Below are positions 1 through 64,000 of a stretch of 64,000 bases of DNA, in pieces. The stretch covers positions 62,001-126,000 of the forward strand of contig NZ_FOKE01000006.1 in the NCBI RefSeq assembly GCF_900112065.1, in the 5' to 3' direction. The notes under the pieces were generated by a model. That model saw only the letters and a program-made list of their open reading frames with translations. It did no database searches and was not told where the DNA came from. The DNA is from Cohnella sp. OV330 (GTDB lineage: Bacteria; Bacillota; Bacilli; Paenibacillales; Paenibacillaceae). How positions within the stretch are numbered: the first letter of the stretch is position 1; every line of letters starts with the position of its first letter. Both the position numbers and the translations under genes were made by a program.

Positions 1-597
1 GAGAAGCGCGGGCTGTTCGCGAAGACGGCGGCTCCTGCGCCGGACGTCGCGGAGGCATATGCGGTGGCGCGCAGAGTAAGCGAACAAGCGGTGACGGTCG
101 TGAAAGGCGGGGAGCGGCTGCCGCTTCGCGCCGACGGCCGGACGCTGGTCGTCTGGACGGAAGCCCGCGCGAGCACGGAGGTCGTCGAGGCGATCGAACA
201 GAGCTGGACGCTCGGCGCGGCGCTTCACGCGGAAGGGCTGAACGTCGCCGAGCTCGCGATCGGTCTTGAGCCGACGGAAGCAGAGAAGGCCGATGTCGCG
301 GCGGCAGCCGAGTCCGCAGAAGGGATCGTTTTCGCTTCCTACGATGCGGGCTTCTCCCCGGGCCAGTCGGCGCTCATTCGGGCGCTTCACGAATCGGCCG
401 AAACGGCGGGCCGAACGTTCGTCCTAGCGTCCTTGCGCACGCCGTACGATCTGCTAGAGGCTCCGGCGGTTCCCGTCTATATTTGCGCGTACGAGAACAA
501 GCCGGCGATGATGTCCGCCTTAGCGGGCGTATTGTCCGGCAGACTCCCTGCGGTCGGCCGGTTGCCGGTGACGATCGGCGATTATTCTTGTATTTGA
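1..597 (+). CDS. Beta-N-acetylhexosaminidase, GH3 family (NagZ-like), C-terminal part
   Basis: The reading frame is open from the first base of the window, so this is the last 198 residues of a longer protein. It resembles the C-terminal Rossmann-like domain of glycoside hydrolase family 3 enzymes of the NagZ type, which remove N-acetylglucosamine from muropeptides during wall recycling. Family-like features are the 'EKRGLF' stretch after the catalytic domain, a central 'IVFASYDAGF' strand, 'RTPYDL', 'AYENKPAMMSALAGVLSG' and the closing 'GRLPVTI'. The catalytic domain lies outside the window, so activity cannot be judged. A terminator follows directly. GH3 enzymes with other substrates share this domain, so the substrate is an inference. 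Confidence 0.8.
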   Translation, partial: EKRGLFAKTAAPAPDVAEAYAVARRVSEQAVTVVKGGERLPLRADGRTLVVWTEARASTEVVEAIEQSWTLGAALHAEGLNVAELAIGLEPTEAEKADVAAAAESAEGIVFASYDAGFSPGQSALIRALHESAETAGRTFVLASLRTPYDLLEAPAVPVYICAYENKPAMMSALAGVLSGRLPAVGRLPVTIGDYSCI

Positions 598-617
598 CCG
601 ATAGCATCGTCTTGGAT

Positions 618-656
618 AGCCGCCGTTCAGCGTCAGCGCTGAAGGCGGCTTCTTTT
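618..656 (+). terminator. Rho-independent terminator after the GH3 gene
   Basis: Inverted repeat AGCCGCC-G-TTCAGCG (618-632) pairs with CGCTGAA-GGCGGCT (637-650), four-base loop, followed by TCTTTTC. It closes the upstream gene 20 bases after its stop codon. Confidence 0.8.
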
Positions 657-752
657 CGTCGACCGACCAGGCATCCGAAGGGGGCTTCGCCTCGGCGTTC
701 GACTCTATGTTATAATAACGGGCATTAAGCAATCGTCGGAGGTCTTATCCGA

Positions 753-2120
753 ATGCCTTATTCTCGCGTTCAATCCAAGCAAAAAGCCAAGCGAAGACGC
801 CGTTGGCCGATCGTCTCCATCGCCGTGCTTGCCGTCGCGCTGATCGCGGCCGTAGGCATTTACGCAGCGTTCGTCGCGGGCAACGGAGACGGCGGTGCCT
901 CGCAGTCGCCGCCGCCTGTCGCTACCGCATCATCATCCGCCTCGGCGACCTCGGATTCGCGGCCGGAAGGCGCCACGGCCTCGCCCGCCGAATCGTCGCA
1001 AGCTGCCGAAACGCCTGATGCCGCGCCTTCATCCGATCCGGACGACGATGACGGCGGGGCTGGGGATCCGTTAGACGAAGTCTTGCCTGCAGATCCTTCG
1101 CCTTCGGCCCAAGAGCCAACAGCCACGCCCGACGCAGGAACGGCTGACGATCCGAGCGATTCGCCGCCATCGGGCGCATCCGTCTCGCTTGCTTTCGTCG
1201 GCGATATTTTGCCGGCGTCGACCGTCGGCAAGCTGATCGAGCAATACGGCGTTGACTATCCGTTCAAGCTGGCGAAGCCGTTGTTAGAGTCGGCCGACAT
1301 CGCGGCCGGCAACCTGGAGGCGCCGATTACGACGCGCGGCACGCCCGCCGAGAACAAACAATTCGTGTTCAAGGGCAAGCCGGAGTACTTGGCCGGACTC
1401 AAAAACGCCGGGCTGGACGTCGTCAGCCTCGCCAACAACCATACGCTCGACCAGGGCTGGGAGGGTCTGAGCGACACGATGGACGCGCTCGACGACATCA
1501 AGCTCAAGCATATGGGTTCGGGCGCGGACGACAAAGAAGCGTTCGAACCCGTCTATATCGAACATAACGGCATCACGGTCGCCTATATCGGCGTCTCCAA
1601 CGTCGTGCCGGATGGCTCGTGGAAGGCGGGCCCCGATCATCCGGGCGTCGCCGAGACCTACGATACGACCCGTGCCGTGGCGGCTGTCAAGAAAGCGCGC
1701 GAGCTCGCGGAGATCGTCGTCGTGATGGTCCATTGGGGCAACGAGCGCGCGGATACCCCCAAGGACGCGCAGTTCAACGTGGGCCATACGCTGATCGACG
1801 CGGGCGCCGACCTGATCGTCGGCAGCCATCCCCATGTGCTGCAGGGCTTTGAGGCTTACAAAGGCAAGTGGATCGCCTACAGCTTGGGCAATTTCGTTTT
1901 TACCACGAAGCAAGAGTACTCCAAGACGCAGGATACCGGCGTGCTGACCGCGACTTGCACGGCGGACGGCAAGTGCCGGCTGAAGTTCGATCCGATGTAC
2001 GCCAAGGCTTCGCAGCCCGGCCCGATGGAGCCTGAACAAGCCCAAGCGCTGCTGGCCAGGTTGAACAAGGTATCGTACGGCGCGACCGTCGATTCGAAGG
2101 GACGCGTTTCGGCTAAGTAA
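753..2120 (+). CDS. CapA family protein (PGA_cap metallophosphatase-like), membrane anchored
   Basis: A 455-residue protein of the CapA / poly-gamma-glutamate capsule family, a calcineurin-like phosphoesterase fold. An N-terminal basic segment is followed by one transmembrane helix (about residues 22-42), then a long Ser/Ala/Pro/Asp-rich linker (about 48-145), then the CapA domain. Family motifs in order: 'FVGDILPAS', 'AGNLEAPIT', 'LANNHTLDQGW', 'MVHWGNE', 'GSHPHVLQGFE' and 'YSLGNFVF'. The domain should therefore sit outside the cell, held off the membrane by the linker. No capB or capC neighbours are seen, so a role in poly-gamma-glutamate synthesis is doubtful. GGAGG lies 10 bases before the ATG. 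The gene leads a short co-directional group with the next two genes. Confidence 0.87.
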   Translation: MPYSRVQSKQKAKRRRRWPIVSIAVLAVALIAAVGIYAAFVAGNGDGGASQSPPPVATASSSASATSDSRPEGATASPAESSQAAETPDAAPSSDPDDDDGGAGDPLDEVLPADPSPSAQEPTATPDAGTADDPSDSPPSGASVSLAFVGDILPASTVGKLIEQYGVDYPFKLAKPLLESADIAAGNLEAPITTRGTPAENKQFVFKGKPEYLAGLKNAGLDVVSLANNHTLDQGWEGLSDTMDALDDIKLKHMGSGADDKEAFEPVYIEHNGITVAYIGVSNVVPDGSWKAGPDHPGVAETYDTTRAVAAVKKARELAEIVVVMVHWGNERADTPKDAQFNVGHTLIDAGADLIVGSHPHVLQGFEAYKGKWIAYSLGNFVFTTKQEYSKTQDTGVLTATCTADGKCRLKFDPMYAKASQPGPMEPEQAQALLARLNKVSYGATVDSKGRVSAK

Positions 2121-2148
2121 AGGGAGCACGAAAGAAAGGACGAATCGC

Positions 2149-2895
2149 ATGAATGTGACGGAAAAGGCAGTCTTGCACCCGTGCGTCGCGCATCGCGGCT
2201 GGTCCGGCGCCGCCCCGGAGAACACGATGGCCGCGTTCAGGCTGGCGCTCAGCGAGCCTGCGGTCCAGCGGATCGAGCTGGACGTGCATCTGTCGAAGGA
2301 CGAGGTTCCCGTCGTGATTCACGACGCGTCGCTCAAGCGAACGACAGGCGTCAAGGCGAGGGTAAGAGACAAGACCGCGGCCGAACTCGCCGCGCTGGAT
2401 GCCGGCAGCTGGTTCCACCGCATGTATGCGGGCGAAGGTATCCCGTCTCTGTCGCAAGTACTCGAGCTGACGCGAGGCAGATGCAGGCTTAACATTGAAT
2501 TGAAGGACGGGGAGCCGGACAAGGACCTGCTCGCGCGCAAGGTGGGCGAACTGCTGCAGTCGCAGGGACGCGAGGAGGATTCGATTTTGACGTCCTTCGA
2601 TCATGCGCTTCTGCTCTCCGCGAGACGCCATGCGCCGCGCACGCGAACCGGGCTCATCATGGACAAGCGGCCGTCCAACATCGCCGCCGTCCTCGATTCG
2701 CTGGGCGCCAAGGTGCTATCGCTTAACCACAAATACGTAAACGTCGCGCTGCTCGCGCAGACCGAAGCCGCCGGCGTCGAGGTCATGGCTTGGACGGTGA
2801 ACGAGCAGCGGGACTTGAACAAGCTGGCGACTTATGCGCAATCTTTTCAGCTATGCACGAATTACCCGGACCGCTGGCTGGCGGCCGTTAGATAA
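2149..2895 (+). CDS. Glycerophosphodiester phosphodiesterase
   Basis: A 248-residue GDPD-family enzyme, hydrolysing glycerophosphodiesters to glycerol 3-phosphate and an alcohol. TIM-barrel signature motifs are present: 'HRGWSGAAPENTMAAF' near residue 15 with the catalytic His, 'ELDVHLSKDEVPVVIHD' with the metal-binding Glu/Asp and second His, 'LNIELK' at mid-protein, and 'VMAWTVN' near the end. There is no signal peptide, so it is cytosolic. It begins 28 bases after the capA-like gene behind GAAAGGA and ends 12 bases before the FAH-family gene, consistent with one transcript. Its length is normal for the short cytosolic UgpQ type. Confidence 0.92.
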   Translation: MNVTEKAVLHPCVAHRGWSGAAPENTMAAFRLALSEPAVQRIELDVHLSKDEVPVVIHDASLKRTTGVKARVRDKTAAELAALDAGSWFHRMYAGEGIPSLSQVLELTRGRCRLNIELKDGEPDKDLLARKVGELLQSQGREEDSILTSFDHALLLSARRHAPRTRTGLIMDKRPSNIAAVLDSLGAKVLSLNHKYVNVALLAQTEAAGVEVMAWTVNEQRDLNKLATYAQSFQLCTNYPDRWLAAVR

Positions 2896-2907
2896 GGAGA
2901 CAGCAGC

Positions 2908-3546
2908 ATGACGATTTCCAGTACGGTCGATTGCCGCAATATTTACTGCGTCGGACGCAACTATCGCCTGCACGCCGCAGAGCTCGGCAACGCGGTGCCC
3001 GATTCGCCGATGATGTTCGCGAAGCCTTCGCATGCCGCCGTGCGGCTTGACGGATCGACCGTTCAACTGCCCGGCGATCGCGGCGCGGTTCATTATGAAG
3101 CCGAGCTCGTCTGGCTCGCCGGCAGGCATTATGAGCCCGGCATCGCGCTGCACGAACTGTATTCGCATTTCACGGTCGGCCTCGACCTGACGCTGCGCGA
3201 CGTGCAGGACGATTTGAAGGCGAAGGGATATCCTTGGCTCGCGGCCAAGGGATTCCGACATTCGGCGCCGCTGGGACGCTGGCTCTCCTACGAGGCGGAA
3301 GCGGAAAAGCAGGGGCGGACTTTCGCCATGCGGCTTAACGGCAAGGAAGTTCAAAGGGGCGACGCGAACGACATGGTGTTCGACCTCGCCGCGCTGACCG
3401 CGCATGTCGGCGGCCTGTATGGAATCGGCCCGGGCGATTTGCTCTTCACGGGGACGCCGGCGGGCGTAGGCCGTCTATCCGACGGCGACGAAGTCGAGCT
3501 CCTTTGGGGCGACGACGCGGTCGGCACGGGCACGTTGCGCTTCTAG
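2908..3546 (+). CDS. Fumarylacetoacetate hydrolase family protein
   Basis: A 212-residue protein of the FAH superfamily, metal-dependent enzymes that hydrolyse, hydrate or decarboxylate keto acids. The order 'YCVGRNY' (N-terminal), 'FAKPS', 'HYEAELV' (metal-binding glutamates), 'GLDLTLRDVQ' (metal-binding Asp), 'AAKGF' and 'LLFTGTPAGVG' is typical. It is slightly shorter than many bacterial members but contains the complete catalytic core. The substrate cannot be deduced: family members act on fumarylpyruvate, oxaloacetate (tautomerase or decarboxylase) or hydroxyhepta-dienedioate. An AAGGAGA ribosome binding site is present, and the gene is the last of the three-gene group closed by a long hairpin. 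Confidence 0.88.
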   Translation: MTISSTVDCRNIYCVGRNYRLHAAELGNAVPDSPMMFAKPSHAAVRLDGSTVQLPGDRGAVHYEAELVWLAGRHYEPGIALHELYSHFTVGLDLTLRDVQDDLKAKGYPWLAAKGFRHSAPLGRWLSYEAEAEKQGRTFAMRLNGKEVQRGDANDMVFDLAALTAHVGGLYGIGPGDLLFTGTPAGVGRLSDGDEVELLWGDDAVGTGTLRF

Positions 3547-3573
3547 CCGGACTGCAAGCGAGCTTTGGTTAAG

Positions 3574-3628
3574 AAGGACGCGATTTCGGACGAAGGCCGC
3601 ATGCCGGCGCGTCCGGACGCGTCCTTTT
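3574..3628 (+). terminator. Probable Rho-independent terminator
   Basis: AAGGACGCG (3574-3582) pairs with CGCGTCCTT (3618-3626), with inner pairing TCGGACG/CGTCCGG and a short T-run. It separates the FAH-family gene from the sugar transporter. Confidence 0.6.
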
Positions 3629-3682
3629 GGCTATCATAGGGCTACTATAGGATTGTATCCCCCGGTTAGGGGTTTGACGTCC

Positions 3683-3710
3683 TTACATACCGGCCGATTC
3701 ATTCTACAAT
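3683..3710 (+). promoter_or_regulatory. Putative sigma-A promoter of the sugar transporter genes
   Basis: TTACAT (3683-3688) and TACAAT (3705-3710) separated by 16 bases, about 40 bases before the start codon of the binding protein. Found by eye from consensus alone. Confidence 0.45.
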
Positions 3711-3750
3711 GAAGAAGTCAAAGCAAACCAAACCTTGGGAGGGTCAACGA

Positions 3751-5178
3751 GTGAAAAAGAAACTGACTTCCGTATTGGCCGCATCGGTCGCCATGTCAGC
3801 CGTGCTGGCAGGCTGCGGCGGTAACAACGACAACAACAACGGCGCCGCGTCTCCTTCGGCTAGCGAATCCGCCAGCCCCAGCGCATCGGCTTCGGCATCC
3901 GCTTCCGCGTCTCCGTCCGCCAGCGCTTCCGAACCGGCGAAGGTCGAGAATTTCACGGTTTCCCTCCGTCACATTCAGATCGGCGAGCCGCAAAAGTTCC
4001 GCAAAGCGATCCTCGACGACGTCGTCAAAAAGACGGAAAGCGAAGTGCCGGGCCTGAAGTTCGAGCTCGACGGCGTCGAAGACAGCGTCAACCGCTTCAC
4101 GAAGCTCCCGGCCGAGATGGCCGCAGGCAATCCGCCCAAAGTATTCTCCCTGTTCGGCGGCGCGGGCGACGCGCAGAAGTACGCCAAAGCCGGCCGTCTG
4201 CTCGATCTGACCCCCATCCTCGACGAACTTGGCATTAAAGATAAGTTCCTCAACGTCCTCGATTCCTTCTCCGTGGACGGCAAGGTGTACGGCCTGCCGA
4301 TCGGCGGCAACACCGAAGGCATTTTCTACAACACCGAGCTTTTCTCGAAATATAACCTGAATCCGCCGACCACGTGGGACGATCTCGTCAAAGCGGCCGA
4401 TACGCTGGCGCAAAACAAAATCACGCCGTTCGCCGTCGGCTCCAAAGGCGCGTGGGTGCCCAACATGCTCGTGAACACGCTGATCGGCCGCGTCGCGGGC
4501 GAAGCCGCCATTCCGGGCTTCAAATCCGGCGAAGCCAAATGGAACTCCCCGGACGCCGTGGCCGCTTACCAGCTGTACGCCGACTGGGAAAAGAAGGGTT
4601 ACTTCACCAAAGGCGAGCTCGGCAAGGAATACGGCGACATGCTGAACGACTTCGTCGCGGGCAAAGCCGGCATGATGTTCGACGGCTCCTGGCGCAACTC
4701 CGCGTTCAAGAACGACGCGGTCGGCGCGGCGATCGCAGGCAAGGTGGCTTATGTAGCGCTCCCGGCCGTTCCGAACGGCAAGGGCGACCAGACGGCCGTT
4801 AACGCCAACTACGGCGAAGGCTACGGCTTCTCCGCAGACCTGAACGACAACGAGCTGGCCGCCGTCAAGGCGTTCATCAAGAACATGTACTCCGATGAAA
4901 TGCAGCTTCGCGGCCTGCTCGAGGACGGCGTCCTGCCTTCGATGCAGCTGTCCGACGCGTCCATCGCGCAAGTGACGGATCCGCTCCTCAAACAAGTGCT
5001 CGACGTGCTGAAATCCGCCGGCAAGACGTTCCCGCACTTCGACTCCGTCGTGCAATCCAAGGTGTACACCGAGACCGAGACGCAGCTGCAGAAGCTCATC
5101 GCGGGCAAGGCGACGCCGCAGCAAGTCGGCGACGCCATCCAAAAAGTGCAAGACGCGGAAAACGCCGCCGCGAAGTAA
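3751..5178 (+). CDS. Sugar ABC transporter substrate-binding lipoprotein
   Basis: Extracellular solute-binding protein of family 1 (475 residues), which captures a sugar or oligosaccharide for the two permeases downstream. The start is GTG at 3751, nine bases or fewer after GGGAGG; an upstream in-frame ATG at 3709 lacks a ribosome binding site. The signal peptide ends in the lipobox 'LAGC' with Cys22 as the lipidation site. A low-complexity Ser/Ala/Pro linker (about residues 33-62) ties the domain to the membrane. Family traits are 'GGAGDAQKYAKAGRLLDLTPI', 'VYGLPIGGNTEGIFYNTELF', and 'AGKAGMMFDGSWRNSAFKND'. The substrate is unknown. A hairpin separates it from the permease genes, as often seen where more binding protein than permease is made. 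Confidence 0.92.
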   Translation: MKKKLTSVLAASVAMSAVLAGCGGNNDNNNGAASPSASESASPSASASASASASPSASASEPAKVENFTVSLRHIQIGEPQKFRKAILDDVVKKTESEVPGLKFELDGVEDSVNRFTKLPAEMAAGNPPKVFSLFGGAGDAQKYAKAGRLLDLTPILDELGIKDKFLNVLDSFSVDGKVYGLPIGGNTEGIFYNTELFSKYNLNPPTTWDDLVKAADTLAQNKITPFAVGSKGAWVPNMLVNTLIGRVAGEAAIPGFKSGEAKWNSPDAVAAYQLYADWEKKGYFTKGELGKEYGDMLNDFVAGKAGMMFDGSWRNSAFKNDAVGAAIAGKVAYVALPAVPNGKGDQTAVNANYGEGYGFSADLNDNELAAVKAFIKNMYSDEMQLRGLLEDGVLPSMQLSDASIAQVTDPLLKQVLDVLKSAGKTFPHFDSVVQSKVYTETETQLQKLIAGKATPQQVGDAIQKVQDAENAAAK

Positions 5179-5201
5179 GCCGCCGGCCGAAGCGAACGAG
5201 T

Positions 5202-5235
5202 AGCGCCGCCCGCCCAGCGTAGGCGGCGCTTTCTC
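5202..5235 (+). terminator. Terminator or attenuator between binding protein and permeases
   Basis: AGCGCCGCC (5202-5210) pairs with GGCGGCGCT (5222-5230) over an 11-base loop, followed by TTCTCT. The poor T-run suggests partial termination that would lower permease expression relative to the binding protein. Confidence 0.6.
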
Positions 5236-5268
5236 TATACCACTGAAGACGGCTGGGGAGGGTCCGGA

Positions 5269-6150
5269 ATGAAAACTACGCTAAAAAATCCCTATGTCTA
5301 CATGCTGTTCGTAGCGCCTACGGTAGCGATGTATTTCCTGTTCTTTATATATCCGACGATTACGTCGTTCGTTTTCGGCTTCACCGACTGGGACGGACTG
5401 AACGCCAGGCAGTTCATCGGCTTGGACAACTTCGTCAATGCCTTCAAAGACGCCGAGTTCCGCAGCTCGATCTGGAACAACCTGATTATCCTGCTGTTTT
5501 CCTGCTGCATCCAAGTGCCGCTCATTATCGTTTTTTCGCTGCTGATCAGCAACGTCAAGAGATTCCAGGGTTTTTACAAGACGACCGTGTTTATGCCGTC
5601 CATTCTATCGACCTCGATCATCGGGATCCTTTGGGGCTATATTTACGATCCGGACGTGGGACTGCTCAACAACTTTTTGAACCTATTCGGCATCGATCCG
5701 ATCTACTGGCTGGCCGAGCCCAAGTGGGCGATGTTCTCGATCCTGCTGACGAACGCCTGGCAGTGGATGGGCTTCTATATCGTACTGATTCTGGCTGCAA
5801 TCCTCGGCATCCCCAAAGACATCGACGAAGCCGCGATGATCGACGGGGCGACCGGCGTCCAGCGCGCCTGGTACCTGACCGTTCCGCTAATCCGGCCGAT
5901 CATCAACGTCGTCATCATGCTGTCGATCGCGGGCGCGCTCCGCGTCGTCGACATCGTCCTCGTCATGACCGGCGGCGGCCCCGCGGGCAGCACCGAGGTC
6001 ATGGCCTCGTACATGGTCAACAAGGCGATCAAGTACGGCGATTACGGCTACGGCTCCGCGCTCTCCATCATTATTTTCGTCATCGCGCTCATCCTCACCG
6101 CGCTGTATCAGCTGCTCATCGCGAGAAGACAGGAAAGGATTGAGTACTGA
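5269..6150 (+). CDS. Sugar ABC transporter permease (MalF/UgpA type)
   Basis: A 293-residue inner-membrane protein with six predicted helices, of the CUT1 sugar permease family. The first helix is near residues 10-32. The cytoplasmic EAA loop that contacts the ATPase is seen as 'DEAAMIDGATGVQRAWYLTVP' split around residues 187-207. The start has GGGAGGG eight bases upstream. Its stop codon overlaps the next ATG (TGATG), so the two permeases are translationally coupled. No ATPase gene is nearby; CUT1 systems in Firmicutes commonly share an MsmX-type ATPase encoded elsewhere. Confidence 0.93.
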   Translation: MKTTLKNPYVYMLFVAPTVAMYFLFFIYPTITSFVFGFTDWDGLNARQFIGLDNFVNAFKDAEFRSSIWNNLIILLFSCCIQVPLIIVFSLLISNVKRFQGFYKTTVFMPSILSTSIIGILWGYIYDPDVGLLNNFLNLFGIDPIYWLAEPKWAMFSILLTNAWQWMGFYIVLILAAILGIPKDIDEAAMIDGATGVQRAWYLTVPLIRPIINVVIMLSIAGALRVVDIVLVMTGGGPAGSTEVMASYMVNKAIKYGDYGYGSALSIIIFVIALILTALYQLLIARRQERIEY

Positions 6151-6980
6151 TGCCGGTCGCCGTCAAAAAATCCATTCCGCATTTCTTCATGATCATCTAC
6201 GTCGTCATCATTCTCGTGCCGTTCCTGTTCGTGTTGTTTTCCTCGCTCAAGGCGAACAATACGGAGATCGCGCTGCACCCGTTCGGCTTGCCGAAAACCT
6301 GGGTTTTCGAGAACTACAAGGAAGCCTGGGTGAAGGCGAGGATCAGTGTTTACTTTTTCAACAGCTTGTACCTGGCCGCGAGCGCGGCCATCGTGGGCGT
6401 CCTCATGGCCGCCGCCACGGCGTTCGCCATGGCGCGCATGAAGCTGACGCGGATCAGCAAATGGATCTATCAGCTCGTGCTCGTCGGCATGCTGATTCCC
6501 GGCAACGTGCTGTTTATCGCGCAATATTTCCTGGTCCGGGATCTTCACATCCTCGATACGCACTGGGCGCTGTTCCTGCCCTACACGGCTGGCGCGCTGC
6601 CGTTCAGCGTACTGCTGCTCGTCGCCTTCATGCACAACATCCCGCACGAGCTCGAGGAGGCCGCGACGATCGACGGCATGGGCGCGATCCGCATGTTCTG
6701 GAAGATCATCCTGCCGCTTACGATTCCGGCGCTCGTCACCGTGTTCATCGTGAACTTCCTGGGCAACTGGAACGAGTACCTGCTCGCCAACTTCTTCATC
6801 AGCCGCGATGCGCTCCGCACGCTGCCGACGGGCATGGTCGGTTTCCGCGACGCTTTTCAAACCAACTATGCGCTCGTCTGCACGGGCATCGTGTTCAGCG
6901 TACTGCCGGTGTTGCTCCTGTATTCGTTCCTGCAGCGGCAGATTATCGAAGGCCTGACCGCGGGCAGCGTCAAGGGCTGA
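6150..6980 (+). CDS. Sugar ABC transporter permease (MalG/UgpE type)
   Basis: Second CUT1 permease subunit, 276 residues, six predicted helices. The EAA loop appears as 'LEEAATIDGMGAIRMFWKI' around residues 168-187, followed by 'LPLTIPAL'. The substrate-side signature 'NFLGNWNEYLLANFF' near residues 204-220 is typical of the family. The start codon overlaps the stop of the preceding permease. Together with the lipoprotein it forms a three-gene importer lacking its own ATPase and lacking an adjacent two-component or LacI regulator. Confidence 0.93.
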   Translation: MPVAVKKSIPHFFMIIYVVIILVPFLFVLFSSLKANNTEIALHPFGLPKTWVFENYKEAWVKARISVYFFNSLYLAASAAIVGVLMAAATAFAMARMKLTRISKWIYQLVLVGMLIPGNVLFIAQYFLVRDLHILDTHWALFLPYTAGALPFSVLLLVAFMHNIPHELEEAATIDGMGAIRMFWKIILPLTIPALVTVFIVNFLGNWNEYLLANFFISRDALRTLPTGMVGFRDAFQTNYALVCTGIVFSVLPVLLLYSFLQRQIIEGLTAGSVKG

Positions 6981-7076
6981 AGCCTGAATCGTCTGGATTC
7001 GATTCTTTTATAAGCTCGTCCGATTTGCCTTCCGGCGCTCCGCTATGACAAAATGGTGGGACGGAGGTGAGCCGAC

Positions 7077-7595
7077 ATGACGACGCCAAACAAGGTTTAT
7101 GCCTTGCCGCCGGTCGTTGACGCGCATTCGCGGATTCTTTTTCTGGGCAGCATGCCGGGGACTGCATCGCTAGCCGCGAGCCGTTATTACGGGCATGCCC
7201 GGAACCACTTTTGGCCGATCCTCTACAGACTGCACGGCGCAGGCGCGCCTGACGAGTCTTATGAGGATCGGCTTCGTTTTGCGTTGGCGCACGGCTGCGC
7301 GCTTTGGGATACGATCGCGGTCTGCGAGCGGGAGGGGAGTCTGGATGCCGATATAAAAGAGGCCGAGCCTACGGATATTCCCGGCTTGCTGCAGGCGTAT
7401 CCGAACATCGAGGTCATCGTGTGCAACGGAGGGAAATCGTTCGAGACGCTTGCCAGGCACCATGGCCAGAATTCGGAGGTGCGGCGGCGCGTCGTGCTGA
7501 AGCTGCCGTCGACGAGTCCGATCCCGACACGGCAGCACAAGGGACTCGAGGAGAAGGCGGCGGCTTGGCTCGAGGCGCTGGCGCCGTTCGTTTAG
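7077..7595 (+). CDS. DNA-deoxyinosine glycosylase (uracil-DNA glycosylase superfamily)
   Basis: A 172-residue member of the uracil-DNA glycosylase fold, closest to the hypoxanthine/deoxyinosine glycosylase family (Mug-like). Such enzymes excise hypoxanthine formed by adenine deamination. Motif 1 appears as 'LFLGSMPGTASLAASRYYGHARNHFWPI' split across residues 23-50, followed by 'GCALWDT', and 'VIVCNGGKSFETL' in the second half, with 'LPSTSPIPTR' as the DNA-intercalating loop near the end. Length matches the family. A GGAGGTG ribosome binding site lies seven bases before the ATG. It is a single gene facing the HD-GYP gene. Confidence 0.88.
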   Translation: MTTPNKVYALPPVVDAHSRILFLGSMPGTASLAASRYYGHARNHFWPILYRLHGAGAPDESYEDRLRFALAHGCALWDTIAVCEREGSLDADIKEAEPTDIPGLLQAYPNIEVIVCNGGKSFETLARHHGQNSEVRRRVVLKLPSTSPIPTRQHKGLEEKAAAWLEALAPFV

Positions 7596-7633
7596 CCGCG
7601 GTGGGATGCGTGAGGAGGCAGTTGCCGAACTGA

Positions 7634-8764
7634 CTACCCGGTTTCTTCGTTCATTCCGTCGTTCAATCGGTCGCGGATATCGACCAGCTCGCCGAGCTTG
7701 TCGAAAAAGACGTCCACGACGGCGGGATCGAAGTGCCTTCCCCGTTCCTCCCGGAATAGCTTCTCGATGCGGTCGAGCGGCCAGGCGGCCTTATAAACGC
7801 GCTCTGCGCTAAGCGCGTCGAACACGTCGGCAACGGCGGTGATCCGCCCGAAAATATGGATGTCCTCGCCGGAGAGCCCGTTGGGGTAGCCGCTGCCGTC
7901 CCACTTCTCGTGATGCTGCTCCGCGATGATCGCGGCAGCGGCGAGCAGCTCGCGGCGCGAGCCCTTGAGGAGTTGGTGGCCGATCCGGGTGTGCGACTTG
8001 ATGATATCGTATTCCTCGTCGGTCAGCTTGCCCGGCTTGTTCAGCACGGCGTCGGGAATAGCCACCTTGCCGATATCGTGCATCGGCGACACGTCGCGCA
8101 GCGTCTCGGCCTCGCGATCGGACAGCCCGTACGCCTTCGCCAGCACGTACGAATACTCGGCGACGCGCCGAACGTGGTTGCCAGTCTCCTTGGACCGGAT
8201 CTCGCCGATCTCGCCCATCGTGGAGATGATCTCGCGCTGCGTGTCCGCGATCTCTTGGTGCAGCATGACCGACTCCAGCGATTTGCCGGCGTAGGAGGCG
8301 GCGAGCGACAGCAGGTTCATGTCGTAGTCCGTGAATTTGCCCGCTTCGGTCATCTTATTGATCGCCTGATAGGCGCCGATCGTCTCGCCGTCGTTGTTCC
8401 TGAACGGAATCGTGATGATCGATTTGGTCTGGTAGCCCGTCTTGCGGTCGTTTTCCGCGTTGTGACGCGGATCGTGGCGGGCGTCCTCGATGACGACCGG
8501 CTCGCCGGTCGCGATGGCGTGACCGACGAGGCCCGATCCGATCGGGATCCGGATTTCCTTGACGCCGTGGGCGACCGTCGTGTACAGTTCGCCGCTTGCT
8601 TCGTCGATGAGCCAGACGGTGCAGCGATCGGCCACGATCATCTCGCGGCCCATATTGGCCATCAGCACGAGCACCTTGTCCAGCTTGGATTCGCTGGAGA
8701 TCTTGGCCATATATTCGAATATAATGGTCAGCAATTGTTCGGACGACAAGTCCTTCCGCAGCAT
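7634..8764 (-). CDS. GAF and HD-GYP domain protein, probable c-di-GMP phosphodiesterase
   Basis: A 376-residue cytosolic protein. An N-terminal GAF domain (about residues 20-170) is followed by an HD-GYP domain (about 190-360). Catalytic residues are visible: 'MHDIGKVAIPDAVLNK' with the HD pair, 'HHEKWDGSGYPNGLSG' containing the GYP motif, and 'ITAVADVFDAL' with the metal-binding Asp. HD-GYP enzymes degrade cyclic di-GMP to pGpG and GMP. The GAF domain probably binds a small ligand that tunes activity. The chosen start is ATG at 8764, behind GGGAGAGGG; the open frame runs 39 codons further upstream, but into the terminator of the neighbouring gene, which argues against a longer form. Confidence 0.9.
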   Translation of the reverse strand: MLRKDLSSEQLLTIIFEYMAKISSESKLDKVLVLMANMGREMIVADRCTVWLIDEASGELYTTVAHGVKEIRIPIGSGLVGHAIATGEPVVIEDARHDPRHNAENDRKTGYQTKSIITIPFRNNDGETIGAYQAINKMTEAGKFTDYDMNLLSLAASYAGKSLESVMLHQEIADTQREIISTMGEIGEIRSKETGNHVRRVAEYSYVLAKAYGLSDREAETLRDVSPMHDIGKVAIPDAVLNKPGKLTDEEYDIIKSHTRIGHQLLKGSRRELLAAAAIIAEQHHEKWDGSGYPNGLSGEDIHIFGRITAVADVFDALSAERVYKAAWPLDRIEKLFREERGRHFDPAVVDVFFDKLGELVDIRDRLNDGMNEETG

Positions 8765-8847
8765 CCTATCCCTCTCCCCGTCAACATTCCGTGTATCTAT
8801 TCGTGTCGATAGGGCTCGATTCCTGCCGAGTTTTGGTTCGATAGTAT

Positions 8848-8878
8848 AAAAAAGAACACCCGCGATCGGCGGGCGTTC
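8848..8878 (-). terminator. Rho-independent terminator of the oligoendopeptidase gene
   Basis: GAACACCCGC (8854-8863) pairs with GCGGGCGTTC (8869-8878) with one mismatch and a five-base loop. On the minus strand it is followed by a T-run (A-run at 8848-8853 on the plus strand). Confidence 0.75.
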
Positions 8879-8901
8879 CAAAGGCTCATGCAGTTTAGGT
8901 C

Positions 8902-10866
8902 TTATTTCTCAGTTAATTGCTCCATTTGCTCGATCAATCCTTCGAACACGCTGAGCGCCTGCTCGATCGGGGCCGGCGTCGACATGTCCACGCCGGCTTT
9001 TTTGAGGATGTTGATCGAGTAGTCGTTGCCGCCGCTCTTCAGGAAGCCGAGATAACGGTCGACCGCGGGCTGGCCCTCGCTCAGAATCTGCTTGGCGAAG
9101 CTGGTCGCCGCCGAGAAGCCCGTCGCATACTTGTATACGTAGAAGCTCGTATAGAAGTGGGGGATGCGCGCCCATTCCATCTCGATGTCCTTGTCCACGA
9201 CCATATCGGTGCCGTAGTACTTGACGTTCAGGTCGTAGTAGATCGCCGACAGCTCTTCGGGCGTCAGGGACTCGCCGCTCTCGGCCTTGGCGTGAACGAT
9301 CTTCTCGAACTCGGCGAACATCGTCTGGCGGAACACCGTCGTGCGGAACTGATCCGCATAGTACGTGAGCAGGTACATTTTTTCCTTCGGGTCCTTCGAT
9401 TTGTCCAGCAGGTAATCCATAAGCAGCGCTTCGTTCAGCGTAGAGGCGACTTCCGCGAGGAAGATCGTATACTGCGCGTCGCGATATTCGTTGCTCTCGT
9501 CGGAGTAGTACGAATGCAGCGCGTGTCCCATCTCGTGCGCGAGCGTGAACATGCTGTTCAGATTGTCCTTGTGGTTGAGCAGCACGTACGGATGCGTGCC
9601 GTAGGCGCCCCAGCTGTACGCGCCGCTGCGTTTGCCCTCGTTTTCGTAGACGTCGATCCAGCCTTTGTCGAAGCCTTCCTGCAGCACCTTGCGATAGTCG
9701 TCGCCGAGCGGCTTCAGGCTGTCGTACACGGTTTTCTTGGCGTCCGCGTAGCCGATATCCATATCGAACTCGTCGACTAGCGGCGCGAACAGATCGTACA
9801 TATGAAGCTCGTCGACCTTGAGCAGCTTTTTGCGCAGCGCCATGTAGCGGTGCATGAGGGGCAGATGCTCGTGAATCGTCGAGATGAGGTTGTCGTAGAC
9901 GCTCACCGGGATGTTGTCGCCGAAGAGAGACATCTCGAGGGCGGACGGATAATGGCGGGCATGCGCGTAAAACAGGTTTTTGGTCACGTTCGCGTTCAGC
10001 GTCGCGGCGAGCGTGTTGCGCCATTTGCCGTACGTGTCGTACACCGCCTTGAAGGCCGCCTCGCGCACGCCGCGATCGCGGCTTTCGAGGAACTGGATGT
10101 ACCGGCCGTGCGTCAGTTCGACTTCCTCGCCTTTTTCGTTTTTCACCTTCGGAAACTTCATGTCCGCATTGTTCAGCATGCCGAAAATCGTGGTCGGCGC
10201 CTGGGACAGGTTGCCGACCTGGGCGAGCAGCGACTCCTCGCTCTTGGATAGCGTATGAGGCTTGCGCCGCAGCATCTCCTCGAGCGTGCGCCGGTATGTA
10301 GGCTTGAGCGAAGGATCCGCGACGATGCCCTCGAGCGTCTCCTCGGAAAGGCTCAAAATTTCCGGCGTAATATAGGAGGTCGCTTCGCCGGCCTCGACGC
10401 TCAGCTTTTTGGCTTTCTCGGAAAGCGCTTGATACTTCGAGTCGGCCATGTCCTCATGGCTCCGCATGTTCGCGTAGACGTAGAGGCGTTCCGTGAGAAG
10501 CGACAGCTCGTCGTCCTTGGCGAAGCAGGCGGAGATCGCGGCAGCGTCCTTCAATTTGCCTTGGAAGGAAGCGATCTCGCCGATCTGCGCGCGCACTTGC
10601 GCGTATTCGCGGTCCCAGGCTGCCTGGTCCGGGTAAATGTCCTCCAGGTGCCAGCGATGTTCGGCGGGCACTTCGCCGCGTTTGAGCACTTCGTTCATCT
10701 TGGTTAGCCTCCTCGGTACGTTGGATTCGTCGCGGGCGTACGCCTGCGCGATCGTCGTCTTGCTGCCGCCTTGCGCGGCGGCTTCTTCGGGCTGCGCCTG
10801 CGCGCATGCCGCGGACAGCATCGCAGCCGAGAGCAGCGCGGCCAGCGGCTTCGCGGATATTCTCAT
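8902..10866 (-). CDS. pepF: Oligoendopeptidase F (M3 metallopeptidase) with optional signal peptide
   Basis: Zinc oligopeptidase of family M3B that cleaves short peptides. The active-site 'FTLAHEMGHALHSYYS' carries the HExxH zinc motif, and a downstream Glu lies in 'AEVASTLNEALL'. The core is about 598 residues, the usual PepF length. The outer start (10866, GGAGG 8 bases upstream) adds 56 residues: basic 'MRISAK', a hydrophobic stretch 'PLAALLSAAMLSA', a Cys at residue 20 in 'SAAC' resembling a lipobox, then a Gln/Glu/Ala-rich linker. An inner in-frame ATG at 10698 also has AGGAGG nine bases upstream and gives the classical cytosolic N-terminus 'MNEVLKRGEVPAEHRW'. Both forms may be made. PepF is normally cytosolic, so an exported form is unusual. 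Confidence 0.9.
   Translation of the reverse strand: MRISAKPLAALLSAAMLSAACAQAQPEEAAAQGGSKTTIAQAYARDESNVPRRLTKMNEVLKRGEVPAEHRWHLEDIYPDQAAWDREYAQVRAQIGEIASFQGKLKDAAAISACFAKDDELSLLTERLYVYANMRSHEDMADSKYQALSEKAKKLSVEAGEATSYITPEILSLSEETLEGIVADPSLKPTYRRTLEEMLRRKPHTLSKSEESLLAQVGNLSQAPTTIFGMLNNADMKFPKVKNEKGEEVELTHGRYIQFLESRDRGVREAAFKAVYDTYGKWRNTLAATLNANVTKNLFYAHARHYPSALEMSLFGDNIPVSVYDNLISTIHEHLPLMHRYMALRKKLLKVDELHMYDLFAPLVDEFDMDIGYADAKKTVYDSLKPLGDDYRKVLQEGFDKGWIDVYENEGKRSGAYSWGAYGTHPYVLLNHKDNLNSMFTLAHEMGHALHSYYSDESNEYRDAQYTIFLAEVASTLNEALLMDYLLDKSKDPKEKMYLLTYYADQFRTTVFRQTMFAEFEKIVHAKAESGESLTPEELSAIYYDLNVKYYGTDMVVDKDIEMEWARIPHFYTSFYVYKYATGFSAATSFAKQILSEGQPAVDRYLGFLKSGGNDYSINILKKAGVDMSTPAPIEQALSVFEGLIEQMEQLTEK
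10708..10713 (-). promoter_or_regulatory. Internal Shine-Dalgarno site for a short, cytosolic PepF
   Basis: On the minus strand AGGAGG ends nine bases before an in-frame ATG (10698). It would start a 598-residue protein without the signal peptide. It matters because it decides whether the enzyme is exported, cytosolic or both. Confidence 0.7.
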
Positions 10867-10943
10867 CGGACGGACCTCCGTTTAGCAACGAATGGCAATC
10901 CGAGATAGTATATCCTGTCCCCGCGCGCTTCATTAGGCTGGCT

Positions 10944-11126
10944 TCAGGCGCTGCCTGCCGAGAAAAAGGCGTAAACGATCAGAAAAAATGCGAACGCCAC
11001 GAGCAACAGCGATACGGTCGCGAGACCTCTGCGGAGCTTGGCCGGCACGTGGTCGCGCTGCCAGATGAGCACGGCTGCGAGCCCGAATGCCGCGATGGCG
11101 TAAATCAGCGTGGCGCTGTAGTCCAT
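10944..11126 (-). CDS. Small membrane protein, two predicted helices, unknown function
   Basis: A 60-residue hydrophobic protein. One helix covers about residues 6-22 ('LIYAIAAFGLAAVLIW'), a short basic loop follows ('RDHVPAKLRR'), and a second helix covers about 36-56 ('ATVSLLLVAFAFFLIVYAFF'). AAAGGAGG lies upstream of the ATG with an 11-base spacer, which supports translation. It lies between pepF and a 77-residue gene, all on the minus strand. I do not recognise a family. The loop charge suggests both ends face outward. Confidence 0.65.
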   Translation of the reverse strand: MDYSATLIYAIAAFGLAAVLIWQRDHVPAKLRRGLATVSLLLVAFAFFLIVYAFFSAGSA

Positions 11127-11169
11127 ATAGGTCGCGTCCTCCTTTCCCGACGGCCGGCGCTTGCCGGCG

Positions 11170-11403
11170 CTAGACGTTGCGCAGGCTGTTCATCACTTCG
11201 GCCAGCTGCTGCTCTCCGCCAGGGAAGTCCTCCGCGACTAGGTGCCTCTCGGCCCAATGCATCATCTCGGGGCGGCTAAGAAACTTGTGGCATTCCTCGC
11301 CCCACTGGTCCGAAATCTGGCGTACGACGAGCGTCTTGCCCTGGACCTCCACGGTCAGCATGTTGTAGTGGTCGTTTTTGTAAATGACGTGCTTGGCGAA
11401 CAT
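11170..11403 (-). CDS. Conserved-looking 77-residue protein, unknown function
   Basis: Small soluble protein beginning 'MFAKHVIYKNDHYN', with a beta-rich first half ('MLTVEVQGKTLVVRQI') and a helical second half ('SRPEMMHWAERHLVAEDF'). A GGGAGG ribosome binding site lies seven bases before the ATG. It sits 43 bases upstream of the two-helix membrane protein on the same strand and could be co-transcribed with it. No catalytic motif is visible. I cannot place it in a named family. Confidence 0.65.
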   Translation of the reverse strand: MFAKHVIYKNDHYNMLTVEVQGKTLVVRQISDQWGEECHKFLSRPEMMHWAERHLVAEDFPGGEQQLAEVMNSLRNV

Positions 11404-11638
11404 GGTTAACGCCTCCCGTGCGGCAGCATATGCGCCGATTCTGATACGGCGAAGCCGTTATTCATGACTATAGAAGAGATGAAGGCAGAAATCAATGTCG
11501 ACCCGCGGCCCGACGGGAAAAACGAGCAGCAAGGAAGGGATTGACAGTCGCCGGGCGAGGTGGCAAAGTAGGAATAACCCACAGGGGCCTAAGCAGAGAC
11601 GAGACGAGCTTGAAGAGACGAGAGGAGACTAGCGACAA

Positions 11639-12364
11639 ATGGAAAAAAAGCCTGCATACCCCCAGACGGGGGTCGCTTCGACTTGCCGTTCGTACGAGGA
11701 ATACGAGCGGATGTTCGGGATCGAGGCCGACAAGCTGCCAGGAGAAAAAGTATTGGACGTGGCGGGTGGCGCATCTTCGTTCACGGCGCACCTTTGCGCG
11801 CAAGGGATCGACGCTTACGCGGCGGATCCTTTTTACGCGGGAGACCGGCAAGCGATCGTCGCCGCGGCGGCGAAGGAGATCGATACGTCCTCCGCCAAGA
11901 TCGCCGCCATGTCGCACGTATACGACTGGAGCTATTACGGATCGCCGGAGCGCCACAGGCGCATTCGCGAGGCGTCGCTCGCTTCGTTCGCCGCCCATTT
12001 TCAATCGGAGGCGGGGGGAGAGAAGTACCTGGCCGCGTCTTTGCCGCGATTGCCATTCAAGGACGATACCTTTTCGCTTGTCGTATGCAGCCATTTTTTA
12101 TTTTTGTATGCGGATCAATTCGGCGAACGGTTCCACGAAGAGGCGCTCCGAGAGCTGCTGCGCGCGACCAGGCCGGGCGGCGAAGTCCGAATCTATCCGC
12201 TCGTCACGCTGGCCTGGGAGCCGGTACCTTACCTGGACCGCTTGCTCCGCGCGCTGGAGGCGGAGGCCGAAGCGTCGTTCATCCCTTGCGGCCTGCCGTT
12301 CGTGCCGCGCGAGAGCCGCGTGCTGGCGCTCCGCAAAAAGGCGATCGCAACCGCGGTTCGATAA
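11639..12364 (+). CDS. Class I SAM-dependent methyltransferase
   Basis: A 241-residue protein with a Rossmann-type methyltransferase core. Motif I, which binds S-adenosylmethionine, is 'VLDVAGGASSFTAHL' near residues 37-51, followed by the acidic strand end 'YAADPFY'. The post-motif 'DDTFSLVVCSHFLFLY' near residues 140-156 corresponds to motif IV, and 'RPGGEVRIYPL' to motif V. An insert of about 60 residues between motifs I and IV is unusual for small methyltransferases and may form a lid. The substrate is unknown. GAGGAGACTAGC precedes the ATG. The gene is single, with a cold-shock gene downstream that has its own promoter. Confidence 0.85.
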   Translation: MEKKPAYPQTGVASTCRSYEEYERMFGIEADKLPGEKVLDVAGGASSFTAHLCAQGIDAYAADPFYAGDRQAIVAAAAKEIDTSSAKIAAMSHVYDWSYYGSPERHRRIREASLASFAAHFQSEAGGEKYLAASLPRLPFKDDTFSLVVCSHFLFLYADQFGERFHEEALRELLRATRPGGEVRIYPLVTLAWEPVPYLDRLLRALEAEAEASFIPCGLPFVPRESRVLALRKKAIATAVR

Positions 12365-12394
12365 TAAGACAAAATGAGACACAAAATTCACATA

Positions 12395-12423
12395 TTGCGT
12401 CTTGACAAAGATTCGGATATAAT
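12395..12423 (+). promoter_or_regulatory. Probable sigma-A promoter of the cold-shock gene
   Basis: TTGCGT (12395-12400), 17 bases, TATAAT (12418-12423). A TTGACA at 12402 is better in sequence but only 10 bases from this -10, so it is not a usable pair. The 5' leader would be about 40 bases. Confidence 0.55.
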
Positions 12424-12431
12424 AATGACAT

Positions 12432-12448
12432 TCGCCGATTTACGGCGA
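12432..12448 (+). promoter_or_regulatory. Leader hairpin next to the cold-shock ribosome binding site
   Basis: TCGCCG (12432-12437) and CGGCGA (12443-12448) form a six-pair stem with the loop ATTTA, seven bases before AGGAGG. It may affect translation; no long CspA-type thermosensor leader is present. Confidence 0.4.
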
Positions 12449-12468
12449 GATTTTAGGAGGTTTTTCAT

Positions 12469-12666
12469 TTGAGAGGAACAGTTAAGTGGTTTAACGCAGA
12501 GAAGGGCTACGGCTTCATCTCGGTCGAAGACGGCAACGACGTATTCGTTCATTTCTCCGCTATCCAAGGCGACGGGTTCAAGACTTTGGACGAAGGCCAA
12601 GCGGTAGAATTCGAGATCACCGACGGCAACCGCGGACCGCAAGCATCCAACGTCGTTAAGCTGTAA
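12469..12666 (+). CDS. Cold-shock protein (CspA/CspB family)
   Basis: A 65-residue single cold-shock domain, an OB-fold RNA and single-stranded DNA chaperone. RNP1 is seen as 'KGYGFISV' (residues 13-20) and RNP2 as 'VFVHFSAI' (residues 25-32); '[11 protein letters not shown]' is the conserved first strand. Translation starts at TTG (12469), eight to nine bases after AGGAGG; no in-frame ATG is available. Length is normal. A consensus promoter, a short leader hairpin and a strong terminator show it is a one-gene transcript. Confidence 0.95.
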
Positions 12667-12710
12667 GCACCGCCCGCGCGGCCGCTCATTATAGCACGAC
12701 AGCGTATCGA

Positions 12711-12744
12711 AGAGCCTCCGGCCGATGCCGGAGGCTCTTTTTTT
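12711..12744 (+). terminator. Terminator of the cold-shock gene
   Basis: Perfect 12-base stem AGAGCCTCCGGC (12711-12722) with GCCGGAGGCTCT (12727-12738), loop CGAT, then seven T. Confidence 0.92.
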
Positions 12745-12772
12745 GCGCGTATCGCTCCATTATCGCAAAACC

Positions 12773-12818
12773 AAAACCCCGGCTGCCTCGTCTATTAAGA
12801 CAAGGCAGCCGGGGTTTT
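12773..12818 (-). terminator. Terminator of mnmA (bidirectional shape)
   Basis: AAAACCCCGGCTGCCT (12773-12788) is complementary to AGGCAGCCGGGGTTTT (12803-12818) with a 14-base loop. It ends mnmA from the minus strand and could also stop read-through from the cold-shock side. Confidence 0.88.
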
Positions 12819-12848
12819 CCCATGATATCGCGCAAGCGATGACGAATC

Positions 12849-14279
<1,431 letters not shown>

Positions 14280-14699
14280 TTGAAGATTTCGACGAAGGGC
14301 CGTTACGGACTGACGATTATGATGGAACTGGCCTCCAAGTTCGGCGAGGGCCCGATCTCCCTGAAAAGCATCGCCGAAAAAAACGGATTGTCCGAGCATT
14401 ACCTGGAGCAACTGATCGCTCCGCTGCGCAACGCGGGATTGGTGAAGAGCATTCGCGGGGCTTACGGCGGCTATATTCTCTCGAAGGATCCGGAAGGTAT
14501 CACCGCGGGGGACATTATTCGCATTCTCGAAGGGCCGATCAGCCCGGTCGACTTTACCGAAGAGGACGACGCCGCCAAGCGCGACCTGTGGCTGCGCATC
14601 CGCGACAGCATCGCGAGCGTGCTGGACTCCACGACGCTGTCGGATCTCATCAATTTCAAAGATGAGGGCAAGCCGGACAGTTATATGTTCTACATTTAG
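14280..14699 (+). CDS. cymR: Rrf2-family transcriptional regulator CymR
   Basis: A 139-residue winged-helix regulator. The opening 'MKISTKGRYGLTIMMELA', the recognition region 'NGLSEHYLEQLIAPLRNAGLV', the wing 'RGAYGGYILSKDP' and the end 'DSYMFYI' match the cysteine-metabolism repressor CymR of B. subtilis. It lacks the three clustered cysteines of Fe-S Rrf2 proteins such as IscR, which fits CymR, a regulator acting with CysK. The start is TTG at 14280 after GAGGTG. The cysteine desulfurase begins 12 bases after its stop, so they form an operon. Confidence 0.92.
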   Translation: MKISTKGRYGLTIMMELASKFGEGPISLKSIAEKNGLSEHYLEQLIAPLRNAGLVKSIRGAYGGYILSKDPEGITAGDIIRILEGPISPVDFTEEDDAAKRDLWLRIRDSIASVLDSTTLSDLINFKDEGKPDSYMFYI

Positions 14700-14711
14700 A
14701 TGTAGCCGGTG

Positions 14712-15881
14712 ATGGATATGAATCGCATTTATATGGATTACGCCGCGACGGCGCCGATGCTCCCCGAAGCGCTCGCCGCCTACGTGTCGGCGGCCGGCGA
14801 TGTCCCCGGCAACCCGTCGAGCCTCCACGCGTTCGGCCGCGGCGCCCGCAGCCGCGTGACCGAAGCTCGCGACGCGCTGTCCGGCGCGATCGGCTGCCGG
14901 CCGGACGAGCTGACGTTCACCGGCGGCGGCACCGAGAGCGACAATGCCGCGCTGTTCGGAGCGGCCCGGGCGCAGCGCGCCAAGGATCCGCGGCGGACCG
15001 GCATCGTGACGACGGCCGTCGAGCATCACGCGGTGCTGCACGCCGCCGAGCGGCTGGCCGACGAAGGCTTCGCGCTTATCGTGCTGCCGGTCGATCGCCT
15101 CGGACGCGTCTCTTTAAGTGACGCCGAAGCCGCGATCGACGATACGGCCGCGGTCGTCAGCGTCATGTACGGGAACAACGAGACCGGCACCCTGCAGCCG
15201 ATCGCGGACATCGGCGAGCTGGCCCGCCGCCACGGCGCCGTCATGCACGTCGACGCCGTTCAAGCGCTGGGCTACGCGCCTATCGATGTCGGCAAGCTGC
15301 CTGTCGACCTGCTCAGCCTGTCCGCTCACAAGATCGGCGGACCGCAGGGCGTAGGCGCGCTATATGTGCGTACGGGCACCCCATGGCAGCCGCTGCTGTA
15401 CGGCGGATCCCAGGAGCGCCGCAGGCGCGCAGGCACGGAAAACGTGGCTGGAATTGCCGCATTCGGCGCCGCCGCATCGCTCGTAACGCATACGATAGAC
15501 GCGCGGCGCGCGCATGCAGAGTCCGTTCGCGATGCGCTGCTGACAGGCTTGCGCGAACGGCTCGGACCCGATGCAGTGACCTTGAACGGCGATCCCGACC
15601 CGTCAGGGCGGCTGCCTCATATTTTGAATATCGGCATCGAGGGCATTTCTAATGAGTCCTTGTTGATGAATTTAGATTTGCAGGGGATTGCCGCATCCGG
15701 CGGATCGGCATGTACGTCCGGTTCGCTGCAGCCGTCGCACGTGCTGACCGCGATGGGACTGTCGCCTCAATTTTGCAAAAATTCGGTAAGATTTAGCTTC
15801 GGAATGGGCAATACTATCTCTCAAGCGGACAAAACGGCTGAAATTGTTGCAACCATTGTCGCCCGCTTGCGTAAGAGATAA
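14712..15881 (+). CDS. Cysteine desulfurase (NifS/IscS family, YrvO-like)
   Basis: PLP enzyme that converts cysteine to alanine and passes the sulfur on, here most likely to MnmA. The PLP Lys lies in 'SLSAHKIGGPQG' near residue 203, the His that stacks on PLP in 'TAVEHHAVLH', and the catalytic Cys in 'GGSACTSGSLQPS' near residue 327. About 389 residues is the class I family length. Start choice is uncertain: GTG 14709, ATG 14712 and ATG 14718 are in frame, and no strong ribosome binding site is visible, suggesting translation coupled to cymR. In B. subtilis the equivalent YrvO serves MnmA. Confidence 0.93.
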   Translation: MDMNRIYMDYAATAPMLPEALAAYVSAAGDVPGNPSSLHAFGRGARSRVTEARDALSGAIGCRPDELTFTGGGTESDNAALFGAARAQRAKDPRRTGIVTTAVEHHAVLHAAERLADEGFALIVLPVDRLGRVSLSDAEAAIDDTAAVVSVMYGNNETGTLQPIADIGELARRHGAVMHVDAVQALGYAPIDVGKLPVDLLSLSAHKIGGPQGVGALYVRTGTPWQPLLYGGSQERRRRAGTENVAGIAAFGAAASLVTHTIDARRAHAESVRDALLTGLRERLGPDAVTLNGDPDPSGRLPHILNIGIEGISNESLLMNLDLQGIAASGGSACTSGSLQPSHVLTAMGLSPQFCKNSVRFSFGMGNTISQADKTAEIVATIVARLRKR

Positions 15882-15911
15882 CAGGCAGCCGCCTATACAT
15901 GCGAGGTTGAT

Positions 15912-16448
15912 ATGAATCGTAGCCTGCAGCAGATGATCGGATTGCCGGTGCTGCTCCCGAACGGCAAGCGCGTAGGCCGCGTGCTGGACATCGGATTCGA
16001 CGAGTTTTGGGAGGCCGAGTACGTCGTCCTGGACGGCGGGTTCGGGCTCCGGCGCAAAGTCCGCGTCGCGAAGTGGACGGACGTTCTTACGAGCGGCGAA
16101 GACGCCTTGGTCGTCAAGGACAAGGACGCGATTCGCAGCCTGCCTCGCAAGAGCCTGCAGCGGACGTTTCACACGGGATTGATCCGAATGCGAGAACTTC
16201 CCGTCTATACGTTGGAGGGCCAGGAACTCGGCCGCATCTCCGATGTTTATTTTCGCAAGACCGCGGGTACACAAATAGCAGGCTATGAGTTGACGGACGG
16301 ATTACTCGCGGACGTGTTCGAAGGACGGCGGCGCATGTACCTGCCGGACGGTCCCAAGGACTTGACATTGGGCGAGGATGCGATCCTCGTACCCGCATCA
16401 TATGAGCGAATTATGGATAGAGACCCTAACGCGGAAAGTGAAAGGTGA
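15912..16448 (+). CDS. PRC-barrel domain protein (YrrD-like)
   Basis: A 178-residue soluble protein with two PRC-barrel modules, about residues 5-80 ('MIGLPVLLPNGKRVGRVLDI') and 92-165 ('PVYTLEGQELGRISDVYF'). PRC-barrels occur in the ribosome maturation factor RimM and in photosynthetic reaction centres and usually make protein contacts. The position between the cysteine desulfurase and the AI-2E-family gene matches YrrD of B. subtilis. Its function is unknown. GAGGTTGAT precedes the ATG. A small zinc-ribbon gene starts seven bases after its stop codon. Confidence 0.82.
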   Translation: MNRSLQQMIGLPVLLPNGKRVGRVLDIGFDEFWEAEYVVLDGGFGLRRKVRVAKWTDVLTSGEDALVVKDKDAIRSLPRKSLQRTFHTGLIRMRELPVYTLEGQELGRISDVYFRKTAGTQIAGYELTDGLLADVFEGRRRMYLPDGPKDLTLGEDAILVPASYERIMDRDPNAESER

Positions 16449-16454
16449 TAACCG

Positions 16455-16661
16455 ATGATGAGATGCCCGAACTGCAATTCCAAAGATATCGGCAAGATCG
16501 GATCGCATCAGTTTTACTGCTGGAGCTGCTTTATCGAATTGACGGTGAACGGAGACAAGATGTCCGTTTATCAAGTCGAGGAGGACGGCACGCTGAGCTC
16601 GCTCGACGATCTGTTTTTCGGAGAGCCGATACCCCCGCATATTCACGCAGGCGGCATGTGA
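16455..16661 (+). CDS. Small zinc-ribbon-like protein, unknown function
   Basis: A 68-residue protein with two Cys pairs, 'CPNC' at residues 4-7 and 'CWSC' at about 22-25, the arrangement of a zinc ribbon. A short beta stretch follows ('ELTVNGDKMSVYQV'), then an acidic tail ending in 'PPHIHAGGM'. AAAGGTGATAACCG provides a ribosome binding site; ATG 16455 or 16458 may be the start. It is followed by a terminator, so it ends the yrrD-like transcript. The function is not known. Confidence 0.8.
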   Translation: MMRCPNCNSKDIGKIGSHQFYCWSCFIELTVNGDKMSVYQVEEDGTLSSLDDLFFGEPIPPHIHAGGM

Positions 16662-16702
16662 CGATTCATTCCGGGCGATCGGATTATCATCACCCCCTGA
16701 CG

Positions 16703-16738
16703 GCCCCAGCGCTCCTCATCGAGCGCAGGGGCTTTTTT
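16703..16738 (+). terminator. Terminator after the zinc-ribbon gene
   Basis: GCCCCAGCGCTC (16703-16714) pairs with GAGCGCAGGGGC (16721-16732) with one mismatch, followed by six T. Confidence 0.85.
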
Positions 16739-16843
16739 GTATGGCCGGATAACCGGAGTTCGTCCTTCGATACAGGTTTATGCAGGCGCGGTTGTACATA
16801 TACTGGAGGGTGGACCGGACAAGAACGGTCGGGGGGTGAAAAG

Positions 16844-17914
16844 ATGAACCGGCTGTCGCAAAGCCGCCTGCTGGCCGTACTCGTCTATATCGTGCTGGCG
16901 CTGCTCGCGCTGTATCTGGCGACGCTTGTCAGACCGATGCTGTTGTCGGTTTGGCGCTTCGCGAAGGCCGTGTCCGCGCCTTTTCTCATTGCGATGATCA
17001 TCGCGTACGTGCTCAATCCGATCGTCGCCATGCTGCACCACCGGAGAATGCCGCGGACCGCGGCCGTGCTGCTGATCTACGCCGTGTTCGTCTGCAGCAG
17101 CGTCGTCGTGCTCGTGAACGTGGCACCGATGTTCGCCGCGCAGGTGCGGGAGCTGAACGAGCATATGCCGGAACTGACGTTGCGGGCGCAGAGCCTGGTG
17201 GACAGCTTCAACAAGAACGACTCGCTGCCGGATACGGTGAGAAGCGGCATCAACCGGGCCGTATTCGGGCTGGAAAAGCAGGTCTCGATGCGCATCTCCG
17301 ATTTTTTGAACAATATCGGCGCCGTCGTCAACGTCATCTTTCTCCTCATGATCGTTCCTTTCCTCGTATTTTATATTTTGAAGGATATGGACGTCTTCGA
17401 GCGGGCCGTGCTGAAGTATTTGCCTCGCGCCAGAAGGCAGGGCACGATCCGGCTGTTCAAGGAGATCGACATGGCGCTGGGCAGCTACATCCGCGGACAG
17501 TTCATCGTGTCGATGTGCATCGGGCTCGCCGCATATATCGGCTATCTGATCATCGGCATGCCGTACCCGCTGCTCATGGCCGCATTCGTCGCGCTGTTCG
17601 ATATCATCCCGTATCTCGGGCCGTTCCTCGGCGCGCTGCCCGCACTCATCATGGCGAGCACGATCTCGTGGAAAATGGCGCTGTTCGTCGTCATCGTGAA
17701 TACGCTGTGCCAGACGCTCGAGAGCAACGTCATCAGTCCGCAGGTCGTAGGCCGGTCGATGAAAATGCATCCGCTCACGATCATTTTCGTCCTGCTGATC
17801 GGCGGCGAGCTGGCCGGCGTCGTCGGGCTGCTGCTGGCGGTGCCCTTCTATGCGGCGCTGCGCGTCGTCGTCCAGCATCTGTTCGCGTACTATATCCGGC
17901 GAAAAACCGTTTGA
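16844..17914 (+). CDS. AI-2E family transporter (YrrI-like)
   Basis: A 356-residue membrane protein of the PerM/AI-2E exporter-like family. Helix pairs are at about residues 13-45 and 65-85; a soluble segment follows (about 95-145), then further helices ('VIFLLMIVPFLVFYILKDMD', 'IGYLIIGMPYPLLMAAFVAL'), the conserved 'FDIIPYLGPFLGALPA', and 'ESNVISPQVVGRSMKMHPL' near residue 295. The start is ATG 16844 after GGGGGGTGA; the longer upstream frame crosses a terminator and is rejected. The name AI-2E comes from one E. coli member; the substrate here is unknown. It sits just before the alaS T-box, as yrrI does near alaS in B. subtilis. Confidence 0.9.
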   Translation: MNRLSQSRLLAVLVYIVLALLALYLATLVRPMLLSVWRFAKAVSAPFLIAMIIAYVLNPIVAMLHHRRMPRTAAVLLIYAVFVCSSVVVLVNVAPMFAAQVRELNEHMPELTLRAQSLVDSFNKNDSLPDTVRSGINRAVFGLEKQVSMRISDFLNNIGAVVNVIFLLMIVPFLVFYILKDMDVFERAVLKYLPRARRQGTIRLFKEIDMALGSYIRGQFIVSMCIGLAAYIGYLIIGMPYPLLMAAFVALFDIIPYLGPFLGALPALIMASTISWKMALFVVIVNTLCQTLESNVISPQVVGRSMKMHPLTIIFVLLIGGELAGVVGLLLAVPFYAALRVVVQHLFAYYIRRKTV

Positions 17915-17940
17915 CACCGCCGAAAGCGCAATTCTATAAT
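17911..17940 (+). promoter_or_regulatory. Sigma-A promoter of the alaS T-box
   Basis: Consensus TTGACA (17911-17916), 18 bases, consensus TATAAT (17935-17940). The -35 box overlaps the stop codon of the AI-2E gene (TGA at 17912-17914), so no sequence is wasted between the genes. Confidence 0.85.
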
Positions 17941-17946
17941 GGTAAC

Positions 17947-18282
17947 GTCGCATGAAAAGCGTGAGTAAGACATAGTCATCGAGCGTTGAAGAAGCAAGAG
18001 TACCCCGAGAGTCCGCAGTGCAGAGAGAAGACGCCTTGCCAGATCGCCCCCGAGCCCTTCGGCTATGCGGACAAGCGGTATCCGGCCAGGCTGCGAGCGT
18101 CTTCGTGCGAAGGGCGGGGGAAGCCGGCTTCCGAGCTTCGGACCCAATCCGACGGGCAGGCCCGTTACAGCCTGAATAAGGCGATTCCGCGCCAATCTGC
18201 ACGGCTGCTTGCCGGCGTCAGGCGGAATAACCAGGGTGGTACCGCGATCGATTCGTCCCTGAATTTCAGGGGCGTTTTTTAT
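17947..18282 (+). ncRNA. T-box riboswitch (tRNA-Ala sensing leader of alaS)
   Basis: T-box leaders bind uncharged cognate tRNA and then form an antiterminator. The hallmark T-box sequence AACCAGGGTGGTACCGCG is at 18229-18246, where GGTACCGCG includes the UGG-type element pairing with the tRNA acceptor end. Upstream is a stem I region containing AGAGAG (near 18020) and a CCGTTA element (near 18165). Downstream a terminator stem (18254-18262 with 18266-18274) and a T-run follow. The gene after it is alaS, which makes tRNA-Ala the expected ligand. I did not identify the specifier triplet reliably. Confidence 0.93.
18254..18282 (+). terminator. T-box regulated terminator
   Basis: CGTCCCTGA (18254-18262) pairs with TCAGGGGCG (18266-18274), loop of three, then TTTTTTATTTTTTT. 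The upstream side can pair alternatively with the T-box region to form the antiterminator. Confidence 0.88.
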
Positions 18283-18339
18283 TTTTTTACCGGTAAAGAA
18301 CTGGCCGAAGAGCCGCAATGACAAGGGAGGAACCTCATT

Positions 18340-20985
18340 ATGCAACCGTTAAAAGCCGCCGAAATCCGCGACAGATGGCTTCGTTTCTTCGCTTCCAAAG
18401 GACATCGCGTCGAGCCTAGCGCATCGCTCGTCCCTCACAACGATCCCTCGCTTCTGTGGATCAATGCCGGCATGGCGCCGCTGAAGGCTTACTTCGACGG
18501 CCGCGAAAAGCCGGAAAACCCGCGCATCGCGAACTCCCAGAAGTGCATCCGCACGAACGACATCGAGAACGTCGGCAAGACGCGCCGCCACCATACGTTT
18601 TTCGAAATGCTGGGCAACTTTTCGATCGGCGACTATTTCAAGGAAGAAGCGATCACTTGGGCTTGGGAATTTCTGACCGGCCCGGAATGGATCGGCTTCG
18701 CGCCTGATCGCCTGTCCGTCACCGTGCATCCGGAGGACGAGGAAGCGTTCAAATTCTGGAACGAAAAGATCGGCATTCCGGCCGAGCGCATCGTCAAGCT
18801 GACGGACAACTTCTGGGACATCGGCGAAGGCCCTTGCGGACCTTGCACCGAGATCTTCTACGACCGCGGCGACGCGTACGGCGACCTGTCCGATCCGGAA
18901 TGCTATCCGGGCGGCGAAAACGAGCGCTTCCTCGAGGTGTGGAACCTCGTCTTCTCGCAATTCAATCACAACAAGGACGGCAGCTACACGCCGCTGCCGA
19001 ACAAGAACATCGATACGGGCGCGGGTCTCGAGCGCTTCGCTTCGATCGTGCAGGACGTCGATTCGAACTTCGACACCGACCTGTTCCAGCCGATCATCTC
19101 GCGGGCGGCTGTGATCGCCGGCGTCTCGTACAAGGCGAATCCCGACCATGACGTGGCCCTCAAGGTCATCGCGGACCACATCCGCACGGTCGCCTTCGCA
19201 GTAGGCGACGGCGTCATGCCGTCGAACGAAGGCCGCGGCTACATCATCCGCCGCCTGCTGCGCCGCGCGGTCCGCTACGGCAAGGTCATCGGCGTGGACC
19301 GTCCGTTCCTGTGGGAGCTCGTGCCGACGGTCGGCGAGATCATGGGCGGATACTACCCTGCAGTCGTGGAGAAGGCCGAGTTCATCGAGCGCGTCATCCG
19401 TACCGAAGAGGAGCGCTTCCACGAGACGCTGAGCGAGGGGCTGTCCCTGCTGGCGGACCTGTGCGCGAAGGCTACCGCGGCAGGCGAAAAGACGATCGCG
19501 GGCGCGGACGCGTTCAAGCTGTACGACACGTACGGCTTCCCGTTCGACCTGACCGAGGATTATGCCGCGGAGCAAGGCATGACGGTCGACCGCGAAGGCT
19601 TCGACGCTTCGATGGAGGAGCAGCGCCAGCGGGCGCGCGCGGCCCGTCAGGAGACGGAGAGCATGAAGGTGCAAGGCGGTCCGCTCGCCGACTATACGGT
19701 CAAGAGCGAGTTCGACGGCTACGGCACGTTGACCCTCGGCGCGACCGTCGCCGCGATCGTGTCCGGCGACCGGTTCGTCGACGCAGCCGGCGCCGACGAG
19801 ACGGTATCGGTCATCCTCGACCGGACGCCCTTTTACGCCGAGAGCGGCGGCCAGGTGAGCGACAGCGGGATGCTGGTCGGCGAGAACGGCCTGGTTGCGG
19901 CCGTCTCCGGCATGAGCAAGGCGCCGCACGGCCAGCCGTTGCATCAAGTGACGGTCACTTCGGGCACCCTGAAGGTCGGCGACAAAGTGACGGCGAGCGT
20001 AGACGCGGTAGACCGCGCCGACATCGTCCGCAATCACACGGCCACGCACTTGCTGCACAAGGCGCTGAAGCAAGTGCTCGGCGAGCACGTCAACCAAGCG
20101 GGCTCTCTGGTCGAGCCCGGCCGGCTGCGCTTCGACTTCTCGCACTTCGGCGCGATCACGGAAGCCGAGCTGGCGGACGTCGAACGCAGGGTCAACGAGC
20201 AAATCTGGCTCGGCACCGACGTCGACATCAGCCTGAAGCCGATCGACGAAGCGAAGACGCTCGGCGCGATGGCGCTGTTCGGCGAGAAATACGGGGACAT
20301 CGTGCGCGTCGTGCGCGTCGGCGACTACAGCCTCGAGCTGTGCGGCGGCTGCCACGTGTCGAACACGGCGCAGATCGGCCTGTTCCGCCTCGTGGCGGAA
20401 AGCGGCATCGGATCCGGCGTCCGCCGGATCGAGGCTGTCACCGGACGCCACGCCTACGGGTTCATGGACGAGCAGATCGGCCTGCTGAAGGGCGCCGCCG
20501 CGCTGCTCAAGACGGGCGTGGCCGAGGTGCCGCGCCGCGTCGAGGCGCTTCAAGGCGAGCTGCGCCAGACGCAGCGCGAGGTGGAGTCGCTGCAAGGCCG
20601 GCTTGGCCGGCTCGAGGCCGCCGGGCTGCTCGGCGGCGCCAAGGAAGTGGGCGGCCTGACGCTACTCGCCGCCCAGGTGAACGTCGGCGGCATGGACGCG
20701 CTGCGCGGCGTCGCCGACGAGCTGAAGGCGAAGCTGCCGGAGGCCGTGCTCGTGCTGGGCGCGGTGCACGACGACAAGGTGAGCCTCGTCGTCTCCGTAT
20801 CGCCGACGCTCGTGAAGCGCGGCCTGCACGCGGGCAAGCTGATCAAGGAGCTGGCCGCCATCTGCGGCGGCGGCGGCGGCGGCAAGCCGGAGCTCGCGCA
20901 AGCCGGGGGCAAGGACCCTGCCAAGCTCGGCGAGGCGCTGCGCGCGGCCGAAAGCTTGGTGGCGGCCGCAGGCGCCGAGGCCTAA
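18340..20985 (+). CDS. alaS: Alanyl-tRNA synthetase
   Basis: Charges tRNA-Ala with alanine; cytosolic class II synthetase of 881 residues, the standard length. The catalytic core comprises '[13 protein letters not shown]', '[11 protein letters not shown]' and '[19 protein letters not shown]'. The editing domain carries the zinc-binding '[11 protein letters not shown]' and '[13 protein letters not shown]' motifs that remove mischarged Ser or Gly. The C-terminal oligomerisation/tRNA-binding domain ends with the Gly-rich '[15 protein letters not shown]'. AGGGAGG precedes the ATG. Expression is controlled by the T-box leader. The gene starts the conserved run of IreB, RuvX, DUF1292 and MltG genes. 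Confidence 0.98.
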
Positions 20986-21133
20986 CGGGAATTCGGCGGC
21001 TTGCGATACGGCGCCGAAAGCGCCCGTTCGCCGGGTTCGCCGGGCGACTTCCGAACAGGGCGGGAGCGCGCTTCCATTTCCCGTCCAGCTGAGAATATGA
21101 TATGATGTTGGCATAAAGCGAGGTGCTGCGAAA

Positions 21134-21409
21134 ATGAGCTCGTCCGACAAGAATCAAATGGATAAGACGGTCAAATTCGACGTCATGCCCGACCCGGAGG
21201 AGATCTCCGCGAAGGATATCCTGCTGACGGTGCACGACGCGCTGGTGGAGAAGGAATACCATCCCATCAATCAGATCGTAGGCTATCTGCTGTCCGGCGA
21301 CCCTGCCTACATTCCGCGGCACAACAACGCAAGAAGTCTGATCCGGAAGAAAGAACGCGACGAACTCATCGAAGAGATGGTCCGCTTTTATCTTCAGCAG
21401 CACCGCTGA
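21134..21409 (+). CDS. IreB family regulatory phosphoprotein (YrzL, UPF0297)
   Basis: A 91-residue helical protein of the UPF0297 family. In Enterococcus the member IreB is phosphorylated on threonines by the PASTA kinase IreK and affects cephalosporin resistance. Family sequence is clear: 'MDKTVKFDV', '[35 protein letters not shown]' split over residues 30-64, and '[17 protein letters not shown]'. GCGAGGTG precedes the ATG. The stop overlaps the ruvX start (TGATG). The neighbourhood alaS-ireB-ruvX-DUF1292 is the usual Firmicute order. Confidence 0.95.
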
Positions 21410-21843
21410 TGCCGAGGATCATGGCGTTGGACTACGGAGACAGGCGCACGGGCGTGGCCGTCAGCGACGCGTTCGGCTGGACGGCCCAGGGCGTCGAGGT
21501 CATCCAGCACAAGACCGAGGACGCATGCCTGCGCAGGGTCGCGGAGCTGGCTGCGGAGCTCGAGGCCGACGAGATCGTCCTCGGCTTGCCTAAGAACATG
21601 AACGGCTCCATCGGCCCCAGAGGCGACTTGTGCATCGCGTTCGCGGGCAGGCTCGAGGAGACGCTGAAGCTCCCCGTCAAGCTGTGGGACGAGCGACTTA
21701 CGACCGTCGCGGCGGAGCGCGCGTTGCTCGAAGCCGACGTGAGCCGGGCGAAGCGCAAGCAGGTCATCGACAAGATGGCCGCGGCTATCTTGCTTCAGAG
21801 CTATTTGGATTCCAGATCGAGAGGGGTTAATCTGCATGGCTGA
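21409..21843 (+). CDS. ruvX: Holliday junction resolvase-like nuclease RuvX (YqgF)
   Basis: A 144-residue RNase H-fold protein. The first catalytic Asp lies in 'ALDYGDRRTGVAVSD' (residues 5-19), the Glu-containing middle strand in 'EIVLGLPKNMNGS', and the last Asp/Glu region in 'WDERLTTVAAERALLE'. Homologues process branched nucleic acids, and the E. coli protein takes part in 16S rRNA 5' end maturation. The ATG overlaps the preceding stop codon, and the next gene starts before its own stop, so translation is coupled on both sides. Confidence 0.94.
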   Translation: MPRIMALDYGDRRTGVAVSDAFGWTAQGVEVIQHKTEDACLRRVAELAAELEADEIVLGLPKNMNGSIGPRGDLCIAFAGRLEETLKLPVKLWDERLTTVAAERALLEADVSRAKRKQVIDKMAAAILLQSYLDSRSRGVNLHG

Positions 21844-22141
21844 CGATACGATCCGCCCTGAAGACGAAGCGGAGATTATTTATATCCCGGACGACGACGG
21901 CAACGACGAGGCGTTCGAAGTGATCATGCGCTTCGAACTCGACGACGGCACCGACCGCAAGTATATGATGGTCGTGCCGGCCGACGCCGAGGACGAAGAG
22001 CAAGAGGTATACGCGTTCCGCTTCGACGAAGAGGACGACGAGATCAAGCTGTATCCGATCGAGAGCGAAGAAGAGTGGGAGATCGTCGAGGAGACGTTCA
22101 ACACGCTTGCGGCCGAGTTCGGCGGCAGTGAAGAGCAATGA
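21836..22141 (+). CDS. DUF1292 protein (YrzB, UPF0473)
   Basis: A 101-residue, very acidic protein. The core 'EIIYIPDDDGNDEAFEVI', 'FELDDGTDRKYMMVVPAD', 'EVYAFRFDEEDDEIKLYPI' and 'EEWEIVEETFN' is typical of the DUF1292 family, whose molecular role is not established. GAGAGGGG lies before the ATG. The gene overlaps ruvX by eight bases and the following paralogue by four bases (ATGA). Its position matches yrzB of B. subtilis. Confidence 0.93.
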   Translation: MADDTIRPEDEAEIIYIPDDDGNDEAFEVIMRFELDDGTDRKYMMVVPADAEDEEQEVYAFRFDEEDDEIKLYPIESEEEWEIVEETFNTLAAEFGGSEEQ

Positions 22142-22455
22142 GCGACGCCGGGAAGCAGGGGCATGCCTCACCGGGCGGCGCGCTGCATCAGGCGTTCGGC
22201 TCCGAGATCGAGCTGACCGGCGAGAGCGGATCGACGCAGGTCTACCGGATCTTGGCCGAGCTTAGCGTGAACGGCAAGCCTTATGCCGTGCTTCAGAGCG
22301 ATGCGATGCGCAAGGAAGGCGAGATCGAGGTGTTCCGCGTCTTGTCGGAGGACGCCGGCGAGCCGAAGCTCGAGTCGGTGGACGACGACGAGGAGTGGGA
22401 AGACGTCGCCGAGGCTTACGACGACTTGCAGTTCGGGTCGGACGACCGGCCTTAA
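22138..22455 (+). CDS. Second DUF1292 protein, diverged paralogue
   Basis: A 105-residue acidic protein with the same pattern as the preceding one: 'GSTQVYRILAELSVNGKPYAVLQSD' split across residues 30-55, 'EIEVFRVLSEDAGEPKLESV' and 'DDEEWEDVAEAYDDL'. It has an extra N-terminal stretch of about 20 residues and lower acidity. The ATGA overlap with the first copy shows translational coupling. Most likely a tandem duplication that has diverged. Function unknown. Confidence 0.85.
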   Translation: MSDAGKQGHASPGGALHQAFGSEIELTGESGSTQVYRILAELSVNGKPYAVLQSDAMRKEGEIEVFRVLSEDAGEPKLESVDDDEEWEDVAEAYDDLQFGSDDRP

Positions 22456-22543
22456 GGGCCATAGGTGCGGCATTCGTGGAGAGCGGGCGACCGCTCTTCA
22501 CGGCTATTCGGCCGCTTTTTATTCAAGCAGGAGGGACGAGAGC

Positions 22544-23866
22544 GTGAGCAAAGACGACGACAACAACGGGTGGAAATCCGTATATTCGGGCAATCTTCCG
22601 GAAGACCGCGAAGAACCCGATGCGGAGCCTGCCCGGGTGCGCGACGAAGAAGAGCAGCCTGCGATCGCGCCGCTGCCGCCGCGGGCGCGATCGGTATCGC
22701 CGCCTGATCGGTCGTCGGCGGCGCCCGCGCGGAATGCCGCCGCAGGCAAGCCCGAATCCGCGCCCGAACCCGAGGAAGAAGAGGCCGAAGACGACGAGCC
22801 GCCGAAGAAGGGGCACGCCGGGCTTTGGTCCTTCCTGATCGCGCTCGGACTCGTCGTCATCGCCGCCGCCTCGATCCTTTTTTACGTATGGAACGGACTT
22901 CGGCCGCCCGGGTCCTCGGATCAAGCGGTACGCGTCACCATCAGCAAAGGGATGGGCGCCAAAAAAGTCGGCGAGACGCTGGAAGCGAAAGGACTTATCC
23001 GCAACACCTTCTTATTCAGCATGTGGCTCAAATACAAGAACGAAGGCTCCAGGTTCCAGGCCGGCGACTACGACTTCACGCCCGGCATGACGAACGGCGA
23101 GATCGTGGCCAAGCTGAACAACGGCGAGACGGTCGCCGCCGAGACGATTCGCTTCACGATTCCCGAAGGATTCACGGTCGTGCAGATCGCGGACCGTCTG
23201 GCGAAGGAAGGGATCGTCGACAAGGACAAGTTCATGAACGCGGTGCGCAATCCGTCCCAGTTCTCGAATTCGACCTGGACCAAGCAGATCCCGACCGACG
23301 GGGACCTGCGCTACCCGATCGAAGGCTACTTGTTCCCGGAAACGTACGAGATGAAAAAGGGGAGCACGGAGTCCGATATTATCGACAGGATGCTCGCAGA
23401 GCTCGACCGCAAGCTCGGTACGCTGCCGGAAGATTGGCAGAGCGTACTGGAGGAGCGCGGCTGGACGCTTCACGAGCTGCTGACCGCGGCGTCGCTCGTC
23501 GAGCGAGAAGTCGTCGTGGACGAAGAGCGGCCGATCGTGGCCGGCATTATCCTGAACCGTCTGGACAAGAAGATGCCGCTGCAGATCGACGCGACGATCC
23601 AGTATTTGCTGGACAAGCAAAAAGAGAAGCTGACGAACGACGACCTGAAGGTCGACAGCCCGTACAATACGTATCAGAACAAGGGGCTTCCGCCTGGGCC
23701 GATCTCGAGTCCGAGCCTCAAGTCGATCGAAGCGGTGCTGTATCCGGCCGATACCGACTATCTGTATTATGTAACTAAAAAGGACGGCTCCAACACGCAT
23801 CTGTTCGCGGAGACCTACAAGCAGCATCAGAAAAACATTCGCGAAAGCGAAAAGAACGAACAGTAA
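22544..23866 (+). CDS. mltG: Endolytic transglycosylase MltG
   Basis: Membrane-bound lytic transglycosylase (440 residues) that cuts nascent peptidoglycan strands and sets glycan length. It has an acidic, disordered cytoplasmic part (residues 1-90), one helix (about 93-115, 'LWSFLIALGLVVIAAASILFYVW'-like), then the YceG domain. The catalytic Glu lies in 'AASLVEREVVVDEERP' near residue 319; 'YPIEGYLFPETYE', 'DATIQYLL' and 'SPYNTYQNKGLPPGPISSP' split over the last 100 residues are family motifs. The start is GTG at 22544 after GGAGGG; the longer upstream frame overlaps the DUF1292 gene and is not convincing. Confidence 0.95.
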   Translation: MSKDDDNNGWKSVYSGNLPEDREEPDAEPARVRDEEEQPAIAPLPPRARSVSPPDRSSAAPARNAAAGKPESAPEPEEEEAEDDEPPKKGHAGLWSFLIALGLVVIAAASILFYVWNGLRPPGSSDQAVRVTISKGMGAKKVGETLEAKGLIRNTFLFSMWLKYKNEGSRFQAGDYDFTPGMTNGEIVAKLNNGETVAAETIRFTIPEGFTVVQIADRLAKEGIVDKDKFMNAVRNPSQFSNSTWTKQIPTDGDLRYPIEGYLFPETYEMKKGSTESDIIDRMLAELDRKLGTLPEDWQSVLEERGWTLHELLTAASLVEREVVVDEERPIVAGIILNRLDKKMPLQIDATIQYLLDKQKEKLTNDDLKVDSPYNTYQNKGLPPGPISSPSLKSIEAVLYPADTDYLYYVTKKDGSNTHLFAETYKQHQKNIRESEKNEQ

Positions 23867-23995
23867 AGCGGCGCAAGCGAAGGCTTGCGACCGACATCAC
23901 GGCCCGGCGGCGGCTATCGCGCGGCGCGTCATCCCAAGCGGATGCGCGCCGGCGGAGGCAGGCGCCGGGCCTCACGTTTGGATGAGGTGAGGGAA

Positions 23996-24922
23996 ATGAC
24001 AACGGAGCTGTTGATCTCGGCCGGCTCGCTTGCCCAGATCAAAGCCTATGCCGAAGCCGGCGCTAGCGCCGTGCTCATCGGCGATGCCAGATTCGGGGCG
24101 CGACTTCCCGGGTCGATCGCTGCAGCAAATCTGAAGGAAGCCGTCGCCTGCGCGCATGCGCTCGGCATCAAGGCGTATATCTCGGCAGGCAAGCTGCTGC
24201 GCAACCATGAGCTGACAGGGTTGCCGGACTATCTTCGCGCGGCGTCCGAAGCAGGCGCCGACGGCATCACGTTCGGCGATCCGGCCGTATGGATGGCCGC
24301 CCGCGACGCGGCGCCGGGCATCGCGCTGCATTGGAACGTCGAGATGACGGGCACGAATTCGGCGGCGGCGGCCTTCTGGGCGAAGCGCGGCGTAACCCGG
24401 GCCGTCCTGGCGCGGGAGCTGAACGGCGAGGAGATCGCCGATTTCAAACGGAGCGGGTCGATCGACGTTCAAGTCCAGGTGCACGGCATGACGAATATTT
24501 ACCATTCGCAGCGCAACCTGCTGCAGAGCTATATGGACTACCTGGGCAGAGAGGCGAGCCTTGTCGATCTGGGACCGAGCGAAGGCCGGTTCCTGATCGA
24601 GGCGGAGCGTCCTGACGAGCGTCTGCCCGTCTACGAGGACGCGGACGGCACCCACGTGATGAGCGCGGACGATATTTGCCTGCTCGAAGCGCTGCCGGAG
24701 CTGCTCGAGGCGGGCATCGACAGCTTCTATATCGAGCCGCTGCTGAAGTCCGAGGCGTACAACATCGCCGCGCTTCGCAGCTACCGGCATGTCATCGACG
24801 CCTGGCATCGCGATCCGGAAGGGTACGAATTCGACGAGGAATGGCTGGAGCCGATCCGGGCGCTTCAAGATCCCGGCCGCGAGCTCAGCTTCGGCTTTTT
24901 ATACAAGGAGCAAGTTTACTAA
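23996..24922 (+). CDS. U32 peptidase family protein, tRNA hydroxylation factor TrhP1 (YrrN-like)
   Basis: A 308-residue U32-family protein. In B. subtilis the adjacent pair YrrN-YrrO (TrhP1-TrhP2) is needed to make 5-hydroxyuridine at position 34 of tRNA, using prephenate. It is the short form, with 'ELLISAGSLAQIKAYAEAGASAVLIGD' at the N-terminus (residues 3-29), 'WNVEMTGTNSAAAAFW', 'VHGMTNIYHSQRNLLQSYMDYL' and 'IEPLLKS'. The Cys cluster of longer U32 proteins is absent, as expected of the first subunit. The start is ATG 23996 after GAGGTGAGGGA. Its stop overlaps an ATG of the second gene's frame. Confidence 0.88.
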   Translation: MTTELLISAGSLAQIKAYAEAGASAVLIGDARFGARLPGSIAAANLKEAVACAHALGIKAYISAGKLLRNHELTGLPDYLRAASEAGADGITFGDPAVWMAARDAAPGIALHWNVEMTGTNSAAAAFWAKRGVTRAVLARELNGEEIADFKRSGSIDVQVQVHGMTNIYHSQRNLLQSYMDYLGREASLVDLGPSEGRFLIEAERPDERLPVYEDADGTHVMSADDICLLEALPELLEAGIDSFYIEPLLKSEAYNIAALRSYRHVIDAWHRDPEGYEFDEEWLEPIRALQDPGRELSFGFLYKEQVY

Positions 24923-24936
24923 TGGAGGTGTTGACG

Positions 24937-26208
24937 ATGAACGGCACTGCCGTCCATGACGCCGAATCCGCGGCAGGGAAGGGCCGCCGGTACCGGCTAG
25001 ACCGGCCCGAGCTGCTCGCGCCCGCCGGCAATCTCGAAAAGCTGAAGTTCGCCGTCCACTACGGCGCCGATGCCGTCTATATCGGCGGTCAAAGCTACGG
25101 CTTGCGGTCGAATGCGGACAACTTCAGTTTCGAAGAAATGCGCGAAGGCGTCGAATTCGCCGCGCGCTACGGCGCGAAGGTTTTCGTGGCAACCAATATT
25201 TATGCCCATCAGGAGGATCTCCCGGGCATCGCCGAATATTTGAAGCAGCTTGAAGCGGCCGGCATCGCGGCCATCATCACGGCCGATCCCGCCATCGTCG
25301 AGACGGCGATGGCGCATGCGCCGGGACTCGAAGTACACCTGAGCACGCAGCAGTCGACGATGAACTGGCAGGCCGTTCAGTTCTGGAAGGAAGTCGGGCT
25401 GCCCCGCGTCGTGCTCGCGAGAGAGACGTCCATGGAGGAGATCCGCGAGATCAAGTCCCACGTGGACCTGGAGCTCGAGGTGTTCATCCACGGCGCCATG
25501 TGCTCCTCGGTATCGGGACGCTGCGTGCTCTCCAACCATTTCACCGACCGCGACTCGAACCGCGGCGGGTGCTGCCAGTCGTGCCGTTGGAAGTACGACC
25601 TGCACCAGGACCATGGGCCTGTCGGCGATCCCGGCGACCATATGTTCACGATGGGCAGCAAGGACCTGTGCATGATCCGGCATATTCCCGATCTCATCGA
25701 AGCGGGCGTGGACAGCTTCAAGATCGAAGGCCGGATGAAGAGCATCCACTACGTCGCATCGGTCGTGGGCGCCTATCGCCAGGCAATCGACGCTTACATG
25801 GCGGATCCGGCGGGCTACGCGCTTCGCCCGGAGTGGGAAGCGGAGATCGGCAAGGCGGCGAACCGTCCGCTCAATACCGGCTTTTTCTACAGCACGCCAG
25901 GCGCTTCAGAGCATATCTACGAGCCCGAGGAAAAGCCGGCGCCGTACGACTTCGCCGCCATCGTACGGGAGTACGATCCGGAGACCGGGATCGCCGTCGT
26001 CGAACAGCGCAGCCCGTTCCGTCCGAACACGGAGGTCGAGTTCGTCGGCCCGGGCGGACGAAGCTTCAAGCAGGTCGCGGGACCGCTAGCCGATATGGAC
26101 GGGACCTCCGTCGACGTAGCCCGGCATCCGCTCCAGCTGCTCCGGATCCGGACTTCCGAACCTGTCGCCCCGCTCGACATGATGCGAAAAAAGATCGGTT
26201 CCGTCTGA
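24937..26208 (+). CDS. U32 peptidase family protein, tRNA hydroxylation factor TrhP2 (YrrO-like)
   Basis: A 423-residue U32 protein with the full family signature. 'PELLAPAGNLEKLKFAVHYGADAVYIGG' spans residues 25-52; 'VFIHGAMCSSVSGRCVLSNHF' and 'NRGGCCQSCRWKY' carry the conserved cysteines thought to bind an Fe-S cluster; 'KIEGRMKS' and 'NTGFFY' follow, then a C-terminal beta-barrel. With the preceding gene it should make 5-hydroxyuridine on tRNA. Two starts are possible: ATG 24922, overlapping the upstream stop (TAATG), and ATG 24937, which has GGAGGTG at a good distance; the second is chosen. The yrrM methyltransferase gene that precedes this pair in B. subtilis is missing here. Confidence 0.92.
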   Translation: MNGTAVHDAESAAGKGRRYRLDRPELLAPAGNLEKLKFAVHYGADAVYIGGQSYGLRSNADNFSFEEMREGVEFAARYGAKVFVATNIYAHQEDLPGIAEYLKQLEAAGIAAIITADPAIVETAMAHAPGLEVHLSTQQSTMNWQAVQFWKEVGLPRVVLARETSMEEIREIKSHVDLELEVFIHGAMCSSVSGRCVLSNHFTDRDSNRGGCCQSCRWKYDLHQDHGPVGDPGDHMFTMGSKDLCMIRHIPDLIEAGVDSFKIEGRMKSIHYVASVVGAYRQAIDAYMADPAGYALRPEWEAEIGKAANRPLNTGFFYSTPGASEHIYEPEEKPAPYDFAAIVREYDPETGIAVVEQRSPFRPNTEVEFVGPGGRSFKQVAGPLADMDGTSVDVARHPLQLLRIRTSEPVAPLDMMRKKIGSV

Positions 26209-26280
26209 TTTCGACAAAAAAATAAATAGTTTGGACGAGAAAACGTTTCAAAAGGATATTAAAACAGCTTGTCGAATTAA

Positions 26281-26460
26281 CACTGATAGTGCAGATGACC
26301 GATATATATTCGGAGATGATTCTGCGCTATCGGATGTTCGGCAAGCTTTTTTGTTTTTCCGGCATCCACGATAGCAATTTAGTAACGGGTTCCCGCTCGA
26401 GATCCGTACGCCTTTAGGCGCAGTCTCGGCGGCCAAGAGTCATTTAACTAAGTCTCGGAG
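26281..26460 (+). promoter_or_regulatory. Structured leader upstream of the chemoreceptor gene
   Basis: Three nested or successive stem-loops lie in 180 bases. First, GATAGTGCAGA (26285-26295) with TCTGCGCTATC (26321-26331), enclosing CCGA/TCGG, followed by two T-runs (26346-26357). Second, CGGG/CCCG (26386-26395). Third, CGAGA (26398-26402) with TCTCG (26424-26428), enclosing CGCC/GGCG. The first could simply be the terminator of the U32 genes; the rest may be a regulatory leader. It matches no riboswitch class I can name. Confidence 0.45.
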
Positions 26461-26470
26461 GGTGTGTCAG

Positions 26471-28603
26471 ATGAAGCAAAGTTGGCGCGATCGTGTCAAG
26501 TCGGTGGAGTGGAAGCAAGGAGCCGACACGCTGGGAGGGTTCGCGAAGAAATTCGGGCAACAAATGAAAGAAACGAAGCTGGAAAGCCCGATCCGTTCTG
26601 TCGGCGTGAAGCTGTTCATTCTTGTATTCTGCGGGATCCTGCTGTGCGTCGTGTCACTAGGACTATTCTCCTATTCCAAGTCCCGTTCCGTCATCGAAAA
26701 CAAAGTATCCGAATCCAGCATGGAGACGGCGAAGCAAGTATCCGGACGAATGGACCTGCTCCTCTCCGGTTATGAGCGCAAGTCGATGGAGTTTTTGTCC
26801 GACTCGGAGTTTATCTCGCAGGTAAGTGCCGCTATTTCGTCTACGGACGATTTCGAACGCTTCGACAACCAGCGTACGATTACGACGAAGCTGTCCAACG
26901 TCATGATCTCGGACAATTCGATCGCCGGCATTTTCTTGCTGCCTACCGATCCTTCCATGGCCGTGATCGGCTCGTCCAATGCGGGAGGCGTCCCCGACAT
27001 GAAGGAGAACCCGCCTGCATTCATGGACACGATGAAGCAAGCGGCAGGCAAGGTCGTATGGGTGCCGACGATGCAAACGGGCATCACCGGCAAACAGACG
27101 GCGCCGACGATCGCGGTCGGGCGCGCATTGATGAACGTCAATTCGGGCAATCCTTATCTGCTGGTCATCGAGCTTAACATCAAGGCGCTGCAGGACATGC
27201 TGGCGAACGTGAGCTTCGGCGACGGCAGCGCGACGTATATCGTCGCGCCGGACGGCACGATCGTCTATGCGGCCGACGCCGCTTTGATGGGCCAGAAGTA
27301 CGAAGAAAAGCTGCCGGACCAGTCCGGCGAAATCAAGATCAAGTCGGGCGGCAAAGAAATGCTCTCCGTCGGCTCCGCATCGGCCGGCACCAGCGGCTGG
27401 ACCGTCGTCGGGAACATCCCGACCTCCTCGCTCGTCAAGGACGCGAAGGTCATCCGCAACCTGACGTTTCTCATGTGCGGTCTGTCCGTGCTCATCGCGG
27501 CGCTCATCGGCCTGTTCATCATGTGGACCGTCGGCAAGCCGCTCGGCCAGCTGCGCCATCTGATGAACGAGGGCGAGCGGGGCAATCTGACGGTGCGCAG
27601 CTCCATCCGGCAGAAGGACGAGATCGGACAAGTATCCGACAGCTTCAACCGGATGATGGAGCGCATCACGGAGCTCGTGCGCCAGACCAATCAATCCGCG
27701 AGCGAGGTGCTGGAGACCGCCAGCTCGCTTACGCTCGCGTCGACGAAGACGGCCAGCGCGGCCAAGGAGATCGCCGTGGCGACAGAAGAGATCGCCGGCG
27801 GCGCTACGAACCTGGCCGTCGAGTCCGAGCGCGGAAGCGAGATGACGAGTCAGATCGGCGACAAAGTGGTATCCGTCATCGACTCCAACGTAGAGATGGG
27901 CAAGTCGGCCTATGAGGTCGAGGAAGCCGGCCGGAAGGGCACGCAGTATATGGCCGGCCTGATGGAGAAAACCGGGCACACCGAAGAGATGACGCGCTCG
28001 ATGGTCGACAAGGTCGACAAGCTCAAGGAGAGCACCGGATCGATCAGCAAAATTCTCGACGTGCTCGGCAACATGACGAAGCAAACGAACATTTTGTCGC
28101 TGAACGCCACGATCGAAGCAGCCCGCGCGGGCGCGGCCGGCAGAGGCTTCATGGTCGTCGCGGACGAGATCCGCAAGCTCGCGGACCAGTCGCGCCAATC
28201 GATCGGCGTCGTCGGCGAGATCGTCGACCGAATCGGCCAGGAGATCGACGAGACGGTATCCGTGCTCTCCGACGCGTATCCGCTGTTCAGAGAGCAGATC
28301 GAAGCCGTCCGGGATGCCAACAAAATTTTCGAAAACGTACAAACGCACATGGGCGACTTCAATGAGCGCCTCCATGCCGCTACCGCATCGGTATCGCAGC
28401 TCGAGCAAGCCCAGGAGACGCTCACGATGACGATGACGAACGTCAGCGCCGTCGCGCAGCAAGCTTCGGCGACGAGCGAGCAGGTCGCCTCTCTAAGCAA
28501 CGAACAGCTTGGCATCAGCGACGGCCTCGTGCAGCTGTCCAACAAGCTGGAGACGGTGTCCCAGCAGCTACGTCAATCGTTGTCGCAATTCACCGTCGCT
28601 TAA
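26471..28603 (+). CDS. Methyl-accepting chemotaxis protein
   Basis: A 710-residue transmembrane chemoreceptor. After a cytoplasmic N-terminus, helix 1 is at about residues 45-67, an extracellular dCache-like sensor domain spans about 70-325, helix 2 follows near 335-357 ('LTFLMCGLSVLIAALIGLF'), then a HAMP domain and the signalling coiled coil. The hairpin tip that contacts CheA and CheW is seen in 'QTNILSLNATIEAARAGAAG' and 'RGFMVVADEIRKLADQSRQS'. The ligand is unknown. The start is ATG 26471 with GGAGGGTG upstream. It is a single gene with a structured leader and its own terminator; no che genes are nearby. Confidence 0.93.
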   Translation: MKQSWRDRVKSVEWKQGADTLGGFAKKFGQQMKETKLESPIRSVGVKLFILVFCGILLCVVSLGLFSYSKSRSVIENKVSESSMETAKQVSGRMDLLLSGYERKSMEFLSDSEFISQVSAAISSTDDFERFDNQRTITTKLSNVMISDNSIAGIFLLPTDPSMAVIGSSNAGGVPDMKENPPAFMDTMKQAAGKVVWVPTMQTGITGKQTAPTIAVGRALMNVNSGNPYLLVIELNIKALQDMLANVSFGDGSATYIVAPDGTIVYAADAALMGQKYEEKLPDQSGEIKIKSGGKEMLSVGSASAGTSGWTVVGNIPTSSLVKDAKVIRNLTFLMCGLSVLIAALIGLFIMWTVGKPLGQLRHLMNEGERGNLTVRSSIRQKDEIGQVSDSFNRMMERITELVRQTNQSASEVLETASSLTLASTKTASAAKEIAVATEEIAGGATNLAVESERGSEMTSQIGDKVVSVIDSNVEMGKSAYEVEEAGRKGTQYMAGLMEKTGHTEEMTRSMVDKVDKLKESTGSISKILDVLGNMTKQTNILSLNATIEAARAGAAGRGFMVVADEIRKLADQSRQSIGVVGEIVDRIGQEIDETVSVLSDAYPLFREQIEAVRDANKIFENVQTHMGDFNERLHAATASVSQLEQAQETLTMTMTNVSAVAQQASATSEQVASLSNEQLGISDGLVQLSNKLETVSQQLRQSLSQFTVA

Positions 28604-28637
28604 TCGATTCGAATCGCATTGCATTAAGACATTGGAT

Positions 28638-28668
28638 GCCGCTCCCGAGTTCGGGGGCGGCGTTTTTC
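28638..28668 (+). terminator. Terminator of the chemoreceptor gene
   Basis: GCCGCTCCCGA (28638-28648) pairs with TCGGGGGCGGC (28651-28661) with minor wobble and a two-base gap as loop, then GTTTTTC. Confidence 0.8.
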
Positions 28669-28778
28669 TTTTTCGCGAGAAAACGGGTCTCCCCGCACGC
28701 GGCAGGTTAGCGGTTAAGCGACCGGGCAACAATGGGGAATAACAGCGTTACAATACGTAGACGGGGAAGGGATGACCG

Positions 28779-30617
28779 TTGAACGGTCCGGTGCATGCTC
28801 GGATTTTTAAACTGATGATCGTGCTGGCCGCCGTCTTCGGCGTGATGGAGGCGAGGCTGGCATGGGTACAGCTTGGGGGAGGCGGCCGAAGCGAGAATGC
28901 TGTCGCAGGCCTGTCCAAGCAAGCCTATCTGCAGCATTCGGATCCGCTGGAGCTCGATAGCGGTCGCGGGCAGTTCGTCGACCGCGACGGATTGCCCCTG
29001 ACCGGCAAGACGATCCGCGCGCTCGCGGCGTACCCGACCGGCGGAATGCCTCGCGGCTCCGACCGTCTGCTGCAGAAGCTGGCGGATACGCTCGGGGAGA
29101 GCGTCGAGCAGGTGGGCGCCTGGCTCGACGCGATTCGCGAGCCGCTTGTATGGAAAAAAGGGAAGACGGGTACGGTCGTTGCGCTGACGGAGGCGCAGGA
29201 GAAGCAAATCGGAGGGCTGGGCCTGACCGGCGTGGCCGTGGTGCCTTATGTCGAGCGCTACGGCGCTGAGGCCGGGGGCGGCTTGGCGCTGCATGCGATC
29301 GGCTATACGGCGCAGGACCCCGCGCGTTTGACGAAGCTGTACGGCAAGGAGCTGGCTTCAGGAAAAGCGAAAACGGCCGACCAGATCGGGGAGGCGGGTC
29401 TCGAGCTGTCGCTCAACCGGCTGATTCGCGGCATCGGCAGCACTTACGCAGTCGCGACGACAGACGGCGCGCGGCGTCCGCTCGCCGGCATCGGCATGCG
29501 CATCTCGGGACCGGCGAATCCGCATTATCCGCTTCAGGTGCGGACGACGATCGACGCGGACGTACAGCGCGCGGCAGAGGCGGCAATGAAAAAGCATGGG
29601 ATTAAAGAAGGCGCCGTCGTCGTGCTGGACGCGGACCGTGCAGACATCCTCTGCATGGTTTCGCTGCCCGCGTTCGACCCGGCACACATCGGCATCGCGG
29701 GTACGGACGCGCGCAACCATGCGCTCATCGCCGTTCCGCCTGGTTCAGTATTCAAGACGGTCACGCTCGCTGCGGCGCTAGAAGCCGGCGTCACGACGCT
29801 AGACGAGACGTTCCGCTGTACGGGTACATACGGCAGGTACGGCCTGAACTGTTGGCTGCACGGCGGCCACGGCGTGCTGACGGTCAAGGAGGCGTTCGCG
29901 GAATCATGCAACGTCGTGTTCGCCGCGCTTGCGGAGCGGCTCGATCCGGCGCTGCTCGCAGAAACCGCCGACAAGCTCGGGCTTGGCCGGCAGATCGGAT
30001 GGCAGATCGGCTCGTTCGTCGACGGCAAGCCGCTGCGCCTGCTGGAGGAGGAACAGCCGGGCGCGATATTCGCAACGCCTGTGGCCGGCAAGGACGGCGG
30101 GGTACGGACGGGGACGGGCATCGGCCAGCGCGACGTCCGGGTGACGCCGCTGCAAGCGGCCAACCTGGTCGTGACCCTGCTGCATGGCGGTCGCGTGCAG
30201 TCGCCGCGGATCGCCACGGAGATCCGCTACGCCGACGGCGGGCTGCTGGCGAGCATGCCTGCGCGCGGAGCGCCGTCCGAATTCGGCAGCATCAAGCCGG
30301 CTACGGCGGCCGCCCTGCGCGAAGCGATGCGAGCGGTCGTCACGGAAGGCACGGCCGAGCAGGCGCTCGGGTCAAACGAATGGCCGCTTGCCGGCAAGTC
30401 CGGCACCGCGGAGCTTGCCGGCAAGCGGCCGGCGATGAACGATCAATGGTTCGTGGGATACGGACCGGCCAAAGGCCGTCCTCGATATGCGGTAGCCGTG
30501 CTGCTGGAAAATCGTACGGCCGGCGTCCGCAATGCGGCGCCGGCCGTATTCGGCGACATTATGGACGCGCTTCGTCGGTTGGAGCGGACGGACCCGGTCC
30601 CCCCGGCACGGTCGTAG
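28779..30617 (+). CDS. Penicillin-binding protein 2-type transpeptidase
   Basis: A 612-residue class B penicillin-binding protein that cross-links peptidoglycan. An uncleaved N-terminal helix (about residues 8-28) anchors it; a dimerisation/pedestal domain follows ('LDSGRGQFVDRDGLPLTG'), then the transpeptidase domain. The active-site SxxK is in 'PPGSVFKTVTL' near residue 327, SxN in 'AESCNVVFA', and KSG in 'AGKSGTAELAG' near residue 540. The start is TTG 28779 after GAAGGGATG. Which class B enzyme it is (elongation, spore cortex or other) cannot be told from sequence alone. Its last 59 bases overlap the convergent YtvI-like gene. Confidence 0.9.
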   Translation: MNGPVHARIFKLMIVLAAVFGVMEARLAWVQLGGGGRSENAVAGLSKQAYLQHSDPLELDSGRGQFVDRDGLPLTGKTIRALAAYPTGGMPRGSDRLLQKLADTLGESVEQVGAWLDAIREPLVWKKGKTGTVVALTEAQEKQIGGLGLTGVAVVPYVERYGAEAGGGLALHAIGYTAQDPARLTKLYGKELASGKAKTADQIGEAGLELSLNRLIRGIGSTYAVATTDGARRPLAGIGMRISGPANPHYPLQVRTTIDADVQRAAEAAMKKHGIKEGAVVVLDADRADILCMVSLPAFDPAHIGIAGTDARNHALIAVPPGSVFKTVTLAAALEAGVTTLDETFRCTGTYGRYGLNCWLHGGHGVLTVKEAFAESCNVVFAALAERLDPALLAETADKLGLGRQIGWQIGSFVDGKPLRLLEEEQPGAIFATPVAGKDGGVRTGTGIGQRDVRVTPLQAANLVVTLLHGGRVQSPRIATEIRYADGGLLASMPARGAPSEFGSIKPATAAALREAMRAVVTEGTAEQALGSNEWPLAGKSGTAELAGKRPAMNDQWFVGYGPAKGRPRYAVAVLLENRTAGVRNAAPAVFGDIMDALRRLERTDPVPPARS

Positions 30618-31728
30618 TCTCCGCGACGGGATTAAAGGGCGATACGATGAATTCCTCTTTGGGCCAGCGAATCCATCTGTGGAAGTAGCCTTGATCGTAC
30701 AGCGCCTTGAGCAGGATCATCAGGATCGGCGCCACGATCAGGCCCGCGAAGCCGAAGAAGGACAACGAGATCATCATGAAGGCGAGCATCGTAAATGCGG
30801 AGACGCCGACGGTCTGTCCCGTGATGCGCGGCTCCAGGAACTGGCGGGTCAGCGTCACGACGAGCAGCAGCGCGGTGAGCCAGATGGCGAGGCCCGTCTG
30901 TCCGACGATGAACAGATACAAGATCCAAGGAATGAACAACGTGCTGACGCCGAGCAGCGGCAGGACGTCGAAGAAGGCGGCGAGCAGCGCGATCGTAAAC
31001 GCATTGTTCACCTGCAGCGCGAGCAGGGCGATCAGGATGACCAGAAAGGTGATGCTGATCAGCTTGAGCTGGGATTTGAGGTAAGCCCCGATGCCTTTAA
31101 ACACATTTTCGCGCAAAAAGGTAAACGCGGTTTTGAGCGTCTTGGGCGAGCGCTGGCCTGCCAGCCGTTTCCACATGTCGATCTCGACGCTTAAGAAGTA
31201 AGCCAGGATCAGGGCGATCGAGAAGTTCAGCACGAACGAGGAAAAGGAGCTGACGAAGCCGACCGTGCCGTTGAACAGATTGGTAGCCAGCTTTGTGCCG
31301 AATTTGACGATATTTTCGGCGGCGCCCTGCAGCTTGTCCGCGAGGCCGTCCGGCAGGCTGTCGGAGCGCTGTTGCACTTCGGCCGTGATCGATCGGATTT
31401 GAGCTTCGACCTGGTCTTGGTATTTCGGCAGCTTTTCGACGAGCTCGGAAGTTTGGTGGTAAAACATGAAGCCGATGCCGGCGAGCGCGGCGAGCAGCAC
31501 GGCCGTGAACAGCAGCACGCTGATGCCGGAAGCGATCGCCTTGCGGATGCCCAGCTTGTGCAGCCTGCGGGCGAGCGGCTCGATGCAGAGGAAAATAATA
31601 AAGGAAAGGAATACCGGCGTAGCAATCTTATACAAATAACTAAAAGCGAACATGATAAGCCAGACGGTCAAAACGACCAAAGCGATGTCGAACGCGGTTC
31701 TCCAGTATTTTTGATACAGCGAGAGCAT
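30559..31728 (-). CDS. AI-2E family / sporulation membrane protein YtvI-like
   Basis: A 389-residue membrane protein with about eight helices. The first two helices lie at about residues 13-55 ('ALVVLTVWLIMFAFSYLY'); the soluble segment with 'FYHQTSELVEKLPKYQDQV' follows; then come helices near 150-180, 220-290 and 310-340, with the family signature 'FFDVLPLLGVSTLFIPW' and 'EPRITGQTVGVSAF'. These agree with the YtvI branch of the AI-2E family, which is sporulation-associated in B. subtilis. The C-terminal tail is Pro-rich. GGAGAAG precedes the ATG. The end overlaps the PBP gene on the other strand by 59 bases. Confidence 0.87.
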   Translation of the reverse strand: MLSLYQKYWRTAFDIALVVLTVWLIMFAFSYLYKIATPVFLSFIIFLCIEPLARRLHKLGIRKAIASGISVLLFTAVLLAALAGIGFMFYHQTSELVEKLPKYQDQVEAQIRSITAEVQQRSDSLPDGLADKLQGAAENIVKFGTKLATNLFNGTVGFVSSFSSFVLNFSIALILAYFLSVEIDMWKRLAGQRSPKTLKTAFTFLRENVFKGIGAYLKSQLKLISITFLVILIALLALQVNNAFTIALLAAFFDVLPLLGVSTLFIPWILYLFIVGQTGLAIWLTALLLVVTLTRQFLEPRITGQTVGVSAFTMLAFMMISLSFFGFAGLIVAPILMILLKALYDQGYFHRWIRWPKEEFIVSPFNPVAETTTVPGGPGPSAPTDEARP

Positions 31729-31952
31729 TATGTACTTCTCCTTTGTTGGTTAGATGAGGCTATGGTTACTATATTAACCGATAATACGCGGACAAGGCTA
31801 CGGCGTCTCAAAATGAGAAGCGCGGTTATTCGGATCGCGTCCGACTTCAAAAAGATATACGACGCATCGTCAATTTTCGAACGACCTATGTTAAAATAAG
31901 AGAAGTTGAACGGCGGCAACATTCATAACAGAAAGCAAGATGGTGGTAACGC

Positions 31953-33449
31953 ATGGACGTCATTCTTTGGTGGGGCTTTTATTTTTTGACTTTTTACGCG
32001 TTTTTGCCGGGATTCATCAGCCGGATGTTCGGATTTCGCGTCTTTTCCCGAGGCATCGCAGAGCGCGAGATCTCGCTGACGTTCGACGACGGGCCGCACC
32101 CGGTCTATACGCCGAGGCTCCTCGACCTGCTTAAGGCGCACGGCGCGCACGCGACTTTTTTCGTGGTCGGCGCGCATGCGGAGAAGCATCCGGACATCGT
32201 GCGGCGCATGCATGAAGAGGGGCATGACATCGGCATCCACAACTACGTTCACCGCAGCAACTGGATCATGGGGCCGGTCAGCGTCAGGCGGCATGTCGTA
32301 CGGACCGGCGATATCGTGGAGCGCATCACGGGGACGCGGCCGAGATATTACCGCCCGCCTTGGGGCATCGTCAACGTCTTCGATTTTATCGGTCGCGGCA
32401 AGCCGCAGATCGTCTTGTGGACCGCGCTGTTCGGCGACTGGAAGCTCAAGGTGGGCGCCGAACGCCTCTACGGGAAGATCAGGCGCAAGCTGCAGCCCGG
32501 CGCAGTGCTGCTGCTTCACGATTGCGGCGATACGTTCGGCGCCGATCCCGATGCGCCGGCCAATACGATCGATGCCGTCGGCCGCATTCTCGAGGACGGC
32601 AAGCGGGAGGGGCTGCGCTTCGTCGGCATCGGCGAGATGATGCGGCAGACCAAGCTGAACAAGGAGGAATCCAAAGCGCGAAGCGGCGGGCCGAGCGCCG
32701 ATTCTTCCGAAGGAATCTTTCAGCAAGGTCAGGGCAAGTCGGCCGCAGCGCCGAAAACGGGACCGTTCAAGCGGACGGTCGTAGCGGCTTGGATGCTTTG
32801 GGAGGACGTATTCGGCTGGATCTTCCGTCTTCGCCCGGTCGGAGACGGCAAATCGTTTCACTACCGGATCATCCGGTACGACGGACCGGCGATCACGCTT
32901 GAAGACGGCGGCCGGATCGAACGGGGAGACCGGGTGTTGGAGCTGCACTTCGTCAATAAAATGATGCTGGATATCGGCATGACCTCCCGTTCGGAGATGC
33001 AGATCGCCATCCGCGTCATCCAGTCCGTCAAGAAGGCATTGCCGCTCTTGGCCAAGGAGCTTCGCTCGCTGCCCGGCGGCGAAGACGTCAAGGCGCTGTA
33101 CGGCATATCGATGATCAACCGCGGGTCCGAGGGCCTGGGCTTCGAGACGTTCGCGCTTCAGAAGGGCGTTTTTGCCTGGTTTACGAACCGCTATCTGCGT
33201 CTTTTGACGGCCATTATTCATCCGCAGGGACGGACGCGGGTCAAATCGCACGGCGAGCGGATGGAGCCGCGTATGCTCATCATGTCTAGAATCAAGCTCA
33301 TGGAATGGGAAAAAGGGTCGTATTCGCCCGCCAAAGCGCGCGCCTCGAAGGCCGAGATCGAGCAAGGCATGGCGTCGGTAGGGGCCGCGGGTTACGGCGA
33401 TACCGAAGCCAGGCTCGGCAGCGACGGACGAACCGGCGATCGGGCTTAG
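31953..33449 (+). CDS. Polysaccharide deacetylase family protein with C-terminal YkoP-like region
   Basis: A 498-residue protein. One N-terminal helix (residues 3-25) is followed by a NodB domain (about 35-215) with motif 1 'LTFDDGPHPVYTP', motif 2 'HNYVHRSNW' preceded by 'GHDIGIH', motif 3 'YYRPPWG', and motif 5 'AVLLLHDCGD'. Such enzymes remove N-acetyl groups from chitin-like or peptidoglycan glycans using a metal ion. A charged linker leads to a second domain (about 260-450), 'FGWIFRLRPVGDGKSFHYRI' onward, similar to the YkoP-like region found fused or next to deacetylases. AGATGGTGG precedes the ATG. It stands alone between two divergent or convergent genes. Confidence 0.87.
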   Translation: MDVILWWGFYFLTFYAFLPGFISRMFGFRVFSRGIAEREISLTFDDGPHPVYTPRLLDLLKAHGAHATFFVVGAHAEKHPDIVRRMHEEGHDIGIHNYVHRSNWIMGPVSVRRHVVRTGDIVERITGTRPRYYRPPWGIVNVFDFIGRGKPQIVLWTALFGDWKLKVGAERLYGKIRRKLQPGAVLLLHDCGDTFGADPDAPANTIDAVGRILEDGKREGLRFVGIGEMMRQTKLNKEESKARSGGPSADSSEGIFQQGQGKSAAAPKTGPFKRTVVAAWMLWEDVFGWIFRLRPVGDGKSFHYRIIRYDGPAITLEDGGRIERGDRVLELHFVNKMMLDIGMTSRSEMQIAIRVIQSVKKALPLLAKELRSLPGGEDVKALYGISMINRGSEGLGFETFALQKGVFAWFTNRYLRLLTAIIHPQGRTRVKSHGERMEPRMLIMSRIKLMEWEKGSYSPAKARASKAEIEQGMASVGAAGYGDTEARLGSDGRTGDRA

Positions 33450-33500
33450 AAGCGTCTGCGAGTCCGGACATCGATGGTTAAGCATGTACAGGAATGAAAC

Positions 33501-33538
33501 GCAGGGAGAAGGTCATTTGCCTTCTCCCTGCGTTTTTG
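33501..33538 (+). terminator. Terminator of the deacetylase gene
   Basis: Perfect 12-pair stem GCAGGGAGAAGG (33501-33512) with CCTTCTCCCTGC (33520-33531), then GTTTTTG. Confidence 0.9.
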
Positions 33539-33551
33539 TTCATAGGTCGCT

Positions 33552-34253
33552 TCAGCGGGGCTTCAATCGCACGCCTCGTACGAGAAAGGCATCGCCTGTC
33601 CGGTTAGGGCAGGAAGGGATCGACACCTTCCGTCCGTTTTGAATCATGATGCCTCGCTGGGAGAGCTTCAAGCGAGGATTGCGCCCGTTCGCGCGGCAGC
33701 AAGAGAACGCAACCGGGGTCAGTCGCGCGAAGTTGCTGATCGTCCCTCCGACCTGCGGGGCTTCGACGATCCATTCGGCGGACGTTCGAGGTCCTTTGTA
33801 GATTTGGACCGTACGAAACCGCCAGCCGCGCGTTAGATTGCGCAGCGAGATCGACCACTTGCCGCTTCCTTGATTCGCGATGACGGCGCGCATGCGATCG
33901 CCCGGATGAACGGGATACGGGATGACAGTCTCGGCTTCGGGCAGTATCTCCCACCAAGCGTAATAGCTCGCGCTGCCGTTCGCGAATTCATGCGCCGTGC
34001 CGGTCTGGATCAGGCTGCCGTTCTTGTACCCGTCGATGCCGATCCAGGCGGACGAGTAGACCGGACGCGCGGAAGGGAATACAAAGGGGACCGTCCAATA
34101 CGCAGAGACGCGATTGTAAGCACCTGCGCCGCCGGACTGGGCGTAACCGCTCCAGTTGGCGGAAGTCCAGCCGACCGCCGTGCCTTGCGCCTTGTCCGAT
34201 CGGACGAATTTGCAAGGACGCTGCAATCGGATATTGCGGCTCATATTGGGCAT
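33552..34253 (-). CDS. G1-family (eqolisin-like) peptidase
   Basis: A 233-residue protein similar to glutamic peptidases of family G1, acid proteases best known from fungi. Conserved points are 'SANWSGYAQSGG' near residue 35, 'SSAWIGIDGYKNGSLIQTGTAH' with the catalytic Gln in 'LIQTG', 'YYAWWEILPE', and 'TSAEWIVEAP' with the catalytic Glu. It ends in 'AFLVRGVRLKPR' instead of the fungal tail. The start at 34253 (ATG) or 34244 is uncertain; only a weak GGGCGGTGG precedes it. No signal peptide or propeptide is visible from any in-frame start, odd for a family that is normally secreted. It is a single gene, convergent with the deacetylase gene. Confidence 0.78.
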   Translation of the reverse strand: MPNMSRNIRLQRPCKFVRSDKAQGTAVGWTSANWSGYAQSGGAGAYNRVSAYWTVPFVFPSARPVYSSAWIGIDGYKNGSLIQTGTAHEFANGSASYYAWWEILPEAETVIPYPVHPGDRMRAVIANQGSGKWSISLRNLTRGWRFRTVQIYKGPRTSAEWIVEAPQVGGTISNFARLTPVAFSCCRANGRNPRLKLSQRGIMIQNGRKVSIPSCPNRTGDAFLVRGVRLKPR

Positions 34254-34374
34254 TCGGCGCCACCGCCCTTCTCGTGATGCTATAAGGGATGCGTCGGAGG
34301 AGCGGAACGTATGGGTGAAGTTAAAATTCAGGCGATAACGGAGGGCGCCTAGCGGAAAGGGAGGGGAGGCATGC

Positions 34375-34402
34375 AAAAAGCGGGAGCCGTCGGCTCCCGC
34401 TT
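34375..34402 (-). terminator. Terminator of ilvD
   Basis: AAGCGGGAGCC (34378-34388) and GGCTCCCGCTT (34392-34402), three-base loop; the minus-strand T-run corresponds to A-run 34375-34379. Confidence 0.85.
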
Positions 34403-34471
34403 CTTCGTGTGGCTCGCATAGAGTGGTTCGTGTAAAGCGGTTCGTGAAGAAGGGTTAACGAGTACTCGTCG

Positions 34472-36154
34472 TTACATCTTCATGACGCCGCCGCGGCTGG
34501 CGTTGGTCACCATCGCGGAGTAGCGGGCGAGGTAGCCGCGTTTGATCTTCGGCTCGAAGCCCGGCCAGTTCGCCCGGCGGCGATCGAGTTCTTCGTCGCT
34601 TACTTCGAGGGTGATCGTACGGTTGTTCATGTCGAGCTCGATCATGTCGCCGTCTTCGACGAACGCGATCGGACCGCCTTCTGCCGCTTCCGGCGAGATG
34701 TGGCCGATGGCGATGCCGCGGGAAGCGCCGGAGAACCGGCCGTCGGTGATCAGGCCGACCTTCGTGCCGAGGCCCATGCCGACGATCTGCGACGTCGGCG
34801 CGAGCATCTCGGGCATGCCCGGGCCGCCCTTCGGACCTTCGTAGCGGATGACGACGACGTGGCCTTCCTTGACCTTGCCCTCAGCCAGACCGCGCAGCAC
34901 GTCGTCCTGCGAGTCGAAGCAGATCGCCGGGCCGCGGTGATAGCCGCCGACCGACTTGTCCACCGCGCCGACCTTGATGATCGAGCCGCCCGGCGCCAGG
35001 TTACCGAACATGACGGACAAGCCGCCTTCCTTCGTATGCGGGTCGTCGATCGGACGGATGACGGAGTGGTCCGTGATCTCGGCGCCTTCTACGTTCTCGC
35101 GCAGCGTCTTGGCGGATACCGTCATGACGTCGCCCTTTAGCGTGCCTTCCTTTTTGAACAGCTCGTTAATGATGGCGCTCACGCCGCCCGCGTTGTGCAA
35201 GTCTTCGATATGGTGGTCGGAGGCCGGCGCCAGCTTGGACAAGTACGGCGTACGCTTAGCCACTTCATTAATGCGCTCGATCGGGTACTCGATGCCGGCT
35301 TCATGCGCCAGCGCGAGCGTGTGCAGCACGGTGTTGGTCGAGCCGCCCATCGCCATGTCGAGCGCGAACGCGTTGTCGATCGAGTCGAGCGTGACGATGT
35401 CGCGCGGCTTGATGTCCTTCTTGATGAGCTCCATCAGCTGGGCGGCGGACTTCCTGACGAAGTCGCGGCGCTCCGGCGCGACGGCCAGGATCGTGCCGTT
35501 GCCCGGCAGCGCGAGGCCGAGCACTTCGGCGAGGCAGTTCATGGAGTTCGCCGTGAACATGCCGGAGCAGGAGCCGCAGGTCGGACAGCCGAACTGCTCG
35601 AGCTCGGTCAGGCTCTGCTCGTCGATCTTGCCCGTCATGTAGGCGCCGACGCCCTCGAAGACGGAGGTCAGCGAGATGGCGCGTCCGTCCTTGGTGCGTC
35701 CGGCCTTCATCGGGCCGCCGCTGACGAACAGCGTCGGGATGTTGACGCGCAGCGCGGCCATCATCATCCCCGGCGTGATCTTGTCGCAGTTCGGGATGCA
35801 GACCATGCCGTCGAACCAGTGGGCGTTGACCATCGTCTCGACGGAGTCGGCGATGATCTCGCGGCTCGCGAGCGAATAGCGCATGCCGATGTGACCCATC
35901 GCGATGCCGTCGTCGACGCCGATCGTATTGAACTCGAACGGGACGCCGCCCGCTTCGCGGATCGCTTCCTTGACGATTTTGCCGAATTCCTGCAGGTGGA
36001 CGTGACCCGGCACGATGTCGAGGTAAGAGTTGCAGACGGCGATGAACGGTTTGCCGAAATCTTCTTCCTTGACGCCGGCAGCGCGCAGCAAGCTGCGGTG
36101 GGGCGCGCGGTCGAAGCCTTTTTTGATCATATCGGAGCGCATTTTGGAAGCCAT
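34472..36154 (-). CDS. ilvD: Dihydroxy-acid dehydratase
   Basis: Converts 2,3-dihydroxy-isovalerate and -methylvalerate to the keto acids used for valine and isoleucine. It has 560 residues, the normal length. Fe-S and metal ligands are visible: Cys in '[16 protein letters not shown]' near residue 122 and the pair in '[19 protein letters not shown]' near 195; 'GSTNTVLH' and the C-terminal '[19 protein letters not shown]' are signatures. It starts with ATG 36154 preceded by GGGGGATTCTC, a moderate ribosome binding site. It stands alone here; other ilv or leu genes are not in the window. Confidence 0.97.
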
Positions 36155-36307
36155 GATGAGAATCCCCCGTTTCTTATGAATGCCGTGCTAGGACTTGGGT
36201 AGGGCAAGTGCGAATAGAAACAATTTTATCACATGAGGGCGCCTAACGGCTACTATGCCGCTGAGGCGACTGCAGGCAATCGACGCGATTGCCGCAGCTT
36301 GCGCGAA

Positions 36308-36333
36308 CGCCCCCTGCCTGTCGGCAGGGGGCG
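36308..36333 (-). terminator. Possible terminator of the exonuclease gene
   Basis: CGCCCCCTGCC (36308-36318) with GGCAGGGGGCG (36323-36333), loop TGTC. The stem is strong but no T-run follows on the minus strand, so terminator function is uncertain. Confidence 0.4.
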
Positions 36334-36350
36334 AGAGTCGAATCGAGGCG

Positions 36351-37016
36351 TCAATGGTCCGAATCCGGGGGCAGCAGGCCCGACAGCGCCGCGAAGGGCA
36401 AATTCTCGAAGTGCCCCGTCTTGTAGACGACTTCGGATTCGGTCTGGGGCTCCTCGGCCGGCTTGTTGCGCCTGAAGGTCAAACGGTCATGCAGCTTTAC
36501 GAGCACCTGCGCCGTATTAAGCGCGTCGTCGAGCGCCCGGTGGTGGGAGCCGGAAAACGGAATCTCGAGCATTTCGAGCGCAGCCTTGAGCCCCATCTGC
36601 TGGTGCTTTTCCAGCTTGAACACTTTGGACAGCATTTTCTGCAGGTTGTTGTGATTGATCATCCACTTCGTGTCGATCTGCATCTGACGGCATTCCTGCA
36701 ACAGCTGGCGCAGGTCGTCGGGACCCCAGGCGCAGAGGAAATACTCGTCGGGACCGATCCAGGAGACGAAGGCGGCGAGCGCCTCCGGAAGCCGGCTCGC
36801 GGCGTCGACGTCGTCCTGGGTGATGCCGGTGAAGGCGGTCGTATCGGTTGAAAGCGTCGGCACGACGGTCGGACGGACGAAAGCTTGAAACGTATCGAGG
36901 ATGCCCGGAACGCCTTCGACGAGGCCGACTTTGGCCGCGCCGATCTCGATGATCTCGGCGATCTGTCCTTTTTTCCGGCGAACGGTCATCTCCAGGTCAT
37001 ATACAATGTAAGTCAA
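36351..37016 (-). CDS. DEDDh 3'-5' exonuclease (KapD-like)
   Basis: A 221-residue RNase H-fold exonuclease. ExoI motif is 'IVYDLEMTV' (Asp and Glu near residues 7-9), ExoII includes 'FLCAWGPDDLRQLL' with the Asp near residue 93, and ExoIII is 'HHRALDDALNTAQVL' with the His and Asp near residues 155-160. In B. subtilis KapD is described as an inhibitor of the KinA sporulation pathway. The C-terminal 45 residues are extra and polar. The start is TTG 37016 after GAGGTG with seven bases between; the longer upstream frame looks unlike the family. Confidence 0.85.
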   Translation of the reverse strand: MTYIVYDLEMTVRRKKGQIAEIIEIGAAKVGLVEGVPGILDTFQAFVRPTVVPTLSTDTTAFTGITQDDVDAASRLPEALAAFVSWIGPDEYFLCAWGPDDLRQLLQECRQMQIDTKWMINHNNLQKMLSKVFKLEKHQQMGLKAALEMLEIPFSGSHHRALDDALNTAQVLVKLHDRLTFRRNKPAEEPQTESEVVYKTGHFENLPFAALSGLLPPDSDH

Positions 37017-37137
37017 GGAATCACACCTCGGGCCGTCCGCGCGGCGGTGCGCACCGCGGAACATCGCGTAATTAAAAGTCCGGCTTAACGTATTATAGAC
37101 CTCCGCCAATTATTTGTCATGGTGTTCACGGCAAAAT

Positions 37138-37173
37138 GCCGGCGTCCGTCCCGGGAAAGGGACGATCGCCGGC
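37138..37173 (-). terminator. Terminator of the DUF2269 gene
   Basis: GCCGGCG-TC-CGTCCC (37138-37152) pairs with GGGACG-AT-CGCCGGC (37159-37173), six-base loop; the minus-strand T-run is the AAAA at 37133-37136. Confidence 0.8.
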
Positions 37174-37196
37174 ACCAGGCTCGGACGAAATTCGCG

Positions 37197-37691
37197 TTAA
37201 AGCGCGGGCTTGAAAAACATGAGCAGAAATAGGACGATGCCGAGAATGGTAGCTACGTAATTGATCGCGTTGACCTTGGCGACGCCCGCTTGAAGCTCGG
37301 CCGAGGCTTGCCGGTCGGCTGGACCCGCGTCGGCTTGCGCCTTGGCCGCGACGTCGGCCGCCGCACGCGCCATGAAGGCGATGACGACGATTTGGATGAG
37401 CACGTAATCGGCGATGGAAGCGATAATCCACAGCTGATTCCAGCCGTAATCGCCAAGCCAGACGAGCAGCAAGCCGGACAGCACGGCGAGGGAGCCGAGC
37501 GTTTTGGGGAACATTTCAAGCTTGGCGGACAGCCGCAGCGAATCGCGCAGTTGACCGAGCGTCTGGCCCTTGCGAAGCAGGACATGGCCGAAGTAAGTCG
37601 GGCCGATGCCGACGATCGCGGAGATCACGTGGACGGCGACCAGCAGGCCAAGCCAATTTTCTTCCAGATAAGCGTACCCTGTAAACGACAT
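37197..37691 (-). CDS. DUF2269 family integral membrane protein
   Basis: A 164-residue membrane protein with four predicted helices, at about residues 14-34 ('LLVAVHVISAIVGIGPTYFG'), 63-83, 87-108 and 140-160. 'GPTYFGHVLL' in the first helix and 'MFPKTLGSLAVLSGLLLV' fit the DUF2269 family of predicted integral membrane proteins with no known function. The polar stretch between helices 3 and 4 is Ala/Asp-rich. GAGGAGAAC precedes the ATG. It is divergent from sbcD and a one-gene transcript with its own terminator. Confidence 0.82.
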   Translation of the reverse strand: MSFTGYAYLEENWLGLLVAVHVISAIVGIGPTYFGHVLLRKGQTLGQLRDSLRLSAKLEMFPKTLGSLAVLSGLLLVWLGDYGWNQLWIIASIADYVLIQIVVIAFMARAAADVAAKAQADAGPADRQASAELQAGVAKVNAINYVATILGIVLFLLMFFKPAL

Positions 37692-37913
37692 TTTTTGTTC
37701 GTTCTCCTCTCGTTTTAACGGAATAATCCCATGCTAGCACGGTATTTTTCTGCGGGCTGTCATCACTTTTCATGACGGAAATGCATGACGAGTCACATCG
37801 GGAAACGGCGATTCCGGGCCGGGAATGTAACGGTTTGAAATCCTTTCCGTGCCGCGTTGCGGACCGATCGTGTTGTATAATGAACAAAAAGAATGACAAG
37901 AAGGTGTTCGTCT

Positions 37914-39119
37914 TTGAAATTTTTCCATACCGCGGATTGGCATCTCGGGAAATTGATCCAGAACGTATACATGACCGAAGACCAGCAATATATACTTGAG
38001 CAGTTCATGCGCGATATCGAGACCGAGCGGCCCGACGCGGTCGTGATCGCGGGCGATCTGTACGACCGGGCGGTACCGCCGACGGACGCCGTCGGACTGC
38101 TGGACCGCACGCTGCAGCGCATCGTGCTGGAGCTTGCCACGCCGGTGATCGCAATCTCCGGCAATCACGACAGTCCTAGCCGGCTGAACTTCGGGAGCGG
38201 CCTCATGAAGGCTGCGGGTCTTCACATGGCCGGCGAGTTCGACCCTTCGTCGGGCCCGGTCGTGCTGCGCGACGCGTACGGGCCGGTTCATTTCCACCTC
38301 GTGCCGTTCGCGGATCCGGCGGCGGTGCGCCTCGCGCTGCGGGACGAGACGATCCGCACCTACGACGGCGCGATGGCCGCGATCGCGGAGCGGATCCGCG
38401 GCGCCATGGACCCCGCGGCGCGTCACGTGCTCGTCGGACACGCCTTCGTGACGCCGCGCGGCGAGGCGGAGCCCAATACGAGCGACTCCGAGCGTCCGCT
38501 CTCGATCGGCGGCACGGAGCACGTGAGCGCGGGACATTTCCGCGGCTTTCATTACACGGCGCTCGGCCATCTGCACCAGGCTCACTTCGTCGGTTCGGAG
38601 ACGGTCCGCTACGCGGGCTCGCCGCTGAAGTACTCGATCTCCGAGGAGCGCCACCAGAAAGGCTATCTCATCGTGGAGCTGGACGGAGAAGGCGGCGCCT
38701 CGGTCGAAAAGCGGGTGCTCGTCCCGCGGCGCGACATGCGCACGGTAACGGGATATATCGAGGAGATCGAGCGGCAGACGCCGAGCGAGGATTACATATA
38801 CGTCAGGCTGCTGGACGAGCAGGCGGTGCTGTCTCCGATGGAGCGCGTCAGGTCGGTCTTCCCGAACGCGATGCACGTGGAGCGGGAGCTGGCGATGCAG
38901 CAGGTCGCGGCCTCGGCCGAGGAAGGGACCGCGCCGGGCGGCAAGGCCGGCATGGACATGCTGACGCTGTTCCGCGCGTTCTACCTGGAGGCGAAGGGCG
39001 GGGAAGCGTCCGAGGAGACGGAGCGTCTGTTCCTTGCGGCGCTGCGGGATATCGAAAACGAGGAGGATGAGCGACATGTTGCCGGTACGGCTGACGATGA
39101 CGGCGTTCGGGCCGTATAA
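37914..39119 (+). CDS. sbcD: Exonuclease SbcCD, nuclease subunit SbcD
   Basis: Mre11-type nuclease of the SbcCD complex, which cuts DNA hairpins and protein-blocked ends. Phosphoesterase motifs: 'FHTADWHLGK' (residues 4-13), 'IAGDLYDRAVPP' near residue 49, 'ISGNHDSPSRL' near residue 86, 'VLVGHAFVTP' and 'YTALGHLHQAH' near residue 220. The length of 401 residues is normal. The start is TTG 37914 preceded by AAGGTG at seven bases; a longer ATG start seven codons upstream lacks a ribosome binding site. It overlaps sbcC by 44 bases. Confidence 0.95.
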   Translation: MKFFHTADWHLGKLIQNVYMTEDQQYILEQFMRDIETERPDAVVIAGDLYDRAVPPTDAVGLLDRTLQRIVLELATPVIAISGNHDSPSRLNFGSGLMKAAGLHMAGEFDPSSGPVVLRDAYGPVHFHLVPFADPAAVRLALRDETIRTYDGAMAAIAERIRGAMDPAARHVLVGHAFVTPRGEAEPNTSDSERPLSIGGTEHVSAGHFRGFHYTALGHLHQAHFVGSETVRYAGSPLKYSISEERHQKGYLIVELDGEGGASVEKRVLVPRRDMRTVTGYIEEIERQTPSEDYIYVRLLDEQAVLSPMERVRSVFPNAMHVERELAMQQVAASAEEGTAPGGKAGMDMLTLFRAFYLEAKGGEASEETERLFLAALRDIENEEDERHVAGTADDDGVRAV

Positions 39120-42100
39120 GGACAAGGAGGTCATCGACTTCGCTGAGCTGTCGGGCAACCGCCTGTTCCTGGTGTCCGGCAATACCGGCGCGGGCAAAAC
39201 GTCGATCTTCGACGCGATCTGCTTCGCGCTGTACGGCGAGGCGAGCGGCGAGGACCGCAGCGACGTTCGCATGCTGCGCAGCCAGTTCGCCTCGGACGAG
39301 CTGTATACGTCCGTCGAGTTCGAATTCGAGCTCAAGCGCCGGACGTACCGCATCCTGCGGCAGCTGCCGCACGTGAAGACGGGCAACAAGAGCGCGACCG
39401 GCGAAAAGTACGAGTTCGTCGAAACGACCGGCGGCGAGGAGACAATGATGGTGGATCGCCATGCCGTCCGGCAGATCAACGAACGGATGCAGGCGCTGCT
39501 CGGGCTGACCAAGGAGCAGTTCAGCCAGATCGTCATGCTGCCGCAAGGCGAATTCCGCAAGCTGCTCACTTCGGATACGGAAAACAAAGAAGAAATTTTG
39601 CGGCGGATCTTCCGCACGCATCTGTTCAAGTTCGTCGCCGAGTATTTGAACGAGAAGCGCAAAGCGTCGCAGTCCGAATGGGAGCTCGCGAGGCGCGATC
39701 TGGACATGCAGGCGGCGAACCTGAAGCTGTCGCTGGCAGAGCGGGAGGGCTCCGCGCTCGTGCGCGTGCTCGGCCAGGAGCACTTCAACGTGCACCAGGT
39801 GCTCGAGGCGTTGGACGAAGAGATGGCTTACTATGAAGGCGAAAAGGCCGTCCGGCAAGCCAGGCTCGACGAGGAGAGCCGGCTGCATAAGACGCTGATC
39901 GAGCGCTATCATGCGGCAGCGCGCGTGAACGAGCTGTACGGCGAGCTGGACCGCAAAACGGCGGAGCGCCAGGGACTTGAAGCGCGAATCCCGGAGATCG
40001 AAGGGAAAAAGCTACGGCTCGCGCTGGCGGAGAAGACGCTGCCGCTCGAGGTCCGGGAGCGTCTGCGCGAGAGCGCTCAGGCGCAGGCAAAGGCTGCCGA
40101 GGGCCTTCGGCAGTCGGCCGTAGAAGCGTCGGAGCGGGCGGCTCGCGAATTTGCCGCCGCGCGGGAGCGCCATGCGCAGGAGGAGGGGCGCGGCGAGCGG
40201 CGCGAAGCGCTCGTGCGCGAGCTCGAGCGGCTCTCGCGCGACCTGCCGGCCGTTCGCGAGCTGGAGGAGCGCCGCGCTTCGCTCGGCCGGCTCCAGCGCG
40301 AGGCCGCGGCGGCGCTGGGCGAGCAGCAGGCGGCTGAGGCCGCGGCTGCCGCCCGGCAGGAGGCGCGCAAGGCGCTGGCCGATCGCGCGCGGCAGGCAGA
40401 GGAGGCGGTGCGCGGACTGCCGGAGCTCGCCGAGCGCTTCGAGCGGATGCTGCAGGAGGCGACGCTGCTGCGCGAGTACGTGCTGCTTAGACGCGCGGCC
40501 GTGACGCAGGCGGAGGAGGAAGCGGCGCTTCGCCTCGCGCACGAGGAAGCCGCGAAGCGGTACCTGGCGCTGGAGGCGGGATGGCTCGAAGGCCAGGCCG
40601 GCCAGCTGGCCGCGCATCTGCACGACGGCAAGCCGTGTCCCGTATGCGGCAGCGAGGCGCATCCTCGTCCGGCCGAGCCGCCGGCCGACATGCCGACCCG
40701 CGAGGCGTTGGACCGCCAGCGCGGGGACAAGGCGGAGCGGGAGACGCTGTATCTGGCGGCGAAGACGAAGCGGGAGCACACGGACGCGCAGCTGCGGGAC
40801 AAAGCGGGCGAGATCGAACGCGGCGGGCGCGACCCCGGGCAGGCCGAGGCGGCATACGCGGAGCTCGTCGAGAACGGCAAGCGGATGCGCGTCCAGGTGG
40901 ACGGGCTCAAGGCCGAGCAGGCGGCGCTGGACGAGCTGCGGCGCAAGCTGGCGGAGGCGGAGACCGCGCTTGAAGCCGCGGCGGCGGACAAGGAGAGGAG
41001 TACGGCCGTCGCGCAGGAGCGGCGTACGGCTCATGCCGCGGCGCAGGCGGTGTACGACCGGACGCTGGCCGGGTTGCCCGAGGGACACCGGACGCTCGAG
41101 GCGCTGCAGCGGCTGCTCCGGGAGGCGGAGCAGGAAAAGGAACGCCTGGACGCGGCGTGGCGGCTTGCGCAGGAGCAGCTGCGGCAGGCGGGGGAACGCC
41201 AGGCCGCGGCGGCGGCTCATCTGGAAGGCGCGGAGCGGCAGCTGGCCGAGGCGAATGCGCGTCAAGCGGAGGCGCAGGGCGATTTTGCCGCGGAGCTGGT
41301 CCGGGCTGGCTTCGCCTCGGAAGCCGACTACCGGGCGGCCAAGCTGCCGGAGCGGGATATGGCGGACATGAAGGCGGAGATCGAGCGATTTTTGGCCGGG
41401 CTCGCTGCGGTCGTGCGGCAGATCGAGGAGCTGGGCGTCCAGCTTCAGAGCAAGGAACGGGCCGACCTGGCCGCGCTCGCCGAGGATGCGGAGCGGATGG
41501 AGAGGCAGGCGGAGGCGACGCGATCGTCGCTGCGCGAAGCGCAGACGCATCTGGAGAAAGGCGCCGAAGGACGCGCCAAATTGCTGGAAGCCGAAGACAA
41601 ATGGCGGAAGTCGGAGCGGGATTTCCAGCTCGTGAAGGATCTGTACGACGTCGTGCGCGGCGACAACCGGCATAAGATCTCGTTCGAGCGCTACCTGCTC
41701 GTGGAATTTCTCGACCGCATCCTCTCGGCGGCCAACCTGCGCCTGCGGACGATATCCGGCGGACAGTTCTATCTCGTGCGCAGCGACCGCCGGGAAAAGC
41801 ACGGCAAGCAAAGCGGTCTCGGCCTGGACGTCTTCGACAACTACACCGGCCAGCTGCGCGACGTGAAGACGCTCTCCGGCGGAGAGAAGTTCAACGCATC
41901 GCTTTGCCTGGCGCTCGGCATGGCCGACGTCATTCAAGCTTACGAGGGCGGCGTGTCGCTCGAGACGATGTTCATCGACGAAGGCTTCGGCTCGCTCGAC
42001 GAGGAATCGCTGAGCAAGGCGGTCGACACGCTCGTCCAGCTCCAGCAGACCGGGCGAATGATCGGCATCATCTCGCACGTACAGGAGCTCAAGCAAGCGA

Positions 42101-42168
42101 TCCCGGCCGTGCTCGAAGTGAAAAAGTCGGCCGACGGCTGCAGCTATACGAAGTTCCGGATCAGTTGA
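39076..42168 (+). CDS. sbcC: Exonuclease SbcCD, ATPase subunit SbcC
   Basis: A 1030-residue Rad50-type SMC-like ATPase. Walker A 'GNTGAGKTSIFDAI' is near residue 37. Two long coiled coils (about 200-500 and 560-860) flank the zinc hook 'KPCPVCGSEAHP' near residue 520. The C-terminal head carries the signature 'LSGGEKFNASLCLALGMAD' near residue 933 and Walker B 'METMFIDEGFGSLDEES' near residue 970. The start is ATG 39076, nine bases after AGGAGG; ATG 39067 immediately follows AGGAGG and has no spacing. The coding sequence is unusually Ala/Glu/Arg-rich in the coils. Confidence 0.95.
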   Translation: MLPVRLTMTAFGPYKDKEVIDFAELSGNRLFLVSGNTGAGKTSIFDAICFALYGEASGEDRSDVRMLRSQFASDELYTSVEFEFELKRRTYRILRQLPHVKTGNKSATGEKYEFVETTGGEETMMVDRHAVRQINERMQALLGLTKEQFSQIVMLPQGEFRKLLTSDTENKEEILRRIFRTHLFKFVAEYLNEKRKASQSEWELARRDLDMQAANLKLSLAEREGSALVRVLGQEHFNVHQVLEALDEEMAYYEGEKAVRQARLDEESRLHKTLIERYHAAARVNELYGELDRKTAERQGLEARIPEIEGKKLRLALAEKTLPLEVRERLRESAQAQAKAAEGLRQSAVEASERAAREFAAARERHAQEEGRGERREALVRELERLSRDLPAVRELEERRASLGRLQREAAAALGEQQAAEAAAAARQEARKALADRARQAEEAVRGLPELAERFERMLQEATLLREYVLLRRAAVTQAEEEAALRLAHEEAAKRYLALEAGWLEGQAGQLAAHLHDGKPCPVCGSEAHPRPAEPPADMPTREALDRQRGDKAERETLYLAAKTKREHTDAQLRDKAGEIERGGRDPGQAEAAYAELVENGKRMRVQVDGLKAEQAALDELRRKLAEAETALEAAAADKERSTAVAQERRTAHAAAQAVYDRTLAGLPEGHRTLEALQRLLREAEQEKERLDAAWRLAQEQLRQAGERQAAAAAHLEGAERQLAEANARQAEAQGDFAAELVRAGFASEADYRAAKLPERDMADMKAEIERFLAGLAAVVRQIEELGVQLQSKERADLAALAEDAERMERQAEATRSSLREAQTHLEKGAEGRAKLLEAEDKWRKSERDFQLVKDLYDVVRGDNRHKISFERYLLVEFLDRILSAANLRLRTISGGQFYLVRSDRREKHGKQSGLGLDVFDNYTGQLRDVKTLSGGEKFNASLCLALGMADVIQAYEGGVSLETMFIDEGFGSLDEESLSKAVDTLVQLQQTGRMIGIISHVQELKQAIPAVLEVKKSADGCSYTKFRIS

Positions 42169-42257
42169 ACCGAATTCTGCCGCAGGCAGGCAACATTTGT
42201 CTATACCGGCGCCTCCCGTCATATACATGAACCAAAAAGACGAGAGGTGTGGGACGT

Positions 42258-42608
42258 TTGGACAAGGCTGCGGTCAAGCGGTTTTACGACCTGAAAAGCA
42301 AACAGAAGGAAATCGAAAAAGAGCTGTCGGAACTGCGCGGGGAAATCCTGACGTATTGCGAAGCTGAGGGGCTGTCTCAGGCGGAGATCGGCGGCTACAA
42401 CGTGAAGATCGTGCAGCAGGAACGAAGGGAATACGACGACGAGAAGCTGAAGGCGGCGCTCCCCGACGACGAGCTGTGGCGGCTCGTCTCCCGCGCGGAT
42501 CCTTCGAGGCTCGCGGGGCTCGTCAAGCTGAACGTGCTTAAAGAAGAGCAGCTTTTCGGAACCTATGCGTTAAAGAAAATCGCGCTGGTCCATGTAGAGC
42601 GGGAGTAG
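42258..42608 (+). CDS. Small protein with N-terminal coiled coil, unknown function
   Basis: A 116-residue soluble protein. The first 35 residues ('RFYDLKSKQKEIEKELSELR') form a likely coiled coil; a small beta-like region 'IGGYNVKIVQQERREYDDEKL' follows, then a helical end. The start is TTG 42258, eight bases after GAGAGGTG; GTG 42249 overlaps that site and is less likely. It lies 89 bases after sbcC on the same strand and ends at a strong shared terminator. I do not recognise the family; a phage-like accessory origin is possible but unproven. Confidence 0.7.
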   Translation: MDKAAVKRFYDLKSKQKEIEKELSELRGEILTYCEAEGLSQAEIGGYNVKIVQQERREYDDEKLKAALPDDELWRLVSRADPSRLAGLVKLNVLKEEQLFGTYALKKIALVHVERE

Positions 42609-42651
42609 CCGAGATATCGCGGCGATTCCGAAGCCTGTATAAAGCACGCCA

Positions 42652-42680
42652 AAAGCGCCGGTCTCGTCGACCGGCGCTTT
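42652..42680. terminator. Bidirectional terminator
   Basis: AAAGCGCCGGTC (42652-42663) pairs with GACCGGCGCTTT (42669-42680), five-base loop. It serves the coiled-coil gene from the left and the large lyase gene from the right. Confidence 0.85.
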
Positions 42681-42739
42681 GCTTATGTGCGATTGCCGTT
42701 ACCGGACGCGAGGTTCGCCGTCGCTTCCGGCGGATCGCG

Positions 42740-45700
42740 TCAGCCGATGATCCGGCTCGCGACGAATGCCAGATCCTCGATATCGACGACTTCGTCGCGG
42801 TTGATGTCGGCGGCTCGTGCCGTCGACCAATCCGCGTCCGCGGCGGTTTTGCCGTAGTACCTCGCGATCTGAACGAAGTCGGCGATGTTGAATTGCTGGT
42901 CGCCGTTCGCGTCGCCGGTCGAGGCCGTGATCCGATTCGCTTCGAAGGCGGCGATCGCGTCGGACAGATTCGCCAGCGCGGACTGAATCTGCGCCGGCGT
43001 CGGATTCGCCTGCGCGAGTACCGCCTTCGCGGCGTCAATGGACGAGGCGAGCGCGGACTTCAACCCGGGCAGCGCCGCCGGGAAAAATTCGCCCGTGGCC
43101 GTGCCTGGCGTAGCCTGGTCGCGAAGCCCTTCCGCTTCCGCGATCAACGCGGCAAGCGCTCCGACGTTGGATACGGCGATCTCGACCGAGCTTGCCGCCA
43201 GCTCGGTAACGGTGCCCGACTCGGACGATGCTTTGACGGCCGACGTGGCGAAGGTTGAAGCGCCTGTAGGCGCGCTCGCCTTGACTTGGAACTTCAGGGT
43301 CAGGAAGCTGCCGCTGGCGGGCAGCGTACCGGTGCCTGTGCGCGCCGCGAGAATCCGCAGCTTGCCGTTTTGCGCGTCGTCGGTCACGACGACCGCTTGC
43401 TGGGCGTAGTCCTTCACGTATTCCGCATAGGAGAAGCGCTCCGGATCGTACGACACCGTCAGGTCGACGCCAGCCGCAGGATCCGCGTGGTCGAGCGACA
43501 GGGAGACGCTCGCGGTCTGACCCGGGCTAGCGGAATCATTGGCTGCCGTAAGCTTCACGGCCGGTTCCGACTGCGCTTCCGATTTGATCAGACCGACCCA
43601 GTCGACATTCATCGCCCCGGCAATATTCCACATTTTCAGCTCCAGCGGTCCTGCGGACAGTTCGGCGCCGGTCCGGATCGTGACGGCTTTCCAGTATTCC
43701 GGCTTCGTTCCCCAGTCGAACGTTCGCGGAAGATCGGAAGTGTAATATTGCGAGCCGAGCTTGACGAGACGGGGCGCGAAGCCGTTCGTCGTTTCCCACC
43801 CGCCCGCGTACTTGATCGCGACGTCGTACTTGCCGGCTTCAGGCACCTGGAGCTGCCAGCTTATGCTTTGGCCGGGACTGTTCCAGCCCGAGATCCCTTG
43901 GCCGCCGGACAAGAAGGGCCGCGTGCTGTAGGCGGAGATGTCGCCGCCTTCGTACCCGCTGAATGTCTCGGCTTCGGCGAAGACGTCCAGATCCGCCTTC
44001 AGCGCATCGTAGTCGGCCGCTTCGTCGGCAGGCGACTTTTCGCCGGAGCCCACGCTGCGCAGCTTCAATGCGCCGGTCAGATGGGGCACGATGATTTTGG
44101 CGTTCGTACCGATCGTCATGACCGGCTGCACGCCGCTGTTGTTTTCGAAGACGATGCCTTCGGGCGCCTCAAGCACCTCGTACATGCCGCCGGCGATGCT
44201 CAGCTGTCCCCAGCCTGCGGCCCCGCCGCGGCCGTCGCCATAAGTAGACAGCGATACCGAAGTCGCCGTGCCGTTAATCTCGACAGGCAGGCTGACCGCG
44301 GCCATCGGAGCGGGCGCCGGAATATCGTCCAGCAGCAGCAGGTGCTGCCCGCGGTCGACGTTCAGCGTGAGCGCGTCGCTCGTCGCCGTCCAGTGGACGC
44401 CGCGTTTGTAGACGGCTTCCGCGACGCTGCCGCCTTGCGGAAGCGCGCGATACGACTCGTCGAGCACCGTCGTGACGCCGGACTTGCGCAGGGCCACTTG
44501 CGATTCGTTCATGCCGGTGACCGACAGTTCGTCGCCCGACAGCGCGATAGTCGCCGGCTGCGTGCTCTCGATTAGCGTGACGCCGTTCTTCGAGAGTTGC
44601 GTCCCGCCGGTGAGCACGACGGAGTCGCCTTTGATCGCGACCGCGATGCCGTCGAACTGAACGCTGCCGGCGTCGACGAGGCCGCTCAACGCCTTCCGCA
44701 CGTAAACGTCCGTACCGTCCGCGAAATGCAGCTTTTTATAAGTTGCGAAATCTTCGACCGCGATGTTCTCCGGCGTCGTGCCGACCCGATAAGGCACGTA
44801 AGTCGAAACGATCGTCGCCTCTTCCTTTTTCGGCGTGACGAACGTCGCATGCTGGCGGATACGCCCCGTGAATCTCGTATTCGGATCGGGCGGCGCCTCC
44901 GTGCCTGCGGCGGTGATATATTTGTCGGTCACCGAAGCCGTCAAGTTCGGCTCGTACAGCCTGACTTTAAGCGCTGCCTGGTTTTTGACGATCGTCGCGC
45001 CGCTTTGATCCGCGTCCAGCACGAGCGATTTGTCGGCATGCAGATTATATTCGAAGCTCGACCCGCCGGGCTCGCGGGCCTTCAGGTTGTCGACGACGAC
45101 GAACGCGCCCGGCTTCACGTAAATGACGCTGCGCTGCGCCAGGTCCAGTCCGATGTTGGTCGCCGGATCCGTATTGTAGGCCGTCGTGGCGTCGCCGACC
45201 GCCGCGTCGAAGTCCTTGTTCGTCGCAAAGCCCGTGATCTGCCCCGACGCCTTCATTTCATAGATCTTTTGACCTTTTTTTCCGTCGTACGTAATCGCGT
45301 TTTTCGCGAAGGTTTGTTTGGTGTATTGCTGATTGTGCACGCTGCTGAACGAATCGTAGAACCCGCCGTCCACCGTCAGGTCTTCGCCGTACGCCATGAT
45401 GATCAGCGCATTCTGGTCCGGCGCGCTATGGTTCCAGCTGCCGTAGGGGCTCGACTTGAAGTAGAACGAGATTCGCTTCGGATCGTACAGGCTCGAATGC
45501 ATCGTCACCCAGCCGATATCGTCGAAGTATTTGGCCGTCGGCATCTCGACCGGCGGGCGGACGGCAAGACTGCTGTCCTGGTACAAATAAGAATATGGTT
45601 CGTCCGCCAAGTAGGGACTGATCTGCGCGTACCAGTTCATAACGGGATCCTGGTACATGGACGCGTTGCGCGTAATGGCGAGGGACACGTAATCGGGCGC

Positions 45701-48037
45701 CATCAGGTTGATGTCGTCGCCGAATTCGCCGCTCTTTTGACCGACCGGGTACGTGTACAACGGATAAAACGACTCGTTGCGGGCGAAGGCCTTTTGATAG
45801 ACGTTAAATCCGGTCGATTGATAGAGCACGTCCATCAGCCATTTGTCGCCGTACGACGACCATTGCCAATAGCCTGGACCTTGCGCCCAGCCGCCGTCTT
45901 CGCCGCCCCATGGCGGCATGAGATTGATATAAGCGGGGATGCCGATCTTGTACCATTCCTGCGCCTTCGCCGAGACGAGCTCCCCGCCGATCACGATGTC
46001 GTCGTGAAGGAGCGCGGTGGAGATGACGCCCAGGTAAGCGACATTGGACCAGCCGTGGGAATTGTACGGACTGACGGTCAGGCGGCTGGCGCCGATGGCG
46101 ACATCGTTGGCGATCGTCTGCGTTCTGTCGACGATCATCGTCAGCGCCTGAACCCGGTCGGCTTCGCTTAGCGTGTCGTAGATCCAATCGTACGTCAAGG
46201 CGCTCTTGCGAGCGATATCCCGGTGAATCTGATCGTTGACCGCATAGTAGGTGGGGCCCGATTTGGTATTCCAAGTCGACAAATTGAGCAGACGGGCCCG
46301 CGCATAGGTGGCGTACTTCGTCTCCCCCGTCAATAAATGGATGAAGGCCGCGTAGTACATTTTGTTCGTTTCGGTAGAGACATAAGTCAGATCATCGGTC
46401 TTTGGCTCCGGCGGCGGCGCGTTGGCCGCCGGATTGTCCTGATAAGCCTGCAGCGCCGCGTCGGCCAGCGTTTTGATTCTTTCGAACGTCCGTTTGCCGT
46501 CGCCGTCCTTGCGCGCGCGGAAGTCCGCCAGCTCCGACGCGTTGGTCAGAATGCGAGGATGGGTCGTCGACACCTTGCTCATGATCTGCTCGACGGGCGG
46601 CACCGCGAAGGGAACGGCGTCCGCGTCGATGCGGAACTTGCGCGTATCGCTCCAGCCGGACCAGCCCGCCGTCTTGTGGAATCTCACTCTCCAGAAGTAT
46701 GATTCGCCTGCAGCGAACGTGACCGGAAAGTTGTAGTAGTTGACCGCGATGTCGCTCTTCTGATAAGCGATATTCGCGAATGCGCTGTCCGTTGCGACCT
46801 GCACCTCGTACGAATCCGCTCCGTTGATGAAAGGCCAGCCGAAGTCCGGCGGATTCTGCGTCGTTACGAGGTGATCGATCGGTTGGAAATGCCTCGTGAG
46901 AGCCGGGTCCAGGTTGGTCGGCCAAACGAGCGAGCCCGATGGCGGCGTCGCGGTCGGGGTTGCGGTCGGCGACGCCGTCGGGGAGGCCGTAGGCGACGGA
47001 CCCGCGTCGGCTGCCGTCAAGGAAGCCTGATCGAAGTAGACGTCGGCCGTACCTGTGCCCGACGTGGACAGCTCCAGCTGCACGGCGGTCGTGCCGGCAG
47101 GCGGCTCGGCCGTTACGCTCAGCGTTTCCCAGCTGCCCGTGCCTACCGTCTGAGCGTCCGCGAACTGGTTCCCGGCAGTTCCGATGTAGCGCAGGATCAG
47201 GCTGCCGGCGCCTGAAGCGGCATTGGCCTTAACGGAGGCCGTGTATGCCTTGCCGGCAACGACGGGCGTCTCGGGGCTTTTGACGCTATAGGCGTCCGTT
47301 GTCGAGCCGTCCACGATTCGCAGCGACCGGCTGCCATGATAGACGGTCGAATTGACCGAGACGATGCTGGTTGCGAGCCCTTGATCGACGGCCGTCCAAG
47401 CTGCCGGCCTCGTGCCCGAAGTCTGCTCGAAGCTGGGATTCGGCAGCAGCTCGGTCGTTTTGAACGACACGTCGTCGAAGTAGGCCGTCCCGGTAGGCGT
47501 CGCGCTCGGGATGACGAGCAGGATCCGGCAGAAGACCGCATTGTCGGGCGGCGTTGCGCTTACCGTAAGCGTTTGCCAATTCGGGGAGGCGGTCGTCGTC
47601 GTGAAACCCTTCTGATTGATCGCGTCTCCGTGAATCCCGTCGTAATAGCGGATCAGCAGGCTCGCGCCGCCCGATACGACCTTTGTTTTGACGCTGGCGG
47701 TATAAGCCGTCCCCGGCGAATAATAGATCGGATCGCTGGTCGCCGTCGCGGTCGTAGCGGAGGTGTTGTCGATCAGCTTCAGGCTGCGCTCTCCCGCGCC
47801 GACCGGATCCGCGGAAGATTCGTAAGAGACGTCGGCGTTCGAGTGATACGTCCAGTTTGCCGGCAAAGAACCCGACAGCGTCTCAAAGCCGGCGTTGGGC
47901 GCAAGCTCGGGACCGAGCACCGGATTTGCGCCGGCCGCGCCGGCAAGGGGCGCCGCAAACAGGCTTAAACAGAAGCTAAGCGTCATCAAAAATACGGTCG
48001 AACCGGAAATTCGGCGTTGCCAACTGCGTTTGGTCAC
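42740..48037 (-). CDS. Secreted multidomain heparinase II/III-like lyase with cohesin and dockerin
   Basis: A 1765-residue exported protein. Signal peptide (1-35); two CBM4/9-like modules (about 42-190 and 193-340, each starting 'PN.(G/S)FE'); a Pro-Thr-Ser linker (342-364); a DUF4962-like Fn3-type region (366-480); an (alpha/alpha) barrel with '[13 protein letters not shown]' near 657 and '[14 protein letters not shown]'; a beta-sandwich with '[17 protein letters not shown]' near 866; a CBM6/35-like module (1351-1480); a cohesin-like domain (about 1490-1615); a FIVAR-like helical region (1625-1703); a dockerin with two Ca-binding repeats, '[18 protein letters not shown]' and '[18 protein letters not shown]'. 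It should cleave uronic-acid polysaccharides by beta-elimination; the substrate is unknown. GTG start after AGGAGG. Confidence 0.85.
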
Positions 48038-48260
48038 ACGGATTCGCCTCCTGTTTAAATAAAATCGGATTCAAAACGGCTGTTGCTCTCCTCCTTCAAA
48101 AAGATGGTTTTCATGCGGCCTTCCGTGATGTACGCTTATTGTATAAGGGACGGGCATGGCCGTTACATTCACATTCTTTTCGGAAATTGACTTATTTCGC
48201 CGGAATCCGCAGCAAAATTGAAAACGCTTTAAAATACGTTCGCGCAAACAGGAGGTCTCT

Positions 48261-49064
48261 ATGGAAACCGAGATATTCTATAGCGGCTATGTCTACCACG
48301 GAAAACCGGTCCATAACGAAATATGGCACACGAGCGAATATTATTTGGTCCGTTTACAGACGGAAGGTTCGTGCGCGATCGAGATCGACGGCGTCGCGGA
48401 ACGGCTGTATCCCGGCGATTTTTTGCTGCTTCGGCCCGGCGAGCACTATCGTTTGATCTTGGAAAACGACGAGCATGGCAAGACCGGAAGCGGGGATTTC
48501 TACGCGATCTGCAAAGGGACGTGGATCGATCGATGGGCGTCGAGAGGCTACAAGCCCAAACGGGCGCGCATCCATCCGGACAGTACGCTGCTGGACATCT
48601 GGAAGCTCGTCGTGCTGGAGCGGCGCCGGATCGGCGATACGAACGCAGAACTCGTCGACTGCTTGCTGCGCGCGCTGCTACTGGCGATCGAGTCCGCGCT
48701 CAAGCAAGGCATGGAGGGCAATGCGAGAGCGGGGGTCGCGTACCGGATGAAGCGATATATCGAAGAACACGCGACGCGCACCATCACGATTGAAGAGGTC
48801 GCGGCGAGCGTGCGGCACAGCCCGTCCCGCGCGGCGAAGCTGTTCAAGGAAGCGTTCGGGGAGACGATCGTTCAATTCGCCATGCGCGTCAGAATGTCGA
48901 TCGCCATCGAGCGCATGCAGTACAGCGCGCTGTCCCTGGAACAGATCGCGGAGAGCTGCGGCTTTGGGAGCTATCCTTACTTTTACCGTTGCTTCATGAA
49001 GCGCTTCGGCGTCTCTCCGCGGCAATACCGGGAGCAGTACGGTGATTTCGCCACGGATGTTTAA
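48261..49064 (+). CDS. AraC-family transcriptional regulator
   Basis: A 267-residue regulator. The N-terminal cupin-like sugar-sensing domain (about residues 15-100) shows 'IDGVAERLYPGDFLLLRPGEHY'. The C-terminal double helix-turn-helix domain (about 165-262) has 'ITIEEVAASVRHSPSRAAKLFKEAFGET' and the signature 'LEQIAESCGFGSYPYFYRCFMKRFGVSPRQYR' split over the last 50 residues. It starts at ATG 48261 with AGGAGG seven bases upstream. It is divergent from the large lyase gene across 223 bases, so it probably controls that gene in response to a sugar. Confidence 0.92.
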   Translation: METEIFYSGYVYHGKPVHNEIWHTSEYYLVRLQTEGSCAIEIDGVAERLYPGDFLLLRPGEHYRLILENDEHGKTGSGDFYAICKGTWIDRWASRGYKPKRARIHPDSTLLDIWKLVVLERRRIGDTNAELVDCLLRALLLAIESALKQGMEGNARAGVAYRMKRYIEEHATRTITIEEVAASVRHSPSRAAKLFKEAFGETIVQFAMRVRMSIAIERMQYSALSLEQIAESCGFGSYPYFYRCFMKRFGVSPRQYREQYGDFATDV

Positions 49065-49069
49065 CCGCG

Positions 49070-49118
49070 AAGAGGGCCGCTCCGCGCGGGAGCAGCCCTC
49101 TTGCCGTCCATTTATTTT
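49070..49118. terminator. Bidirectional terminator between the AraC gene and sigK
   Basis: AAGAGGGC-GCTCC (from 49070) pairs with GGGAG-GCCCTCTT (to 49102), with bulged bases; T-rich sequence follows on the plus strand. Confidence 0.65.
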
Positions 49119-49816
49119 TTTGCTTTGTAAAACTCGTGGTACAGCTTCATGAGCGCCCGCTTTTCGATCCGCGATACGTAGCTGCGGCTGATGCCGAGCT
49201 CCCGCGCGATCTCGCGCTGGGTACGTTCGTCCCCGCCTTTGCCGTCCAAGCCGAACCGGCCCCGGATGACCTCCTGCTCCCGTTCGTCGAGAATATCGAG
49301 GTTTTGATAGATTTTGCTTTTTTCGATTTTCAGCTGCACCTTTTCGACGACGTCGTCGGGCTCGCTGCCCAGAATATCCTGCAAAGTAATTTCGTTGCCT
49401 TCTTTATCGGTTCCGATCGGATCGTGAAGGGACACGTCTTTGCGCGTTTTTTTGAGAGACCTCAAGTGCATCAATATTTCGTTTTCTATACACCGCGCCG
49501 CGAACGTGGCGAGTTTCGTGCCTTTACCGACCTGAAAGCTCTCGATCGCTTTGATGAGGCCGATCGTGCCGATCGAGATCAGGTCCTCGAGATCCTCGCC
49601 GGTATTGTCGAACTTTTTGACGATATGCGCGACCAGCCGCAGATTGTGCTCGATCAGCAGGTTGCGCGCCCTGGCGTCGCCTTCCGCCATGAGGCCTAAG
49701 TATTTGCTTTCCTCCTGCTCGGACAGGGGCTGGGGAAAAGCGTTGTTTTTGACATAGGAGACGAGCAGGGAAAGCTGCTTGATGAAGAGCGCAATCGAAG
49801 TAAAGAATCCGGGCAC
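49112..49816 (-). CDS. sigK: RNA polymerase sporulation sigma factor SigK
   Basis: Late mother-cell sigma factor of sporulation, 234 residues. The pro-sequence '[18 protein letters not shown]' (hydrophobic, residues 3-20) precedes '[11 protein letters not shown]', the region cleaved by SpoIVFB in B. subtilis. Region 2 includes '[20 protein letters not shown]' and '[17 protein letters not shown]'; region 4 ends in '[24 protein letters not shown]'. The gene is uninterrupted, unlike the skin-split version in B. subtilis. The start is GTG 49816 after GGAGGAGG; an upstream extension of 24 residues is not family-like. The spoVA genes are divergent from it. Confidence 0.96.
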
Positions 49817-50028
49817 GTGACGGCCTCCTCCGGTTGTAAGTTCAGGTTGACGCGCGACCATTACCATTGTATGTGGGCCGGCGCCCATCCGTGCCTGTCA
49901 GGGGGAAAAAGGTCGGCAGAGCCGATCGTATCGACGCGAGCCTCCCCACCTTTTCCCATCCATAACCTTCATCTCCTCGGCAAATAATGATTGGGACTAC
50001 AGTCCGAACCGGAAAGGGGATGGCAGCC

Positions 50029-50523
50029 ATGGCGACCAAAGAGGCCGGAAGAGGCCCCGCTTCGTACAAGCCGTTGTCCATGTCGCCCAAGGAATATCAG
50101 CAATTCGCGAAAAGCCGGCAGCCTTCGCGGCCCGTCTTCGCCAATTGCGTCCGCGCGTTTTTGGTGGGAGGCTTCATCTGCTTCATCGGCGAGGGCGTGC
50201 AGCACTTTTTTATGGCTGCATTCGACATGACGAGCAGGCAGGCGGGCAATCCGACCGTGGCCGTCATGATCTTGATCTCGGTCATTCTGACCTGCCTCGG
50301 CGTATATGACAAAATCGCGCAATGGGCGGGTGCCGGGACGGCGGTTCCCGTCACCGGCTTCGCCAATTCGATGTGTTCGGCGGCGATCGAGCATCGCAGC
50401 GAGGGACTCGTGCTCGGCGTCGGCGCCAATATGTTCAAGCTGGCGGGCTCCGTTATCGTCTTCGGGACCGTTGCGGCCTTCTTCGTCGGGATCGTCTACT
50501 GGATCCTGGGGGTGAGTCACTGA
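50029..50523 (+). CDS. spoVAC: Stage V sporulation protein AC
   Basis: A 164-residue membrane protein of the SpoVA channel that moves dipicolinic acid into and out of the spore. A polar N-terminus is followed by 'RPVFANCVRAFLVGGFICFIGEG' and about five helices, with the conserved 'GTAVPVTGFANSMCSAAIEH' near residue 105 and 'GSVIVFGTVAAF' at the end. The start is ATG 50029, nine bases after AAAGGGG; ATG 50020 touches that site. The stop codon overlaps spoVAD (TGATG). In B. subtilis the operon is controlled by sigma-G in the forespore; no promoter is assigned here. Confidence 0.95.
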   Translation: MATKEAGRGPASYKPLSMSPKEYQQFAKSRQPSRPVFANCVRAFLVGGFICFIGEGVQHFFMAAFDMTSRQAGNPTVAVMILISVILTCLGVYDKIAQWAGAGTAVPVTGFANSMCSAAIEHRSEGLVLGVGANMFKLAGSVIVFGTVAAFFVGIVYWILGVSH

Positions 50524-51527
50524 TGCTGCAGGGCAGGCGAACGTGGATCTTCGACAAGCCCCCGGTCATCGTCGGCACGGGTACCGTCGTCGGCCCTGAC
50601 GAGGGCGAAGGGCCGCTGGCGAGCGACTTCGATCTCGTACATCCCGATATGACGATCCAGCAGCCGAGCTGGGAGAAGGCGGAGCGGCTCATGCTCGAGC
50701 AAGCCTCCGATATCGCGCTCTCCAAGGCCGCGCTGTCGAAGGACAAGATCAACTTTTACGTGGGCGGCGATTTGATCAACCAGATCATCAGCAGTACGTT
50801 TGCCGCCCGCACGCTGGGCGCGCCTTACTTAGGCGTGTTCGGCGCCTGTTCGACTTCGATGGAGTCGCTGGCGCTGGCCGCGCTGCTCGTGTCAACGGGG
50901 GCGGCCCGCTACGCGATGGCGGGTACGAGCAGCCACAACTGCACGGCGGAAAAGCAGTTCCGCTACCCGACCGAATACGGCTCGCAGAAACCGCCGACCG
51001 CGCAATATACGGTGACCGGCGCGGGCGCCGCCGTCGTCGCGGCGGAGGGCGACGGGCCTCGAATCACCTCGGCCACAATCGGACGGATCATGGATCTCGG
51101 TCTCAAGGATCCGTTCGACATGGGCTCGGCGATGGCGCCGGCCGCCGTGGACACGATTCAAGCGCATCTGCAAGAGACCGGGCGCGACCCGGGCTACTAC
51201 GACATGATCGTGACCGGCGACCTGGCGTCGGTCGGCCATCCGATCGCCGCCGACCTGCTCAAGCGGCACGGCGTGCCGATCGCGGAGACGCAGTTCAATG
51301 ACTGCGGCCTGCTCGTCTACGACATCGCCAAGCAGACGGTCCAGGCAGGGGGGAGCGGCTGCGCCTGCTCCGCGACCGTCGCATACGGACATTTGCTCAA
51401 GCGTATCTCGAAAGGCGAGTTGAAGCGGCTGCTCGTCGTGGCGACGGGCGCGCTGCTCTCGCCGCTGTCCTTTCAGCAGGGCGAGAGCATCCCCTGCATC
51501 GCGCATGCCGTATCCATCGAAAGCTAA
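50523..51527 (+). CDS. spoVAD: Stage V sporulation protein AD
   Basis: A 334-residue soluble protein with a thiolase fold that binds dipicolinic acid for uptake into the spore. The segment '[19 protein letters not shown]' contains the Cys of the old thiolase site, '[17 protein letters not shown]' and '[16 protein letters not shown]' follow, and the C-terminus contains '[17 protein letters not shown]'. Length agrees with the family. Translation is coupled to spoVAC through the TGATG overlap. spoVAE begins 24 bases after the stop codon. Confidence 0.97.
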
Positions 51528-51550
51528 TCGATCCGAAGGAGGAACAAACG

Positions 51551-51901
51551 ATGCAATATTTGTGGGCATTCCTGGTCGGCGGAGCGATCTGCATCGTCGG
51601 CCAGCTGCTATTCGACGTCGCCAAGCTGACGCCCGCGCATACGATGGCTACGCTCGTCGTGGCCGGCGCGGTGTTGGACGGCCTCGGACTGTACGATCCG
51701 CTCGTCGATTTCGCGGGCGCCGGCGCGACCGTCCCGATCACGAGCTTCGGCAACGCGCTCGTCCACGGCGCGCTGAGCGAGCTGCAGGAGGTCGGATGGA
51801 TCGGGATCATAACCGGCATCTTCCAAATTACGAGCGCCGGCATCTCCGCGGCGATTATTTTCTCGTTTTTGGCGGCGCTGGCGGTCAAGCCGAAGGGATG
51901 A
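51551..51901 (+). CDS. spoVAE: Stage V sporulation protein AE
   Basis: A 116-residue membrane protein, the third subunit of the minimal SpoVA channel. Helices lie at about residues 3-22, 31-48, 58-78 and 88-112. '[21 protein letters not shown]' near residue 55 is the loop shared with SpoVAC. AAGGAGG precedes the ATG at a good distance. The operon contains no spoVAA, spoVAB or spoVAF homologue in this window, as is common for minimal AC-AD-AE versions. Confidence 0.95.
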
Positions 51902-52046
51902 ATGTTAATTTAGGTAAATTTTAGGCGTCTTGATCGGAGAGACGACACGTTGAATTGCGACTGCCCGCAGGCCGCCGCGTTTTGCCCGCGGGCGCGGGGT
52001 GCCGCGCTCCGTATCGCTTTTCGGGACGCCATGCCTATTTCCAACT

Positions 52047-52080
52047 GCCGGTTCGCCTAGCGCGAATTGGCTTTTTTTCT
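52047..52080 (+). terminator. Terminator of the spoVA operon
   Basis: GCCGGTTCGC (52047-52056) pairs with GCGAATTGGC (52062-52071), including two G-U pairs, five-base loop, followed by seven T. The other 180 bases between spoVAE and this stem-loop hold only GC-rich sequence without a recognisable gene. Confidence 0.8.
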
Positions 52081-52104
52081 ATGATTATTTGGAGTTTTGC
52101 AAAA

Positions 52105-52134
52105 TTGTAGTCCCGAATCCCCATCAAGTATAAT
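52105..52134 (+). promoter_or_regulatory. Putative promoter of the MoxR-DUF58-transglutaminase genes
   Basis: TTGTAG (52105-52110), 18 bases, consensus TATAAT (52129-52134), about 45 bases before the MoxR start. Confidence 0.55.
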
Positions 52135-52182
52135 AGTAGAGTAGCGTCCGACTACCGCCAGATCCCATTAGGAGGGACCTCA

Positions 52183-53136
52183 ATGGAACAACAGACCGCC
52201 ATGCAACTGTTAGATTCGATCAGACGCAACATGGAATCTTGCATATACGGAAAAAAAGACGAGATCGCCTGGCTGCTAACCGCGCTGGTCGCGGGTGGAC
52301 ACGTGCTGATCGAGGACGTGCCGGGCACCGGCAAGACGCAGCTCGTCAAGGCGCTCGCCCGATCGATCGGCGGTTCGTTCCATCGGATCCAATGCAATCC
52401 CGATCTGCTGCCCACCGACATTACCGGCGTATCCATTTATCATCCGAAGCAGGAGCAGTTCGTGTTCAGGCCTGGACCGGTCATGTCCAACCTGCTGCTC
52501 GCCGACGAGATCAACCGGGCGACGACCAAGACGCAGTCCGCTCTGCTCGAGGCGATGGAGGAGCGTCACGTGTCCGTTGACGGCGTCACTTATCCGCTGC
52601 CGCAGCCTTTTATTTTATTCGCCACGCAGAACCCGATCGAATTCGAAGGCACCTACAACTTGCCGGAGGCGCAGCTTGACCGTTTCTTGATGAAAATCTC
52701 GCTCGGCTATCCGGACGAAGAATCGGAGAAACGACTGGTGCTCGAGCCAGGGTCGTCGCGCGCGGCGGACCAGCTCGAATCCGTCGCCATGGCGGAGGAC
52801 GTCGTGAGCATTCAGCGGCTGGCGGCAGGCTGCCACCTGGACGGCGGCGTGGCCGACTACCTGGTACAGCTGATCCGCGCGACGCGCAAGCATCCTTCGG
52901 TGCTGCTCGGCGCCAGCCCGCGCGCCTCGGTGGCGCTCGCGGCCTGCGCGAAGGCGTATGCTTTCCTTCAGCACCGCAGCTACGTCATTCCGGACGATAT
53001 TAAGATATCCGCGCCGTTCGTCCTCGCGCACCGTCTCCACCTGCGGTCCGAAGCCCGCATGCAGGGCGCTACGGCCGGAGGCGTCCTGCAGGAAGTCCTG
53101 AAGCAGCTGCCGGTGCCGGTAGCGCTGGAGCGTTGA
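52183..53136 (+). CDS. MoxR family AAA+ ATPase
   Basis: A 317-residue cytosolic AAA+ ATPase. Walker A 'EDVPGTGKTQLVKAL' is near residues 44-58, Walker B 'NLLLADEINRATTKTQSALL' near residues 105-124, sensor 1 'FATQNPIEFEGTYNLPEAQLD' near 146, and the C-terminal helical lid ends at residue 317. MoxR ATPases act as chaperones that insert cofactors or metals and usually travel with DUF58 proteins, as here. AGGAGG precedes the ATG. The DUF58 gene begins within a few bases of the stop codon, so they are co-expressed. Confidence 0.95.
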   Translation: MEQQTAMQLLDSIRRNMESCIYGKKDEIAWLLTALVAGGHVLIEDVPGTGKTQLVKALARSIGGSFHRIQCNPDLLPTDITGVSIYHPKQEQFVFRPGPVMSNLLLADEINRATTKTQSALLEAMEERHVSVDGVTYPLPQPFILFATQNPIEFEGTYNLPEAQLDRFLMKISLGYPDEESEKRLVLEPGSSRAADQLESVAMAEDVVSIQRLAAGCHLDGGVADYLVQLIRATRKHPSVLLGASPRASVALAACAKAYAFLQHRSYVIPDDIKISAPFVLAHRLHLRSEARMQGATAGGVLQEVLKQLPVPVALER

Positions 53137-53138
53137 GC

Positions 53139-54380
53139 ATGAAGCGCCTGCCTCAGGTCCGCTTCGGCTGGTTCTGCGGGATTTTGTACTTAATGGCCTT
53201 ATCGTTCGTCGTATTTCAAGGCGGCAAAACGTCGTTGATGTTGTTCGTCATCATGAACGGCCTCGGCCTTTATCTGCTCCTCGGACGGTGGAGCGGCATC
53301 GGCGGCATTCAGGGCAAGCGCGCGCTCGGCGCGGGTTTCGGCCAAGACGGTCTGTTTGCGGCCGGGTCTCGGCTCAAGGTCCGCTTGCAGATGCATGTCC
53401 CTGGCTTCTGGCCGCTGCCGTACGTAATCGTGCGCGAGCGGCTGGTCCGCTTGAGCGGCTCGGATCTCCAGGAGTACGAGCTGTCCTTCGTGCCCGACTA
53501 CAAGCGGCGCGGCCAGGTCGAATACGAATCGGCGCCGCTCCGGCGCGGACGCTACAAGTTTTTGGAGACCAAATGCTCGACCCGGGATATTTTCGGGCTG
53601 TTCGAGCATCAAGGCGCATTCCGGGAGGAGCTGCAGATCAAGGTGCTCCCGCGAACGGTCGAGCTGCAGGAGTGGCGTCATCTGAGGAAGGCGCGCACCG
53701 GCCAGATCGAACAGCGCGCCAGCTCCCTCTGGGCGAGGGAGACGACGCAGATCGACGGCGTCAGAGACTACATCCACGGCGACCGGATGTCTCGCATCCA
53801 CTGGAACGCTACCGCCCGCACGGGGCAGTGGAAGTCCAAGGAATACGAGCGCGAGGCGCTGCCCCGATTCGTCATCGTGCTGGACCGGCGGGCGGGCGCT
53901 TACCGCAGCGCCGAAGCGTTCGAGCTGGCCGTATCGACGGCGACCTCGCTGTTGAATCTCGCGCTGCGAAGGGGAATGCCGGTCGGCTTCGTGTCCGCAG
54001 GCAAGGACATCGCATGGTTCGGCGCCGGCAAGATGCCGGTGAACCGGGAGCTGCTGATGGAGCATCTCATCGACGTCGAGGCCGACGGAGAGGACGCGCT
54101 GGACCGCGTGCTCCGCAAGACGGCGGAGAAGTTCGAAGCAGGGGCAAGTTACGTGCTCGTCAGTCCGTCGATGGAGGACGAGACGCTGTTCGCGCTCGAG
54201 GGACTGTCGGCGAGACGTACCGGCCCTAGCCATATCCATATCGCGGAGCGGACGCCGCAGGCCGAGCCGCCCGAACGTCTGCAGCAGTGGGCGCGAACTT
54301 TCCGCGGCAGGCAATGGGAGCTCTGCTCGATTACGCGCCTGGAGGATCTTCCGAAGGCATTGGAGGCGGGCACCGCTTGA
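53139..54380 (+). CDS. DUF58 domain-containing protein
   Basis: A 413-residue protein. Two helices near residues 8-28 and 33-50 hold it in the membrane; the DUF58 signature 'GVRDYIHGDRMSRIHWNATARTGQWKSKEYE' is spread over about residues 208-238, followed by a von Willebrand-like fold ('FVIVLDRRAGAYRSAEAF', with an incomplete MIDAS). The role is unknown but linked to MoxR. The start is ATG 53139, after GGAG at nine bases; TTG 53133 overlaps the upstream stop and is less likely. Its stop codon overlaps a TTG start of the transglutaminase gene. Confidence 0.9.
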   Translation: MKRLPQVRFGWFCGILYLMALSFVVFQGGKTSLMLFVIMNGLGLYLLLGRWSGIGGIQGKRALGAGFGQDGLFAAGSRLKVRLQMHVPGFWPLPYVIVRERLVRLSGSDLQEYELSFVPDYKRRGQVEYESAPLRRGRYKFLETKCSTRDIFGLFEHQGAFREELQIKVLPRTVELQEWRHLRKARTGQIEQRASSLWARETTQIDGVRDYIHGDRMSRIHWNATARTGQWKSKEYEREALPRFVIVLDRRAGAYRSAEAFELAVSTATSLLNLALRRGMPVGFVSAGKDIAWFGAGKMPVNRELLMEHLIDVEADGEDALDRVLRKTAEKFEAGASYVLVSPSMEDETLFALEGLSARRTGPSHIHIAERTPQAEPPERLQQWARTFRGRQWELCSITRLEDLPKALEAGTA

Positions 54381-56626
54381 ATACGATGATCGCAAGCGTA
54401 GGACGGCGGGCGGAGAGCGGCTACTTCCGGCGGCTTGTGCTGGAGCGGCTCCACCGGCTTTTCGTAATCGTGATCGTGCTTCAGCTGATTCAAGTTTTTA
54501 AAAATTACTGGTGGCCGGAAACGTACGCGGTCGTCTACGCTTCCGTAGCGGCGGCGGCGGCGATCGAACTTCTGGTCAGCCGCGCGTTTGCGCTCAGGAT
54601 CATATTGCAGTTAGCCGCGGTTTTGGCGGCTGTCGTGCTTTTTACGCCGTACGCTTGGTCGGGCTGGCCGGACGGGTTGAAAGGCTGGGAAGCGCTCCGC
54701 GAGTTCGCGATCGTGAACGGCAAGCCGCTTCACCCGTTTTTCGAGATCGCCGCCGGCGTCGTGCTGATCATTCATTATATGGCATATCTGGGCACGAACA
54801 AGATCAGGGCCATCGGCTTTATTTTGATGTCGATCGCCACGCTTGCCATCATCGATTCCTTTTTTCCGCTCGAGTTGTGGACGAATATCGCCTGGGCCGT
54901 GGTAGCCGGGCTCGGATGGCTCGTCGTCCTTCATCTCAGGCAGCTGAGAGAAAGGCACTTCGACAGCTGGAGCGCGCTCGCCGAGCGCCCGTTCGAGCTC
55001 GCCGTGCCTGCCATCATCGTCATCGGGCTGCTTATGCTCGCCGGCATCGCGGTGCCGCGCGCCCCCGTGCTGCTGGAGGATCCGTACACGCTGTGGCTCC
55101 AGGCGCAGAACAAGGAGGTGCCGGCCTTTTCCGGAGAGGGCGGCTATATCGGCGGCGGAGACAGCAGCGGGACGGGTTCCGGTCCTTCTTCCAAGTCGGG
55201 GTACGGACGAAGCGACGCCAAGATCGGCGGCGGCTTCGAATTCGACTACTCGCCCGTCATGACGGTGGATACGAGCCAAAAAGCTTACTGGCGCGGCGAA
55301 ACGAAGGCCGTATACACCGGACAGGGATGGACCGACCGCAAGGGGATGGAAACGACGTCCGCGGCTCCAGGCGAAACCCGGTTGCCGGCGGACAAACCTA
55401 CGCTCGAAGGCATCGAGACGAAGCAGGTCACGCAGACGTTCCACATTTTGCGCAAAGACCGGCTTCCCGTTCTGTTCGGCGCCGGCGCGATCGGCAGCCT
55501 GCCGGCGTGGCAGGGCGTGAACGGCAACGCCAGGCTGACCTGGAACAAGGAGGAGCAGGAGCTCAAGTTCCAGCGCTCCGCCACGGTGGAATCTTATACG
55601 GTCGTATCCGACATGATCGTCATCGACGAAGACAAGCTCCGGACGGCCCGGGCGAAGGAGGCCGAGGCGCCGTTCGATCTGGCTCCCTACGAGCAGCTGC
55701 CGGAGGTTCCGAGTCGGGTCTCGGACCTGGCCGCCTCGATTACGGCGGACGCAGCCAACGATTACGACGCAGCGAAGGCGCTAGAGAGCTATCTGAGAAA
55801 TAATTATCCGTACACGAACACGCCGGACGTCAGCCTTCAGAAAAGCAAAGATATCGCGGACGCCTTCCTGTTCGAGATCAAGGAAGGGTACTGCGATTAC
55901 TACTCCACCGCGTTCGTCGTGCTCGCTCGCTCCTTAGGCTTGCCGACGCGGTGGGTCAAGGGCTATGCCACGGGCTCCAACCAGCTGGACGAAGAAGGGT
56001 TCCGCAGCGGGCTCGGGTACGCCCCGGATCCCAATGGCGCCGGAACGTACACCGTCCGCAACGCGGACGCCCACTCCTGGGCCGAAGTGTACTTCGAAGG
56101 CGTAGGCTGGGTTCCGTTCGAGCCGACGTCGGGCTTTACCGTTCCGCAGCCGATTGCTCAACCCGCGCCTGTCGTTACGCCGGATCTGCCGGTCGACGAC
56201 GACGGCTCGGCCGTCGAGGAGACGGAGACGGCGGCGCAAAGCGGCGGCTGGTCCGCCGCGGCATGGGCGATCTCGGGCGGCTCGCTGCTCATCGTCGGCG
56301 TCGGCGCGCTGCTCGTCCGGCGCCGCGACTGGACGGCGACGGTATGGCGGCGCGTCCGTTACCGCGGCGCGACGCCGAATCAGCGGATCGTGCGCGAGAC
56401 GGAGCGCCTGATCGCGTTCCTCGGCAGGCGCGGGCTGAAGCGCAGCCAGCACGATACGCTGCGCGAGTCGTTTACCGCCTGGAGCGGACGCTTCTCCTCG
56501 CTGCGGCCCGAATTCGAAGGCGTGCTGCGCCAGTTCGAGTCCGCGCGCTACGGCGGCCAAGACGGCGGCGAAGGCGACGTGGAGCGATTCAACGCCATGG
56601 CCGACAAGATCCGCAAGTCGTTCTAA
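54377..56626 (+). CDS. Membrane transglutaminase-like protein (TgpA-like)
   Basis: A 749-residue integral membrane protein with about seven N-terminal helices (about residues 20-230), an extracellular transglutaminase-core domain, one further helix near 645-665, and a cytoplasmic tail. The Cys-His-Asp triad is in 'EGYCDYYSTAFVVLARSLGLPTRWVKGYA' region (Cys near 505), 'NADAHSWAEVYFEGVGWVPFEPT' (His near 570) and the following Asp/Asn. It may cross-link or cleave wall proteins. The start TTG 54377 overlaps the previous stop (TTGA) and is ten bases after GGAGG; ATG 54386 is an alternative. Together with MoxR and DUF58 it forms a common three-gene cluster. Confidence 0.9.
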   Translation: MNTMIASVGRRAESGYFRRLVLERLHRLFVIVIVLQLIQVFKNYWWPETYAVVYASVAAAAAIELLVSRAFALRIILQLAAVLAAVVLFTPYAWSGWPDGLKGWEALREFAIVNGKPLHPFFEIAAGVVLIIHYMAYLGTNKIRAIGFILMSIATLAIIDSFFPLELWTNIAWAVVAGLGWLVVLHLRQLRERHFDSWSALAERPFELAVPAIIVIGLLMLAGIAVPRAPVLLEDPYTLWLQAQNKEVPAFSGEGGYIGGGDSSGTGSGPSSKSGYGRSDAKIGGGFEFDYSPVMTVDTSQKAYWRGETKAVYTGQGWTDRKGMETTSAAPGETRLPADKPTLEGIETKQVTQTFHILRKDRLPVLFGAGAIGSLPAWQGVNGNARLTWNKEEQELKFQRSATVESYTVVSDMIVIDEDKLRTARAKEAEAPFDLAPYEQLPEVPSRVSDLAASITADAANDYDAAKALESYLRNNYPYTNTPDVSLQKSKDIADAFLFEIKEGYCDYYSTAFVVLARSLGLPTRWVKGYATGSNQLDEEGFRSGLGYAPDPNGAGTYTVRNADAHSWAEVYFEGVGWVPFEPTSGFTVPQPIAQPAPVVTPDLPVDDDGSAVEETETAAQSGGWSAAAWAISGGSLLIVGVGALLVRRRDWTATVWRRVRYRGATPNQRIVRETERLIAFLGRRGLKRSQHDTLRESFTAWSGRFSSLRPEFEGVLRQFESARYGGQDGGEGDVERFNAMADKIRKSF

Positions 56627-56634
56627 CGCATCGG

Positions 56635-56663
56635 GGAGCGCCCATCGTGGCGCTCCTTCTTTT
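56635..56663 (+). terminator. Terminator of the MoxR-DUF58-transglutaminase genes
   Basis: GGAGCGCC (56635-56642) pairs with GGCGCTCC (56649-56656), six-base loop, followed by TTCTTTTA. Confidence 0.82.
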
Positions 56664-56800
56664 ATTACCGCACAAATGCCGTTTGGAGCAGCGATAGGGC
56701 GGAAGATACGGCGCAAATGCGCTAATCAAATGCATGAGGGCGAGAGGTAGACGTATACTACGCGTTAGGCCGTTTATCATCGCCGCCATGGCATTCCCTT

Positions 56801-56829
56801 TTGCAAGGCCGGGGCGGGTGTGGTATATT
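56801..56829 (+). promoter_or_regulatory. Promoter of the yqeG-yqeM gene cluster
   Basis: TTGCAA (56801-56806), 17 bases, TATATT (56824-56829). It lies about 35 bases before the yqeG start. Confidence 0.6.
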
Positions 56830-56863
56830 TTGAACAATCCGATAAAGACTGGAGCACTGCTGC

Positions 56864-57388
56864 ATGTTTGAACGATTGCTGCCCCATCAACTCGTGGGCA
56901 CCGTCTTCGATATAGATTTGGCGTCGCTCTCGGACATGGGCGTACGCGGCATTATTACCGATCTGGACAACACGCTCGTCAGCGCGCGCACCCCGCTTGC
57001 GACGCCCGAGTTGATCGCTTGGCTGGACAAGGTCAAGTCGCTCGGATTCCAGGTCGTCATTTTATCGAACAACAACTTGATGCGCGTGGCGAAGTTCGCC
57101 GAACCGCTCGGCATCCCGTTCATCCCGGCGGCGCGCAAGCCGTTCAACAAGGCTTTCAAGCAAGCGCTGAACCTGCTGGACCTGAAGGCCGAGCAGGCCG
57201 TCGTCGTCGGCGACCAGATGATGACCGACGTGCTGGGCGGACGCCGGATGGGCCTGCATACGATTCTTGTGACGCCGATCGCGAGAGCCGAGGAAGGTTG
57301 GGGCACGAAGATGAACCGCCGCATCGAGCGGATCGCGCTGTCGAGGCTGACCAAGCAAGGCTTGTGGCCGGATAAGGGGGACAAGTAG
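56864..57388 (+). CDS. YqeG family HAD IIIA-type phosphatase
   Basis: A 174-residue cytosolic HAD phosphatase. Motif I is 'GIITDLDNTLVSART' (Asp near residues 31 and 33), motif II Ser in 'VVILSNNNLMRV', motif III Lys in 'ARKPFNKAFKQAL' and motif IV 'VVGDQMMTDVLGGRRMGLHTILVTPI' split across residues 108-133. Its substrate is unknown. Its place directly before yqeH is highly conserved in Firmicutes, which hints at a link with ribosome assembly. The start is ATG 56864, with GGAGC before it, weak but at the right distance. Confidence 0.93.
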   Translation: MFERLLPHQLVGTVFDIDLASLSDMGVRGIITDLDNTLVSARTPLATPELIAWLDKVKSLGFQVVILSNNNLMRVAKFAEPLGIPFIPAARKPFNKAFKQALNLLDLKAEQAVVVGDQMMTDVLGGRRMGLHTILVTPIARAEEGWGTKMNRRIERIALSRLTKQGLWPDKGDK

Positions 57389-57390
57389 CA

Positions 57391-58518
57391 TTGCCGACAC
57401 TTGAGGATAACTGGAGTACGAAAAAATGCGCGGGCTGCGGCGTGGCGCTGCAGGTTCAGGACGCGTCGAGACCGGGTTTCGTGCCCGAAGCCGCCCGCGA
57501 GCGCGAGCCGATCATTTGCCAACGCTGCTTCCGAATCAAACATTACAACGATGCCTCGTCGGTCGCCATCGATCAGGACGATTTTTTGCGTTTGCTCGGC
57601 GGCATCGGTTCTACGAAAAGTCTCGTCGTGCACATCGTCGACCTGTTCGACTTCGAAGGCTCGATGATCTCGGGCTTGCAGCGGTTCGTGGGCAATAATC
57701 CGGTGCTGCTCGTCGTGAACAAGATCGACCTGCTGCCCAAGGTGACCAACTGGAACCGTCTGCGCAATTGGGTGCAAAAGCAAGCCAAGGCCGGTGGCCT
57801 TCGCATCGTCGACGTCGTTCTTTGCAGCGCGCGGCGCAACATCGGCTTCGACCGGGTCGTCGAGTCGATCGGGCAGCTGCGGGGCGACCGCGACGTCTAT
57901 GTCGTGGGCGCGACCAACGTCGGCAAGAGTACGCTCGTCAATCGGCTCATCGCCGATTACAGCGACCTGCGAAGGGAACTGACGGTATCGCGCTATCCGG
58001 GCACGACCCTGGACGCGATCAGCATTCCGCTGGACGACGGCCGCAGCATCATCGACATGCCGGGCATCGTGTACAAGTCGCGCCTGTCGGAGATCGTCCC
58101 TCGCGAGACGCTGCACGCGCTGCTGCCGGACAAGCCGCTGAAGCCCTTGACGTATCAATTTTACGAAAAGCAGACGCTGTTCTTCGGCGGACTGGCCCGC
58201 TTCGACTTCACGGCAGGCGAGCGTCAGTCGTTCACCGCGTACCTGTCGTCCGGCATTCCCGTTCACCGCACCAAGCAGGAGCGGGCGGAGGAGCTGTACG
58301 ACAACCATCGCGGCGAGATGCTGTCTCCGCCTTCCCGCGAAGAACTCGCCGACATGCCGCCGCTCGTAAGGCACAATTTGCGCATTCCGCCGGGAGGGCC
58401 GAAGGATATATTCATTTCGGGGCTCGGCTGGATCAAGGCGAACGGTACGACCGGCGCCGTCGTGGACGTCTATGCGCCCAAGGGCGTCAAAGTATTGCTC
58501 AGGGATTGCATCTTGTGA
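57391..58518 (+). CDS. yqeH: Ribosome biogenesis GTPase YqeH
   Basis: A 375-residue circularly permuted GTPase needed for 30S subunit assembly. An N-terminal zinc finger (residues 10-45) has 'KKCAGCGVAL' and 'ICQRCFRIKHYN'. The G motifs then come in permuted order: G4 'VNKIDLLPK' near residue 110, G5 'VLCSARRNIG', G1 'VVGATNVGKSTLVNRLI' near 171, and G3 'IIDMPGI' near 225. It starts with TTG (57391) after GGGGGAC. It is followed by aroE, as in B. subtilis. Length is normal. Confidence 0.95.
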   Translation: MPTLEDNWSTKKCAGCGVALQVQDASRPGFVPEAAREREPIICQRCFRIKHYNDASSVAIDQDDFLRLLGGIGSTKSLVVHIVDLFDFEGSMISGLQRFVGNNPVLLVVNKIDLLPKVTNWNRLRNWVQKQAKAGGLRIVDVVLCSARRNIGFDRVVESIGQLRGDRDVYVVGATNVGKSTLVNRLIADYSDLRRELTVSRYPGTTLDAISIPLDDGRSIIDMPGIVYKSRLSEIVPRETLHALLPDKPLKPLTYQFYEKQTLFFGGLARFDFTAGERQSFTAYLSSGIPVHRTKQERAEELYDNHRGEMLSPPSREELADMPPLVRHNLRIPPGGPKDIFISGLGWIKANGTTGAVVDVYAPKGVKVLLRDCIL

Positions 58519-58538
58519 TTCGGGAGGAAGCCGCGGGC

Positions 58539-59393
58539 ATGGACAGTCATACGATACTATACGGCGTGATCGGGGATCCGATCCGCCATTCCAGATCGCC
58601 CGTCATGCTTAGCAGGGCGTTTAAAGAGAGCGGCGTGAACGGCGCATACGGCGCCTTCCACGTGGCGCCCGAACGCTTGGGCGATGCGATCCGGGGCATT
58701 CGGGCGCTCGGCTTCCGCGGCCTGAACGTGACGATCCCGCATAAGATCGAAGTGATGGCCTACCTGGACGAGATCGACGAGAGCGCAAGAGCGATCGGCG
58801 CGGTCAACACGATCGTGAACGAAGGCGGCAGGCTCACCGGCTTCAACACGGATGGGATCGGCTACGTACGTTCGCTCAAGGAGGAAGCGGAGCCGGACCT
58901 GTCCGGCAAGCGGATCGTCGTGCTAGGCGCAGGCGGCGCGGCGCGAGGCATCGTCTGGGCGCTGCTGCGGGAATCGCCCGCGGAGGTGCTCATCGCGAAC
59001 CGGACCGATGCGAGGGCAGACGAGCTTGCGGCGGCGTTCGAGTCCGGCGGCCGCCTGAAGTCCGTGCCGTGGCATCTGCTGGCGGAGGCGTGCGGCGCGG
59101 CGGATATCGTCATCAATACGACGTCCGTCGGGATGTCGCCCCAGACGGAAGCGGTTCCCGCCGATCCGTCCTGGCTCCGTCCCGGCGCGGTCTCGAGCGA
59201 TCTCATTTACAATCCGCTGACGACGGCTTTTTTGCACGGCGCCGAGCGGCGAGGCTGCCGCATTCACGGCGGTCTCGGCATGTTCGTTTATCAAGGCGCC
59301 TATGCGTTCGAATATTGGACGGGGCGGCCGGCTCCCGCGGCGGCGATGCGCGAAGCGGTGCTGACTTCCTTTTCCGAAGCGGCGAAGGTTTGA
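58539..59393 (+). CDS. aroE: Shikimate dehydrogenase
   Basis: Reduces 3-dehydroshikimate with NADPH in aromatic amino-acid synthesis; 284 residues. Substrate-binding 'GDPIRHSRSPVMLSRAF' is near residue 12, the catalytic Lys lies in 'NVTIPHKIEVMAYLD' near 69, Asp in 'GFNTDGIGYVRSL', and the nucleotide loop is 'VLGAGGAARGIVWAL' near 129, followed by 'ANRTDARADELA'. 'INTTSVGMSP' and 'GLGMFVYQGAYAFEYWTG' close the domain. It starts at ATG 58539 after GGGAGG. Its position inside the yqe cluster is the usual Firmicute one. Confidence 0.96.
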   Translation: MDSHTILYGVIGDPIRHSRSPVMLSRAFKESGVNGAYGAFHVAPERLGDAIRGIRALGFRGLNVTIPHKIEVMAYLDEIDESARAIGAVNTIVNEGGRLTGFNTDGIGYVRSLKEEAEPDLSGKRIVVLGAGGAARGIVWALLRESPAEVLIANRTDARADELAAAFESGGRLKSVPWHLLAEACGAADIVINTTSVGMSPQTEAVPADPSWLRPGAVSSDLIYNPLTTAFLHGAERRGCRIHGGLGMFVYQGAYAFEYWTGRPAPAAAMREAVLTSFSEAAKV

Positions 59394-59424
59394 ACATTTA
59401 TCTATCAGAGAGCAGGGAATACGC

Positions 59425-59715
59425 ATGCTGACCGGCAAACAAAAACGATTTTTGCGTTCCGAAGCCCATCACCTCACCCCGATCTTCCAGGTCGGCAAGG
59501 GCGGCACGAACGACCATTTGATCCGCCATATCGAAGAAGCGCTCGAAGTGCGCGAGTTGATCAAGGTATCGATCCTTAACAACAACGACGACGATCGTTA
59601 CGAAGTCGCCAAGGAGCTGTCCGAGCGCTCGGGCGCCGAGCTCGTGCAGGTCATCGGCAAAACGATCGTGCTGTACAAGGAATCCCGCGACAACAAGCAG
59701 ATTCAGCTTCCTTAA
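59425..59715 (+). CDS. YhbY-family RNA-binding protein (YqeI)
   Basis: A 96-residue CRM-domain protein. 'LTGKQKRFLRSEAHHLTPIFQVGKGG' covers residues 2-27, 'LIKVSILNNNDDDRYEVAKEL' the middle, and 'LVQVIGKTIVLYKES' the last strand with the conserved GxxxxLY-type sequence. CRM proteins bind pre-50S ribosomal RNA. There is a moderate ribosome binding site (GAGAGCAGGG). The next gene, nadD, is 12 bases downstream. Confidence 0.95.
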   Translation: MLTGKQKRFLRSEAHHLTPIFQVGKGGTNDHLIRHIEEALEVRELIKVSILNNNDDDRYEVAKELSERSGAELVQVIGKTIVLYKESRDNKQIQLP

Positions 59716-59727
59716 GGAGGTACGCGC

Positions 59728-60345
59728 ATGAGACGCATCGGGCTGATGGGCGGCACCTTCGACCCCGTGCATATCGGCCATCTGCTCGCGGCCGAAGCGG
59801 CGCGCGAGGCGGCGGACTTGTCCGAGGTGTGGTTCGTCCCGACCTCCGTGCCGGTTCATAAGCCGCAGCCCGGCGCTTCCGGCGCGCAGCGTCGTTCGCT
59901 CGTCGAGGCCGCCATCGCGGAGCATCCGTCGTTCCGGGTGGAAGCCGCCGAGCTCGACCGCCAAGGCGCTTCCTATACGATCGATACGGTGCTCGAGTTG
60001 CGGGAACGATATCCCGACGTTTCGTTCTACTGGATCGTCGGCTCGGATATGCGGGACGATCTGCCGCATTGGCGGCGCATCGAGGAGCTCGCGAGCCTCG
60101 TCGTTTTCATCGCGCTGGACCGTCCGGAATCGGGCGGCGATGCGGGCCATGCAAAGGCCGAGCCCGAGCTGCCCGCATACTTGCGGGACCGGATCGTACG
60201 CGGGGAGATGCCGGGCATCGGAATTTCGTCCACCGATATCCGCCGGCGGTGCGCCGAAGGCCGGACGATCCGGTACATGGTACCCGAGCGGGTAAGGACG
60301 GAGATCGAAAGGATGGGATTGTATGGATCGCGAACTGTTGATTGA
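59728..60345 (+). CDS. nadD: Nicotinate-nucleotide adenylyltransferase
   Basis: Makes deamido-NAD from nicotinate mononucleotide and ATP; 205 residues. The nucleotidyl-transferase motif is 'GGTFDPVHIGHLLAAEAA' (residues 8-25), with 'WFVPTSVPVHKP' near 41, 'YWIVGSDMRDDLPHW' near 101, and the second ATP motif 'GISSTDIRRRCAEGRTI' near 168. Short linkers match bacterial NadD. AAGGAGG lies before the ATG. The yqeK gene begins inside its last 23 bases. Confidence 0.96.
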   Translation: MRRIGLMGGTFDPVHIGHLLAAEAAREAADLSEVWFVPTSVPVHKPQPGASGAQRRSLVEAAIAEHPSFRVEAAELDRQGASYTIDTVLELRERYPDVSFYWIVGSDMRDDLPHWRRIEELASLVVFIALDRPESGGDAGHAKAEPELPAYLRDRIVRGEMPGIGISSTDIRRRCAEGRTIRYMVPERVRTEIERMGLYGSRTVD

Positions 60346-60910
60346 AGCCGTCAGGCGCCAGATGCCCGAAAAGCGGTACCGGCACGTCGCCGGCGTCGTC
60401 GATACGGCGTTCGTGCTGGCGCAGCGGTTCGGCGGCGATCCTGACAAAGCCTGGCTCGCCGCGCTGCTCCACGATTACGCCAAGGCTTGGCCGACGGACC
60501 GCATGGAGCGGATCATCCGCGAGCAAGGCCTCCCGCCCGAGCTGCTGGCGTACGACAAAGAACTATGGCATGCGCATGTCGGCGCATGGGCGGTTCGCGA
60601 GGAACTGGGCATCGAGGATGAAGAAGTGCTGGATGCCGTACGCTATCATACGTCGGGCCGGGAAAACATGACGTTGCTTGACCGCATCGTCTGCCTCGCG
60701 GATTACATGGAGCCCAGCCGCGCGTTCCCCGGCGTGGAGCGAATTAGGGGGCTGGCGGAGACGAACTTGAACGAAGCGTTGGTAGCGGGTTTCGACTCGA
60801 CGATCATTCATTTATTGGAAAAAGGCAAAACGATTTTCCCGCTGACGGTATTGGCGCGCAACGACCTGGTCGGAGAAATTCGCGCGGCGGGCATAACGAT
60901 CGAATCTTAA
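60323..60910 (+). CDS. yqeK: HD-domain hydrolase YqeK (symmetrical Ap4A hydrolase)
   Basis: A 195-residue HD-domain metal hydrolase. The ligands are visible as 'RYRHVAGVVDTAFVLAQRFG' (first His near 22), 'LAALLHDYAKAWP' (HD pair near 50), 'LWHAHVGAWAVREELG' and 'VRYHTSGRENMTLLDRIVCLADYMEPSR' with the last Asp. YqeK proteins split diadenosine tetraphosphate to two ADP. The start overlaps the nadD stop by 23 bases, and the ribosome binding site AAAGGATGGG is inside nadD. It is 13 bases before rsfS. Confidence 0.95.
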   Translation: MDRELLIEAVRRQMPEKRYRHVAGVVDTAFVLAQRFGGDPDKAWLAALLHDYAKAWPTDRMERIIREQGLPPELLAYDKELWHAHVGAWAVREELGIEDEEVLDAVRYHTSGRENMTLLDRIVCLADYMEPSRAFPGVERIRGLAETNLNEALVAGFDSTIIHLLEKGKTIFPLTVLARNDLVGEIRAAGITIES

Positions 60911-60923
60911 GGGAGGCTGAACG

Positions 60924-61265
60924 ATGGCAAAATCGGAACAGTTAATGAGGCAGGTCGTGGACGCGGCCGACGATAAAAAAGCGAACGACATCGTAGCGCT
61001 TAATTTGCAGCATATCTCGCTGGTAGCGGATTACTTCGTCATCTGCCACGGCAATTCGGATACGCAGGTCCAAGCGATCTCGACCGAGATCAAGAAGCGC
61101 GCGGAGGAAGCCGGCGCACGCGTGCGGATCGAAGGCATGGATACGGCGAGATGGGTGCTCATCGACATGGGCGACGTCGTCGCTCACGTATTCCACCGGG
61201 ACGAGCGCGAATACTACTCGCTCGAGCGCTTGTGGTCGGACGCGAAGGCGGTTGAATTCGCATGA
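60924..61265 (+). CDS. rsfS: Ribosome silencing factor RsfS
   Basis: A 113-residue protein of the RsfS/Iojap family, which binds ribosomal protein L14 and stops subunit joining in starved cells. Family motifs are 'DDKKANDIVALNLQHISLVADYFVICHGNSDTQVQAI', spread over residues 17-53, 'EGMDTARWVLIDMGDVVAHVF' and 'REYYSLERLWSDA'. AGGGAGG precedes the ATG. The stop overlaps the start of the following gene by four bases (ATGA). Confidence 0.96.
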   Translation: MAKSEQLMRQVVDAADDKKANDIVALNLQHISLVADYFVICHGNSDTQVQAISTEIKKRAEEAGARVRIEGMDTARWVLIDMGDVVAHVFHRDEREYYSLERLWSDAKAVEFA

Positions 61266-62242
61266 CGTTGATCGCCGGCACGACGGCCAGTCTGTTGGTG
61301 CGGCGGGAGGTTCCGCCTTACGGCTGGTTTCTGGCCGAAGACGAGGCGGACGATACGCCCGAACTGCTGCTCCCTTACGGCGAAGCGGCGGGCAACCGGC
61401 CTTCGGTCGGCGATTCGGCGGACGTCTTCATTTTCCATGACGACAAAGGCCGACTGACGGCGACGACTCGACGGCCTTTGCTGCAGCTTGGGCAAATGGG
61501 ACGGCTCGAGATGGCCGACTTCCATCCGCGGTTCGGTTGCTTCCTGGAGCTGGGCATCGGACGTCAACTTCTGCTGCCGATCAAGGAACTGCCGGACAAC
61601 CGCGACCGCTGGCCGCAGCCGGGCGACGAGCTTCACGTGATCATGAAGCACGACAAGGAAGGCCGCATGCTGGCCCGGCTCGCCAAGATCGAGGATTACG
61701 AGCGCGTCGTGTTCCGCGCGCCGTCTTCCTGGCATCACGAGCAGCGGGAATGTTGGGTGACCGATATCTACAAGGACGGCGTGTTCATGCTGGCGCATGG
61801 CGGCGTGCTTGGTTACGGAGCGCTTGGCTACCTGCCGAACGCGTCCATGATCCATCCGCTTCGGCTCGGGGAGAAGACGACCGCACGCGTGACGCAGGTG
61901 AGGGACGACGGCAGAGTGACGTTGTCCATGCGGCCGGCCAAGGAAGTCGGACGCATGGAGGACTCGGACCGTATTCTGGCCTTTTTGCAGGCAAGGCCGG
62001 GCGGCGCGATGCCTTATTCCGATTCGACGCCCGCGGACGTTATCCAGAAGCGCTTCGGGCTCAGCAAGTCCGCCTTCAAGCGCGCGCTCGGCAAGCTGAT
62101 GAAGGACAGGCTCGTCGTGCAGGACGGCAATTGGACCCGGCTTGCGGCTTCCGAGGGGGGCGCGCAGCCTGCGGGAGCTTCGTCCGACGCGGGTACCGAG
62201 ACGGACGACGGAGCCGGCGGCAATTCGGCCGGTCGCGACTGA
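61262..62242 (+). CDS. S1-domain RNA-binding protein (CvfB/YitL-like)
   Basis: A 326-residue cytosolic protein. It carries three or more OB-fold S1-like domains: about residues 1-60, 70-130 ('FGCFLELGIGRQLLLPIKELPDN'-type strand) and 150-225 ('GVFMLAHGGVLGYGALGYLPNAS' region, with 'RVTLSMRPAKEVGRM'), followed by a winged-helix (235-300, 'VIQKRFGLSKSAFKRALGKLMKDRLV' region), as in CvfB of Staphylococcus. The tail of about 30 residues is disordered. CvfB influences virulence gene and RNA regulation in that genus. Here it lies between rsfS and the methyltransferase, where the B. subtilis cluster has no such gene. Confidence 0.88.
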   Translation: MTLIAGTTASLLVRREVPPYGWFLAEDEADDTPELLLPYGEAAGNRPSVGDSADVFIFHDDKGRLTATTRRPLLQLGQMGRLEMADFHPRFGCFLELGIGRQLLLPIKELPDNRDRWPQPGDELHVIMKHDKEGRMLARLAKIEDYERVVFRAPSSWHHEQRECWVTDIYKDGVFMLAHGGVLGYGALGYLPNASMIHPLRLGEKTTARVTQVRDDGRVTLSMRPAKEVGRMEDSDRILAFLQARPGGAMPYSDSTPADVIQKRFGLSKSAFKRALGKLMKDRLVVQDGNWTRLAASEGGAQPAGASSDAGTETDDGAGGNSAGRD

Positions 62243-62345
62243 CCATCCCTGCGGCGGCGCCGCTATGGCACCCGAGCAAATGAAAAAAGACCGGCCCCGG
62301 GGTCATGGTTGAACGGCAAGCGGGGCCGACGACGAGGAGACATCC

Positions 62346-63140
62346 ATGCGCAGCTATCGTGAGTTCGCCTCGGTCTACGACCGGCTAATGGAGGATATGC
62401 CGTATCCGGAATGGCTGAGCTTTGCCAGAGGATGCTGGGAAAAGTACGGCATGCCCAAAACGGTCGTGGATTTGGGCTGCGGGACGGGCAATATCGCCAT
62501 CCCGCTCGCCAAATCCGGCTTTCGCATATTCGGCATCGACCTGTCGGCGGACATGCTGTCCGTCGCCCGCGCCAAGTGGGAGTCGGTCCCTCAGCGCGGC
62601 ATCGGTCGCGCCTCGGGCGGCGAGGAGGGCGGCATCCGGTGGCTGCAGCAGGATATGCGCGACTGGGAGATTCCCGAGCCCGTCGACTGCGTGCTGTCGT
62701 TTTGCGACAGCCTGAATTACTTGACGGAGCCCGAGGACGTCATCTCCTCGTTCAAGCATTCGTATGCCGGCCTCAGGCCCGGAGGATTATTCGTGTTCGA
62801 CGTGCATGCGCCGTCGCAGCTCGCCCGTTATGGCGAAGAGCAGCCGTTCGTGTTGGACGACAAAGATATCGCCTATCTATGGACATGCGATTACGATCCC
62901 GACCGCAGGGAAGTGGAGCATGAGCTCACCTTCTTCGTACGCGAGGAGGGCGGCTCCGGCGCAGGCATGTACCGGCGGTTCGAAGAGGGACACGTGCAGC
63001 GCGCCTATGAGCCGGACTGGCTTGCTGGGCAGCTGGCGGAGGCAGGGTTCGAGCTGCTTCACCGCTGCGCCGATTTCTCCTGGAATGCGCCGACGGCGGC
63101 CAGCGAACGATTGTTTTTCGTGGCGCGGCGTCCGGCGTAG
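62346..63140 (+). CDS. Class I SAM-dependent methyltransferase (YqeM-like)
   Basis: A 264-residue methyltransferase. It begins 'YREFASVYDRLMEDMPYPEW', the typical YqeM opening. Motif I is 'VVDLGCGTGNIAIPLAKSG' near residue 38, followed by 'GIDLSADMLSVAR'. Motif IV is 'PVDCVLSFCDSLNYL' near 115 and motif V includes 'RPGGLFVFDVHAP'. The substrate is unknown. GAGGAG precedes the ATG. The gap of 103 bases after the CvfB-like gene contains no clear terminator. A strong terminator follows its stop codon, closing the cluster. Confidence 0.92.
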   Translation: MRSYREFASVYDRLMEDMPYPEWLSFARGCWEKYGMPKTVVDLGCGTGNIAIPLAKSGFRIFGIDLSADMLSVARAKWESVPQRGIGRASGGEEGGIRWLQQDMRDWEIPEPVDCVLSFCDSLNYLTEPEDVISSFKHSYAGLRPGGLFVFDVHAPSQLARYGEEQPFVLDDKDIAYLWTCDYDPDRREVEHELTFFVREEGGSGAGMYRRFEEGHVQRAYEPDWLAGQLAEAGFELLHRCADFSWNAPTAASERLFFVARRPA

Positions 63141-63158
63141 ATGCGAAATTAAAATGGA

Positions 63159-63186
63159 CCGCCAGGCAGCTGCCTGGCGGTTTTTG
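63159..63186 (+). terminator. Terminator of the yqeG-yqeM cluster
   Basis: Perfect palindrome CCGCCAGGCAG (63159-63169) with CTGCCTGGCGG (63170-63180) followed by five T and G. Confidence 0.9.
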
Positions 63187-63207
63187 TCATTATGGCTGTG
63201 GGGACGG

Positions 63208-63392
63208 GTGCCATCGCCTGCCGTATAGAAGGCGATGCGCCGTTTGCGAGCGCATGGGCGCCATTGCCTGCTGGATAGAAGGCGATGCGCCTATTGATGG
63301 GCGCATGATCGCCATTGCCTGCTGGATAGAAGGCGATGCGCCTATTAACGGGCGCATGATCGTCATCGCCTGCTGTATTAAGGCGATGCGGC
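63208..63392. repeat. Hairpin-rich tandem repeat, about 51 bp, 3.6 copies
   Basis: Units start at 63213, 63263, 63314 and 63365 with ATCGCCT or ATTGCCT and repeat every 50-51 bases. Each unit has two stems: A(T)(C/T)GCCT with AGGCGAT, and GCGCC with GGCGC. The fourth unit stops after the first stem. No open reading frame, no spacers. The region between 63141 and 63462 holds this array and two terminators. Confidence 0.85.
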
Positions 63393-63414
63393 CACCCTAC
63401 TGATATTCCACAAA

Positions 63415-63456
63415 AAGAGCGGTCCCCGGGCTCATCCGACCCCGGAGACCGCTCTT
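63415..63456 (-). terminator. Terminator of the MMPL transporter gene
   Basis: AAGAGCGGTCCCCGGG (from 63415) pairs with CCCCGGAGACCGCTCTT (to 63456), one mismatch; on the minus strand the following T-run is the complement of AAAAA at 63412-63416. Confidence 0.82.
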
Positions 63457-63462
63457 ATCTTA

Positions 63463-64000
63463 TCATTTTGCTTTAGCCGCCAGCTTCGCCTTCTCGGCCA
63501 GATGACCGCGTCCCGGCCAGAAGGACCGGTCGCCCAGCAGCGACGTGATGGCCGGCACCAGAAACGGCCTCACGAGGAACGTATCCAGCAGCACGCCGAT
63601 CGCGGTGATGACGCCAAACTGTACGAGTACCTGGATCGGGAGCGTCGCGAGCACCGCAAACGTGCCGGCCAGGATGAGGCCCGCCGAGGCGATGACGCCG
63701 CCCGTTTCGCCGACGCCCTCGCGGATCGCGTCCCGCAGCGGCATTTGCTTGCGCTTGCGCCAGATGCTGGAGATCATGAAGATGTTGTAGTCCTCCCCGA
63801 GCGCCACGAGGAACACGAATGCATAAAGCGGGATCGATCCTTGGATCGCGTCGGCGCCGAGTACGTAGTGGATGACGAGCCAGCCTAGTCCGAGCGCGGA
63901 AAAATACGAGAGAATGACGGTGCCGACCAAATAGGCGGTCGCGACGACGGAGCGCAAATAAAGGAGCAGCAGCAGCGCGATCAGTCCGATGACGACCGGC
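63463..64000 (-). CDS. MMPL family transporter, C-terminal end
   Basis: The frame stays open to the right edge of the window, so only the last 178 or so residues are seen. They are highly hydrophobic with about five helices. 'LVALGEDYNIFMISSIWRKRK' contains the conserved Asp-Tyr pair of the RND-like MMPL proton relay, followed by 'IREGVGETGGVIASAGLILAGTFAVL' and 'FGVITAIGVLLDTFLVRPFLVPAI', both typical. The tail 'LAEKAKLAAKAK' is basic. These proteins export lipids or drugs by proton motive force. Ends at a terminator. The missing N-terminal portion prevents closer assignment. Confidence 0.9.
   Translation of the reverse strand, partial: PVVIGLIALLLLLYLRSVVATAYLVGTVILSYFSALGLGWLVIHYVLGADAIQGSIPLYAFVFLVALGEDYNIFMISSIWRKRKQMPLRDAIREGVGETGGVIASAGLILAGTFAVLATLPIQVLVQFGVITAIGVLLDTFLVRPFLVPAITSLLGDRSFWPGRGHLAEKAKLAAKAK

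Follow-up and report, generated by a model that had tools for sequence, protein, structure and literature searches.

The pepF gene of Cohnella sp. OV330 raises the question of whether a single gene for oligoendopeptidase F can give two proteins, one exported and one cytosolic. The initial annotation had described two in-frame starts 56 codons apart, each with a good Shine-Dalgarno (SD) sequence, and this description holds: the SD is GGAGGT at the outer start and AGGAGG, with a 9-nt spacer, at the inner one. We compared the gene with its orthologues across the order Paenibacillales, whose members mostly form spores, and at the level of sequence the comparison strongly supports one gene with two kept starts. 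It also brought out a putative forespore-type promoter and a probable link with sporulation, both of which go beyond the initial annotation.

The pepF gene and its two starts

In the window, i.e. the whole stretch of 64,000 nucleotides that was analysed, pepF codes for a whole catalytic protein of the oligoendopeptidase F type (M3B; Table 1). The product scores 679.8 bits against TIGR00181 (cut-off 490.55), over profile positions 1-591 of 591, and contains the Pfam domains Peptidase_M3 and Peptidase_M3_N, as well as the zinc-binding HEXXH motif at residue 444. It resembles the solved structures 2qr4 and 3ce2, the matches beginning at residues 84 and 59, past the N-terminal extension. The calculated anti-SD duplex energy is -10.7 at the outer and -11.6 at the inner start, and none of the 19 in-frame ATGs that follow does better than -6.9; a third in-frame ATG lies at codon 16, within the signal segment.

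Table 1. Features of the pepF locus, in positions of the window
Feature	Position	Strand	Details
pepF, long (putative exported) form	8902..10866	-	654 aa; outer ATG 10866-10864, TAA ends at 8902 (coordinates and frame checked); TIGR00181, PF01432, PF08439, HEMGH
pepF, short (putative cytosolic) form	8902..10698	-	inner ATG 10698-10696 = codon 57
N-terminal extension: signal-peptide-like segment and variable linker	10699..10866	-	56 codons in the window
Inner SD AGGAGG, in frame as Arg-Arg (AGG AGG)	10708..10713	-	spacer 9 nt
Outer SD GGAGGT	10874..10879	-
Forespore-type -10 element GGATATACTA	10906..10915	-	GGNCATACTA is the common orthologue form; consensus from PMC3416734
Putative -35 core ATG (fits ATR)	10931..10933	-	18 nt upstream of TATACTA; from the aligned logo
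Small membrane-protein gene upstream of pepF	10944..11126	-	60 aa, no Pfam match

All 37 Cohnella genomes searched possess pepF. Only four of them have a second PepF above the TIGR00181 cut-off, so that in the other 33 a canonical cytosolic PepF would have to come from this gene; M3 relatives that are more distant, and score below the cut-off, do exist. The genome of the window (29 contigs), whose named relatives at up to 95% identity also place it in Cohnella, has a second PepF paralogue (L002, G000:C22:457939-459711), 31% identical to the PepF studied here. In the assemblies G009:C2 and G023:C9 (L039, L040) pepF is in pieces, which may reflect sequencing errors or decay.

N-termini were read at the Cohnella loci, at 80 named loci, in the family sample, in 40 genomes of other families of the order (taken from the 149 genomes of the Paenibacillales order search, outside family f1) and at 13 class-level loci beyond the order, which are the closest matches among 200 class genomes; a partial gene (G049) was left out. 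Once identical stretches were removed, 261 distinct loci remained, and 232 of these show an outer start in frame with a hydrophobic segment behind it. Having that start in frame belongs to the definition of the 232 loci, and the unbiased test of frame is a filter count in all three frames, given below. By script, 29 loci have no outer start: the 13 outgroup loci, 13 loci of genus g8, L323, and L152 and L161, whose outer starts (TTG and ATG) are visible by eye and were missed by the filter. Starts were picked by SD strength and hydrophobicity, and counts of start codons therefore carry some error; counts of loci include related, non-independent species, kinship being ignored.

The inner and outer starts across Paenibacillales

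Of the 232 distinct Paenibacillales loci compared, 225 have an AGGAGG ahead of the inner start, read each time in frame 0 as the codons AGG AGG. The spacer to the start codon is 6 nt (177 loci), 9 nt (20) or 12 nt (28), with no other value. The remaining seven (L065, L071, L286, L287, L302, L303 and L321) each have a shorter SD-like run by eye. When only representatives with less than 75% ungapped DNA identity are considered, AGGAGG is still present in 92 of 97, whereas none of the 2082 other in-frame ATGs of 103 full-length pepF orthologues has it upstream (a five-base SD precedes 21 of them). The co-occurrence of two good starts is thus more than chance. An outer start is likewise present in 214 of 234 loci, so that neither element is missing from most relatives.

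The initial annotation had allowed that the inner site might be kept by chance, which codon use leads us to reject. This was examined in 94 distinct loci out of the 117 from L004 to L120 (no anchor was obtained for L117 and L120, and the others are duplicates), three of which have no AGGAGG, one being the second copy of L100 discussed below. AGG makes up 1.4% of Arg codons in Cohnella (937 codons) and 1.3% in Paenibacillus (1146 codons), and AGG AGG is used in none of the 113 other Arg-Arg pairs. Elsewhere in the pepF coding sequence AGGAGG occurs 20 times in 167,055 nt, never in frame 0. In the larger set of loci, the conserved Arg of a KR pair shortly past the inner start is AGG in 0 of 213 cases. 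A dibasic processing site was considered as the cause of the Arg-Arg pair and set aside, as it leaves the choice of AGG codons unexplained.

The inner start codon, which the script picked among ATG, GTG and TTG, is ATG in 229 of the 232 loci and GTG in three (L231, L232 and L319). In these three GTG stands behind AGGAGG, and it appears to be a start, rather than a Met residue, that is kept. Local folding near the inner start is weaker than in the gene body (z about +1 over 97 loci), with z about -2 some 60 nt upstream of it and +0.2 at the outer start. The predicted accessibility of the inner start is no higher than that of coding controls (0.49 vs 0.48, from 72 control genes).

At the outer start, a filter demanding an SD-like sequence, a start codon and a hydrophobic segment is passed in frame by 214 of the 234 loci of the order outside the SpoIIR-less lineages, and by 1 and 0 in the two other frames. 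None of the 14 loci of genus g8 and L323, and none of the 13 of the class outgroup, has an outer start by this filter. Within the extension, the +1 frame is broken by stops in 217 of the 232 loci and the +2 frame in 150, and while the extension ranges from 26 to 82 codons, the spacer between SD and inner ATG varies by whole codons only. The outer start codon is GTG or TTG in 60 of the 232 loci.

The putative signal segment of Paenibacillales PepF is of the simple Sec kind, with an A-x-A-like site (loose pattern) in 187 of 232. A lipobox follows the pattern [LVI][ASTVIG][GAS]C. The lipobox-like Cys of the initial annotation is weak by this pattern, since S-A-A-C in the window fails it and only 10 of 232 loci pass, and we rejected lipoprotein anchoring. 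Of the proposal that one gene gives an exported and a cytosolic form, what stands is that both starts are kept across the order; attachment to the surface as a lipoprotein is the part that the sequences do not bear out. The further suggestion of an ancestral export form fares no better: the N-terminal extension is absent from all 13 class-level loci read, the closest matches of 200 genomes, and the export form therefore does not look ancestral to PepF, as far as can be judged from these sequences.

For the outer ribosome site, the predictions give more pairing than in coding controls (0.39 or 0.33 vs 0.48). The site is predicted to be slightly more open when the transcript is the short one that begins at the putative promoter than when it is longer (0.39 vs 0.33; 111 of 165 loci, a small effect). 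We considered that RNA structure might hide one of the two starts and did not retain this, the effect at the outer site being small and the inner site no more open than controls.

A forespore-type promoter motif and a possible link to SpoIIR

Comparison of the regions upstream of the outer start revealed a conserved GGNCATACTA, with an ATA-like element 18 nt before CATACTA; the logo was anchored on ATACTA, and those six columns are fixed by construction. Between -90 and -20, 157 of the 232 loci contain CATACTA (shuffled mean 1.45), and 132 of 232 contain GGNCATAMTR between -100 and -15; on the same strand, the 478,973 nt that follow the outer starts have the latter three times. A looser form, GGNHANAMTR, is found at -100 to -15 in 164 of 232 loci and missing there in 68; it is present in 35 of 37 Cohnella and only 19 of 35 in the other-family sample. 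Two-box patterns behave similarly, upstream regions being compared with the same 478,973 nt downstream: 148 of 232 vs 7 matches for WTR-N14..16-GGNHANAMTR, 105 of 232 vs 0 for ATR-N14..16-GGNCATAMTR, and 152 of 232 vs 11 for ATR-N17..19-CAWAMTA. The promoter of the window passes the first, loose pattern and fails both stricter ones. Its -10, GGATATACTA, is one base off CATACTA and also resembles a sigma-A -10.

In B. subtilis, sigma-F has the consensus GTATA / GGNAANAMTR and sigma-G the consensus GNATA / CAWAMTA (PMC3416734), and relative to these the pepF motif joins the GG of the former to the -10 of the latter. Marks of both sigma factors have also been described in the spoVT promoter of C. 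difficile, which may be a direct target of both (PMC3789822). The sigma-E/sigma-K class was considered and rejected, as by eye CATACTA is closer to CAWAMTA than to KCATANANTN or GCATANNNTA (consensus sequences of PMC3416734).

The same -10 precedes spoIIR in Cohnella: among the 30 loci read, from 36 genomes with a match, GGNCATAMTR was found by script in 29, and the thirtieth (L354) has GGACATACTG by eye; only 4 of the 30 have the strict sigma-F two-box pattern. Concerning SASP genes, only L325 and L326 out of six loci pass a sigma-G pattern. By eye, GGTCATACTA can be seen at L327, and the other three have no clear match. A fixed-spacing two-box search of the window genome was not enriched and is uninformative (3 matches vs 5 in the reversed control); a gene for an anti-sigma-F factor of the Fin family lies behind one of the three matches.

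With 7 nt assumed from the -10 to the transcript start, the median distance from the latter to the outer start would be 27 nt. The 60-aa gene directly before pepF is a possible source of read-through transcripts. By eye, many orthologues seem to have a similar frame that stops shortly before pepF.

Comparison also shows the outer form to be lost together with SpoIIR (PF09551), which is absent from 14 of 148 family genomes, 13 of them in genus g8 and the other being G068. Among the genera sampled in the family, g8 alone is without SpoIIR (13 of 13 genomes), and its 13 loci have lost the outer start together with the signal segment and the AGG AGG frame. These loci keep an AGGAGG before the inner ATG with spacers of 8, 9 and 11 nt, and with the outer form gone the constraint on frame looks released, to judge from these spacers. 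One of them, L237, has the loose GGNHANAMTR motif. In a different family, G179 (L323) is without SpoIIR, outer start, signal segment, AGG-AGG frame and promoter motif. Beside g8 and G179, SpoIIR is present in the other 19 of the 33 genomes checked. G176 (L321) has SpoIIR, yet its extension is short and without AGGAGG, while G068 has no SpoIIR match but keeps the extension, in an assembly that is 75% complete. These are two independent losses at best, and because of this the association is only suggestive.

Genus g8 (G043, G073, G083 and ten others) looks asporogenous, judged on the missing SpoIIR. In G012, the SpoIIR match has an internal stop.

A separate case is P. hemerocallicola (L100:2968-6761), where two copies of pepF, 79% identical, lie in tandem. 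The first has both starts. The second has no signal segment and starts at the inner site, behind a GGGAGGG. L100 was considered as an exception to the two-start pattern and dropped as such, the row having proved to be the tandem second copy. The arrangement looks like a split of the two PepF forms between two genes.

Readings of the two starts and their biological meaning

We consider it likely that both pepF starts are under selection in Paenibacillales and that the putative exported form serves sporulation. From the loci compared here we infer translation from both starts, export, forespore expression and substrates along the following lines. Initiation at the outer start would give a PepF that carries a Sec-type signal segment and is exported from the cytosol, and initiation at the inner AGGAGG-ATG the ordinary cytosolic PepF, both starts being selected and the inner SD held in frame as AGG AGG with a spacer changing by whole codons. 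The putative sigma-F/sigma-G-type promoter just upstream of the outer start would provide a pepF transcript in the forespore and, given such a promoter, the long PepF would be directed by its signal segment through the inner forespore membrane and reach the gap that separates forespore and mother cell, like SpoIVB. General turnover of peptides would fall to the cytosolic form, which may also clear peptides in the spore core. In growing cells, the transcript may come by read-through from the small upstream gene or from another promoter. That the order as a whole has a forespore peptidase of this sort, with the outer start sending PepF into the intermembrane space and the inner start leaving it within the developing spore or the growing cell, so that the same enzyme would be found on either side of the inner forespore membrane, seems to us an evenly balanced proposition.

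A clearly less probable reading keeps both starts as real and takes the exported PepF for a general secreted peptidase, concerned with nutrition or pheromone clearance, sporulation being incidental and the forespore-like promoter one of several. It draws on PepF/M3 proteins reported in exoprotein fractions of P. larvae (PMC6527061), which fit export, but could alternatively come from cell lysis. In P. polymyxa SC2-M1, a strain unable to form endospores, pepF expression has been measured, the gene is activated by MsmR1, and its deletion lowers the expression of spore and biofilm genes (PMC9722767); if this is the same orthologue, its expression is not confined to forespores. Moreover, depending on the pattern used, 60 of the 232 loci do not have even the ATACTA core or a looser one. 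Against this reading speak the spoIIR-like promoter motif at the outer start and the joint loss of the outer form with SpoIIR, and we hold to selection on both starts with a role of the exported form in sporulation as the preferred reading.

It is very improbable that only the outer start is used, with AGG AGG as a programmed pause that aids co-translational export and the inner Met an ordinary residue. The great rarity of AGG AGG in pepF genes and its place after the signal segment would agree with such a pause. However, a pause leaves no reason for a fixed set of distances to the ATG behind extensions of such different lengths, nor for an inner codon that is ATG or, in the three loci above, GTG. 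Pausing or frameshifting at AGG AGG alone is also disfavoured by the lineages that have the SD without the outer form, namely the 13 loci of genus g8, and by the second copy in P. hemerocallicola. Least probable of all is that only the inner start is used in practice and the outer frame is a relic or an annotation artefact, as the GTG or TTG codons and the more paired ribosome site at the outer start would allow, but the in-frame filter counts, the stops in the two other frames of the extension and the change of the spacer by whole codons argue against it.

The preferred reading, two selected starts with an exported form in sporulation, has partial parallels in known systems. SafA is a structural protein of the coat, made in the mother cell and unrelated to PepF, and its two forms are not a signal-peptide/cytosol pair. 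Its internal translation start, in a sporulation gene of B. subtilis, gives a short form, C30, that is differently targeted (PMC6490927), as would be the case for pepF. Closer in this respect are PagC and OmpX of Salmonella, where the choice of in-frame start decides whether a predicted Sec signal peptide is present (PMC11005335); these are outer-membrane proteins, neither peptidases nor linked to sporulation, and their conservation was scored within Enterobacteria. As to the forespore, the signal peptide of SpoIVB made there leads to the space between the two membranes (PMC12251134), and spoIIR of Cohnella has the same -10 motif as pepF. SpoIVB is a signalling protease and SpoIIR a signal protein, unlike the peptidase PepF. 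Neither is known to have a conserved cytosolic twin form.

PepF of B. subtilis has been described as an anticipated cytoplasmic endopeptidase (PMC11218540), whereas PepF of Paenibacillales keeps a putative export segment and a second start order-wide. Our literature search, which covered little of the subscription literature, found no report of a dual-start or signal-peptide pair for PepF and, within the same scope, no published link of PepF to forespore biology. A 2002 study by Kanamaru reportedly dealt with PepF and sporulation.

The comparison suggests that single-start annotation of Paenibacillales PepF misses one of two products. Here a Shine-Dalgarno sequence inside a gene is seen to be selected across an order through codon choice alone, and in-frame dual starts can therefore be searched for in sequence data at large. 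PepF becomes an enzymatically active candidate for forespore biology and, if the reading proposed here is true, it would be an unrecognised proteolytic player in the spore development or germination of Paenibacillales.
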